This document shows, piece by piece, positions 1 through 64,000 of a stretch of 64,000 bases of DNA; position 1 is the stretch's first letter, and the number at the start of each line of letters is the position of its first letter. Where the stretch lies: the NCBI GenBank assembly GCA_903813345.2, contig CAIIXF020000005.1, positions 16,931,375-16,995,374 of the forward strand, given 5' to 3'. A program made the position numbers and the translations under genes. The DNA is from Owenia fusiformis. Its lineage: Eukaryota; Annelida; Polychaeta; Sabellida; Oweniidae. Below the pieces are notes generated by a model. That model was not told where the DNA came from, ran no database searches, and saw only the letters and a list, made by a program, of their open reading frames with translations.

Positions 1-554
1 ACAAAGCTCAGATTATCTCATCTACATTATTGACATTATACTTAGGGTTCCACCACTCTTCATTCTACATTCAATTTTGAATAAAAGTTTTCTGGTTCCC
101 TTGATCCCAGAAAACATAAGCTTTTTTGGACCTACATTCATCATTTGGGTGCTGATTATCCTGTCATGTAAGTAGATGTTTGTAAATTATAATTGTCTTT
201 CTTTCAAAAATCTATTATTGACCCTAAACATGTAAAAGGAGTCGGCCCATTGGTTCGAGAACCACTCGTTTTGAAACCTGATGGTCTAATTCCATTCGCT
301 GGTGAATCCCATTGGTCTGACAATAATTTAGAAAATAGAAAAGAAAGATTATATTATTATTGACTATACGAACATGTTTATGTGAAATAAAGCATCACAT
401 TTGTTGTGCTTTTGCGACTACAAAATTGCAATTGTTGAATTGTTGATCTTACTCCATCTTATCATATGCTATGTCCCCACTTACATTGTGGTAGTACAAT
501 CCAACTATTCTTTAGAAGGGTTTCAACAACCTACCTCAATACATTCCTGAGTAG
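1..554. other. Gene-free stretch at window start
   Basis: AT-rich sequence with no long open frame, no splice-bounded exon and no repeat shared with the rest of the window that I could see. It ends where the poly-A tail of the neighbouring minus-strand LINE begins. Confidence 0.4.
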
Positions 555-3500
555 TTTTTTTTTTTTTTTTTATTTATTTATTTATTTCATATAATACATA
601 CAATAGTTAACAATGAAGTGGGTGACACAAAATTTGTGTATATTCCCACAGATGGAGTGAGTAAAATACAAGTATGTTACATTATGCAGTTTGGGGATCT
701 GCCGTGGCATGCCCTCGACAAAAAATATAATATGTGCCATCAAATTGCCCAAGGAAGGAATTAAAGTTGCAATAAATATTTCTTGGTTTGTTTTTTCATG
801 AAAATGGTACTTTTGATGGATTGAATGTGCGGGGGTAGTTGGTTCCAAATATTAGGTATAGAATACGCTAACATTGATTTTCCATAGTTAGTGCGGGTTT
901 TTGGCTTGTCATAAGATTTCTTATTTCTTGTGTTGTAATTGTGTCTATTCTCAACTGTTTTGAAAAAAGATGGGAATATTTGTTTGTAATTATCCTTGTC
1001 GTTGATCCATTTAAACATAAAAATATATCTCTGCTGCTTATTTATTTCAAATATGTTCAATATTTTTAAGTCATGAAAAAGAGGTAGGGAGTGAGCTCTA
1101 AAATCACTATTTGTTGCAATTCTTACAAATTTTTTCTGTGAGAGATGAAGGGTATTTAGTAATGTACAGCCTGCTTCACCCCATACTATATTTCCATAGA
1201 TAAGGTATGAATAAATCAAAGAATAATATATACTAAGTAGGCTTTTGACATTTAATAAATGCTTCACTTTGTATAATATACCAATGGTTCTTGATATTTT
1301 CATGTTTACGGATGTTATGTGATTTTTCCAGGTTAAATTTTGATCAATTATGATTCCTAAAAAGTTAATATGTGACACCTGTTCAAGTACTTTGTCATTC
1401 ATAGTGACATTTATTTCATTTTTATTATAATGCTTTTGTCTTGAAGAAAATATAATATATTTAGTTTTCTTAGCATTTAATGAAAGTTTATTTGTGGCTA
1501 TCCATTCCTCGATTAGTTTCAGTTCAGCATTCAAAGCATTTGTGATTTCATTAAGATTTTTTCCTTGTATTAACAGATTAGTATCATCTGCAAATAGCAC
1601 AAAAAATAATCGTGGAGAGGATAAGTAAATGTCATTGATATATATGATAAAAAACAAGGGACCTAGTACAGAGCCTTGTGGAATTCCACATGTAATTATC
1701 TCAGAATCTGAAATAGTGTCTTTGTAACAGTTTTTTTGGATTCTATTAGAAAAGTAACTTTTGACCCATTCCAGTGCAACACCACGTATCCCATAAAACT
1801 CAAGCTTTTGAAAGAGAATATTGTGGTCTATAGTATCGAATGCTTTAGAGAAGTCAAGAAATAACCCTATAGAGAATTCACCTTTATCTATAGAATGTCT
1901 AATTTTTTCAACAAATGTGAGTACAGCCATGAATGTTGACTTTTTTTCTCGAAAACCAAATTGATAAAGATACAAAATTTCTATTTTGTCGAGAAAGGAA
2001 GTCAGGCGATGATGCATTAGTTTTTCAAGCAATTTGGAGAAGACTGGTAAAATCGAAATAGGTCGATAATTTGTAAAAAGTTGACTGTCCTCCTTTTTAT
2101 GAATTGGAATTATTTTTGCAATTTTTAATTTGTCAGGAAAAATACCATTTGTTAGAGATAAATTGAAAATGTGTAGTAATGGTAATTGGAATGCCTTACC
2201 ACAATGCTTAATTATGGAAGGTTTGAAATCATCAAAACCGGCCGCAGAGTTTTTTAATTTAGATATTTCCATGTCTAACTCATTAGAGTCAATTGGATTC
2301 AAAAATAAAGTTGAAGCTTGTCTGCCAAGATTTTTCATGTAGTCTAAAGGACTTTTATTTGTAGAAGGAATTTGAGCTGCTAGGGTTTCACCTACCCTTG
2401 AAAAGAAGGAGTTAAATTGGTTAGCAATGTCAAGTTTATTACTTATTTCAGAATTGTTATGGAAAAAAGAGTCTGGGATATTGTGGTATTTATTTTTTCT
2501 TTGGAGAATTTCATTAATAATTTCCCAATTAGCCTTAATGTTTCCTTGATTTTCCTCAAATTTTCTACTAAAATAACGTTTATGTGCTGATCTTATGATT
2601 GTTTTTAGCATTTTTGAGTAGACTTTATAATTTGCCTTATTTTGATTTGTCGGTAAACGAAGATATTTCTTTTATAATTTGCTTTTTTGTCTTACAGATA
2701 CAAGTATAGCTGTTGTAATCCAAGGTTTTTCATTATTATTATATAATTTAACAGATATTGTTTTTATTGGGAAACTTTCATCATAAATTTCTTTAAGGCG
2801 GTTTTCAAATAAATTGTAAGAAGTATTTGCGTTGTCACTATTCAAAATATCTGCCCATGATTCTTTTGCTAATTTTTCTTGGAAAGTAGTGAGATTATTG
2901 TCAGAGTATTTTCTAATTGATTTGTTAATTACTTTTATCTGATGAATCGGTTTATTAAAAGTAGCAAATATAGGGAAGTGATCTGAAATGTCATTAAAAA
3001 TTATTCCACATAATCCATTTTTGATATCATTTGTAAAAATGTTGTCAATTAATGTTGCTGTACTTGAAGTCACCCTGGTTGCTTTGTAAATAAGTGGTAT
3101 TAAATTATAAGATGTCATGATGTTGTAGAAATTTTCAGTTAGCTCATGCTGATTGGTCTTAAATAAATCAATATTAAAATCACCCATTACATAGTTTGTT
3201 TTGTTTTCTCTGGATAAATTATTAAAATAGACTTCTAGACTATTATTAAATTCTTCGATATCTACATTAGGAGGCTTATATATACAGGTTAAGAGTATGT
3301 TTTTGCCATTGCTTACAATAACCTCAATTGTCAAAACATCGCATCCTAAATGATTAAATTGAAGATCTGGTCTTTCTTTAACGTTAATAGTATCCTTGAT
3401 ATAGAAACCAACACCACCCCCTCTAGTTGATCGAGATTTAAAATAACCTTTGAAATTCATTAGTTTTGAATATTGTGATTCTTGATCCTCATAAAGCCAT

Positions 3501-3713
3501 GTTTCAGAAAGGCCAACAATCGATGCTCCCTTATCAAGTGATGACAAAAGATTGACTAATTTCCATTGATTTGACGGCATACTTCGAATATTACAATGGA
3601 CTATAGCCATATCAACATTGTTGTTAGCATTCAAATTATTGTTCAGTTCAGTTAAGGTTACATATTCGCTCTTTGCCATAATTTCATTGGTAGTCACATC
3701 GAAAGTGGATTAT
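555..3713 (-). mobile_element. Non-LTR retrotransposon (CR1/Jockey-like LINE), 5'-truncated, one stop codon
   Basis: On the minus strand an apurinic-type endonuclease is followed by a reverse transcriptase in the same frame. The 3' end is marked by a run that reads on the minus strand as several AAAT units followed by poly-A (about 555-587). No separate ORF1 is visible upstream, so the copy is probably 5'-truncated or was cut by the MITE at 3714-4100, which starts within about 17 bp of the ORF start. The 5' boundary is therefore approximate, and I found no convincing target-site duplication. The domain order and motifs fit the CR1/L2/Jockey group. I cannot name the exact clade. Confidence 0.85.
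761..3697 (-). pseudogene. LINE ORF2: endonuclease plus reverse transcriptase, interrupted by one in-frame TAA
   Basis: Two open frames (2675-3697 and 761-2671) lie in the same register and are separated only by a TAA at 2672-2674. They therefore form one ORF of about 977 residues plus the stop. The N-terminal part starts with an endonuclease motif like IVHCNIRSM and has a catalytic ET pair (LSETWL), GDFNIDL and SDHFPI. The C-terminal part has DFSKAFDTIDH, GIPQGSVLGP and the catalytic FADD box of reverse transcriptase, and then a typical LINE C-terminal region. The sequence after the stop (KKYLRLP...) continues normally, so this is a nonsense mutation in an otherwise good copy and not two genes. 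An ATG at 2611 would only give an RT fragment. Confidence 0.85.
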
Positions 3714-4100
3714 TAGAGTCTATTTCACTGCTTCATTTCGTCAGTAGAACGGCAAATATAAGAAATTGGGAGACCATTGTGCAATAATATATGGAAAAGT
3801 ATATTCATAATGTACATGAATGACATTTGTATATCTTGGATTGCTTCTAGTTTGGCTTATAAAGTGTGTGGCCTCTTATATTTGGATGTTTCTCTGCCAT
3901 GTTATTTTCAATAAGATTAACATGGCTGAAATTCTTCAAATTACAAGACGGCACAGGCTTATTGCACAAAAAATCTGAAATATACAAATGTCATTCATGT
4001 ACATTATGAATATACTTTTCCATATATTATTGCACAATGGTCTCCCAATTTCTTATTTTTGCCGTTCTACTGACGAAATGAAGCAGTGAAATGGACTCTA
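3714..4100. mobile_element. MITE, family A: 387 bp with about 125-bp terminal inverted repeats
   Basis: The left arm (from 3714, TAGAGTCTATTTCACTGC) is repeated in reverse complement at the right end (to 4100). The arms match over about 125 bp, with a unique core of about 140 bp between them. A second copy lies at 29176-33386 in the opposite orientation and is split by a LINE, so this copy gives the unsplit sequence. No transposase is present. Confidence 0.85.
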
Positions 4101-4184
4101 TATAGTTGAATTTGTATGGGTTTATTGGCAGAACCAGGAGATTTTCGTTTTACTTGGGAATATCTACACATTTTTCCAAGATGT

Positions 4185-4430
4185 CGGAATGGGAAACCCC
4201 TTAGTTTGGAAGCAAGGAGGATTGGCTCCCAGAATGCAACACCGATATTCTGCAAAACAATCACCTAGCGATAGCTTTGTTGGAGAGTATCGGGTCATTC
4301 TCCATGCAGTCGTACAAATTATACAGACACGAATAGCAAATGACGCATGCGTGGAGATTAAAGAATATCGAGTTGGAACCCTGGCTTCCAATCCTCCTTG
4401 GTTTGGAAGGCCCGAATGTACCAATAGATG
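4185..4430. mobile_element. Fold-back MITE-like element
   Basis: The segment is a diverged palindrome: CAAGGAGGATTGG near 4214 is mirrored near 4395, and CGATATTCT near 4243 pairs with AGAATATCG near 4362. Overlapping open frames here on both strands follow from the symmetry and are not taken as genes. Confidence 0.5.
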
Positions 4431-5534
4431 GAGGAATTTAGCGATGTAAAACGAAAATTCCCTGTTCCGCCGATTAACCCATATGATTGGGGGTTCAACT
4501 ATACAGAAATAAAAAACTGATTATGTACTAGTATAAGAATTCTTTTTTATGCAGTTGAATGTCCAATCTGTAATTGTTGTGCAATGTGCTGATTTTCCCA
4601 CAATCTATACATGAACCTCTTAACTCAAAAGCTGCTTCATTTGCTGACAATTACCCAGAACATGCAATGGCAATGTTATTGGCATTTGTAATTTGGCTTC
4701 TGTATGAATAAATGTCCCTTGGTGTTATAGCCCTCGTTTGTGATAATGGAACTTGTATGGAGGGGGAGGGGTAGGGGGGAGGGGCATTATACATTCTTTT
4801 CACATTAGATTATAGTTTGGGATATTTGAGGTTTGTTTTCCTTTTGGCTGGTGTACACTAAACATTTCCTTGCTTTGTTCTGTAGTTTTTGGGGTAGTTT
4901 AGAGAATACAACACCAAGAAAATGCATGCTGGTGGCTCCCAGAGGGTAAACACATTTTTCACCAAGTGCTTTTTCATCTCCAATCAAATTGCAGGATTCG
5001 ATCACGTGAACAATCATGGGCACATGCTCTCTCAGTGCTGCGCATGCGCAGAGTTAAATTTGAAATCGTGGGAATGGCGTTTACATCAGTTCAACATCGT
5101 CATTTCAAACCTTCGGTAATACTATTGAAGTTACTCGATCCATACTTGTAAAGAATACTCATAAAACTACAGTGAAAATTTGGAGATCCATTTCAACGGC
5201 AAATTGAGGCCTGTTTATAAAATTTGTTTTCGAACATGCTAATATGATAGGGCATCTTTGGGGAATCTCCCCCCTGGCCAACACGGTAAAATACCGAATG
5301 GCGAAAAAAGCGAACGCATTCCGTTCGGTCTTTGCACGCGATTGCCGTTTATGTCACGCATTTGGTACAAAATATGTGTATATATCACTCATTTGTTTCG
5401 AAAATATTCACATCCTACTATATATATTTTGCAAGTGGATCCAAGAGACCAAGTGGGCAAGTCAATTATTTTGCAGGGGTGGCATGATACACAGATTTCA
5501 ATTTTGTATATAGTGAATTCCCAGTGATTGATTT
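4431..5534. other. Gene-free spacer
   Basis: No exon with proper borders and no recognisable protein similarity. It includes a short G-rich run near 4760-4785. Short open frames here have no domain signature. Confidence 0.3.
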
Positions 5535-5905
5535 CAGTACAGTAAAACTGTCATAGTGAACACCTCTTTAGTGAAGATCTGTGCCCAGTGACATGCCTCT
5601 ACTCTATTGAACACCTGTGTATATTATAGTGAACACCGATTCCGTCCCAGCCAGTGAGTTCAGTACAGTAAAAATATCCTAATGAACACCTCTTTAGTGA
5701 AGATCTGTGCCCAGTGAAAACATGCGTCTACTCTATTGAACACCTGTGTATAGTGAACACCAATTCCCAGTACAGTAAAACTGTCATAATGAACATCTCT
5801 TTAGTGAAATACTGTGCCCAGCGAACATATGAGTATACTCTATTGAACACCTGTGTGTAAGCGAACACCAATCTCCAGCCAGTGATTTCAGTAACTTTTA
5901 GAGGG
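5535..5905. repeat. Tandem repeat, about 115-125 bp, three copies
   Basis: Three diverged units each contain CAGTAAAA..., GAACA(C/T)CTCTTTAGTG, CTCTATTGAACACCTGTG and a GAACACC block. The wording (CAGTAAAA, GAACACC) resembles the terminal part of the adjacent MITE at 5917-6371, so the array probably grew from a MITE end. Confidence 0.7.
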
Positions 5906-5916
5906 GATTGTACCTA

Positions 5917-6371
5917 CAGTAAAATCTGTCTAATCCAAGGGACCAGCTCAGAGCGTTCGGATTAGGAGGTGTTCACATTTTGAGGTTTTGCATTTGCAAG
6001 ATTTGGGTTTTTGAAGAAATAGAAACAAATTCTCAATAAATATTATAGTTCTTTTGACTACTTAGCTTTGGCATTAGAGTGACATGAAAATCCGATTCAA
6101 ATGAATTTAGTCATCCTAGAAAGCCCCACCATGAGTGAGATCATTCAACTTTTTTTCAAATATTTGATCAATTTATGGAACATGTGATATTTTATGTGTT
6201 CAGATTAGATAGGTTAATTTTCAAACATGACTGTTCACTGTCAAAATTGGGAGATGTTCATATTTCAAGTTTTTAAACATTTGAGTCAATGGGAGAAAAA
6301 ACGGGACCAAAAAATGTTCAAATTGGGAGGTGTTCGGATTAGCCAATTGTTCAGATATACAGGTTTTACTG
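5917..6371. mobile_element. MITE, family C (CAGTAAAA ends, TA target)
   Basis: The 455-bp element starts CAGTAAAATCTGTCTAATCC and ends with the reverse complement of CAGTAAAACCTGTATATC. It is flanked by TA on both sides, as expected for Tc1/mariner-type insertion. Subterminal blocks read GGTGTTCGGATTAG. Relatives lie at 22693-22827, 41713-41908, 51972-52323 and around 17200-19980. Confidence 0.75.
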
Positions 6372-6435
6372 TACTACAATTGTTTTCAATCTTTTGGAGG
6401 AAAGTGTACATCATTCCAGAGAAATGACAGATGCA

Positions 6436-8551
6436 CTGTATATACAGTGATCGCCTACTATTAAAAGTGCGTGATCAAAGACTCGACAAGATGCGCAAAA
6501 TTCAAATATTTTGTAACGGTTACTTTTAAAAGATTTATTTGTGTTTATATTACAGGCTACTGGTGATTCAATTAGGTTTTGTAGGCACAAGAACACCCAT
6601 ATGCTTTGAGAAATATATATTAGTTTGACCATTTTTCGTATATGTTATTGATTTTACAATTTAAAGATATAAATGCGATACAATATGTGTTATTTTATTT
6701 AAAAAGCTTGAAAATATCAAAAACAATAGAACATTTTTACTCTCTTTAATTTTTTATACTTAGGTAGGGTCTTGGACTTCCATTTGACCATGATGAAATT
6801 CACGTTTCCCCTTCAATAACATGGAATAAATATTTTAACACAGAAACGAATGGATCAGCCAATAGCGTGAGTTTCAGCAAACCATACACCCATATCTATA
6901 TGCTTTTCAAGAGAAGAAAATGGGGATCTCGCAAAATGTATGTCCAAACTGATTCAGTCAATTAAATGGTCACTGTGTGTGTGTTCATTTTGTTTTTCTG
7001 CCTAGATTTGAATACATTACCATTAAATGATATATACACTGAACCTCTAGAACCTGCTAAGTGAAACACCTCTTGAAGCGTAACACCTTACAAGTGGAAC
7101 CGTTTTTTAAGTTCCATTTTAGTCCATTTATTTTACGCCTCTGATCCCAAGGTATGAAAACTATACACCTTGGCATCCAAGATGATTGTCGAATTGTAAT
7201 GTAATTGTAATTGTAATAAAATATAAAATCTGAATTGTACATTATCTGTTTCATTGGGGAGTTAAATCATTCTTTTGCAGCAAGGTATCAATAAGTAATG
7301 TAATGACGTAATAACCTTCAGTAGATGCCAGTAGTCAGTTCCCAGTTTCACCACGAGGTGGCTAACTTGGGTCATATATAAATGACAGGTATAAGGGAAA
7401 ACTCCTCTAAGGTATTCAATATTCAGTAGATTTATTGATCAATTTTCAACTAAGGTCTATAAGTGATTAGCTTGAGAATTTTAGAATTGTATGTAATCGA
7501 ATGCAAAATAAACGACCAGTGAGCGTATTTAGAGAAACTCTACAAAATGTGAAATAAATACCATGCTATTATCTCTAATGACAGAGTTATGTGGATCGAT
7601 GGGACCGAGTAAAAGTTCCAGTTTAGGCTTTGCTCAGAGGGGTATCATCTCAGATTAACTGGTGGACACTATTGGAGAATGAGAGTCTATTTTAATTTCA
7701 GAATCATTTATTGTCATTTCATTACTAATTGATATTCTCGTTCTATTGCAATTTCATTGGTAATTTTATTTGATTTTGTAGCAGTTGTTGAATCAGAGAT
7801 TCTGGATGATTTCATTCGATTATTGTCAATCACTGAAATTGTCATGAATTCATCACTTTCTACAAGTATGTGTTTATTTATTGATTTCACTTCATTTGGT
7901 ATTATTCCAGAGAAATTTCTTGTTATCATTCTAGATTTGCCTCTATTTTCAGTAATCTTTCTCATCTTCATCTCTTCTTCTTCATGATGTTCTACAAGGT
8001 GGTTTATAATGATTTGAAATTTAGGAGTTCGTAATGAAGGACAGTAAAATCATGTAAACCCAACCACTCTGAAATGCAAAGAACATATCATTAGAATCCA
8101 CATGGTAAAATCACCCACTTGGCTGATCATAAATTGTTTTCATAACATCCTTCTTACTCGATACTGAAGGGGAGTTGGAACGTCTAATATGCATGTAATG
8201 TTAAGTATTATGTATATTAACCATAAGCATGTTGGTTTTGTGGTTTTGGTAATCTAAAAACAGAAAATTTGGTGAAATATACATTTTCATTCGGCGGGTT
8301 TTTTGATTTTGCTTCATTTATTAACTCAGTTCAGGTATTTCGGTTGAACCAATCACCGAATCCTGTTACCAAATGAATCTTGAGTCTCTTATACAGCATA
8401 TGGAATACCATCTGTAGGTAAAATGTCATTAAGGTGGTAAAGAAAAGAGAAACAAACATACCTTTCCTCCGACATTTCGAATTTTGCGCATCTTGTCGAG
8501 TCTTTGATCACGCACTTTTAATAGTAGGCGATCACTGTACATACAGTGAGG
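6436..8551. repeat. Inverted pair of about 72-bp repeats, 2.1 kb apart
   Basis: A segment at 6436-6507 (CAGTGATCGCCTACTATTAA and on to GACAAGATGCGCAAAATTC) recurs in reverse complement at 8478-8551 with few mismatches. The outer ends carry a small palindrome resembling CACTGTATATACAGTG. The two may be the ends of a 2.1-kb DNA transposon whose transposase is lost, or two separate MITE copies. No transposase-like frame was recognised between them. Confidence 0.55.
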
Positions 8552-9412
8552 TGACACACTGTTATGGGAACTGGTCATATCAGATGTTCCCACGCTTTTC
8601 GTCCAGAAGAGGTCATTTCCCAGGATTATAGATGAACCCTTAGCCAATCAATGATATAGTTTACATAAGAGAAGTATGACTGTATGAATTCTGGGATATT
8701 CCTGTTTTGTTGAGACAGGTGAGAATAAAATTAACCCTTTGCAAATTTGATCAATACTTCCTCCAATCATCCAATACTTGACTCAGTTAAAATAGTTGAT
8801 TTATATTTGAATTCGATAATAACATTTAAAAATTAAATGTGTAGTAGTAATACTTTAGTACCTCTTATTAATTAATTTATAATATTACAACATACATTAT
8901 GATGTAGGCAATTTGTTTCATAAAAATCTAAAAGTAAAATTCATAATTTAAATTTACCCTCTGGGAGCCCCAAAATTTTAGAAAATGCATTTTCTTGGTG
9001 ATGTATTTTCTAAACTACCAGTTTTTGGTCATTTCCCTTTGGCACATGTGCTCAATAATAATAACATCCTACACCTGTATGATCATTTTCTCATTATAAC
9101 TTTTTAATGATGATGAATTTGTTCAGACAGGTATGTCTTATTTCACAAGAATCTGTCGAGGGTGAAACATAAGTCAGTAAAAAAGTAAAATTTGTTTGTA
9201 CCTTTTTAAGCATGAGCCTTTATATCATGATAAACAAATTAGTGTATTTATGTCAGAAAAAACAAGTTCTTTTTAAAATCTATCATAAAATCTACAAATC
9301 TATCAAAGAAAATATTGTAAAATATCTCTCAAAAACTGCTACATTTCAAAAATATTTACCAGAAGGATTACCATTTGTATGAAAAAAATGACCATTGTTT
9401 TTTAAATTTCAG
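8552..9412. other. Upstream flank of RNF139, no gene seen
   Basis: AT-rich sequence with no clear exon. A 3' splice site (TTTCAG) ends at 9412 just before the RNF139 exon, so this stretch is at least partly intron. An upstream exon carrying the N-terminus was not found. Confidence 0.4.
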
Positions 9413-11160
9413 TTTTCTGCGCGGCAATGGTGATGTTAGTGCTATCTACAAATCAATTAATTGAAGTATATCTTTTCCTTGGAGCCGCAGGACTTCTGAT
9501 AGTTTCTTATTATTGGAACAAATATTACATCACAACAGAAGTTCAGCAGATGACTTCAAAGCACGATGACTTTAATTCTTCTAAAATATTGGATGCTTCA
9601 GACTCAGAGGTCAAAAAAGGAGACATGGGAGCCTTAGCGACAAACACATTTTTGCAGATCTCAATTGGATACATGTTCAACATGTTAGGCTCCCCAGCTA
9701 GGGACTTGGATAGGCAAAATCGCTTTCAATATCTCTTAATGATATTAAGCCGAGTGTCTATACTGTTTTCACTCATGTTTCCATCTTTAATATGCTTGAC
9801 AGATCCATCAGTTAAAGTACTTTGGGTAACTCCAGTTATATCAGTTATCATCCCGATCATACAACTACATTGGAATATCATATGGAACTACAAGAGGTTA
9901 TACTGGGTATTCAAGAGAGGATATCTTAGTACCAAACACATGTTGCAATTATTTGGACTTCAGACATTGGTTGAATCAGAATGGACTAGGCTTCATGTTC
10001 CCCAAGTTTTACAAGTGTATTGGATTACAAGTGTAGGGCACCAAGCTGTTGCACTGACGATAAGCACATTAAATACAAACTATGATATATCAGGCTTATA
10101 CTGGGTCAGCCTCGATGATGTTTTTATCATTGTTAAGACGCTGTTAGTGAAAATGTGTGAGACGTTCATTTCATTGATCGCAACTACAAGCATGGTGTCT
10201 GTGATAACACATTATATAGGGATTGTTATGTCATATTTAGTGATGTCAGACAATGAAGAAGATAGAAACATGGGCACGGTTTCTGCAATATTATTTCTTA
10301 TTCTTGCCCTACAGACAGGACTGACCAGTCTTAGTTTCGATGACAGATTAACAAGACTTTACAGGAATATATGTCTGCTATCTACGGCTATTCTTCATTT
10401 TATACATAGCATGTGCAATCCATTGTTAATGACTCTAAGTGCATCTAGGAGTATGAACATTCAGCGTCATGTTAGAGTTCTACTTATGTGTGTTGCTTTA
10501 ATAACCTTACCAGCACTTCTGTTGTATTGTCTTTGGAGCATTCACAGCATCAGCACCTGGTTGTTAGCCGTCTCTGCCTTTAGCATAGAGGTCATCATCA
10601 AGGTGCTGATATCATTGCTCATTTATACCCTCTTCATGATAGATGCTTACATGATAGATGACTCCCTCTGGGAATCCTTAGACGATTATGTGTATTATAT
10701 AAAATCAACCGGAAACACTATTGAGTTCATATTTGGCATATTTCTATTTTGCAATGGTGCATGGATCATGATGTTTGAATCCGGGGGAACAATTCGAGCA
10801 TTCATGATGTGTATACATGCTTATTTTAACATATGGGTGCAAGCCAAAGAAGGGTGGAAAATTTTCATGAAAAGAAGGACTGCTGTTCATAAGATTAACA
10901 TGCTTCCTGAAGCCAGTGAAGAGCAACTTGACTCATATAATGATGTGTGTGCTATATGCTATCAGGAGCTCACAACAGCCAGAATCACTAAATGCCAGCA
11001 CTATTTTCATGGCGTATGTTTACGTAAGTGGTTATATGGTCATGATAACTGTCCCATGTGTCATAAAATGATATATGAAGAACAAACTGAACAGAATGAA
11101 CGTGTAGAGGAGAATGAACACCTTTTACCTAATGGTTTGAGACATGAACATCAGGATTAA
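9413..11160 (+). CDS. RNF139: RNF139/TRC8-like E3 ubiquitin ligase, main exon
   Basis: Encodes 577 residues from the ATG at 9427. Many hydrophobic segments span most of the protein, matching the TRC8 N-terminal membrane domain (sterol-sensing-like). A C-terminal RING-H2 follows at residues 508-545: C508, C511, C523, H525, H528, C531, C542, C545. Signature stretches such as ALQTGL, CLLSTAILHFIH, FMIDAYM, LDDYVYY and IRAFMMC closely follow vertebrate RNF139, and the RING (ITKCQHYFHGVCLRKWLY) is nearer to RNF139 than to its paralogue RNF145. In mammals the protein sits in the ER membrane and drives degradation of HMG-CoA reductase and other ERAD clients. Vertebrate RNF139 is about 660 residues and has its CDS mostly in one exon. 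A TTTCAG acceptor ends at 9412 and the frame stays open from 9413 (FCAAM...), so a first exon with roughly the first 60 residues probably lies upstream. The C-terminal acidic tail is short. Confidence 0.92.
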
Positions 11161-11172
11161 ATGAATTAACAT

Positions 11173-11595
11173 ATTACTGGTCATGGATGTGACATGCATT
11201 TTATGTACATATTGCTGGTCATTGATGTGACATGCATTGAATGTACATATTCCTGGTCATATGACATATATGTGACATGCATTGGATGTGCATATTGCTA
11301 GTCTAAGTCATGGATGTGACATGGATTTTATGTACATATTGAATTGCTGGTCATGGATGTGACATGGATTTGATATACCTATTGCTGGTCATGGATGTGA
11401 CATGCATTTAATGCACATATTGCTTGTCATGGATGTGACATGCTTCAAATGTACATATTGCTAGTCATGGATGTGACATGCATTAAATGTACATATTGCT
11501 AGTCATGGATGTGACATGCATTTAATGCACATATTGCTGGTCATGGATGTGACAAAGATTAAACGTACATATTGCTGGTCATGGATGTAACATTA
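11173..11595. repeat. 38-bp minisatellite in RNF139 3' flank, about 11 copies
   Basis: The unit reads like TGGTCATGGATGTGACATGC plus TTTAATGTACATATTGC, starts about 13 bp after the RNF139 stop codon and would lie in the 3' UTR. Copies differ by a few substitutions and one small insertion. Confidence 0.85.
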
Positions 11596-11599
11596 TTAG

Positions 11600-14125
11600 G
11601 TCCCAGATATAAATATTGTCTTTGTAACAACTTACATTTCCTAAAGTGATGTATGATTTCATTGTAACTTCTGTTTCTTTTGATAACTGGTGTCAGTGAT
11701 AGCGGAGATTTGATATTTCCCAAATTTTTAAAAACTGAATTTTATCCATTATATCTTTAAATTGTTACAAGTTAATTGTAACATCGTTTTAGTACATTAA
11801 AAGTTCATTTTCAATTCCTGAGAAAACACATGCATTGGTAATAATTCAACACTGAGGTGAATATTGGTCAATAATCCCAATAAGTAAATGAATATATTTA
11901 TAATATTTGTTATAGTATGATCTCCATTAGTCTCTGGAGCAGTCAATTCACAATTCATGTGATTCAAGTTTAACCTCTTGACTACCTGGAGTGACGTCGA
12001 CGAGATTTCTTGTCACCTCAGAAATGACCTTGAAACCAAAAGATGACGAGAAAATCTGTCACAAAATTTTTCACTAAATTTGCTCTTATTTGAGCAATTT
12101 TCAACCAATTTACATAAAAATTGTTTTAAAATGTATTGAAATGATCTTTGCAGACTAATTTTACTAATTGAGCATCTAAAGTTGTATAGGTACAGTATGT
12201 AGTAAAATGTCAAAAGGTGGCAAAAATGAAAAATTCTCTGGTTTCAACCGATTTTAGAATCTGGGATTCAAAAGGTTAATGGGGGCAGCAAAGACTGGAG
12301 ACAGTTGGGTTTTTGCTCTCTCACAATCCAATGCATGCCTATTTCCTAATAAAAAGTCCAACAGTTTTGACTTGATTTCAGGAATATCATTTGATTTGTA
12401 ATGTTATCTGACAGTTAAAAATGAATTTGACCATTTGTATCAATACTTTCATACTAGAATAGTATTTGATTGGACATCTCTTCTCTTTTTAGATAGTGCA
12501 ATTAGGGTTGTAAGGGAAACATTGGCATGGTCCTTGACAACATACTACAAAAATCCATATTCTTTGTTGCCACTCATGAGACTAATTAGGTACAGCAAGA
12601 CATGTCTAAGTGGAACACCCTTGATACCTCCAAAAAGTGTTCCACTTGAGAGGTGTTTCACTTAGAGAGGTTCATTTAACATTAAATCACTTGTTTTGGG
12701 GACTCTGTGTTCCACTTCCAGAGGTGTTCTACTTTACAGGTTTCACTGAAACATTATTGTATATCCAGTAAAACTCTTCTTTGTGTTGATGTGAACTCCT
12801 TTCGGAAGAATGTGAACATTTTCTGTCCCATTTTGGTTGCATCATCAAGTCCATGCTTTCATGGAACCATAATGTACACCTCTCATATCAGTAGTTTCAG
12901 CAGTATTCATTGTAGACAGGTATAAATGTTATTGTAAATTGCTATGTATATGTTGTGATCAAATACTGTATTCTTTTCGAGCTGTCACACTTAAGCCGTG
13001 TAGGCTCACTTTGCCACAGTATGAGTACTTTGGGGCAGACATTTTGGCACGTATGCATACATGGTGGGCAAAACAAAAAGTTTTACAGTAAAATTTCCCC
13101 ATGGCCATCACATCAAATACAAAAATTAATTAGTTAACATGCAGTGGCGAATGGTGAGCTCACACAGCTTATGTAACAGCTACTCGTAATTATAGTGAAC
13201 GCAATCGATGGACAGCTTAAAAACTGAAGTGTTGCCAACTTAGCAATTCTAAATTATTTTTGAAGATGAATTTCCTCAATTCAGGTGAATTTGCCTGTTA
13301 ATAAATCCAAGAGGATTTTTAATATTGTAAATTAATTTTGCTGGACAAAATAAAATTGCAAATTGGAACCATACATTCATACGTAACCATTGCTTTATTT
13401 TTCTGTGGAAATCTGAGAAATTGTTATGGAACAATGAATAAATTATATTTAAAATAAAATCTATTTTGAAGGTTATGTTGATGAATGGTCAGCTCTCAAT
13501 GAAATAAATCTACCACCGACTAGTTGGGCAACCAAAGGTCAAAAGAATGATGCTATCTTTGTCTAATTCTTATGGTATGTTTTGCATTTACTTGTCATAG
13601 GTCTTGTTGTCAAAGCATTACCCTTTCCTCTCAATGGTCTCTTCAAAGGAGGTTTGACTGAACTGTAACTTTGAGAAATGAATTTCAAAAAAACTTATGA
13701 AATGTTTTCAAGCTGTACATTAACATCCACAGTATTTTAATGTTCTCAACTTAAATCTGTGGAAAGAGGTTCTTGAACTTGTACTGTGAAAGTTCCTTGT
13801 AAGAATGATGTTTTATCTGTTTCTGGGTTTTCAAAAACAGTAGTAATTTCATTAGTGGGTCTACTAAAGTTATATATTATCGCAGTACTTAAAAATGTAA
13901 ACAGCTATCAGAGATATAAGTTCAGTATTTGTCCTCACCCATATTAAAGGCCCACTTTGCATATTTCCAGTGTTTTTGGGCAAAATAAAGACTTCCATTT
14001 GGATTTCATAGTATGCACAATGTATTGATAAGAACCTTATCTTTCATTTGACACTAACAACAGTTCAAACGGACCACACCAAAGCTTACAACAAGGCATT
14101 AACATGACAAAATGTCACCACCTAA
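11600..14125. other. Gene-free spacer
   Basis: No supported exon. Around 12590-12760 there are repeated GTGGAACAC / GAGGTGTT blocks that read like decayed MITE ends similar to family C. Otherwise I see only AT-rich, unassigned DNA. Confidence 0.35.
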
Positions 14126-15870
14126 AACAATTTGGTCAATTTAAAGCAAGTTGGAAAATACCTTTTGACCTTAAGAATGTTTTTGAAGATTTGAGCTTCT
14201 GGGATCTTGTAGATGATTTTGAAAAAAGAAATTGTTCAATCTGAAGCAAGTTAAAACTAGTTGCACACAAATCTTAAGTCAGATTTGAACTTCTTAGAAC
14301 ATGTAGATGATTTTGAAAAAAAAATTCGTCAATTTGAAGCAAGTTGAAAAAATACCTCTTTGACTTTTTTTGACATTGAGAAGGTCATTGAAGGTCAAAT
14401 GTCAAATGTAAAGTCAGATTTGAACTTCTGAGAACATGTAGATGATTTTGAAAAAAAATTAAGTAAATTTGAAGCAAGTTGAAAAAAGACCTTTTTGACC
14501 TTGAAAAGGTCATTGAAGGTCAAATGTCAAATCTAAAGTCAGATTTGAACTTCTGAGAACATGTAGATGATTTTGAAAAAAAATTAGTCAATTTGAAGCA
14601 AGTTGAAAAAAGACCTTTTTGACCTTGAGAAGGTCATTGAAGGTCAAAGGTCAAATCTAAAGTCAGATTTGAATTTCTGAGAAAATGTAGATGATTTTGA
14701 AAAAAAAAATTAGTCAATTTGAAGCAAGTTGAAAAAAGACCTTTTTGACCTTTTTTGACCTTCAGAAGGTCATTGAAGGTCAAATGTCAAATCTAAAGTC
14801 AAATCTAAAGTCATATTTGAATTTCTGAGAACATGTAGATGATTTTGAAAAAAAAATTTAGTCAATTTGAAGCAAGTTGAAAACAGACCTTTTCGACCTT
14901 TTTTGACCTTGAGAAGGTCATTAAAGGTCAAATGTCAAATCGAAAAGGCAGATTTGAATTTCTGAGAACATGTAGATGATTTTGAAAAAAAAATTAGTCA
15001 ATTTGAAGCAAGTTGAAAAAAGACCTTTTTGACCTTTTTTGACCTTGAGAAGGTCATTGAAGGTCAAATGTCAAATCCAAAGTCAAATCTAAAGTCATAT
15101 TTGAATTTCTGAGAACATGTAGATGATTTTGAAAAAAAAATTTAGTCAATTTGAAGCAAGATGAAAAAATACCTTTTTGACCTTTTTTGACATTGAGAAG
15201 GTCATTGAAGGTCAAATGTCAAATCTAAAGTCAGATTTGAATTTCTGAGAACATGTAGATAATTTCGAAAAAAAAATTTAGTCAATTTGAAGCAAGTTGA
15301 AAAAAGACCTTTTTGACCTTTTTGACTTGGAGAAGGTCATTGAAGGTCAAATGTCAAATCTTAAGTCAAATCTAAAGTCAGATTTGAATTTCTGAGAACA
15401 CGTAGATGATTTTGAAAATTTTTTTTAGTCAATTTGAAGCAAGTTGAAAACAGACCTTTTTGACCTTTTTTGACCTTGAGAAGGTCATTGAAGGTCAAAT
15501 GTCAAATCTTAAGTCAGATTTGAATTTCTGAGAACACGTAGATGATTTTGAAAAAAAAATTTAGTCAATTTGAAGCAAGTTGAAAACAGACCTTTTTGAC
15601 CTTTTTTGACCTTGAGAAGGTCATTGAAGGTCAAATGTCAAATCTAAAGTCAGATTTGAAGGTCAAATGTCAAATCTAAAGTCAAATCTAAAGTCAGATT
15701 TGAATTTCTGAGAACATGTAGATGATTTTGAAAAAAAAATGAGTCAATGTGAAGCAAGTTGAAAAAAGACCTTTTTGACCTTGAGAAGGTCATTGAAGGT
15801 CAAATGTCAAATCTAAAGTCAGATTTGAACTTCTGAGAACATGTAGATGATTTAGAAAAAAATTGAAGTC
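14126..15870. repeat. Satellite-like array (90-180 bp units, about 13 copies) rich in AGGTCA half-sites
   Basis: Units share GTCAATTTGAAGCAAGTTGA, TTTTTGACC runs, GAGAAGGTCATTGAAGGTCA, AATGTCAAATCTAAAGTCAG and GTAGATGATTTTGAAAA. Unit length varies because sub-blocks are repeated or lost. Most units hold AGGTCA-TTGA-AGGTCA (a direct repeat spaced by 4) and a short hairpin, TGACCTTGAGAAGGTCA. The left flank has TGTCACCACC (14112). The right flank is a GC-rich GACGCC block and a TCACCAC hairpin, which are also found elsewhere in the window, so the array probably sits inside a transposable element. Confidence 0.85.
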
Positions 15871-15904
15871 AGTCTAAACAGTATTTGTTAAGTTATAGGA
15901 AGTT

Positions 15905-16030
15905 GTAAGAAATTGTTACAGACGCCGGACGCCAACCGCCGGACGCCAACCTCCAACCGCCGGACGCCGTCGCAAAAAAACGGAGACCATAACAATATGT
16001 CACCACTTTTGGTGGTGAAATTATAAAAAA
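15905..16030. mobile_element. Element end: GACGCC-rich block plus TCACCAC hairpin
   Basis: A GC-rich run of GACGCC/ACGCCAACC words at 15921-15972 is followed by ACCATAACAATATGTCACCA and the inverted GGTGGTGA. The same end is found in AUP1 intron 8 (about 49885-49975) and just inside ETF1 intron 4 (about 60193-60240). This marks one dispersed family that also appears to bound the array at 14126-15870. Confidence 0.6.
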
Positions 16031-17160
16031 AATTCGATCTGTCAAGCTTTATTTATCAAGATTTTATCAACTGTAATTTAAAACATGGACTTTGTTTAAA
16101 AAAAATCCCGTATCAGCCCAAATCCCCATTCTGATACTCATAGCATCTCTCTCTCTGTTGCAACTCAGAAGGATAGAGATGGAGAGGGCATGGCTGACCA
16201 CAAGGCAAAATCCCTATCAGATCTGGTATACCAGCCAAAATCTCGTCTCAGGCAAAATCCCGTTCGATCCTGTTTAGTATTGGAGCTATTATGTATAAAT
16301 ATGTGTTATAATGACATTCTATGATCCATTTTAGTATTATAAATTACTTATATTTGGCTTTGAATAAAAAACCTCCTACCCACCTACGTGGAACATGATA
16401 CAGTCATTGAAGGGTTCAATTTTAAAGATTATTAAATCTCAAAATAACTCAAATTATTAATATTTCTACAATTCCGGCTTTATTTTATGACTAGACAGAT
16501 GACAGATCCATAAATAAAGGGTGATGACATACAAAATATTAAAACAAATATGTTTCAGCAAAAATATTATGGAATAAATAGGTTATTATGGTCGTGATGT
16601 AACATGAATTTTTATCCCAGAGAAAATATTACATTTGGCTCAGTAAATATCATATTGGCACTTGGGCTATAAGTCACTATCATATTTTCCTTGGCCAATA
16701 TCATATTTTATCTGGAAATAAAATCCATATTTGATTAGATCACTGTCATATTCATCGCTCTCTGACTGATCCATATCCCACGTGGGAATAGAAAATAAGC
16801 AAATCAATGGAGGGCAATACGCAGCCCGTAGGGCGAGGGAAAAACATTGCATTTCAACATATTTATTCAATCGATAAATGAATGATGAATCTATTAAGTT
16901 AACATAATTACATACACATATCATTCATGTATAGTACACCTTTATTTTTGTCCAGTGCACTTATCAGAATTCCCTGGTGGGCAATGCATTTCAACATATT
17001 TCACGCCTGACCATTGACAAGGTACAGTGACAAAATATACCGGAGTGCACTTCAGATGTACTATGTCACTATTTAACTGATTTGAAGCAAAGACGATAAT
17101 GTAGGTTTGATGTAGGTTTTAAAAAAATAATCTGAGGAATACATTAAGGATTTCATGTTT
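16031..17160. other. Gene-free spacer
   Basis: No exon, RNA gene or repeat recognised. Short open frames at 16092-16277 and 16667-16924 have no domain features. Confidence 0.3.
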
Positions 17161-17319
17161 GATTTTTTGTAGATTCATTGAGGAAGACATTTAACTTTCT
17201 AATAACGTTAAAAGATTTTTAAACAGTGCTCGATTTTTTCAAGCAGTTTTTAACATGGGAGTCAATGGGAGAGAAAACGGGACCAAAAAATGAGGTGTTC
17301 CATACCTGCCAACCTAAGA

Positions 17320-18235
17320 CCAAAATTTTGCGGTAGATTTTTTTAAAATTGCTGTATTTTTGCGGTAGTTTTTTTCAAAATACGGTAGTTTTTGCGGTAT
17401 TTTTCAACAAAATTGCGGTAGTTTTTGCGGTAGATTTTAGAAAAAACGGTACTTTTTGCGGTAGATTTTTAAAAAAACTGTAGTTTTTGCGGTAGATTTA
17501 TAAAATAAACGGTAGTTTTTGCGGTAGATTTTAAAACAATACTGTAGTTTCAGAGGTTTGGGGTAGATTTTTGAAAAAAATGTAATTTTACGGTAGAAAT
17601 TTGAAAAAAGCGGTAGTTTTGCGGAAGATTTAGAAAAAATACGGTAGTTTTACGGTAGATTTTAAAAAATGCAGTAGTTTTTACGGTAGTTTTTTGAAAA
17701 ACCGGTAGTTTTGCGAAAGATTCTGAAAAAATGCGGTAGTTTTACGGTAGATTTTGAAAAAATGCGGTAGTTTTCACGGTAGTTTTTTGAAAAAGCGGTA
17801 GTTTTGCGAAAGATTCTGAAAAAATGCGGTAGTTTTACGGTAGATTTTGAAAAAATGCGGTAGTTTTCACGGTAGTTTTTTGAAAAAGCGGTAGTTTTGC
17901 GGAAGATTCTGAAAAAACGCGGTAGTTTTACGGTAGATTTTGAAAATTGCGGTAGTTTTTACGGTAATTTTTTGAAAAAGCGGTAGTTTTGCGGAAGATT
18001 CTGAAAAAACGCGGTAGTTTTACGGTAGATTTTGAAAATTGCGGTAGTTTTTACGGTAATTTTTTTAAAAACCGGTACTTTTGCGGAAGATTTGCCAAAA
18101 ATGCGGTAGTTTTACGGTAGATTTTGAAAATTGCGGTAGTTTTTACGGTGATTTTTTGAAAAACCGGTACTTTTGCGGAAGATTTGCCAAAAATGCGGTA
18201 GTTTTTGCGGTAGATTTTAAATAACTAGTTTTGTG
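17320..18235. repeat. Short-period minisatellite (GCGGTAGTTTT type)
   Basis: Dozens of imperfect copies of (A/G)CGGTAGTTTT and ACGGTAGATTTTGAAAAA form a higher-order period of about 60-65 bp, clearest at 17700-18060. They belong to the surrounding transposable element. Confidence 0.85.
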
Positions 18236-19609
18236 GAAGAATTTGACCTACCCCACATGATTTTATGTGCAATATGTCATTAATTATGTGGGGTAAGTCA
18301 CTATATGTCCGTGCTATTTGGTACTCTATGATTGTTCGGTAAATGAACATTGTTTGGTTCTAAAGTATATTTGTATTTGATGTGTGTTCTAAATATATTA
18401 TGTGTCAACCGCCTTTGTTCGTGACTTAAATATGTGACATTTTACCAAACACTGAATAACATGAACCGCATATACAAGTGCATTTATCGCATATATAATT
18501 ACATAAATCAAATATAAATGTGTAAAAACAAACGAATTTATTACGTGTTTCGAACCATTTTAATAGAGTGGAATATCGAATGGTTGTAATCAAATCCAAA
18601 AGTGTGAAAATAAAATCAAGATGCAGAAAAAATTCCATAATCCTCATGCTGGTTGGTTCGCAAATTTGCATGTCCATGTAAGTGGTATATTGATCAGAAC
18701 TTTTCTACAACTCTTTTACAATAAATCTAGATTGATTCAAAATAGAACACAATATTAATATCTCCACTTTTATTCACCTTCTAACCAGTTCATAAGATAT
18801 CAGGATGTTTGGAAATACCAATGAAACATTTACTGAAATACAAAATATGGATTTTACACGTTTTTACTCACCATCTTAGATGATCTATCACTTTAACGAA
18901 TTGAAATGACAGACATAATGTTCATATAACATTGAAATCATATGGTATTAAAAATTGATTTGTTTACTCGCAAGTCTCTAATGATATCAATGTGTTTGTC
19001 AGGCACAAATAGAAAATAAGTACAGATCAATTGTCTTTCAACATGTTCAAAAATAATCTGTTATGAACATTTGCTGAAACCTTTTCCCTGGGACATCGTT
19101 CAGATTCGGAAATCACAATACTTTTATAATAAACCAAAATTCAATGCTTTATTTTTTAATTATGTATTTGTTACTGATATAATGTGTTCAGATGAAAAAT
19201 ACAACATTTTATCGTACTGAAAACAAATTGATTAAACTATGTATAATGTATATGTGGCGTTCAGTACTGATCATAAACCAAACTACGCATATTTCATACG
19301 GTAAAGCAAGTAGTTTTTGTCATTTCCACTCATTTATTTAGATGAAGCGCAACTAAAATCATATTTTTGTTGCATTTGGAATAAAGATCTGTGTACCAAA
19401 GGGTTTGGTTAACTACAAAAATCATGTCAGAAAGAATTCTTTCTTGTGGTAGTTGGTGTTTGGACTGATTATACGCCAGCGTACTTAGATAAATGCGCAA
19501 TAACCTGATAACCACAGACCTGTCGATACCTATTTATATTCGGGTTGGTGAAGGAATATTACAGGGACAGTACAGGAAGACTTCAATTTTTCAGCATTTC
19601 CCAACAATA

Positions 19610-19925
19610 ACGGGAAATTTTACGGTAGTTTGAACAAAAATACTGTTGATTTTAGCAGAAATACGGTAGATTTTCGAAAATTTACGGTAGATTTTCGAAA
19701 ATTTACGGTAGATTTTCAAAAATTTACGGTAGATTTTACGGCCGTTCTCATGGAAGAAACGAGTTTTTAAAAAATAAATTTACGGTAGATTTCGAAAAAA
19801 ATACGGTAGATTTTTTTACGGGCGTTTTTACGGGAAAAACATGGTATTTTTTTACGGAATTTTGTCATTCTTTTACGGAAAAACGAAAAATTTACGGTAG
19901 ATTCCCGTAAAAATACGGTAGGTTG
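19610..19925. repeat. Second minisatellite block (ACGGTAGATTTTCGAAAATT)
   Basis: Related in sequence to the block at 17320-18235 and placed at the other end of the same element. Units read ACGGTAGATTTTCGAAAATT with derivatives. Confidence 0.8.
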
Positions 19926-20152
19926 GCAGGTATGTGTTCGGATTAGTCAGGTGTTCAGATATACAGATCTTATTACTGCAACTTCAAACTGTTTTCCTAG
20001 TGCTAATACATAAAATTACATTGTTGGAAAATTTGAGTACAATCAGTGCGTGATTAGCAAATTGCCAGCACCAGTTATTTTTCGGACACCATGTACAAAT
20101 TGCCAGCACCATGTAAGTGTGGGTTTACTACACTACAAAGTCATTCCATTGA

Positions 20153-23100
20153 TTACTCTGCAAAAGACTTTGCTATTTGGTTCAAATGTTCATTCATTAT
20201 GTCTTGCAGATTTCTGGCAATTTCATTCAAAGTTTTAAAATTATGTTTATTCTGCAAAACTCCAGTTGGCATAGCCATTGCATCAAATAAAGTTTTATGG
20301 ACAGTATTAATTTTCTGAAAAAGGTCTGCATCGAGTGGCAATGGCACAAGGCGGCATATTTCAGTGAAATTAGTCAACCAATTAAAGTACTCTTGGCTAC
20401 TAAAGTTCGGTTCAGAAATGAAATCGTTTTCTGGCACCCTATTTTGTATATTCTGAACCTGGTCATTTCCAAGTACATTTTTTACTTGTACATTTTCTTG
20501 GATAATACTTTGAGCCATCGTGGTTTGAATATTTTCTAATGTTTGAGTCACATTTGAAGTAATTCCTACATTTGCCCAGTTGGGGTCCACCACTTGGTTT
20601 GGTTGTAAATCCGTATTTGTGTGGTTCACAGAAGTGTGGTGTCCCTGGGTGATTGGGATTTGAGGGTGGGGGTGGGCCACAGGCTGAGAGGATTGGATAG
20701 AGTTCATTCCTTCCTGGAGGAGATTACTAACAGCCTGATGACTTTCTATACCGTTGTTATGAGGTATGGTTACTCCTTCATTCATATTTGTGGCACTTCT
20801 GTTGATGTGGAGCTGTATTTCCCCCATTGAACCATCATCTTGGGGCATAAGCACAACTTCATACTCCTCAGGAGTGGACTCTACACCATGTACACCATTA
20901 CTAGTCTCAAACATCATTTCTGCTGCAGATTTTGATGTGTTATACACAACATTGTTCACTTGTTGCAGATCTGAGGAAAAGCTTTGCGACGTTCCTATTT
21001 GAGCATTTGCTGCCATCTGAGCCGATGTGATAATTTGGGGATTTTGTGGCTCACTCACTTGTTGAATTTGATCGGACACAAAATTCTGGCTTATAACTGG
21101 TGACTTTGGTTGACTATTTTCCTGAGCTTGTTGATTAGCAATGGATGACAGAAACTCCTTATTTTGTTTTATAATCATCACTGTTTCTTTCCCCAAGTTT
21201 TTCAACTGGTTTACAATTTTACGTTGTTGCTTTAAAGCATCTTCATTAACCTCTGATGTTACATCAGCTTTGTTCATAGCAGGGGCAGTGTTTGCATTAG
21301 AGTGTAAGATGATGTTATGTTTACGTTTAACATGGCACCTCAGATGGTCTGCTCGCTTGAAAGCAGTTCTACAGAATTCACAGACGAAGGGACGGAGGCC
21401 TGTGTGTCCCTTTAGATGTTTCCTCTTACTGGCTGGGTCAGTGAACCTAGCTGAACACAATTCACAGCCATATGGCTTTTCACCTGTAAAATACCATACA
21501 TGTGCAATATTAGCAATCATTACATCATTGTTATGTTTGAAATTGAATGATCTGTCAAAACCAGGTCACATATCATGAAAGATTTGAACTAGTGAAATAT
21601 TATCTTGTGAATCCACCACAGGTACTTAAAGAAAATAAAATGAAATATTTGTATAAAATCACTATGAAGAACATCTAACTTATCTAAAATTTGAATGATA
21701 TGGACCAACATTATTTGAGTTATCGCCCAGATGGATGGAGTTGTTCTTTAAATCCCCCAATTGAAATTTATTGATCTTGTCATGATATAGTGAAGAGTGA
21801 TGTCCATTATGATACATCCATTATGATGATCCATTAAGATGTGCAACATTTCAAAAAATCTGACTAAATGGCCCCACATCTAGTATAATGAGAGGGACTC
21901 ACCAGTATGCACAATTTGATGTCTTCGTAGGTCTGAGAGTTGTCCAAACATCTTCCCACATTCTGGACACGAACACTTCTTTTCCTCTGAAATAACATTA
22001 AAAACACATTACCACCATAAAGGCCAACACATTGAGAAATATAGCATCACATATTATGATTTAACAAAACACCAAGGTCAAACAATATAGTACACCCTTG
22101 AAAAGAACATCAAGAAGGATTAATACACCAAGTTCAGCAATATTATGATGATTGTGTCATATGTAATTGAAATAAAATGTGAGTCCCTTAAAATTCAAAT
22201 TGATTCATCATTGCTGGAAATGCAGTAACAAGACTTTAAAATACATTTTCTGGGGTGAAAATCCAGATTGGGCATTTACAAATTGTGGTGGTGATATAAT
22301 AAGACCTCTAATCCTTACTTGTATGCGATCTCTGATGAGAAGTCAAGTAGACTTTTCTCGTGAACTTCTTGTTACAAACAGAGCAACTGAACGGTGTTTC
22401 AGATGAGTGGGTGACCAAGTGAGACAACAACACACCCTTCAGACGGAATGTCTTATCACAAATATTACAGCTAAATGGACGAGCCCCTGTAAAAACAATA
22501 TTCATGACAATATTCAAATGGTGCAAATACTGCACAGTCTTATACTGACAAGTCAATTTCACATTGTCTTGCTTTCTCTATTCTTTTCCTCTTTTCTCAA
22601 AGCAAAATGTAAAATCGTAATTTACAATCATTACTGACGTTATCAAAAATCACTTGTTGCATCCTGTCTACAGCAATCTTGGGAGAAATATACACAATAA
22701 AAGCTGTATATCCAAGCACCTCTTAATGTGAATACTTTTATTGGTCCCAACCTTGAAATGTGAACACCTAAAAATCGAAACACTTTTAGGTGGTCCCAGT
22801 GGCGTTTGGATTAGACAGCTTTTACTGTAGTGTCAAAATGAAACAAAAACCTACCTGAATGCACAGTTTGATGCTCCTTCAAAGTTACTTTATTGGCAAA
22901 CTTCTTATCACAAATATCACAGGAGAATGGCTTGATTCCTGAAAAGAAATTCATGAAAAACATGTTTACTGAAAACTGAACAAGTAAAGATTGACACCCA
23001 CCCACATTATGAGGTAACAATATAGCACTTTTCAAATGTGAAAATAAGTGTGATAAAAATGTACAGCATTGACATGAATTGATTCACTGCTCAGGAATCG

Positions 23101-26100
23101 TGTCAATCAATACAGCATGATAATTGTAAAGGTATTCCAAAACCAAACAAGAAACACAGTGATACATATCACACTTAATTTTATCGAAAAATGAATGAAA
23201 TTCAAAATTTCAAGTTGAGCAGGTAAAGAGTTTTCCCAAGAATTTTGATGACAAGATTTATGGGGCAGCTGCCTGCCCATCCACCCATACAAATGCACGC
23301 ACACCAATCAGCGCGAGTTGACAACAATATTTTAGCACTTTGGATATGTGGGAAAATCTTACCTCCATGCCAGTTCATGTGTGACTTGAGCATTGCCTTG
23401 CTTTTAAATGCCTTCTTACAGCCTTCTTCTTCACAAGCAAATGGTCGCACATCTGAGTGAACGTAGAAGTGTGTCTTCAGGTTACCTAAACAAGATATCG
23501 TCAAAATTCATACTGTGAATGTAATCTAATCAATTACCTGGCTGTACATTAAAATAACAATATGCCATATCTTCTTGAAGGTGACTGACATACAAATTAT
23601 ATGATCTGCATGCAACTTTCATGATACCTAAAACTACATGATTCAACTTATTAACCCTCCCAAATTGTTGGCAAAAGCTCCCTAAGGGCCTGGACATGGT
23701 ATATACATTATACATGTGTGATATATGTATGGATGTACCACAAAACATTACACAGTCTATGCAAGTTTGTCAGGGCACTATCTGGAATTGATGCCCTTTT
23801 TATTTCCCAAACAGTACAATACATTGGCGGATTAAGGGCCCCCTCGAGCGACCCAATTTTTGAGAAAGAGTCGAAGGCATGCGAGGCGAATCCTGGAAAC
23901 CCGGTTTGGGATAGCAGGGTTCACTGTTTGTTTCCGTTGACAAGTGTGCGAAACTACATTCATAATTCATACGACAGTGAACAGGAGGTTTACAGTCAGA
24001 CCCGGGTGCGCCAATCCCTTATTTAAATGTTTGTTTCGCGGACCAGGGTTTAAGGCCATTCCAAACGAAATAAGTTTTTAATAAGGCCACGAAACATAAA
24101 AGTTCGTTTTTTTAGAATTTTATACGTGTTATTTTGTATCTACCAAGACGTTAAACATATTGGAAATAGTTACGTATTATGACTGGTCTGAAATGTGCAA
24201 AGCTAGAAGACCCCTTATACTCGTTCGTTCTCTATTTTGACTAAGATAATATATCAGTACAACGGCTACTAAAACAAGGAAAAATTGGCCAGTAGAGATG
24301 AGGAACTTGAAACAAATTAATTTTTATTCATACATATAAATAATATTTGATTTAAATACAATTCCACGCTATTACCATCTTACAGTGTTGCAATTTCTAT
24401 TCTGTCTGTCTGGGATAAAATCTTATATATTACAATTGATAACGAAGAACCCTTCTAGTAAAAACAATTAAATCCAGGTTTGAACGAACGAGTCTAATTA
24501 TGAACCGTTCACATTTTTACAAAGGCGGGTTTGGATGACGGCAAACCCGGGTTTTGAGGGTGCGACTTATGGCAACGAGTGCTTCTGCAATTTTTGGTTT
24601 TTAAAGGGCCCAAAATTTTTTCATGCGCATGCACCCACATTTTTTCTATCTTGAACTGTGGGCCTCCCTTTGTTAGCTTATGGATCCCACAGTGCGATAA
24701 TTAAAAACTTGCACATAATTAGCTTACCCTTAGACTTGAAACATTTTCCACATGTTGGGCAAGCAAAGATTTTCTTATATTCATCCGAGTCAAAAGTGCG
24801 ACGTTTACTTTTTTCTTGCTTCACCTCTGTAGGACCTGGAGAAGTTCAAACAAATATAGTTATATAGCAGGTTTAATTGCTTCGTTATGACACATTTTTT
24901 GACAAAAAAGCTTCATAACAAAGGATTTGGTTTATTAAGAAGCTTTTTGTCAAAATGCATGGTAACAAAGCAATGCTATCTAGTATCCTCTTATGTAATG
25001 AGTACATATTTCACCAAACATACTTTTCAAAAGTTTAGGAGAGTGCATGGAAAATAACAGGAGAAACTTCACTGGGCAGACACTCATAATAATTTTTTCT
25101 TTAGTTTATAATTATTCTCAAATCCTAGTCATATTAAGCTAAGGGCTTCATGAGGAAGACTATAAATAAATCAAAACTGATAAAATGCTGTTTTTCTTAC
25201 TCTTCATTTTTTCTTGTCCATTTGGTCCTTCTGTGTAAACAAAGGTAGGATCCCCAGCTTGAGCCAGCAGGTCTGCAATGCAAAATAAAATTACAATACA
25301 ATGCTAAATGTGTTTCTACAGGTACATAGTCGATTAGGAATCTTTGAAAGGGAGATTTGTATGATATCAAAATTAACATCATTTTTCCATGACTGTTAAT
25401 AATTGGACATTCAGATTTTATTTTTCCCTAGCTGAAATTGAACGTTTATCAATATTGAACAAACTTTGTCCATCTCTTGCTATTATATCAACTCAATTTA
25501 GAGTATCAGCCTGTTGTGGGCCAGTGATATTGTCACATTGATCCATGTTAATTGCTATGACACTGGTGGTCTTATCTTTTATCATAGTATATGCCTCCTT
25601 GTGGGCCAGTGATATTGTCACATTGATCCGTGTTAATTGCTATGACACTGGTGGTCTTATCTTTTATCATAGTATATGCCTCCTTGTGGGCCAGTGATAT
25701 TGTCACATCGATCCGTGTTAATTGCTATGACACTGGTGGTCTTATTTTTTATCATAGTATATGCCTCCTTGTGGGCCAGTGATATTGTCACATCGATCCG
25801 TGTTAATTGCTATGACACTGGTGGTCTTATTTTTTATCATAGTATATGCCTCCTTGTGGGCCAGTGATATTGTCACATCGATCCGTGGCCAGTGATATTG
25901 TCACATCGATCCGTGTTAATTGCTATGACACTGGTGGTCTTATTTTTTATCATAGTATATGCCTCCTTGTGGGCCAGTGATATTGTCACATCGATCCATG
26001 TTAATTGCTATGACACTGGTGGTCTATCTTTTATCATAGTATATGCCTCTTACCTGAGTTTGGTGGTGGTTTCTTGTGTCTCCCACGAGATTTCTTCACA

Positions 26101-27488
26101 ACTGGTTCAAAATCTTCATCACCATCATCAAAGTCCCTACATTCAATAATACATAATGAATGGTAGTTGGCTAGTTGCCTTGCCAATTGCCAAAATAAAA
26201 TAAAATTAAATAACATTATTGACTAAAAATAATACATGTTTATGGCATGATTATTTCTGACTTTTTTCCTTTCTAATTTGGACCCTCATCTTCTCCCTTT
26301 TTAACTTGAATATTTTAGAACAATCTAGAACCCCCTGTTATACGTGTACTTCTGGCTCAAAATGTGAAAGATGAATAAATGATACACAAAATATTATATC
26401 TACCTGTATTTTGAGGGTGCTTTAACATTTCGTCCTCTTTTGCTTTTTGTAACCTTGATTTCACCAACATTCTCTATAATAATGAGAAAATATATTGCAG
26501 TCATTGTCCTTTTCCAGATGGTCAAACAGAATATATAATTTGTCATTTTTTTAAAAATTTTGATAGACCTCTTCAACCATATACGAAGTAAATTAGACTT
26601 GTGATTTTTTGGGATTGACAGATGACATGTATCTGACTAAGTTTATCAATTGGGATAATAATGTCAGGGGTGATACAAGCTTGGGATTTATGAGATTTGA
26701 ATAATCATACATATTATGGATTAATTGTAAGATTTTACTTTATTCCTTCTCTGTACCTTGTTTTGTAGCCTTCTGTTTAACAGCACGCTTTTTGGCTTTA
26801 CTTTTTAAGGGCTTTTCCACTGCTGTTGTCTTCTTTTCATTTTCATCCTCAACCTTATGTACCTCAGCTTCCATTGGTGCATTATCCAGAGAATGAAGAA
26901 CAACATCATTGTCACCCTCTTCAGGTGCAACACTTGCTTCATCTTGCACTCTGATATCAGTTATGAGAATATTGTTGGCTCCTTCTGCTGCTACCTGGCC
27001 TGCTTCTTCTTCAACTCTATTTACAATGACATGCATGATTTGTGATGGTGCAATTTGTGGGTTATTTGAGACAAAATCCACTGGCTCTATGGAAATAACT
27101 GAAAGTAAAATAAATAGACATACAGTTTATAAACTAGAAAATTAAAATTTTATACATACATCCACAAATGTTAAAATCTTATACTCATGCATTTTCAGAG
27201 CATATGGTTTGAATATATGTGAGAGTCCTATTTTTGGCCCACACTGTAATTGTCTGAACATTTTGAACATAGGTATTCCCCAAGTCCTATACATGTAATT
27301 ATGTAAATGGTGTTTCTTTCTCAGTAAACCCTATAGTTTCTGTTCATTGTCTGTGTTGGCCCCTACATTTTGATATTAATTAAAAAGGTATCCTCACCAG
27401 AGGCTGCAGATGTAGTCTCCTGTGAAGCAGCATCTGAGATTGGCTGCATATTTTCATTAATCTTGTCTTCTTGATTCTCCATCTCCAT
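20153..27488 (-). CDS. C2H2 zinc-finger protein, 8 fingers, 11 exons, 851 aa
   Basis: Coding exons on the minus strand: 27488-27398, 27098-26757, 26473-26404, 26136-26054, 25272-25201, 24835-24728, 23485-23363, 22938-22855, 22486-22319, 21986-21903, 21483-20153. All joins have GT..AG borders and keep frame, giving 851 residues, presumably a nuclear DNA-binding regulator. The N-terminus (1-144) is acidic and ends in a lysine-rich stretch. Two AT-hook-like basic motifs follow ([14 protein letters not shown] near 157-168 and [10 protein letters not shown] near 182-191). Eight C2H2 fingers span about residues 244-460 with TGEKP-type linkers, mostly split by phase-1 introns. The last exon adds a Gln/Asn-rich region and a C-terminal helical stretch ([13 protein letters not shown]...) that I do not recognise. 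I cannot assign an orthologue. A 5' UTR acceptor lies about 25 bp upstream of the ATG. Confidence 0.88.
22693..22827. mobile_element. Short MITE, family C, in intron 8 of the zinc-finger gene
   Basis: The ends read CACAATAAAAGCTGTATATC and, in reverse complement, CAGTAAAAGCTGTCTAATCC, with TA flanks. Internal GAACACC and GGTCCCA words match the longer copies. Confidence 0.65.
23490..24727. other. Intron 6 of the zinc-finger gene
   Basis: The intron contains no supported coding exon. The part at about 23840-24560 is less AT-rich, with CCCGGGTTTG-like words repeated in different orientations, perhaps a decayed transposable element. Nothing more precise can be said. Confidence 0.3.
25510..26048. 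repeat. 85-bp tandem repeat in intron 4 of the zinc-finger gene, about 6 copies
   Basis: The unit contains GGGCCAGTGATATTGTCACA, TGTTAATTGCTATGACACTG and TTTTATCATAGTATATGCCTC. Period 85 is confirmed by starts near 25590, 25675 and 25760, with one truncated unit near 25880. The array stops 6 bp from the 5' splice site of exon 4 (exon border 26054). Open frames on the plus strand here are repeat artefacts. Confidence 0.9.
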
Positions 27489-27494
27489 TTTCTA

Positions 27495-27506
27495 TTACGC
27501 TTGCAT
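27495..27506 (-). promoter_or_regulatory. Minimal upstream ORF before the zinc-finger start codon
   Basis: In the presumed 5' UTR exon (acceptor TTTTTAG just upstream) there is ATG CAA GCG TAA, ending 6 nt before the main ATG at 27488. Such a short uORF could dampen translation. This rests on the 5' UTR model. Confidence 0.35.
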
Positions 27507-28552
27507 TACAATCTAAAAATGGACATAACATTGTATATATATGACTCTAGCCATGAAACTATTTTTGAGCTGTCTTAAAATAGACCTATTCAAAACAAAA
27601 TATCTTTGAATCCATTATATGCCCACATTACAGACGTTTCACATACATTGCGTGAAGTACAGTCTACTTTACAGTAGGTGTATACATTTTGCGCTTGATG
27701 TCCATGTACAAATGATAAGTAATTGTGTAGATAATTGTTAAGCAAATTCCAGAGCTTGATCTATCTGATAACAGATTCTCAGCCAGATCTTCCCCTTGGT
27801 AGAGATGATTGGTTTGCAATAAGTGTGAGGGTGGATATCTGAGCTGGATATGATGACAGGTGAGGTTGACCATACATGGGCTTGAAATCAAGTCTTTCAA
27901 GTTGAAAGCCCATGGGTTGACATTACTTTCCTGAATTCACTATAAATTCTGCAAATAATTGTTAAGCAACCATCGAATATTATGGGTTGGATCCCATGGA
28001 CTCTCAAAGCTGACATGATCTTCTTTTCCAAGTGTCAAATAAATAGAATCATAACAGACAAGCACGTGGGTTTGTTTACATCTGAAAGACTCCTGAAAAT
28101 ATTTGCCCTTTTGAAGACCCCATGATTAGGTGATTTGACAATAAATTTCATCAATAGTTTGATTAATATGGAACATTGGTATAGAAAATCAGTACAGCAT
28201 TTATATTACTACAACAATTTGCTGTACTCACACACTCAACATGCAGTAACATTGACATATGTAACTAACTAACATTTGAAAAAGTATGACGAAAACGGTC
28301 GCCATTTTTGATGCGAGTATGGTGCCCTTCAAAATTTGGCCTTTAGTATCCTTCAAATTTTGTTTTAAAATGGAAGTAACTGTTCAAAAAACATACGTGA
28401 AATGCTAGAATGTTATTGACATAATTATATTCACAGCTCTTTGAACCCGTAGATCACAGGTATATGCTTGAAAAGTAAGTAAATATTTTACCAATTTTCA
28501 GCCAAGCGGCCCCTAGAGAAGAAAAGTCCCCGGATGAGAAATCAGAAATGAA

Positions 28553-28560
28553 TGACGTCA
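28553..28560. promoter_or_regulatory. CRE-type palindrome TGACGTCA upstream of the zinc-finger gene
   Basis: A perfect CREB/ATF consensus lies about 1.07 kb upstream of the start codon, near where a first non-coding exon might be. Note that another TGACGTCA in this window is transposon-borne, so this could be chance. Confidence 0.3.
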
Positions 28561-28802
28561 TTGATTCTAGTGTACAGAAGTTAGTGACGTTCACCACAGA
28601 TACCAAATGTTTGTAATTTTTGATAAAAAATACTGGACCTTTTCTGACTGTTTACTCTTGTACATATGATCATTCAAGGTAAGCTAGTGGGTGGCTTAGA
28701 GAGCCACGGCATGTTTCTTCTTTTTGTCCAAATATAATGTTTGTGTTTACACATTGGCGTTTTTCTTAGAAATTATGCACCTCGTCACTTAGTCTAGATC
28801 TA

Positions 28803-29039
28803 CAGTTCGGGACATAAATAAATGACAGGTGGATTTGCTGAAGTGAGAATTTCCCATGTTAAAAATAAGAGAATTTTCAAGAGGCCATACATCAGTGGAT
28901 GAGATTATACAAAATGTGAAATATACAAATTTTAAGGGATATGCATCTAGACAATATTGGAAATTATGGGCTTTCAGAGGACCATAATTAGGAAATGGTG
29001 ATCGAAAATCGACCTGTCATTTATTTTTGTCCCCAACTG
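28803..29039. mobile_element. MITE, family B, 237 bp (CAGTTGGGGACA ends, TA target)
   Basis: Ends CAGTTCGGGACATAAATAAA and, in reverse complement, CAGTTGGGGACAAAAATAAA; each end runs on into a GACAGGT block. TA flanks both sides. A near-identical second copy is at 33395-33631 in the same orientation. No transposase. Confidence 0.85.
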
Positions 29040-29359
29040 TAGTCCAACAACATTAGACCTAGCCTGGGCCTCGTTTCTTATCTGACATGTCTTATGGCCC
29101 CGGCTAGTACAACGGCCCCAAGAAAATTCCTAATAGTAAAGAACGCCGTTATTGAGTTTAACGACGTTGAACTAGAGTCCATTTCACTGCTTCATTTCGT
29201 CAGTAGAACGGCAAAAATAAGAAATTGGGAGACCATTGTGCAATAATATATGGAAAAGTATATACATAATGTACATGAATGACATTTGTATATTTCAGAT
29301 TTTTTAGTTTTTTGTGCAATAAGCCTGTGCCGTCTTGTAATTTGAAGAATTTCAGCCAT

Positions 29360-32300
29360 CTATCTATGTCTATGTCAATAATCCGCAAAAGGCTAATAAG
29401 CCCATATAAAGCAGATATATAATTTAACAGTGATAGAATTTGAATAGAATATAATTTAAAACCTTAACATTTAAAAATAGATCTATGGTTTACAACTCAT
29501 TTTACCTGGGGAGACTGTCAGGCTAACCGCGTTGACATCACCCCTCTTTACCAGTAGTGCAGGCTTGTTGCTGTGCACTGGGGACCCTTTACATTAAAAC
29601 ATAGATCTATATTAAAAACACACCTATTTAATTGCAGTTATTGACATAGGCATAGTATGATGATTTAAAACTACTTAGACTGTCACAGTCTAAGATGTCA
29701 CCAGGTAGAGTGTTCCATTTAGCTATTGTCCTAGGGAAATAGCTAAATTTGTATGCATCCGTTCTAGTTGATGGTTGTATGAACTTAGAAGGATGATACA
29801 ACCTAGTGTTGGTATTGATCTGTTGGCGGAAGTATGGAGGCACGTCGATGGCTGCTAGGTTCTGCTTTCCTTTGTAGAAAAGGAAAACTCTAGCAGCCTC
29901 TCGACGCTCCTTCAGTGGCTCCCACTGTAGGTCTTGAAGAGCTTTGGTGACGCAGCCTGGTTCCCTTGAGTGACATTTGGTTACAAACCTGGCTGCTCTT
30001 CTCTGTACCTGTTCCAACATATCAATATCTTTTTGTCGGTACGGATCCCATGCCGAGCTGGCATACTCTAAATTAGGCCGGACTAGTGACTTATACGCCT
30101 GAGCCTTCACTTTTTCAGGGCATTGATGGAGGTTGCGCCTGAGAAATCCAAGCACCTTATTGGCTTTGGATACAATAGTTTGAATATGTGTAGTCCAGCG
30201 TAAGTTATTTGTGATGTCAATTCCTAGGTATGGGATGTGTGTTACCGACTTAAGGTTTTCCCCTAGCATGGTGTAATTGTGCATGATAGGGGATTTACCT
30301 TTGTGAATATTTAGCACATAGCATTTTGATGGATGGAATTTCATTTGCCATGTTGATGCCCAGGAGACCAGTTTATCAAGATTCTCCTGTAGTGTTAATG
30401 CATCTTGCTTGCTTTCGACTGTCATGAATAAAAGACTGTCGTCGGCAAAAAGCTTAAGACTGGCTGAGGATGATAGGTTATTGCCCATATCATTGATATA
30501 AACAAGGAAACAGAGTGGTCCAAGAACTGTTCCTTGAGGAACTCCTGATTTTACTGGAGTTTTTGAACTTGATTCACCATCGAGCACTACCTGTTGTGAT
30601 CTTCCCACAAGCCAGGATCTGAACCAGTTCAAGTTATTATTGCGAATTCCATAATAGTCGAGTTTGAGCAAGAGGCGTTCGTGAGCCACCGTGTCAAACG
30701 CTTTGGAAAAGTCTAATACCAACATGTCTGTTTGTTTATTGTTGTCGAGGGCCCGAGCTATATTCTCTATTGTATTGACAAGTTGTGTTTCACATGAGTG
30801 CTTTGACCTGAATCCATGTTGGAATTTTACTAGAATTTCATAGAGGTCAAAGTGGGCCATAACATGATGGAATATAATATGTTCCATTATTTTACATGGA
30901 ACTGACGTCAGAGATACAGGCCTGTAATTCACAGCCTCATCTCTTCGTCCCTTTTTGTAGATAGCAGTAACATTGGCATGTTTCCAGTCCATAGGCACTA
31001 AGCCTTCATCGATAGACTGTTGAAAAATTATTTGAAGGAATGGTGATATGCTGTCACTGCATTCCTTCAGGACCCTAGTCGGAATAAGATCGGGTCCAGT
31101 GGCTTTTGATGGATTTAGGCCAGTTAGCAATTTGTGAATTCCTTTTGTCGAAATTTTGATATTTGGCATTTCAGGAATTTGACTAGGTACCATTGTCGGT
31201 AGAGTGGCATCCTCATCTGTGAATACAGAATTGTATTGGTCATTGAGGATGTTTGCTTTCTGGGCGGCGTCTGTTATTTCGTCGCCATCTTTGTTACGCA
31301 GCACGCTGATACCTGATGCATCTTTGCGTTTAGACTTTATGTAGCTCCAGAAGCGTTTGGTAATGCCTTTGTGCTGAACATTCTCATTTATGATTTCGCT
31401 TTCATCAATGTCAAGCAGATCGTTGATGTAGCGCTGATGTTCTTTACGAATTTCACTATGGATTAATTTCCGTAGTGATTTGTATTTATGCCAATGATGA
31501 GGTTCATTTGAACGTTTGGCAACATTATATCGTCTTTGTTTCTGTCGGATCATTCTCAGTATCCTGGTGGTAATCCAGGGTACTTTGAATTTCCCGCTTA
31601 GAGTTTTACTTGGAATATGCTCATTGATTGACGATATTAATGTAGATTTGAAGGAGGACCAGTTGTCTTCAACTGATCTACTTTCACAGTTCTCTTTGAA
31701 TTCGCTGAACTTAGATCGTAGAGTCTCTTTAAGTCCAGTCCATTCTGCCCGCTTGTATATGTGGACCTTACGAGGCTTCTTTTTCTGAATTTTCATTTTT
31801 AGGTTTATATCACATAGGACTGCCTCGTGATCACTCATGCCCGGAACCACCGAGATTCTTTCTGCGAGGTTTGGGCATGTAGTGAATACTAAGTCAAGGA
31901 TGTTATTTTGTCTAGTTGGTTCCTTGACTAGTTGGGTTAGGCCATGATCATCAGTTATTGTAATCATCTTCTCATTAAGATCATTAGAATATTGAGAATT
32001 AGGCCTTATAGTTCCTTTCTCCCAATCGATGTCTGGTAAGTTGAAGTCACCACATAGGAAGATGTTTTTCATATGTGTATTACCATTAGCATAAAGTTTA
32101 TCGAGGGATGTTTGGAGCGAGTCCAAAGCACCAGTATCGTTGTTTGGTTGACGATAGAAGGATCCAAACAGTATGTCCCCATTTGATAGAGATGCTTTGG
32201 ACCATATGATTTCGCAATCAGCTGTCGCTTCATATTCGACTGATATGAAGTCACTTTTGACTGCGATAAGGACACCGCCAGCACCTTTCTTTCGGTCTTT

Positions 32301-33176
32301 CCTGTATGGAGGTGGGCTAAGGTAGTCTTGACCGAATATCCATTTGCTGTCGATGGTGTTGTCCAGGTGAGTCTCACAGCCTATGATGACATCTGGCTTG
32401 TGAGTTTCAATTAGTTGTTGAAGGTGTAGTTGCTTCTCATGACTAATTAGACTGCGGAAGTTGATAGACATGAGGCGAACCTGGTTTCGCCTCTTTCGTG
32501 CAGTCAGCCTCGGTGGTTCTGATTCGGTAGAATCAGATGATGATGACGAATTGTCAAGATCAGAGAGAGCGCTGAAGGAGTTTGTTACCGAGGAATGAGA
32601 AAGAGTGGAGTCATTGAAGAAGCTGTTGGAAAAATTAGGTAGGGCACATCCAGGACAGATCCAGGTGAAACTGCCCGCGTCAAGAAAAACATTGTACTCA
32701 GCAGGGGAAACATTGCCACATTTGATGTGTACCCATGTGCCGCATTCATCGCATTCAAGGGCGCGATGATTCTTGGCAACTGCTTTGTGGCACATACCGC
32801 AGGGAAATTTAACAGGACCTGGGTTTGGGTGGATGTCACCACTAAGAATAAGACATAGGAAGAGCAGTGGTGTGGAAGATTTCTTGTGAAGGATTCCACG
32901 AGAGCCAACAATCTTATGGAAACGTCGCAGTTGCATCAACTGTGTGTATGACTCTGTTGAAGGTAAGTGGTTTCCATGATCACAGAAAAATGACTGGACT
33001 GCGAAAACAAAGCAGAGAAGGAGCAATCCATATCCTTGGAAACCCATGACGAAGAGGTAGGTAAAACCCGTTAGCTGAAAATAAGAAAATTCGCGCAAAA
33101 ATATGAAAAATACCGCGAAAACCGAAATTTGAAAAATACGAAAATTAAAACTGATTTATCCCCAAAAGGGGGTCCT
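29360..33176 (-). mobile_element. Full-length CR1/L2-like LINE, 3.8 kb, inserted in a MITE with GCCAT duplication
   Basis: Flanked by the direct repeat GCCAT at 29355-29359 and 33177-33181. The uninterrupted MITE at 3714-4100 has this site once, which proves the insertion. The 5' UTR is only about 78 bp, one long ORF follows, and the 3' UTR is about 270 bp. The 3' end is a short ATAGAC/ATAGAT repeat, not poly-A, as in CR1/L2-type elements. The ORF is unbroken, so this copy is probably young. Confidence 0.92.
29628..33098 (-). CDS. LINE polyprotein: 2A-like motif, PHD finger, endonuclease, reverse transcriptase (1156 aa)
   Basis: A single open frame. Residues 1-40 are hydrophobic and signal-like. 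A second hydrophobic run leads into D88-I-H-P-N-P-G-P95, close to the 2A ribosome-skipping consensus D(V/I)ExNPG/P. A PHD finger follows with C100, C103, C116, C119, H124, C127, C148, C151. The endonuclease (about 205-425) shows SINFRSL, GCETHL, GDFNLPDIDW and SDHEAV. The reverse transcriptase has DFSKAFDTVAH, GVPQGTVLGP and the FADD box, and the C-terminal LINE domain includes LVRPNLEYASSAWDP. The product would copy the element RNA into DNA by target-primed reverse transcription. If 2A works, a 94-residue hydrophobic peptide is released from the enzyme. Start codon: first ATG in frame, 78 bp from the element end. Confidence 0.93.
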   Translation of the reverse strand: MREFSYFQLTGFTYLFVMGFQGYGLLLLCFVFAVQSFFCDHGNHLPSTESYTQLMQLRRFHKIVGSRGILHKKSSTPLLFLCLILSGDIHPNPGPVKFPCGMCHKAVAKNHRALECDECGTWVHIKCGNVSPAEYNVFLDAGSFTWICPGCALPNFSNSFFNDSTLSHSSVTNSFSALSDLDNSSSSSDSTESEPPRLTARKRRNQVRLMSINFRSLISHEKQLHLQQLIETHKPDVIIGCETHLDNTIDSKWIFGQDYLSPPPYRKDRKKGAGGVLIAVKSDFISVEYEATADCEIIWSKASLSNGDILFGSFYRQPNNDTGALDSLQTSLDKLYANGNTHMKNIFLCGDFNLPDIDWEKGTIRPNSQYSNDLNEKMITITDDHGLTQLVKEPTRQNNILDLVFTTCPNLAERISVVPGMSDHEAVLCDINLKMKIQKKKPRKVHIYKRAEWTGLKETLRSKFSEFKENCESRSVEDNWSSFKSTLISSINEHIPSKTLSGKFKVPWITTRILRMIRQKQRRYNVAKRSNEPHHWHKYKSLRKLIHSEIRKEHQRYINDLLDIDESEIINENVQHKGITKRFWSYIKSKRKDASGISVLRNKDGDEITDAAQKANILNDQYNSVFTDEDATLPTMVPSQIPEMPNIKISTKGIHKLLTGLNPSKATGPDLIPTRVLKECSDSISPFLQIIFQQSIDEGLVPMDWKHANVTAIYKKGRRDEAVNYRPVSLTSVPCKIMEHIIFHHVMAHFDLYEILVKFQHGFRSKHSCETQLVNTIENIARALDNNKQTDMLVLDFSKAFDTVAHERLLLKLDYYGIRNNNLNWFRSWLVGRSQQVVLDGESSSKTPVKSGVPQGTVLGPLCFLVYINDMGNNLSSSASLKLFADDSLLFMTVESKQDALTLQENLDKLVSWASTWQMKFHPSKCYVLNIHKGKSPIMHNYTMLGENLKSVTHIPYLGIDITNNLRWTTHIQTIVSKANKVLGFLRRNLHQCPEKVKAQAYKSLVRPNLEYASSAWDPYRQKDIDMLEQVQRRAARFVTKCHSREPGCVTKALQDLQWEPLKERREAARVFLFYKGKQNLAAIDVPPYFRQQINTNTRLYHPSKFIQPSTRTDAYKFSYFPRTIAKWNTLPGDILDCDSLSSFKSSYYAYVNNCN

Positions 33177-33394
33177 GCCATGTTAATCTTATTGAAAATA
33201 ACATGGCAGAGAAACATCCAAATATAAGAGGCCACACACTTTATAAGCCAAACTAGAAGCAATCCAAGATATACAAATGTCATTCATGTACATTATGGAT
33301 ATACTTTTCCATATATTATTGCACAATGGTCTCCCAATTTCTTATTTTTGCCGTTCTACTGACGAAATGAAGCAGTGAAATGGACTTTAGTCTA

Positions 33395-33631
33395 CAGTTG
33401 GGGACATAGATAAATGACAGGTGGATTTGCTGAAGTGAGGATTTCCCATGTTAAAAATAAGAGAATTTACAAGAGGCCATAAATCAGTGGATGAGATTAT
33501 ACAAAATGTAAAATATACAAATTTTAAGTGATATGTATCTAGACAATATTGGAAATTATGGGCTTTCAGACCACCATAATTAGGAAATGGTGATCGAAAA
33601 TCGACCTGTCATTTATTTTTGTCCCCAACTG
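33395..33631. mobile_element. MITE, family B, second copy, 237 bp
   Basis: Same ends and TA flanks as 28803-29039, same orientation and very similar sequence. It lies 8 bp from the end of the split family A MITE. Confidence 0.85.
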
Positions 33632-33823
33632 TACTCGTCACTGTGGCACTGGTCAGTCAAAAAATTGATTTTATGAAATGTTCATTCAAATATTCTTTTA
33701 ACAATAAGCATATTTACTTTCGATGTATCACAGGCTGAATTAGAAATATGCGTAGATCAATCTAAATATTGTATAATTTTACATAGATAATCGAACTGTA
33801 GATTCACTGGATAAGTAGGCCTA

Positions 33824-34542
33824 AAACATTATTCACATGATGTCTGACAGTCGAAAAATCAATTTATTCTCTCATTCGGTCGTATTCTTAAGTTTTTCCC
33901 CCATGTATAATAAATTTGGCCAATGACTTATCTACACCTCCTACCTTTCATCAGTTGATCACAGGAAATTGAAAAGAAATCAGATTTTCTGATATCACGC
34001 AAATCATTTCTCCTCATATACTATTTCGTCTCGAATTCCAACATGGAAGAGATTCTAAGAAAATGACGTCATCGAAAATGGACTCGTCGAAACGTAGGGG
34101 ACAAGGTATGTATATATCAAACGCTGCCATCTTTCTTTGCAATGGCGAGTTACAGGCATCGTTCCTCACTTTATGTGGAAAAGAAGAAATTCTCGGACTT
34201 AGTTGTCCGTCTCCACCAGGCACTTGAGAAGGAGATGACTACAAAGCTGAATACTTCTAACCCCTGCCAAATGAACTCGTCCAGATTTTGAGATTTCTAG
34301 TTACTCTAACATCACTCAAACAGAAGTCTAGGAACATTTCTGAAGAAAATGACTTAGTTTCTTATTGTATTTGGATCCAATTTCGAGAATCTGCCTACTG
34401 ACTAGGCAAATATGCACACATTTGACTTCAAAAAAATAAGTCATGTAAATATGAGCAAGTAGACCAAATGATTCGATTCAGGCATTAGAACTTTTTCTAA
34501 AAATGGATTTTTCGACTGTCGGACATCATGTGAATAATGTTT
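33824..34542. mobile_element. MITE-like element with 40-bp terminal inverted repeats
   Basis: AAACATTATTCACATGATGT at 33824 is inverted at the right end (ACATCATGTGAATAATGTTT, 34523-34542), and the match continues inwards through GACAGTCGAAAAATC. Its left half, including a TGACGTCATCG block near 34064, recurs in the ETF1 intron element at 61181-61630. Confidence 0.75.
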
Positions 34543-34667
34543 GAGTACATTTTGATATAGCAAAATGGGACCAAGCGTTTCATGAATGCCATGTGTGAAA
34601 AGCATTGTTTGGAATTTTCGAAATTCATGTTGGAATATGGTACTCGCACCTCATGTTGATATTAGGT

Positions 34668-35062
34668 CAGAGTGCATGTTCGGAATTTTGCTGCATTCCT
34701 CAATTGAGTGACATGTTATTTTTCAAACAGGAATCACTCCTTCCCCACATTGTCTACATCTTTCAGTTTTGCACAAAGAGTGCTCTTATGTGCCTAGAAA
34801 AGACTGGTGAGAAGATTTGCTTTGTAAAATGTATAAAAAATGAGAAAATTCAGTGAAAAAAATCTCTGAAAATTTTCTGAACTTTTTCACCGAATTTTCT
34901 TGTTTTTATACATTTTATCAAAACATTCTTCTCTACATTCTTTTCTAGGTTCATTAGTGCACTCGTGCAAAAGTGAGAGATGTAGATATTGTGGGGAAGG
35001 AGTGATTCAAATTTGAAAAATAACATGTGACCCTATTGAGGGTTGCAGTAAAATTCGGGACA
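34668..35062. repeat. Long fold-back repeat, arms of about 190 bp
   Basis: The left arm (34668-34856) and right arm (34864-35062) are inverted copies. Examples: GAATCACTCCTTCCCCACA near 34732 against TGTGGGGAAGGAGTGATTC near 34990, and AAAATGTATAAAAA against TTTTTATACATTTT near the centre. The loop is short. A transcript would form a long hairpin. Confidence 0.8.
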
Positions 35063-35515
35063 TGCACCCTGACCTTAAATTGGGAGAAAATGGAACCAAC
35101 TTTTAAAAATAATAATTTTCATGTATCTAGTTGAAAACCCATGGTAACAATCATTATGGATTGTTTATGAAATTTATGTTTCTTATATGATAAATATCTT
35201 TTGTTACAAACATATTCAAGCAAGTGTGTAAGAAACTTTGCTGCACATTATACTTAACTATCTGAAATATACAAAAGTTAGGCCTTGAATATATGTTTCT
35301 ATTTTTCATATACACGTACTGTTGCAATATGTTCATATGGTTGCTTTAAATCTGACTGTAATTTTAAATCTGACTGTAGTTTAGTTTGGAATGGCCTCAA
35401 ACCAAGTGTTCCATAAAGTGAACATCTAATAAGGGAATAGGAAGCCCAGGTTTGACTTTTACCTCCCCAGTTCAAGAATTAAAGGAAATTAACTTTATAT
35501 TTTTAGGTTTCAAAG

Positions 35516-38500
35516 ATGGATGATGATTGGGACAATTACATCGCTTCAAAGAAGAAAATAAAAACTCCCCCTCCCCAAAAGAATACATTTCAAAGAGAAT
35601 TAGATGCAAAGATGAAAGACCGACGTGCACGTGGACTTACTACAGACCTAACAGAAGATGAGAGTGATGATGGACTGGGAAGTGATAATGGTAAATTTGA
35701 TCTTCATAAAGTATTGGTTTGACTGCTTCTGTCCAGGCAAATGATTTCACAAATTGATTTGTAGTTTTCAATTGAAGTACTTTTATTCTTGGTATGAAAT
35801 TAATTAGTTTTTGAGAATGCCAGTGGTAACTTTAGATTTTCTTTTCTAAAGTCTTGCCTTTTACCACTTTTCTTCAAGTTTCCAGTCAAAATAATGAATG
35901 CTACATATGAAATCTATGTTTACTAAGCTTAGCTAAGCTTACTATGGGCTGCTTAGTTCTTGAGTACTTTCTTAGAAGGTAACCAACACAATGTGAATAT
36001 GGTATTATACTCTAACACAATTTCTTCTTGTGTGCGTAATATTTACATTTTGTATTTTCCAGAGCTTTTATCTGGTTTCAACATGACTCAAAAATCGGCA
36101 GCTAAACCATGGACACCACCAAACTTACGCAAGAAAAATGAAATGAACGATTCACGCAAATCACCATCCATGGTTGAACATGGTAACAAAAATAGAAAGT
36201 CTCCCCTTGATCCGAAGATGAACGGTGATAAAGGTAGTAAAGTTCCTACAAAAGAGGAACTTTTATTTGGAACATCTACTAGGAAATCACTTGGAGATGA
36301 CGACGATGACTACCTAAGTTCTTATAGGAAGAAACAGCAAACACCCAGTCCGAGAAACAAGTATGTACATAAAGTGTTTTACAGTACAATGTACTTGTTT
36401 TGGTAAAATTATAGTGTAATAAAATGTCTCTTGACTGCAACAGTAATTTGATATTTCCTTATCCCATATTTCAATAATTTAGATAGATTACGAAATAAAA
36501 ATCAATTACAGATAGAGTATTAATATTTAAATCAATTATGAAACTAAAATGAAAAAACAAAACTTCCCACTTTGAATATCAAAATGGTCCTCATGTAATC
36601 TAGCAATTTCCATTGTTTGATCAATGCAATTTTATTTGCGCTACAGGCAGCTTGACCCACTTGGGGGTGAAAGCCAGCAAAGGAAACCATGGACTCCTCC
36701 CACCATGAGGAAGAACCAAGCACAAGAAGATGACAAGGAGAATGAACCAAAAACAAGTAAGTACAAGTAACCATATTAGTACTAATGAAGTAATTAATGA
36801 AAGACATTATAAAAATGGGCAATTTAAGGCACAACCAATTTGTTGATTGATAGGCCTGTTCTTTACATTAGCCAGTTGAGGTACACATAGGCCTGCAAAT
36901 CTCCCAAATTGTATGCTATTAAGGGGTAGATTAATGCACAATAGTTTGATGCCCTTAATACACCATTTGAATGTGTTAACTTCGGTAATCATGAAAAAAT
37001 GTTCACAATAAATCCCCTCTGTTTTTTTCAAATCAGCTCATTCCCATGAAGGACAGTCATTCAGATTTATTATTGAGTACCATGTACAGCTGTGTTATTT
37101 TATGGGAATGATCTTTCTTTTACAGGATTTGGCAGAAAATCTCCTCATCCGTTAGATGAAGAAAGGCCAAAACCATCACCACGACAACGTAAATCTTCAA
37201 CAGAGGAAGTCGAGAAGCCATCAAGGTAATAAAGGCATATTTTAATGACTGGTTAAAGGCCCAATGTAAATTTTAGATAATTTCAGATTGACCCAATGTA
37301 TGTGATTTGTGAAAAAAATTTTTTTGAAAAATGTTGAAAGCAACTTTTATGTCACAAGAAATCATATTTGAATTTTAAAAATTGTAAGAGACTTTGTTCT
37401 TTCTCACCTTCTATAAGTTTTTAGGTAGAAAATACACCTAACAATTTATCTGAACACCATACATATTTCAGATTTAAAAGCAGAGATAAATCTCCACTGT
37501 CTGGTCGGCCTAAACCAAAGGCACGAGGTACTCCAACAAAAGGTCGTCTTGGTCGAAATGAAGATGATTCAGAAGAAGAACTAGAAAAACTTACCAAGCC
37601 TCGTCCTAAAGCTAGGGGAACACCAACAACTGATATATTTGGCACAAGCCGTAAGAAGAGTTATTTTGATGATGAGGATGAGGATGTTGATAATGAAGAT
37701 GATAAGAAGAAAAGTAAGAATAGAGGAAGTCCAACTGGGAGGAAAACACCTACTGGGAAAGCAAGGCCAGTGACACCAAAATCAAAAACAGACAATGAGA
37801 AATCAAAAAAAGATGGAAAAAAGACACCAGAACCCAAAAAATCTTCATTATTTGATTTTCTCGATGATGATAAACCTAAACCAAAACAACGAAAGAAGAA
37901 GTCCATATTTGATGAAGATTCACAAGATGAAGATGATCGTAGAGGAAGAAGTCCATTTGGAGAAAAATCTAGAAAAAGTCCATTTGATGAACGATCAAGA
38001 AAAAGCCCATTTGATGAACGATCAAGAAAAAGTCCATTTGAAGAGAGATTAAGATCAAAAGATATTGACTTTGATGAAAGAAGGGGAAAGGGTAGAAAAT
38101 CTCCATTAGATGAAAGGAAATCTCGTTTTAGACAAGATGATTCAGAGGAAGAGGAAACTGAACTGAGACAACAAAAACATCGATTCGGAGGACCGCCAAA
38201 ACTCAGAACTCAATCTCGAAATCAAGAAGATGAAGATGAAAATGAAGATGACTATAGACCTAAACCACATGCCAGAGGGCCACCTAAGCTTAGAAAAAAT
38301 AGATACTCTGATGATGATGATGAGATGTTTGACAATCATAAAGAGAAAGGTCGACACAGGCCACGTTCTCGAGGGGACGAAAGAGACGATCGGGAAAGTT
38401 CAGTCTGCAGAGATGTAACCAGGGACCCTGATAAGAAAGACAGAAGAGACTCTGAGGAAGAGACTAACAGGGAACCAGGACAACAAAGGTAAAACTGGGG

Positions 38501-41500
38501 GTAAAACATGTAGACATTGAAATTTCTCTCTAGCTATTGCACGTTTACTTTTAAAAATATGTTTTCCTCAAATGAAGACTGCACTTAGGGTATTTTAGAA
38601 ATGGACGCTTTTTTACACAGATGCTTTTTATAGACCAATCCCTCCGATTTTCTTACCAGTGATACATCATTCAATTATCTATCAACTCTGAAGATTTGAA
38701 GACAATATATATATTACATGTTGATATATCTTTATTTCCGTGAAGGAGGTACAGGTACCCCGGGACCGACATTTACGTCACACATTCTGAAGCTATTTTA
38801 GATTGTTTAACATGCAATGCAGTTGAATGCAGGCTGAACAAAACAAACCATTATGGTCATGAATTACCCCATTTTGTTATGCCATAGTAATAATATAATA
38901 ATTTTGAATATTTTATCATCACTATGTGGTATTCATGCCACATTCATTCCACAGGGCCCTCTAAATAGTTTCCACCAAGTGCTACATGTACACAATTCCT
39001 CATCCTCTTAACTCAAGATTGTGAGACAAGGCTGAATCCATTCTCTGACATGGTAGCAAGATGCAGTTGCACGGGTTGTAAGGTTGTTTTATTTCATCAA
39101 TATCAATAAACCTGCATCCTTTCTCTATAGAAATAAGTAGTATAGAAATAAACAAGTCACATATGAGCAGATCTGGACAATATGGTGCATTGGCCAAGGG
39201 CTCAATTTTGAGGTCCAGGGATATTGTTTTCTGAACATTTTGAGATCTGTGGGCAGGTGCATTGTCCATATGGAGTAGGGTGTTCCCTTCTCTCACCACC
39301 CCTTTCTTCCACTGAATGCTTTCTCAAATTGACCTGCAAACCCCTTCCATACAACACTCTGACATTACAATACTTTCTGTTTATGTGTTACCAGTCAGCA
39401 AAAAATTTTAAACAACACAACACTTGTTGCATATAAAATGTTCAAATCTAACTGAAATTTACCAAACTGGCTAAAATCTGAATATGTGACGTAAATGTCG
39501 GTCCCGGGGTACCTGTACCTCCTTCAAGGAAATAAGGATATATCAATATGTATTATATATCTTGTCTTCAAATCTTCAGAATTGATAGATAATTGAATGA
39601 TGTATTACTGGTAGGAAAATCAAAGGGATTGGTTTATAAAAAGTATCTGTGTAAAAAAGCGTCCATTACTTATTGATCACCCCTCGTATCTAAGCACAAG
39701 TGCAAAAGGAAAAGGACCAATGGAACCTTAAGCAAGAAAAAGCTCTTTAAGTGTATACCAGTCATAAGAAAATCAATGCCCATATATCACAAACCATGAT
39801 CTTACGTGAAAAGAAACAATGTCTAATACTCCCTTTCCCCACCATTCAAGAACCAATATCGCAAAAATATTAGAAAATAGACTTGGAATAGGAATGATGT
39901 GAGGCAAAGATATTCTATAATTGAAACAATTTTTGTAAAGATTGTTCAATAGCCCTGACCTTCCTTTAATCTTAGCTTATGTTTTATATTGAATGAAATT
40001 ACTAAAAACTATATAGTGAAGCCACCTTGCTGTGACATTTATTACAGAAAGCCAACTAAGCAGCGTAAGGAGAAGCAAATGTATGATGACATCATAGATA
40101 AGATAGCTGATGCACAGGCTGATGAAAAGACAATGCAGTTTATAGACCCGGATGAAGAACAAAAACAGAAAAGGTGGGCAGCAGGTTTCTTTTACTATAT
40201 GCCACATGAGTTTCTTTTACTATATGCCACACGAGTTTCTTTCACTATATGCCACATGAGTTTCTTTTACTATATGCCACATGAGTCTTTTCACTATATG
40301 CCATATGAGTTTCTTTTACTATATGCCACATGAGTTTCTTTTACTATATGCCACATGAGTTTCTTTCACCATATGTCACATGAGTTTCTTTTACTATAGG
40401 TCACATGAGTTTCTTTCACTATATGCCACATGAGTTTCTTTCACTATATGCCACATGAGTTTCTTTCACTATATGCCACTTGAGTTTCTTCTACTATATG
40501 CCACGTGACTTTCTTTTACTATATACCACACAAGTTTTTTCACTATATGCCACATGAGTTTCTTTTACTATATGCCACATGAGTTTCTTTCACTATATGC
40601 CACATGCGTTTCTTTTACTATATGCCACACGAGTTTCTTTCACTATATGCCACATTAGTTTCTTTCACTATATGCCACATGAGTTTCTTTACTATATGCC
40701 ACATGAGTTTCTTTCACTATATGCCACTTGAGTTTCTATTACGATATGCCACGTGACTTTCTTTTACTATATACCACACAGGGCTCTTTTACTATATGCC
40801 ACATGAGTTTCTTTCAATATATGCCACATGAGTTTCTTTATGCCACATGCGTTTCTTTTACTATATGCCACATGAGTTTCTTTCACTATATGTCACATGA
40901 GTTTCTTTCACTATATGCCACATGAGTTTCTTTTACTCTATGCCACATGAGTTTCTTTTACTATATGCCACATGAGTTTCTTTTACTATATGCCTCATGA
41001 GTTTCTTTTACTATATCCCATATGATCTTCTTTCATATGATTAATTTTCAAATAAATGTTTTTCTAAAAATCGATTCTGTCCCTTGAAAACCATTAAAAA
41101 GTCACCTAACTAAATTTTAATGAATTAAAAATAGGTCACAAAAGTTTTAGTATAAAATGTGGTGAGGCTATTCATAAAATCCACAAAAATATCCATCAAC
41201 ATCCAACCCCTACTTGTATGAAATCCTATCACATATCTGTAAACTGTATTAACAAAGACAATACATGGAAATATAGTCAGGAAATGTTCCTGAATATTTG
41301 ACAAATGCCAGTTAAGATACTAGAGTGCAGGCAGGCTTTCTTTCTTAAAATATTTGGTGTGCTGGTAGTTTTAAGTTAACTCCTTACCTTTAAATCAATT
41401 AATGAGGTTTTCTTGCAATGCTTCATTCCAGCAATAAATCAAAAACAGGTGCAACAAAAGTTAAACCAACAGCACGATATGGAACTCCTAATAAAGAAGA

Positions 41501-44395
41501 CAATTCACCAAAGTTCACTGACACAACATCAATTAGGCAAACGATTTATGATGAGTGGAAGAAGGAGAGACTGGAAAAGGCGAAAAAAGATAAGATTGAG
41601 AAACTGAAGAAAGAGAAGGAGGAAGAGGAAAAGAAGAGAAAGGTATGGAAACCTGCAGTCATTTCAACTTGATTTCATAATTTGCATATAATGTTTCAAA
41701 ATGGTTAGCATGCAGTAAAACCTGTCTAATCTGAACACCTCTGGGACCAACCAAAAGTGTTTGGATCAGCAGGTGTTCACATTTCAAGGTTTCTTAAATG
41801 TGAGCAGCTGAATGTGAGTCAGTGAGAGATAACAAATGAGGGACTGAGCAAAGAAGATCACTTTGAGAGGTTTCGGATTTGGGGTGTTTGGATGTACAGA
41901 TTTTACTGAACTTTATACAGTTATTTACCCAATGAGAGGTCGACTTAAATAAAACCCCACAGAGGGATTTTACAAATTTTACAGAGAACTGCACGAATGG
42001 ATCTATTATTGACAACTCATGACAACTAATGACAACTAATTTGAGTTCTCGTATTTTGTATTTATTAAATTCTGTCAGCCTTTCCCTCAGAATTATTATC
42101 ATGATGTCATGATGTGATGTCATCTTCAAGAGCTATGCATTGCTAGGTTGGACATCTGCCTTATTCTATGAGAGTATCTGATTTACTCTTAAGGCATATG
42201 TCTAGCTCTAACAGGGCTTCTTTCTTACTCTAAGAAGGTATCTGCCTTTGAGAGGGCATCTGTTTTCCTCTGAGGGTATATGTCACATTGTAAGGCCGCC
42301 TTATATTACTTTTAAATGTATGTACATAAAATATATACAGGGTGGGCCAAAAAAACGCCACTTTTTTCAAAATGCTATAACTTTTTTAGTTTTTGATACA
42401 AAATCATAATTTGCACACCGAATGAAACTTGAGGTTGTTATCTAGCCATGGATCATAAATTATACCTTTTTACTTGAATAAAATATGTCACCAGCTTCTC
42501 ACTTAACATGTGGTGTGCCATGAGAAATAAGCATAATTTGCAAAATGTTCCTGAACTGATACGGCCTGATGATTGCCAAGCTAATAGCCCTGATGCAAAC
42601 CCCAGTGAGTATAGGGTATGGGGAGGTCTCCAGGAGATGATATGAAGGCACCCAATCTAAAAAATTGCTCAACTAAAGCTGGCAATAAGACAGGTTTAAA
42701 AAAACGTAGCTAACATTTCATTGATACCTCTATATCAGCAAGGTGACTAAAACTAAAATATATCATCAATTAGGGTGGCAGACCAATTGAACTCCACTTT
42801 TAGATCAAATACAATCCAATTTGAAGGACTTGTTACATTATATTATTACTAAGAACCTCTGGCACTATATATCTGCAAAATTTGGGAAAAATTGTTCATT
42901 GTTTCTTGTGTATCAGGATGCTGAGGATAAGCTACTTGAATCCAAGGCTTCCTACAATGCCTGGCATGAGAGCAAGAAAGGCTGTCTTAGTGATAAGAGG
43001 AAACAAATGTTGAAAGCTGAGCAAAAGAAAAAGAAAGAAGCTGAAGATTTGGTAGAGAAAAAGAAAGAAGCTGATTTGGTAAGACAACATTAAAGTAAAC
43101 CAAATCATGTTCAGTTAAAATATGTGCGAAATTCATTTCATTTTACTTAACCTCTCCTTCCTAAGAATGAATAACTGGAATTGAAATTATGTTATTTTAC
43201 CCTTGTTGTTTGAAGATAGAACAATGCCATTTCTCTATTGTTAAGCAGATATAACTTTACTCTCCATTCTTGTGCATTTGTATTATAACTTAATTCTTCT
43301 ATCCCTTATTGTGCAGTCATTTCATAACTTTATTCTTCATTCGTGTGCAGTCATTCCATTACTTTATTCTCCATTATTGAATAGTCATATCATAACTTTA
43401 TTCTCCATTATTGCACAGTCATACCGTAGCTGGAAGGAAAACAAGGATGCTGTTATCAAGGAAAGAGAGAAAAAGAAGAGACGTGAAGAACTGAAGAAGG
43501 TACAAGCTGAAGAGGAAAAAAAGACAGAGCAGAAGAAAGATGCTGAGTCCTCATTCGTTGGATGGTGTGTATACTTTAAAAAGTTTCTAATAAATTATAT
43601 GTAAGATTATTTTGCATTGATATTTTGACCGAAATTACCCTTAAAGGTAATGATTAACTTGTTTTGAAATATCAGTATTTGAGTTCAAGCAGTTGATTTA
43701 ACCTTACACTTTACAGGAAGAAGAAAAAAGACACTGTGATCCTGAGGAATACAGTAGATCTAGAGAAAACGCAGAAGTTAGAGGAGAGAGAGAAAAAGAG
43801 AGAAGAAAGGAGAAAAGAAAGAGAAGCAAGTGAACAGTATGAACAATGGTTGGAGAAAAAGGTATTTCTACATAATTTCGTAAAATTATTTACAAAATTT
43901 TGCTTTCAACTTTGCTGTCTGTGAGGGCTATAGAAATAATAAAAGGAGGAAAGAATTAGTTCTTCATAGTTGCAACAATTGTTTCCCGCAAATTTTCAAC
44001 CATTGTTTATTGGAATACTCCACATCAATGTGATGTATAACAGTACACTGTGCCCTTATCATTGATGTTATAGATTTGAATTTTAGAGAGAGGGTATATG
44101 AGAAATAATTTTTTCCTTTTGACACTGTATTTTGCTACATGTGCTAATTCATTGTTGCCATTGTTCAATGGTCATGTATTCTTTTATTTGAGCTTTTGTG
44201 GCTAACTCTATCCACTAAAATACAGAGTACTGTGAAAACCCCACATTCACTTAAACTTGTGACTGTTCATTTCACTTTCAGGAAAGGGACCAGTTAGAGA
44301 ACAGGAGAAAACAAAGACAAAGAGAGCGTGAGGGTTATGTTACCCCAGTTGCAGCCTGGAGCCCAGCTAGCAGAACTGTGCCTTTTGGCAAATAA
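35516..44395 (+). CDS. MAP9: MAP9 (ASAP)-like microtubule-associated protein, 867 aa, 11 coding exons
   Basis: Exons: 35516-35690, 36063-36360, 36647-36756, 37126-37225, 37472-38488, 40048-40173, 41432-41642, 42917-43078, 43419-43564, 43717-43861, 44282-44395. All have GT..AG borders and intact frame. The N-terminal TFQRELDAKMKDRRARG (24-40) matches the conserved MAP9 start. KPWTPP occurs twice (exons 2 and 3). Exon 5 is long, charged and disordered, with a repeated RSRKSPFDE motif. Exons 7-11 code for Lys/Glu-rich coiled coil with WKKER, AWHESK, SWKENK and EQWLEKK repeats, ending in AAWSPASRTVPFGK like the vertebrate PPWSPPSRTVF end. MAP9 binds spindle, astral and ciliary microtubules. It is longer than the human protein (647 aa), mostly because of exon 5. 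A 5' UTR acceptor ends at 35506. Introns carry several mobile elements. Confidence 0.9.
38601..39666 (-). mobile_element. Decayed mariner-like transposon with 186-bp terminal inverted repeats, in MAP9 intron 5
   Basis: Arms at 38601-38787 and 39481-39666 are inverted copies: ATGGACGCTTTTTTACACAG on the left and its reverse complement ending GCGTCCAT on the right, both reaching a GGTACCCCGGGACCGACATT block. Between them, on the minus strand (39000-39299), is a transposase fragment with LLHMDNAPAHRS, PYCPDL and CDLF, the second catalytic Asp region of mariner/Tc1 (IS630-type) transposases. Only about 100 residues remain, so it is a dead element. Confidence 0.85.
40186..41035. repeat. 25-bp minisatellite in MAP9 intron 6, about 34 copies
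   Basis: The unit is TATGCCACATGAGTTTCTTT followed by TACTA, with TTTCACTA variants. It starts about 12 bp after the 5' splice site of MAP9 exon 6 (exon end 40173). Confidence 0.92.
41713..41908. mobile_element. MITE, family C, in MAP9 intron 7
   Basis: Starts CAGTAAAACCTGTCTAATCT and ends in the reverse complement of CAGTAAAATCTGTACATC. Internal GAACACC and GGGACCA words match 5917-6371. Confidence 0.7.
42338..42660 (+). mobile_element. Mariner remnant in MAP9 intron 7
   Basis: It starts after a TA with CAGGGTGGGCCAAAAAAACG, typical of mariner ends. At about 42575-42645 it encodes NSPDANPSEYRVWGGLQEMI before a stop, matching the PDLNP..Y.VWG..QE block of mariner transposases. The 3' inverted end was not found, so the copy is truncated. 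Confidence 0.7.
43250..43422 (+). repeat. 34-bp tandem repeat that duplicates a 3' splice site of MAP9
   Basis: Five units, the first diverged, of ATAACTTTATTCTCCATTAT followed by TGCACAGTCATACC. The AG dinucleotides end at 43316, 43350, 43384 and 43418, exactly 34 bp apart. The last one is the acceptor that fits the next exon (SYRSWKENK). Each unit carries its own pyrimidine-rich tract. Confidence 0.85.
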
Positions 44396-44544
44396 CACAT
44401 ACAAGAGGATATGTAAGACACTCTCTTGATTTAACGTATTAAGTGTTACATTGAGATTTTAGCCAACCTAAGTCCTAAGAATTAATGTAAGGCACTCTCT
44501 TCCCTTTATGTATAGTAATGTGTATTGCATATGAAGAGGAAATA

Positions 44545-44749
44545 CTGTATAAGTGGTATTTAATCCGAGTGATTAATTTTCCGGATGGTCAAATTTTATC
44601 ATTTTCCTAATTTTAATTTTCCTAATGACAAGAAACCTCCCATTGGATAACATTATAAAGACAATATTTCCGACATTTAATTTTCCGAACCTGGCAAAAA
44701 TTAGGAAATAGGAAAATTAAATGATTAGGCAAAATTACCACTTATACAG
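44545..44749. mobile_element. MITE with CTGTATAAGTGGTA ends, 205 bp
   Basis: Terminal CTGTATAAGTGGTA and its near-perfect reverse complement TACCACTTATACAG, with TA on both sides and inner palindromic TTTAATTTTCC words. It lies in the likely MAP9 3' UTR. Confidence 0.75.
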
Positions 44750-45857
44750 TACTCCTGAATTTGTAGATAAACCTATCTATATCACTGTGTTAAGATGAAT
44801 CTCTAGATTGATTATTGGGTATTCCCCCTGATTTTGTATAACATTGAGACTTTAGCCAACATAAATCTAACTGAGCCAGAATATAGGATTAATTTATGAT
44901 TTACAGTGTATATTCGCTGCACCCCTCTTGAATAATACATGCATGGTTTACTCAAAAACATTCTTGGTCATAATTGACATTTTGATGTTCCAGGAGAGAG
45001 AGTGAGAGGTCTTAGTGCAGAAAAAAGACAGGACGGATATCTAGAGAAAGCTTTATGATCCATGTGTCTTACTCTGATGACTAGTCATACCAGACTAATG
45101 TGCATAGATTTTACGTACAGATAAAGTTAAGTGACATCTTAATTGCTACAAACACTAAAACAATGACTGGAAATGACACTGTCCATTATTATTGGCTAAT
45201 TGGATGCACTGACAATGTAACAGAAAAAATCGGGGTTCGAATGTCTAAGCTGCTGTACTGCCAATGGCAACCACTTATTGCTATGGAATTCGAAAAGCTG
45301 GTTGCCTATTAGGAAATAGTCAATTGCCAATTGTGGCAAACATGTTTTCTATCTTAGTCATGAACCTCGGGCAGAATGATGACAATGATCATAAACTGAT
45401 GGATATATCAAATGTATTGATGATGGAACAATAGGCTGTTCCCATCAGATTGGTACCAATAACCAAATCTGAATTTAGGGATTCTTGTTTATCCCTGTAT
45501 TTCAAGAGTTATATTTTCCAGAAAATAGCATGCATTTTATATATACATGTAACTCCGTCCATATTGTTTACAGCTTTTTTATGACATCTTATTGGATATT
45601 GTTGTACACATTATTTGTACTTATATTATCTTTTATTTTAACAATCCTAGGATTTATTGAGATTAATGTTGCATGTAATTTTATTTGAACAGTATTGCTT
45701 CAAGAATTGTAAAGCACAAGTATTGGCAGGTCTAAGATAAAGCTTGAACTTGGATCATTGATGCATTACAATTGCATTTTTAAATGTAGCCCTAAGAAAG
45801 AGACGAGCCTAACATTTACATAGGCCAATTAACCAGATGACCAGGTTTTACTGGGGA

Positions 45858-45956
45858 TTAGCCTTGCCACAAGTCGGTCTCTTTTACTTATCTTGATTTC
45901 TATTGTAAAAATTCAAGATCAGATAAGTAAAGAATATCGACTTGGGGGAAGGTAAC
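45858..45956. mobile_element. Short MITE, family K (GCCTTGCC..AAGTCGGT ends)
   Basis: TTAGCCTTGCC-ACAAGTCGGTCTCTTTTACTTAT is mirrored by ATAAGTAAAGAATATCGACTTGGGGGAAGGTAA. A longer relative is at 53104-53323. Confidence 0.65.
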
Positions 45957-46070
45957 TGGGGATGTGCATTAGCTTTTAATTATATACATCTTGGTAAAGG
46001 GATATCAACTAGCTATAAACATTCCAGGAAATATTTTAGACATAATAAAGTTTATTTCTATATCTTTGAT

Positions 46071-48157
46071 GATTTCCTTTTCATCTGAGATTTTGTTGTT
46101 CATTATATTTTGTGCATGTACAGAAATATATGTTGTATATATAAATACATGAGTGAACTACATGTTATACATAGGTATTATGTTTTTTTATAAGTGTAAT
46201 TATGAGTCCTGACTGTCGAATCTGTTACCAGACCACCTCTCATTTGCCGCCTCTGGAAAATTCAAGACAAAGGGGGTGTTTGTCATGCTAAGTAAGAGAG
46301 CAACTCATTCTCCCTTGAAAATGAGGATAGCTACCAATGTATCTTCGCTGTATAGGTATACAGGACCATAGCCAGGGGGAGTTAAGCGGGTTGAGCAAAC
46401 TCCCTGGCCAAAAATTCTTTCAAAATCGTGCAGTTTTCACCATTTTGAGCAGAAGTGATTTTGGGTCAAAATTTGAACTTCCCAGAACCTTTTGAAAACT
46501 GAACCCCTTGGCAAAAGCCAGCTATTGTGCCAGCTATCAGGTGATAGCATAGCATCTGTCAATTAGTCAAAATAGCTTGTCTGTGTGTCAAATAAATATT
46601 TGTTCCTTGTTCCCAAATATCCAAAATCCATTCATTCTCAAAATTCATTGGATGTGGTATTGTTAGAATAAATATTGAAAAGGATATTTGCTTGGAAATG
46701 GATTAATAAGTGACATTTTATTGAAATTGGTTATCAAATAAACAGATACAAAGATTTATTTTAAAAATGTTTATTTAACATTATTACAGTAATTAGTATG
46801 AACTTTCATTTTACACAATTTTTAGAACATTAGCATTGACAATTTACAATCACTGTAACTTTCTCATTATATGAACCTAACTTACAATTTGTCAGAAAAA
46901 TAAAAAACTGTGACCTTGCCAAATATATTAAATATGCGATAGCGTGCTGCATAAATTGCTTAATTATGTTATTATAGCAATTAAGGGTAAATAGCTGTAA
47001 TCCTCGTTGGATGTTTTTATTCAAAATACTGTATAATGTCTTACACAAAGCAGCCATTAGGCTAGAACAGACCCTCTTTTCTGAAGATACCAGATCTTGG
47101 AAAAAGTCCTCACCACAACTACTGAACCAGGCCATCTGTCCAAAATTGACAAAACTGAAAAAACGTTCACCCTTTGCAATCTGGTTTTAAGCCCAATAAA
47201 TTAATATATTGAAAGTTTAATAAGGATGAGAATTACTAAGCTATCAGCCTTTTCATCAGCTGACTGGTAATTCATTTCAGATTAGTACAATTTCAAAAAA
47301 CTTATTTAGCAGACTGAGCAATACTTATTGAAAATAATTGACATATCATACTTGCTTAAATCATTAGTTTATAACTGTTTCTCATGTATGATAGTGACTA
47401 AAACAAAAGTTACAAGTAAAACAAATACTGTAAAGATAAAGTACAATATTAAGAAACAAAAGAATCAATCCTTACCACCATTTGTACTATTAACAATAAA
47501 CAAGAGGAAGGGCAGCATGCATAATAAAACCTCATAGAATAACATAACATTAACAAGACACACAGCGGAAAATATCGCACTTTAAAGAGCAAATTGATCT
47601 TATCAAATCGTGGCACTTGTCTGCTGTTGCATTTGTAAATATTTCAAATTAAACAGATAATTAAGCAGTTTCCTTGAATTTTGATGACGAGATTTACAAT
47701 TACAATACAGCACTTTTTCAAAGTGTCATAAAGAAATGGTAAAAACTTTTCCTTTCTAAATACCAAGAAATATAAAGAATAGAAAGAAAACATTTTCTGT
47801 ATTAATGTCTCTGACAAAATAGAATACAGATAGTCCAAAAAATAAATATTTCTAGTTTGATTGTATGTTATTTTATGTATGTCATACATGATACATGATA
47901 ATTGCTACAATTCTCCATTATCACTTTATTTAATCATTTATAAATCCTGAGTTTCTATCCGCATATTACATCTGTAATTAAGGGTGATAAAAAGTAGAAT
48001 ACTCTGTAGCTTGTATATTGGAGGGAACTTTAGAATAACAAATATAGATTTTTGTGATATCAAGAATGAACACTCAATTATTACTCAATTATGAAGTTTT
48101 CTCCATGTTATTTAATTTTGCAGTTGATTTGGCTTATAAATATCAGTATCAGTATTC
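46071..48157. other. Gene-free convergent spacer between MAP9 and AUP1
   Basis: No exon supported. A block at 46370-46525 (CATAGCCAGGGGGAG...) looks like a decayed hAT-type repeat. The minus-strand open frame at 46830-47135 has no recognisable domain or splice context. Confidence 0.3.
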
Positions 48158-48163
48158 TTTATT
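48158..48163 (-). terminator. AUP1 polyadenylation signal candidate (AATAAA)
   Basis: TTTATT on the plus strand reads AATAAA on the minus strand, about 330 nt after the AUP1 stop codon. Confidence 0.4.
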
Positions 48164-48488
48164 CAGTGGAAAGTTAGAACAGTTCTGCCTAATCTTATAT
48201 TAAGACTGTACATGCGCATCGAAATATCATGGAGTCTTGAGTCCTTGTTGAGCCTCTGAGAGTCCATGAAAAAACATTTGCAATTCCTATAAAACTAAAG
48301 ACAAATATTCACATACTCTGCTTTTTCATGTCATTACAAAATGTTTTTCATTCCTACGCAAAACATCTCTTGAACGACTTTTGGTTCCTAATCATAGTAG
48401 ATTATATCATTTCATGGTAATTTTTCATGTATTACTTTATGTCAGACATCTCTAAAATTAGTTTTGTTTCCTGTATGATCATTGTAGA

Positions 48489-51400
48489 TTACATCATTCC
48501 ATGTTTGGCCATGTATCGTTGCCTAGCTGCCTCAATCATTTCTTGTTTTCTTTCTTCAAATGATTTCTGGCGTTCTTTGGAGTTTTTTGAAAAAGTTTGT
48601 TTTTTCTGATTTAGTAGTGACTTAGACGGTACCTGGAATTAAAAGTAGCATTGTGTGAGAAAATTCATAGTACTCAGTGATCCCCCCAGGATTTTTTCTC
48701 AAGTGGGTGCAAATTTCTCATTTTCACAATTCACATTGAGAATGGTCAAAATATGCCCATTTTTCATGATTTTTTTTATTTTCAAATGGGTGCAAGCCTG
48801 TTTCTAAAATCTCAGGTGGGTGCTGCGCCCACTTGCTTTATTGCTGGGGAGATCAATGGTACTTTTTAGTCTTGCATCAAGACTAGTGGTGCAGAGTAAA
48901 GAGTTTTAGTCTCGTTGCTGATGCAATAAGGGTCTTAAGTTATAAAATCAGGTACATGTGTTACTAATTGTAACTTGTTAAAGTCAGTTTAAGCCCCAAT
49001 TGAAATACATAATTTAGTGACTAATTTAACCAAGTAACTCATTCAGATATTCATTAAGGAGAGAATGCAAAATTCTTCAATTTTTCATAATCATTTCAAT
49101 TCCACTTTTCTTAAAACAACTTGGACCAGTAATCAAGACTAATCAATGATGAAGAGGGAATGGGGTAAATAAATTAGAACATCTTGATGCAAGACTAATT
49201 CAATGACTGATGCAAGTCTAAGTGCTAATGCAAGTCCATATTGTATGCTATGCCAGCTTGTTTTATCAACATGTCAATTCATAATGTAACTTCCTCTATA
49301 TGGCAGCTTTAGAAAATAGATGTGTTTACACAAAAAAGTAATGTCAAGCTATCATTTAGAGGAATTAATGTTGTTCATTGTTCACTGGTCTGAATTAAAT
49401 GTAGTGGCCATTGCCTTATGTTTTTCAAAATGGCGAATGATAATGTTTTTAGTTTTTATCAAATTTAACTCCTTTGTCATGGATGTCCATGAACCATTAA
49501 ATTTGAACCATTAAATGTGTAATTCCTTCATATACAAGTTACCGACAATTTGATGGGAACAATATTTTTCAAATACATTGCAAAGAATAATCATGTCCAG
49601 AAACAGATAAATATACTTTAAATCTTACTTTTTCTATTGTATCTTTTTTGACTGGATTTAGATCCTCTGGTGTAAATTCTATTTTCCCCTCTAGAATGTT
49701 TGTTATTGTTGCATCAACATCTCTAGTTACACCTAAAAAGTCATTAAATCAACCTTACAATTGATACTTCATATTTATAGCTAGGGGTCGTCCGACATGA
49801 TAAAACAAGTCTGAAAGGGAATAAATTACAAAATTAATAAAAAAAAATGTGGGGTAATATTTGAAATAACAAGGTAATAATCTGCAAAATGTCACCACCT
49901 GCCATTTGTTACAGACACCAACTGCTGGCTGCCTACCACAAAAAAGTTAGAGACTATAATGATCCAAGTATGTGAAAAATACAGAAAATAGAGAAATGGA
50001 CTGTGACTCTAATATAACTAATAATATGTAGTAACGTTAAAAAATGATGAATCAATGAACTTAAAAACACAGTATTTACTACAAACCTAAATCTTTCTTA
50101 ATAACAGCTGTAGGAACGTGTGGAAGGACCTCCTTGACTCGGTCGGCAAGAAGCTCTATGTGTGAGCGAGTGGCTGGACTATATGGTGAGGGGCTTCTGG
50201 TCTGACTCCTCCTTAATCTTATTTCTGCATCACGATGCCTCTGTTGCTCTGGAGAAACAAAAAAAGTGCATAAAGTCAAACTCTCTACGAATATGCTTTA
50301 ATTTAAAGGCATCAACTGCTTAACATGACATAGTGTCAATACCTGGTTGTAATTATGAAACACTGAATATAAATACCAAAAAGCCTTTCACAAAAATAGG
50401 GCTATATCAATATTTCACCATTTCTTGATAACATGATATTTCTGATACATTTATTGTACTGTAGTACAAAATTAATTACAAAATAATTACATTTTTCTGA
50501 AATGCTATTTTGAATTCAGCAGTCTTCATAAAAATTCTTTCTGGAGAAATGGTTCCATGCCTATAATGCATCACAACATAAAATCTGAACCAACTCCAAC
50601 AATGGCTTGAGTTATCAAAGAAGATTACATTTTTAACCTGAGCAGGCATGTTGGAAATTACTTCTTGATCAAAGGTCCTATTGGAGCATGGGATTTCCAA
50701 AAATCTGTAGCTGGATAATTAGGACATTTTACTTTATTCTGTTACAAAAATCTCCAATTTCTAGCAATCATACCTTGCTAGCACATGCTATTTTTTTTAT
50801 TTTTTTATTTATTTATTAAAATCATATAAACATACATATAAGTGATAATGACACCCTAGTATAAGTACAGGGTTGTCCAAAAAAGGGACACTCGTATTGC
50901 ATAAATAAATATTGTTTTTCTTGAAGAAAACATGTCATGTTATATACCAGTGGATAGGGAATTTACTTATCTTTAATTTGGTATATCATAAGTTCAAATT
51001 TATCATAATGTCTGTCAACCAGCGTCCGTTATATAAATTACGTCATTTTAGTTTAAAACAATTATAGCCCTCTATTTCAGCCTAAACTGGTCAAAAACAT
51101 CATTGGATATAGATTTTTTTGGACCACCCTGTATATGTATAAGGCCTTTACCTTCAAGATATAATTTTTTTATCAACTGAGACTTATCGGCAGCTGTGTA
51201 CTGAGTTGTAGAGATGTTGAGTTGTTCTGCCAGGACACCCTGTACTCTCTGTATATACTGATCAGTACTTTCATCCTCTCCCTTCTCAACCACTTTGAGA
51301 CTCCTAGAAACATAAACATTATATAATGGGAGGTACTGCATATCAACGGGTATAAATTTAAAATTATACAAGGTGAGATCCATATATTCTCTCAATGCTC

Positions 51401-54400
51401 TCATTTTGTGATTTTTTTCATATATCCCTCTCAATATATGGATCGCCCCTTGTATTTATTCATTTAATAAAATCTTACACTTAGTAATACCAATTCAACA
51501 ATAACATGAAATATACTATAGTACTATGTATACAGTTTTAGACATTCTAACAATAATTAGATCGGTATTACCATCGAACATGCTATTTGTCAATTAGTCA
51601 ACATCCATCAAAAAATCTATTTTGATACAAGTTTAAAACATTACTGGCAGTATTACCTCAGGGAGTCTGTAGCATACTAAAAACAAAGTAATAATTTCAA
51701 AATAAAGTGTATCACATACTTGAATGAATTTTAGTAAGCAAGCCAAACTTACTTGATATGAAAGTGTGTGTAGGGGACAAACAGGAACCAGAATAAGTCA
51801 GATGTCCAAGATGAGTCCAGAGTACTCTGAAAAAAGAAGAAATGAAACATGAACATAAAGTTCAGCTAAGTAATGGTGAAGAAGGGTCCACGGTCCGAGA
51901 ATGTAAGGACATGTATTTCCAAATCCAAAAACATTTACCAGTTTTCAAATACAGATTACAAGTACATGGTACAATTAAACCTGTGTAATCTGACCCACTG
52001 GGACCTGCCAAAAGTGATATTCATAAACAGGGGTTTCACTAGAATTTCTCACAACAGGCTAAATAAATGAAAATAACAGGTTATATTAATGAAAATCATA
52101 AATTTAACATGGATAAGTTGAAAAGTTCCTAAAAACAACATGCAATTTTGTGAAAACAACAGGTGAAAATCGCCTGTTGCCTGCTGCTATGAAACCCCTG
52201 ATAATTCAAGTTTCTTTTAACATGAATTCTATGGCAGATTAAACGAGTCAAAAATGGAACCAAAAACGTGTTAACATTGAGAGATGTTCAGATAAGAGAG
52301 GCGTTCGGATATACATGTTTTACTTTTCATACTTACTAAAGTCACATTAAATATAGCTGGCCTAGAAGCAGTGATGGCTATAGGTTGTACGTCCTCCTCT
52401 AGTAGGAATGGCCAATCAGCAAACTTGAGGAGAGCAGTCTGGCCACTCGTAATAGCACCTTCTGGCACACACAAAACAGGAAGCTCCTTCCCTACAGACA
52501 ACAAAGCCAAAAATGAATTTCTGTTTGCTGATTGGTGAAAAATTGTGGTTGCTATGGTAACTCATATTTTTGTCACATGGGGATATTTATAACATAAAAG
52601 TCATTCCAAAAAGCTTGTGAATCATTAGCTTCACAATGATATATGTTAGAATGCAGAGCTTCAACCCTCCTTTCAATTTTATTGAATGTCAACTTTTATT
52701 TATGGCAAGAAACGGGAATATAATGAATACAAATTTCAGATATTTCATACCTGCTACATATTTCTTGAGATTCTCTAAAAATGCTTGTTTGCCAGTCTCA
52801 TACTTGAAGTCTGTGTAGCCAAGGAGCCAACTGGTAGTGTTGGAAATAGAGTTCCTCCAAGGCTGGAATATATAAATAATACACTGGAGCAAGAGTTGTA
52901 GTTATAGGTACCTCAGGCCTGTGTAACATATCGTCATTTATGATTTTAACATGTGCATTGCACATTGTGCAACCAAATATTCTATCAAATTACATGTATA
53001 TCTAAATGCATTATTCAACTGGTAGATGAGGCTAACCATGGGACAATCTTGGATCAATGCATGGTCTTCTAGAAAATCCTCAGAAGGTTACCTTCACATG
53101 AAGAATTGGCCTTGCCTAAGTCGGTATTTTTTTGTTTGTTTGTGAAAAGTGTATTTGTTTTGGCTGTGCATAATAATGAGCTAATGCTGCAGGGCCGTCG
53201 TTGATTGGTTAAATTTACCAACATAAACATCGAGTCGGTAAAGCATGTGACTTTTTCATTGGTACAAGGCGGTCATAATAGAAATCAATATAAGTAAAAG
53301 AGGCCGACTTGGGCAAGGCTAATAATGAATGTACAACTAGATTTTACAGTACACATTTACAAGACTAACAAGATTTACAAGACTAACTCACCTTTACACA
53401 GTGTACTACCAGAGAAATTGCAATTTCATCCAATATTGTTATGTGATTTGTCACGAGAACCTGTGAAGAGATTTTGTTTGTGCAATCAGATGTGACAACA
53501 ATGCCAAGTACAGACAGCAGCACTCTCAGGACAACTCTGAAAAAGAAATAACCTTGTGAACTATGAATGAGTAATGCATTTAATGAAGTAAATAGGTAAA
53601 ACTTACTCATGAGTGTTCCAACACACTTATAAGACAGAAAACATATGACTTTAAACATATAGTACAATGCACTGGTGGATCCATGGGCGAGTGGGAGGGG
53701 GGTCATGGGACCCATCCCCCCAGAAAATATTTTTATGCCCAGAAAAACTTTTTAGGCCGAAACATTTTTTAGGGCCTCAATTAATGATCTTTTTTTGGCA
53801 TAACTTGGCCTTATTTTTTAGGCCAAAATTTAAACAATGGACCTAAATGGGCCTTAGCTTCTGGATCTGTCAGTGCAATGTATATAGCTAACATCAGGAT
53901 TCTTGTAATGATATATCAAATGTGTCACCTTTGAAGAGCTGGTAGACTTCGTAAGAGGAATGCTGCGATGACAGCTGTGAAAGATATGAACACTCTGAGG
54001 ATGGCCAATACAAGTCCAATCGGGAAGTAAACAAGGATTGGAACAAGAGCTATTCCCTTCGGAAACCTGTAATTAAACAACATACTAGAATTTAGCCATC
54101 ATGAGTAGATTTCATAGGTGTGTCAAGCTTAGACCTACAACAACAATCAATTAATAATAACTTAAGTTCATTTACTTCAGAGTAAAATGTTTTATTTTCG
54201 ACGTTTCGCTAATTATCCCATTAGCTTTATCAAGATTACATTCAAAAATTCATTCAAAAAATTCATTCATCAGATACATTGTCTTTGAAATATAATGCAC
54301 ATCAGAATTTTATATTATTTTTGGCAAAGCCTGTCTGTTCCCTTGTTCATTTGTTCACTTTCTGTCCATGGACTCTAAAATAACAAGAATTCACATTTCC

Positions 54401-55468
54401 GGGAGTGTAAAATTGGTTGTATTGAATGTCGGCTCTTGTATTTTTCATCTGCCTCTTGTACAGAAAGTTACTGTACAAAAATGTGAAAGTTGAATAAACA
54501 TATAATATCACTGATCAAAGTCCCTCGCATGAGAAAAAATTATTTAGAATTTTCTTTTTTTTCGAATCATATTACTGTAGATATTAGATAGATGGTGCTG
54601 ACTGTGCACATTATATATCATTTTGTTCCTTGTGAAAAGTTATGTAAGATTACAAAGTTTCAGAATCAAGAGATGTTCATGAAAAAGATACATTGTATCA
54701 AAATATGCAGGCACGCCAGCCCAAAGGGTCTGTAAGCATTTTTTGACCCAGTCTGGTGATTTGTTGCCCATTGGCTTCACTTTAAATCACTGTGTCCTGA
54801 GTTAAAGGCCCATGATGTCACAGATGACAACTGCACTGCAGGCCTGTCAACTTGGGAACACATAACATGTTGAACACCTTTCTTCAAATTTTGGACAGCT
54901 TGCTATGCTCTCTTAGAGTAAAATGGAGGGGTTTCATTAGCAGCAGCCAACAGGCGATTTTCACAGGTTGTTTTCACAAAATCGCCTGCTGTTTTAAGGG
55001 ACTTTTCAACTTTTCCACGTTAAATTTCTGATGCCCATTAATTTTGCCTATTGTTTTCATTTATTTAGCCTGTTGTGAGGAATTCAAATGAAACCCCTGA
55101 AAATGTGTGACATATACAGTTCGTTTTTTTGTGGCATTCGTTTTTTTTGCTGTATCGGCGATCATTTGTCATAGCTCCAGAGAAACTAAATTTGCCCTGT
55201 CAATTGCAATTCAGCAAAAACAAATTTTTGAGTTGGTGGTTGCTGATGTAAAAAAAAAAGTTTTTATTTTTCCGCGTAATGTTGCATTGTGATGTATGGT
55301 GTCATTTAGCTTTGAATGGGTAGATTCAGGCTGAAAAGTGAATAATTTTGATTGTCTTTGAAAAAATACACACTCAAAATCTAACATATTTCTACGTTCA
55401 TTTCGAATTTAACTTTATTCTACCTACCTACGCCGACAAAATAGTTTGCTTATGTCAACAGGACCCAT
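48489..55468 (-). CDS. AUP1: AUP1, lipid-droplet/ER ubiquitin-conjugating enzyme recruiter, 408 aa, 10 exons
   Basis: Exons on the minus strand: 55468-55428, 54066-53929, 53536-53392, 52862-52751, 52491-52337, 51826-51753, 51303-51152, 50248-50087, 49732-49629, 48632-48489. All have GT..AG borders and keep frame. The length equals vertebrate AUP1 (410 aa). The start MGPVDISKLFCRRRFPKG aligns with the human LF..HRLP start. A hydrophobic hairpin follows (about 18-47), then an acyltransferase-like domain with H91-x4-D96 (NHITILD) and a PEG motif (VPEGAITSG, near 154). The CUE domain is at about 302-345 (LADRVKEVLPHVP), and the C-terminal UBE2G2-binding region at about 362-408 (ERQKSFEERKQ). The family anchors UBE2G2 at ER and lipid droplets for ERAD. 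Exon 1 codes for only 13 complete residues and is the least certain exon. The gene is divergent from ETF1. Confidence 0.93.
48655..48858. mobile_element. MITE-like element beside the last AUP1 exon
   Basis: GTGATCCCCCCAGGATTTTT at the left is imperfectly mirrored by CTGGGGAGATCAATG at the right, with inner CAAGTGGGTGCA/TGCGCCCACTTG blocks. It lies in intron 9, 23 bp upstream of the exon 10 acceptor. Confidence 0.55.
50868..51131. mobile_element. MITE, family E, 264 bp (mariner-like CAGGGTGGTCC ends)
   Basis: CAGGGTTGTCCAAAAAA at the left and the reverse complement of CAGGGTGGTCCAAAAAA at the right, with TA on both sides. It sits in AUP1 intron 7, 20 bp from the exon 7 donor. Confidence 0.8.
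51972..52323. mobile_element. MITE, family C, interrupted by another MITE
   Basis: CAATTAAACCTGTGTAATCTG at the left and CGTTCGGATATACATGTTTTAC at the right are degenerate family C ends. The middle is split by the element at 52028-52200. Confidence 0.65.
52028..52200. mobile_element. MITE, family D, 173 bp (CAGGGGTTTCA ends, hAT-like)
   Basis: Starts CAGGGGTTTCACTAG and ends with the reverse complement (GAAACCCCTG). A second copy in the opposite orientation is at 54926-55099, sharing the AACAGGCGATTTTCAC block. No clear target duplication remains. Confidence 0.75.
53104..53323. mobile_element. MITE, family K, 220 bp, in AUP1 intron 3
   Basis: ATTGGCCTTGCCTAAGTCGG at the left and the reverse complement of ATTAGCCTTGCCCAAGTCGG at the right. 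Related to 45858-45956. Confidence 0.75.
53670..53875. mobile_element. MITE with CACTGGTGGATCCA ends, in AUP1 intron 2
   Basis: The left end CACTGGTGGATCCATGG and the right end in reverse complement CACTGACAGATCCAG are similar. CAATG occurs on both sides and may be the target duplication. Inner TTTTTAGG(C/G)C words repeat several times. Confidence 0.6.
54926..55099. mobile_element. MITE, family D, 174 bp, in AUP1 intron 1
   Basis: Reverse-oriented copy of 52028-52200 with the ends GAGGGGTTTCA and GAAACCCCTG. Confidence 0.75.
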
Positions 55469-56257
55469 CGTAAACAATCATACGATCCCGAAGAAAGAGA
55501 GATTTGATGAAACGTAAATAAAATGTTTCCTCCGATGAACGAGATAGTGGGCGATAATATGGGTAACAATTTTTGATGGTGGAATCCTGAAACGAAAATG
55601 CTAGCCGGCGAAATATCTATGTGTAAATATTACATTTTAAAATTTTTCATATTTATTTCAAAAGACAATTAATTAATTTGAATAGTTTTAAATAATCGTT
55701 CAATAATTGCCATCCCAATCACATAAAAGCAAGTGATTTCGAAATATATTTTCACCACAATAAATTCCAAATCTTATTTCCGGTTCACATGTTTCTGACA
55801 CGAATCGAAAAATCCCATCGGATTTTCTACGATATCTCATTGTAAGACTTACGAACAATGGTAAAAGAGTATCGCCCTTGTTAAGAAAGGTGAATTTTCA
55901 ACAAAAAAGTAACGATTGGCCTAAACACACCGGTAAGTCATTGAAAAAAATTGTCTTCAAAATTTGTAATTTTTTTGACAACGACACATTTTCCTGTTTT
56001 TCAATGAATGGAATGTATTGAAGATGAATGTACCAAGAAATTTCATCTTGTGAAATATGTCGGAAAATAAAAATTGATTCTTTTTTATATTTAGGTAGGC
56101 CTTCACAAAATCATTTCAATCATAGTAAGATAGCGTATGACAAATAGGTCTAGAGATTACTGAAGTCAACGACACTCGCTGGTTCTAAATAACTGTAGCG
56201 AGGTCGACAGATAAGACAAGGCATTCCAGAGTTGTAGATCTAGTATATAGACCTACA
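55469..56257. promoter_or_regulatory. Shared upstream region of AUP1 (minus) and ETF1 (plus)
   Basis: Only 789 bp separate the two start codons, so both promoters must lie here unless 5' UTR introns exist. An inverted CCAAT (ATTGG) is at about 55915-55919. No TATA box is clearly placed. No MITE or tandem repeat was seen, in contrast to the surrounding introns. Confidence 0.55.
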
Positions 56258-63499
<7,242 letters not shown>

Positions 63500-64000
63500 G
63501 TTCGTAATGGCTTCTTCATGAAGAATTGTTATTGAAGTAAATGTAATGAAAATTTGATATAAGCCTGGACAGTAGAGAGTGTCATGGGTCAGATATTTTT
63601 TGGGTCGTGAAAAAAGTTTATAAGTTGGGTAATTTTCGGTCAGGGCAGAAGAAAAGCAGAAAATGAATTTGACTTAATTGTCTAATCATCAACGTTTTTA
63701 ATAACATCAAACAGTACATATCTGCATATTATGCTTTGTTAAAGGAAAATGATAGAAACTTAGCATTAAATTGTTTGGAAAGAACTGTAATTTATTTTCC
63801 ATTCGTAATCTTTACATATACAAGAAATGGGCCAGTTAGAAGTTTGAAATTGTTGCTGGGAATATCAAGCAGTTTATGATATTCCTGAGTGTTCTGACCT
63901 GACCCGAAATTGGTAAGCAGTTGTTTGTGACCCATCCCAAGAACAAATTAATATTTTTGCATGTGTCTGGCTTTGAATAATAGATACATTCTCTTGGTTT
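63500..64000 (+). other. ETF1 intron 9 (partial), to window end
   Basis: Begins with the donor GTTCGT after GGIGG. No exon coding for the expected LRYRVDF-type C-terminus is seen before position 64000. Confidence 0.6.

Follow-up and report, generated by a model that had tools for sequence, protein, structure and literature searches.

A 34-bp tandem array that repeats a 3' splice site of MAP9 in an apparently lophotrochozoan genome

A tandem array of acceptors at the intron 7/exon 8 boundary

The final 168 nt of intron 7 of a MAP9 gene form a tandem array in which the acceptor of exon 8 is repeated. The explanation that we favor, with a probability of about 0.68, is that a 34-bp segment across the intron 7/exon 8 boundary was duplicated in tandem to give a minisatellite of the kind described as mirages in lancelets, with decoy acceptors upstream of the working one, and that the array reflects ordinary repeat turnover that chanced to include a splice boundary rather than a selected switch.

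The gene lies on the forward strand of the window, the whole 64-kb stretch of DNA analyzed here, in which a ten-exon model (36083 to 44395) has agreeing phases and a terminal stop and encodes 802 residues. The C-terminal part of the product resembles Microtubule-associated protein 9 of PDB entry 11yj (E value, 2.7e-10), and a Pfam search with the MAP9 part gave no family above the cutoff, the top one being CCDC34 with 21.9 bits versus a cutoff of 35. A genome search for a MAP9 paralog without the array found none, all five matches being exons of the same gene, and a search of the assembly for a second haplotype returned a single match to the locus. Exon 7 (42917 to 43078, + strand) is followed by a phase 0 donor after 43078 (GATTTG/gtaaga) and, in the model with matching phases, by exon 8 (43419 to 43564, + strand). 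The acceptor ending at 43418 is consistent in frame with the remaining MAP9 exons, in agreement with the sequence-only reading, which had taken this last acceptor to give the conserved exon. Two other repeats occur in the gene. A 27-bp coding repeat of 3.7 copies in exon 4 (37945 to 38044) encodes repeats similar to RKSPFDERS, and a 25-bp minisatellite of 34 copies (40185 to 41033) starts about 12 nt past the exon 5 donor (40173) and does not span it.

TRF places the array at 43251 to 43423, with a period of 34, 4.9 copies, 74% matches, and a score of 154. Four AG acceptors end at 43316, 43350, 43384, and 43418, exactly 34 bp apart, and a T/C-rich run precedes each of them (11 to 13 pyrimidines in 16 positions); both TRF and inspection thus bear out the earlier description of four spaced acceptors, each with its own pyrimidine tract. 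All units lie on the + strand. U0 (43251 to 43284) has lost its acceptor, with CAT instead of CAG. U1 (43285 to 43323) is 39 nt long and contains the AG ending at 43316 and a TAAC with its A at 43288, while U2 (43324 to 43357) contains the AG ending at 43350 and a TAAC with its A at 43327. In U3 (43358 to 43391), a TAG ends at 43384 and TAAC is changed to TTAC. U4 (43392 to 43425) contains the canonical acceptor ending at 43418 and a TAAC with its A at 43395, and it extends into the exon. The gene match and the AGs in register uphold the proposal that a MAP9 3' splice site has been copied. The 34-mer around 43418 shares 29 of 34 bases with the 34 bp upstream, versus a best of 24/34 and a mean of 17.8 for 66 other acceptors, which were picked as clear single acceptors and therefore have lowered repeat-match values. 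The four 34-nt units (U1 excluded) have 24 to 30 of 34 bases in common, the last two being the closest at 30/34, and the array is thus not very young. A CAG near 43249 was rejected as an additional acceptor; it scores -18.7 at the tested position, and its use would lead to an early stop.

In the 34-bp unit, about 21 nt correspond to the end of the intron and probably 13 nt to the start of the exon, and the array would then be made of copies of the boundary itself. TCAT, with which exon 8 starts (TCATACCGTAGCT), follows all four AGs. Of the first 13 exon positions, 10 agree with the unit, more than expected from shuffled exon heads (P = 0.00019), and the likeness then collapses, with 1 match in the next 8 nt. 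An array that is wholly intronic, with a chance likeness of the exon head past TCATA, is unlikely in view of these matches and of the TCAT after every AG, although the TRF end at 43423 would fit it, as would the lower match once the first five bases are left out (5/8; P = 0.016). This last value makes the 13-nt exon extent probable rather than certain. A branch-point-like TAAC lies 23 nt ahead of both 43418 and 43350 and 28 nt ahead of 43316, with TTAC before 43384, and the position of TAGC in the exon corresponds to TAAC in four of the five units. Exon-derived bases may thus now act as the branch site of the real acceptor, provided that the unit was copied from the exon.

Acceptor strength and predicted products

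In a matrix built from 16 MAP9 and ETF1 acceptors in the window, 43350 scores 5.7, 43316 scores 3.7, 43418 scores 1.6 (1.56), and 43384 scores -2.1. The addition of 33 myosin acceptors leaves the order unchanged (5.2, 4.0, -0.35, and -3.5, respectively), but these 33 were chosen by the matrix itself (scores of >3), and the fair yardstick is the 16 window sites only. In leave-one-out scoring, those sites range from -0.9 to 11.9, and 1 of 16 falls below the 1.56 of 43418. The eight ETF1 acceptors were placed by frame and by the eRF1 protein; Pfam identifies eRF1_1 in one ETF1 exon. In the 49 acceptors of this genome, T occurs at -5 in 96% and at -6 in 90%, a TTNCAG-like consensus that is partly forced by the selection of the 33 with the matrix.

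Since 43316 and 43350 outscore the canonical 43418, competition of the upstream copies with it is plausible, and since 43418 lies below both in both matrices, the site signals give no reason to expect it to dominate. Purine-rich exon sequence may favor the adjoining splice site. Exon 8 is 73% purine, versus 33% for the array, and the adjoining purine-rich exon is what distinguishes 43418 from the upstream copies. The mRNA would accordingly be spliced mainly at 43418, presumably because this is the only copy that adjoins the full purine-rich exon, and the upstream copies would be mostly decoys with some leaky use.

The predicted products of such leaky use differ. Splicing at 43316 would insert 102 nt, or 34 residues, with no stop codon, as the sequence-only reading had it. 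Splicing at 43350 (+68 nt) or 43384 (+34 nt) would shift the frame and run into early stops, giving transcripts open to nonsense-mediated decay; translation likewise agrees with the frameshifts that had been proposed for the middle two acceptors. The statement that the extension is exactly 34 codons is right as to length, but the figure has no significance of its own, as any three 34-bp steps amount to 34 codons. The insert is hydrophobic and unlike its surroundings, as also claimed, with a hydropathy of 1.15 versus -1.97 for exon 8, and the hydrophobic residues follow from the T-rich tract, which encodes them anyway. An open frame of 102 nt is expected by chance with a frequency of 0.30 in dinucleotide shuffles, 0.16 in a consensus repeat with mutations added up to the divergence seen here, and 0.07 in 102-nt stretches of the other MAP9 introns, and it was therefore rejected as a sign of coding. 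The unit consensus contains one stop in the frame of the 34-codon extension, at which U3 carries TTA instead of TAA; this change is suggestive.

The TTA in U3, the 34 open codons, and the score of 43316 above that of 43418 are the points in favor of a functional alternative acceptor at 43316, whose use would give a genuine MAP9 isoform carrying a hydrophobic stretch within the coiled-coil region. We consider such an isoform quite improbable. Its open frame falls within chance expectation, its composition is very unlike that of its neighbors, and no insert is present at the exon 7/8 joint in the alignment to the distant MAP9 chain of 11yj. It is also doubtful that appreciable use of 43350 and 43384 lowers MAP9 output through nonsense-mediated decay, with the number of units tuning the dose. 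Such unproductive splicing would agree with the top score of the array at 43350, its TAAC at 23 nt, and the early stop in its product, and a unit of the human ABCA7 variable-number tandem repeat (VNTR), which carries a splice donor, can reportedly be retained, with a premature stop (PMC5954066). However, unit retention in ABCA7 is described as constant across VNTR sizes, with exon 19 skipping being what varied (PMC5954066), and lancelet mirages are reported to leave regular splicing intact (PMC3087553, PMC3902484). A broader proposal, that boundary minisatellites form habitually throughout the genome of this lophotrochozoan and that the MAP9 array is a splice rheostat tunable by length, has in our judgment a very low probability. 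If it were true, the strong frameshifting copy would lower output, the third copy upstream would give the 34-residue isoform, and alleles with different repeat numbers would differ in MAP9 dose or form. Because boundary repeats are known in lancelets and are present in other genes here, the additional acceptors are more readily seen as a side effect of repeat expansion than as a purpose-built switch.

Repeated splice sites elsewhere in the genome

The MAP9 array is not the only one of its kind in this genome: three other sampled genes have repeated splice sites at exon edges read from frames (strand - for all three). In the myosin locus L017, five copies of TTTCAG/GCCACA lie at an exon start (1000 to 1300), mostly 61 bp apart, the last three steps being 61 bp. 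In the myosin locus L011, four donors reading ACAG/GTAGGG or similar lie exactly 34 bp apart at an exon end (2307 to 2440); the first three units are identical, and this array is thus probably young. In L051, a kinase gene that is LATS-like by a motif, the donor GTAAGT opens a 23-bp array of 35 copies (from 1979). In another kinase locus, L059, an intronic array downstream of a kinase exon (approximately 2083 to 2170 and around) has units with the acceptor-like ATATTTCAGG.

The three cases are included in a survey of exon edges in which acceptors were not preselected and which covered 79 of the 222 listed myosin and kinase matches, taken as lying inside the sampled loci, with 77 acceptor and 77 donor zones scorable. 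Arrays touch 7 of these 154 zones (4.5%), versus 564 of 5,000 random zones (11.3%), and the enrichment of arrays at exon edges that was sought in the sampled loci is thus absent, although the comparison is not quite like with like, as the random zones lie outside matches and each 106-nt edge zone has 45 nt within one. Tandem arrays with a period of at least 10 make up 6.8% of the 194,725 unique bases of the sampled myosin and kinase loci. The listed matches themselves are distributed over C1 to C12 and a few small contigs. Besides the L017 acceptor and the L011 and L051 donors, the touched zones are the L021 donor, which has a weak two-copy repeat, and the L008 donor, L029 donor, and L011 acceptor, which have nearby, nonspanning arrays.

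No array spans any of the 66 acceptors with a clean assignment, and such cases are thus uncommon at 3' sites; one of the acceptors, in L011, is preceded by an array that stops short of it. These 66 comprise 33 myosin acceptors (kept from the 42 with enough flank among 55 of the 84 listed matches), 17 of 30 kinase acceptors, and the 16 of the window, and the sample is biased against mirages, since the 22 dropped exons mostly have no single clear acceptor; one of them, in L017, is a mirage.

Relation to known boundary repeats

Mirages have been described in amphioxus in Adh3, the globin genes BflGb6 and BflGb9, TnC, and PGBD5 as minisatellite-like tandem copies of an intron/exon boundary, at the 5' or 3' site, many of them with AG/GT (PMC3087553, PMC3902484). 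Their units are 10 to 160 bp long, regular splicing is reported to be undisturbed, and the BflGb6 mirage has six units in one haplotype and three in another (PMC3087553, PMC3902484). The MAP9 array likewise consists of tandem boundary copies with splice signals: its short units stand in tandem (4.9 copies with a period of 34 and a score of 154), and the unit spans the boundary and repeats the signal (four AGs in register, with the exon head matching at 10/13 and at 5/8 past the first five bases). It differs in that its copies are more diverged (24 to 30 of 34 bases), that the gene is MAP9, and that its host is apparently a lophotrochozoan. By structure, it therefore appears to be a mirage, a kind already known, in a new lineage.

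Two further systems are comparable in part. In intron 18 of human ABCA7, a VNTR of 25-bp units with a splice signal lies beside an exon and can have units retained, but it involves a donor rather than an acceptor, and it has far larger arrays, a disease association, and RNA evidence (PMC5954066). Intron gain from proto-splice sites in Drosophila also involves tandem duplication that copies splice signals inside a gene, but there exonic AG/GY motifs are copied to give a new intron, (PMC2891723), whereas the MAP9 array repeats an acceptor that was already in place, with no sign of an added intron. A literature search found boundary minisatellites named mirages for lancelets only, and with annelid and mollusc terms no such arrays are announced in titles or abstract openings. 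An earthworm metallothionein paper reports minisatellites in introns, with no boundary copies mentioned in the available part of its text.

The MAP9 array is of modest interest alone, and its interest comes from the lineage together with the other arrays in the same genome. They suggest that boundary minisatellites apparently also occur, at several genes, in an animal group distant from lancelets. Each such array offers a natural experiment on the choice that the spliceosome makes between adjacent, nearly identical sites and on whether arrays contribute to alternative splicing or to changes in introns.

The GC content is 34.5% in 100,497 bases of the sampled loci; that of lancelets is about 41%. 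A muscle myosin exon compared with PDB chains gives about 228 to 229 bits with scallop, 205 with vertebrate, 205 with squid, 200 with tarantula-type, and at most 184 with insect chains. Both the low GC content and the nearness to scallop speak, indirectly, against a cephalochordate host, and amphioxus was judged an unlikely source on these grounds. A search for mitochondrial COX1 gave no match. Long open frames whose translations resemble non-LTR retrotransposon proteins lie at 29631 to 33155 and 764 to 3709 of the window, both on the - strand. On contig C9 (37986009 to 37994334, - strand), a muscle-type myosin gene has about 12 exon-sized matches in a row that all cover one part of the myosin head profile (positions of approximately 18 to 84), in what appears to be a large cluster of mutually exclusive exons.
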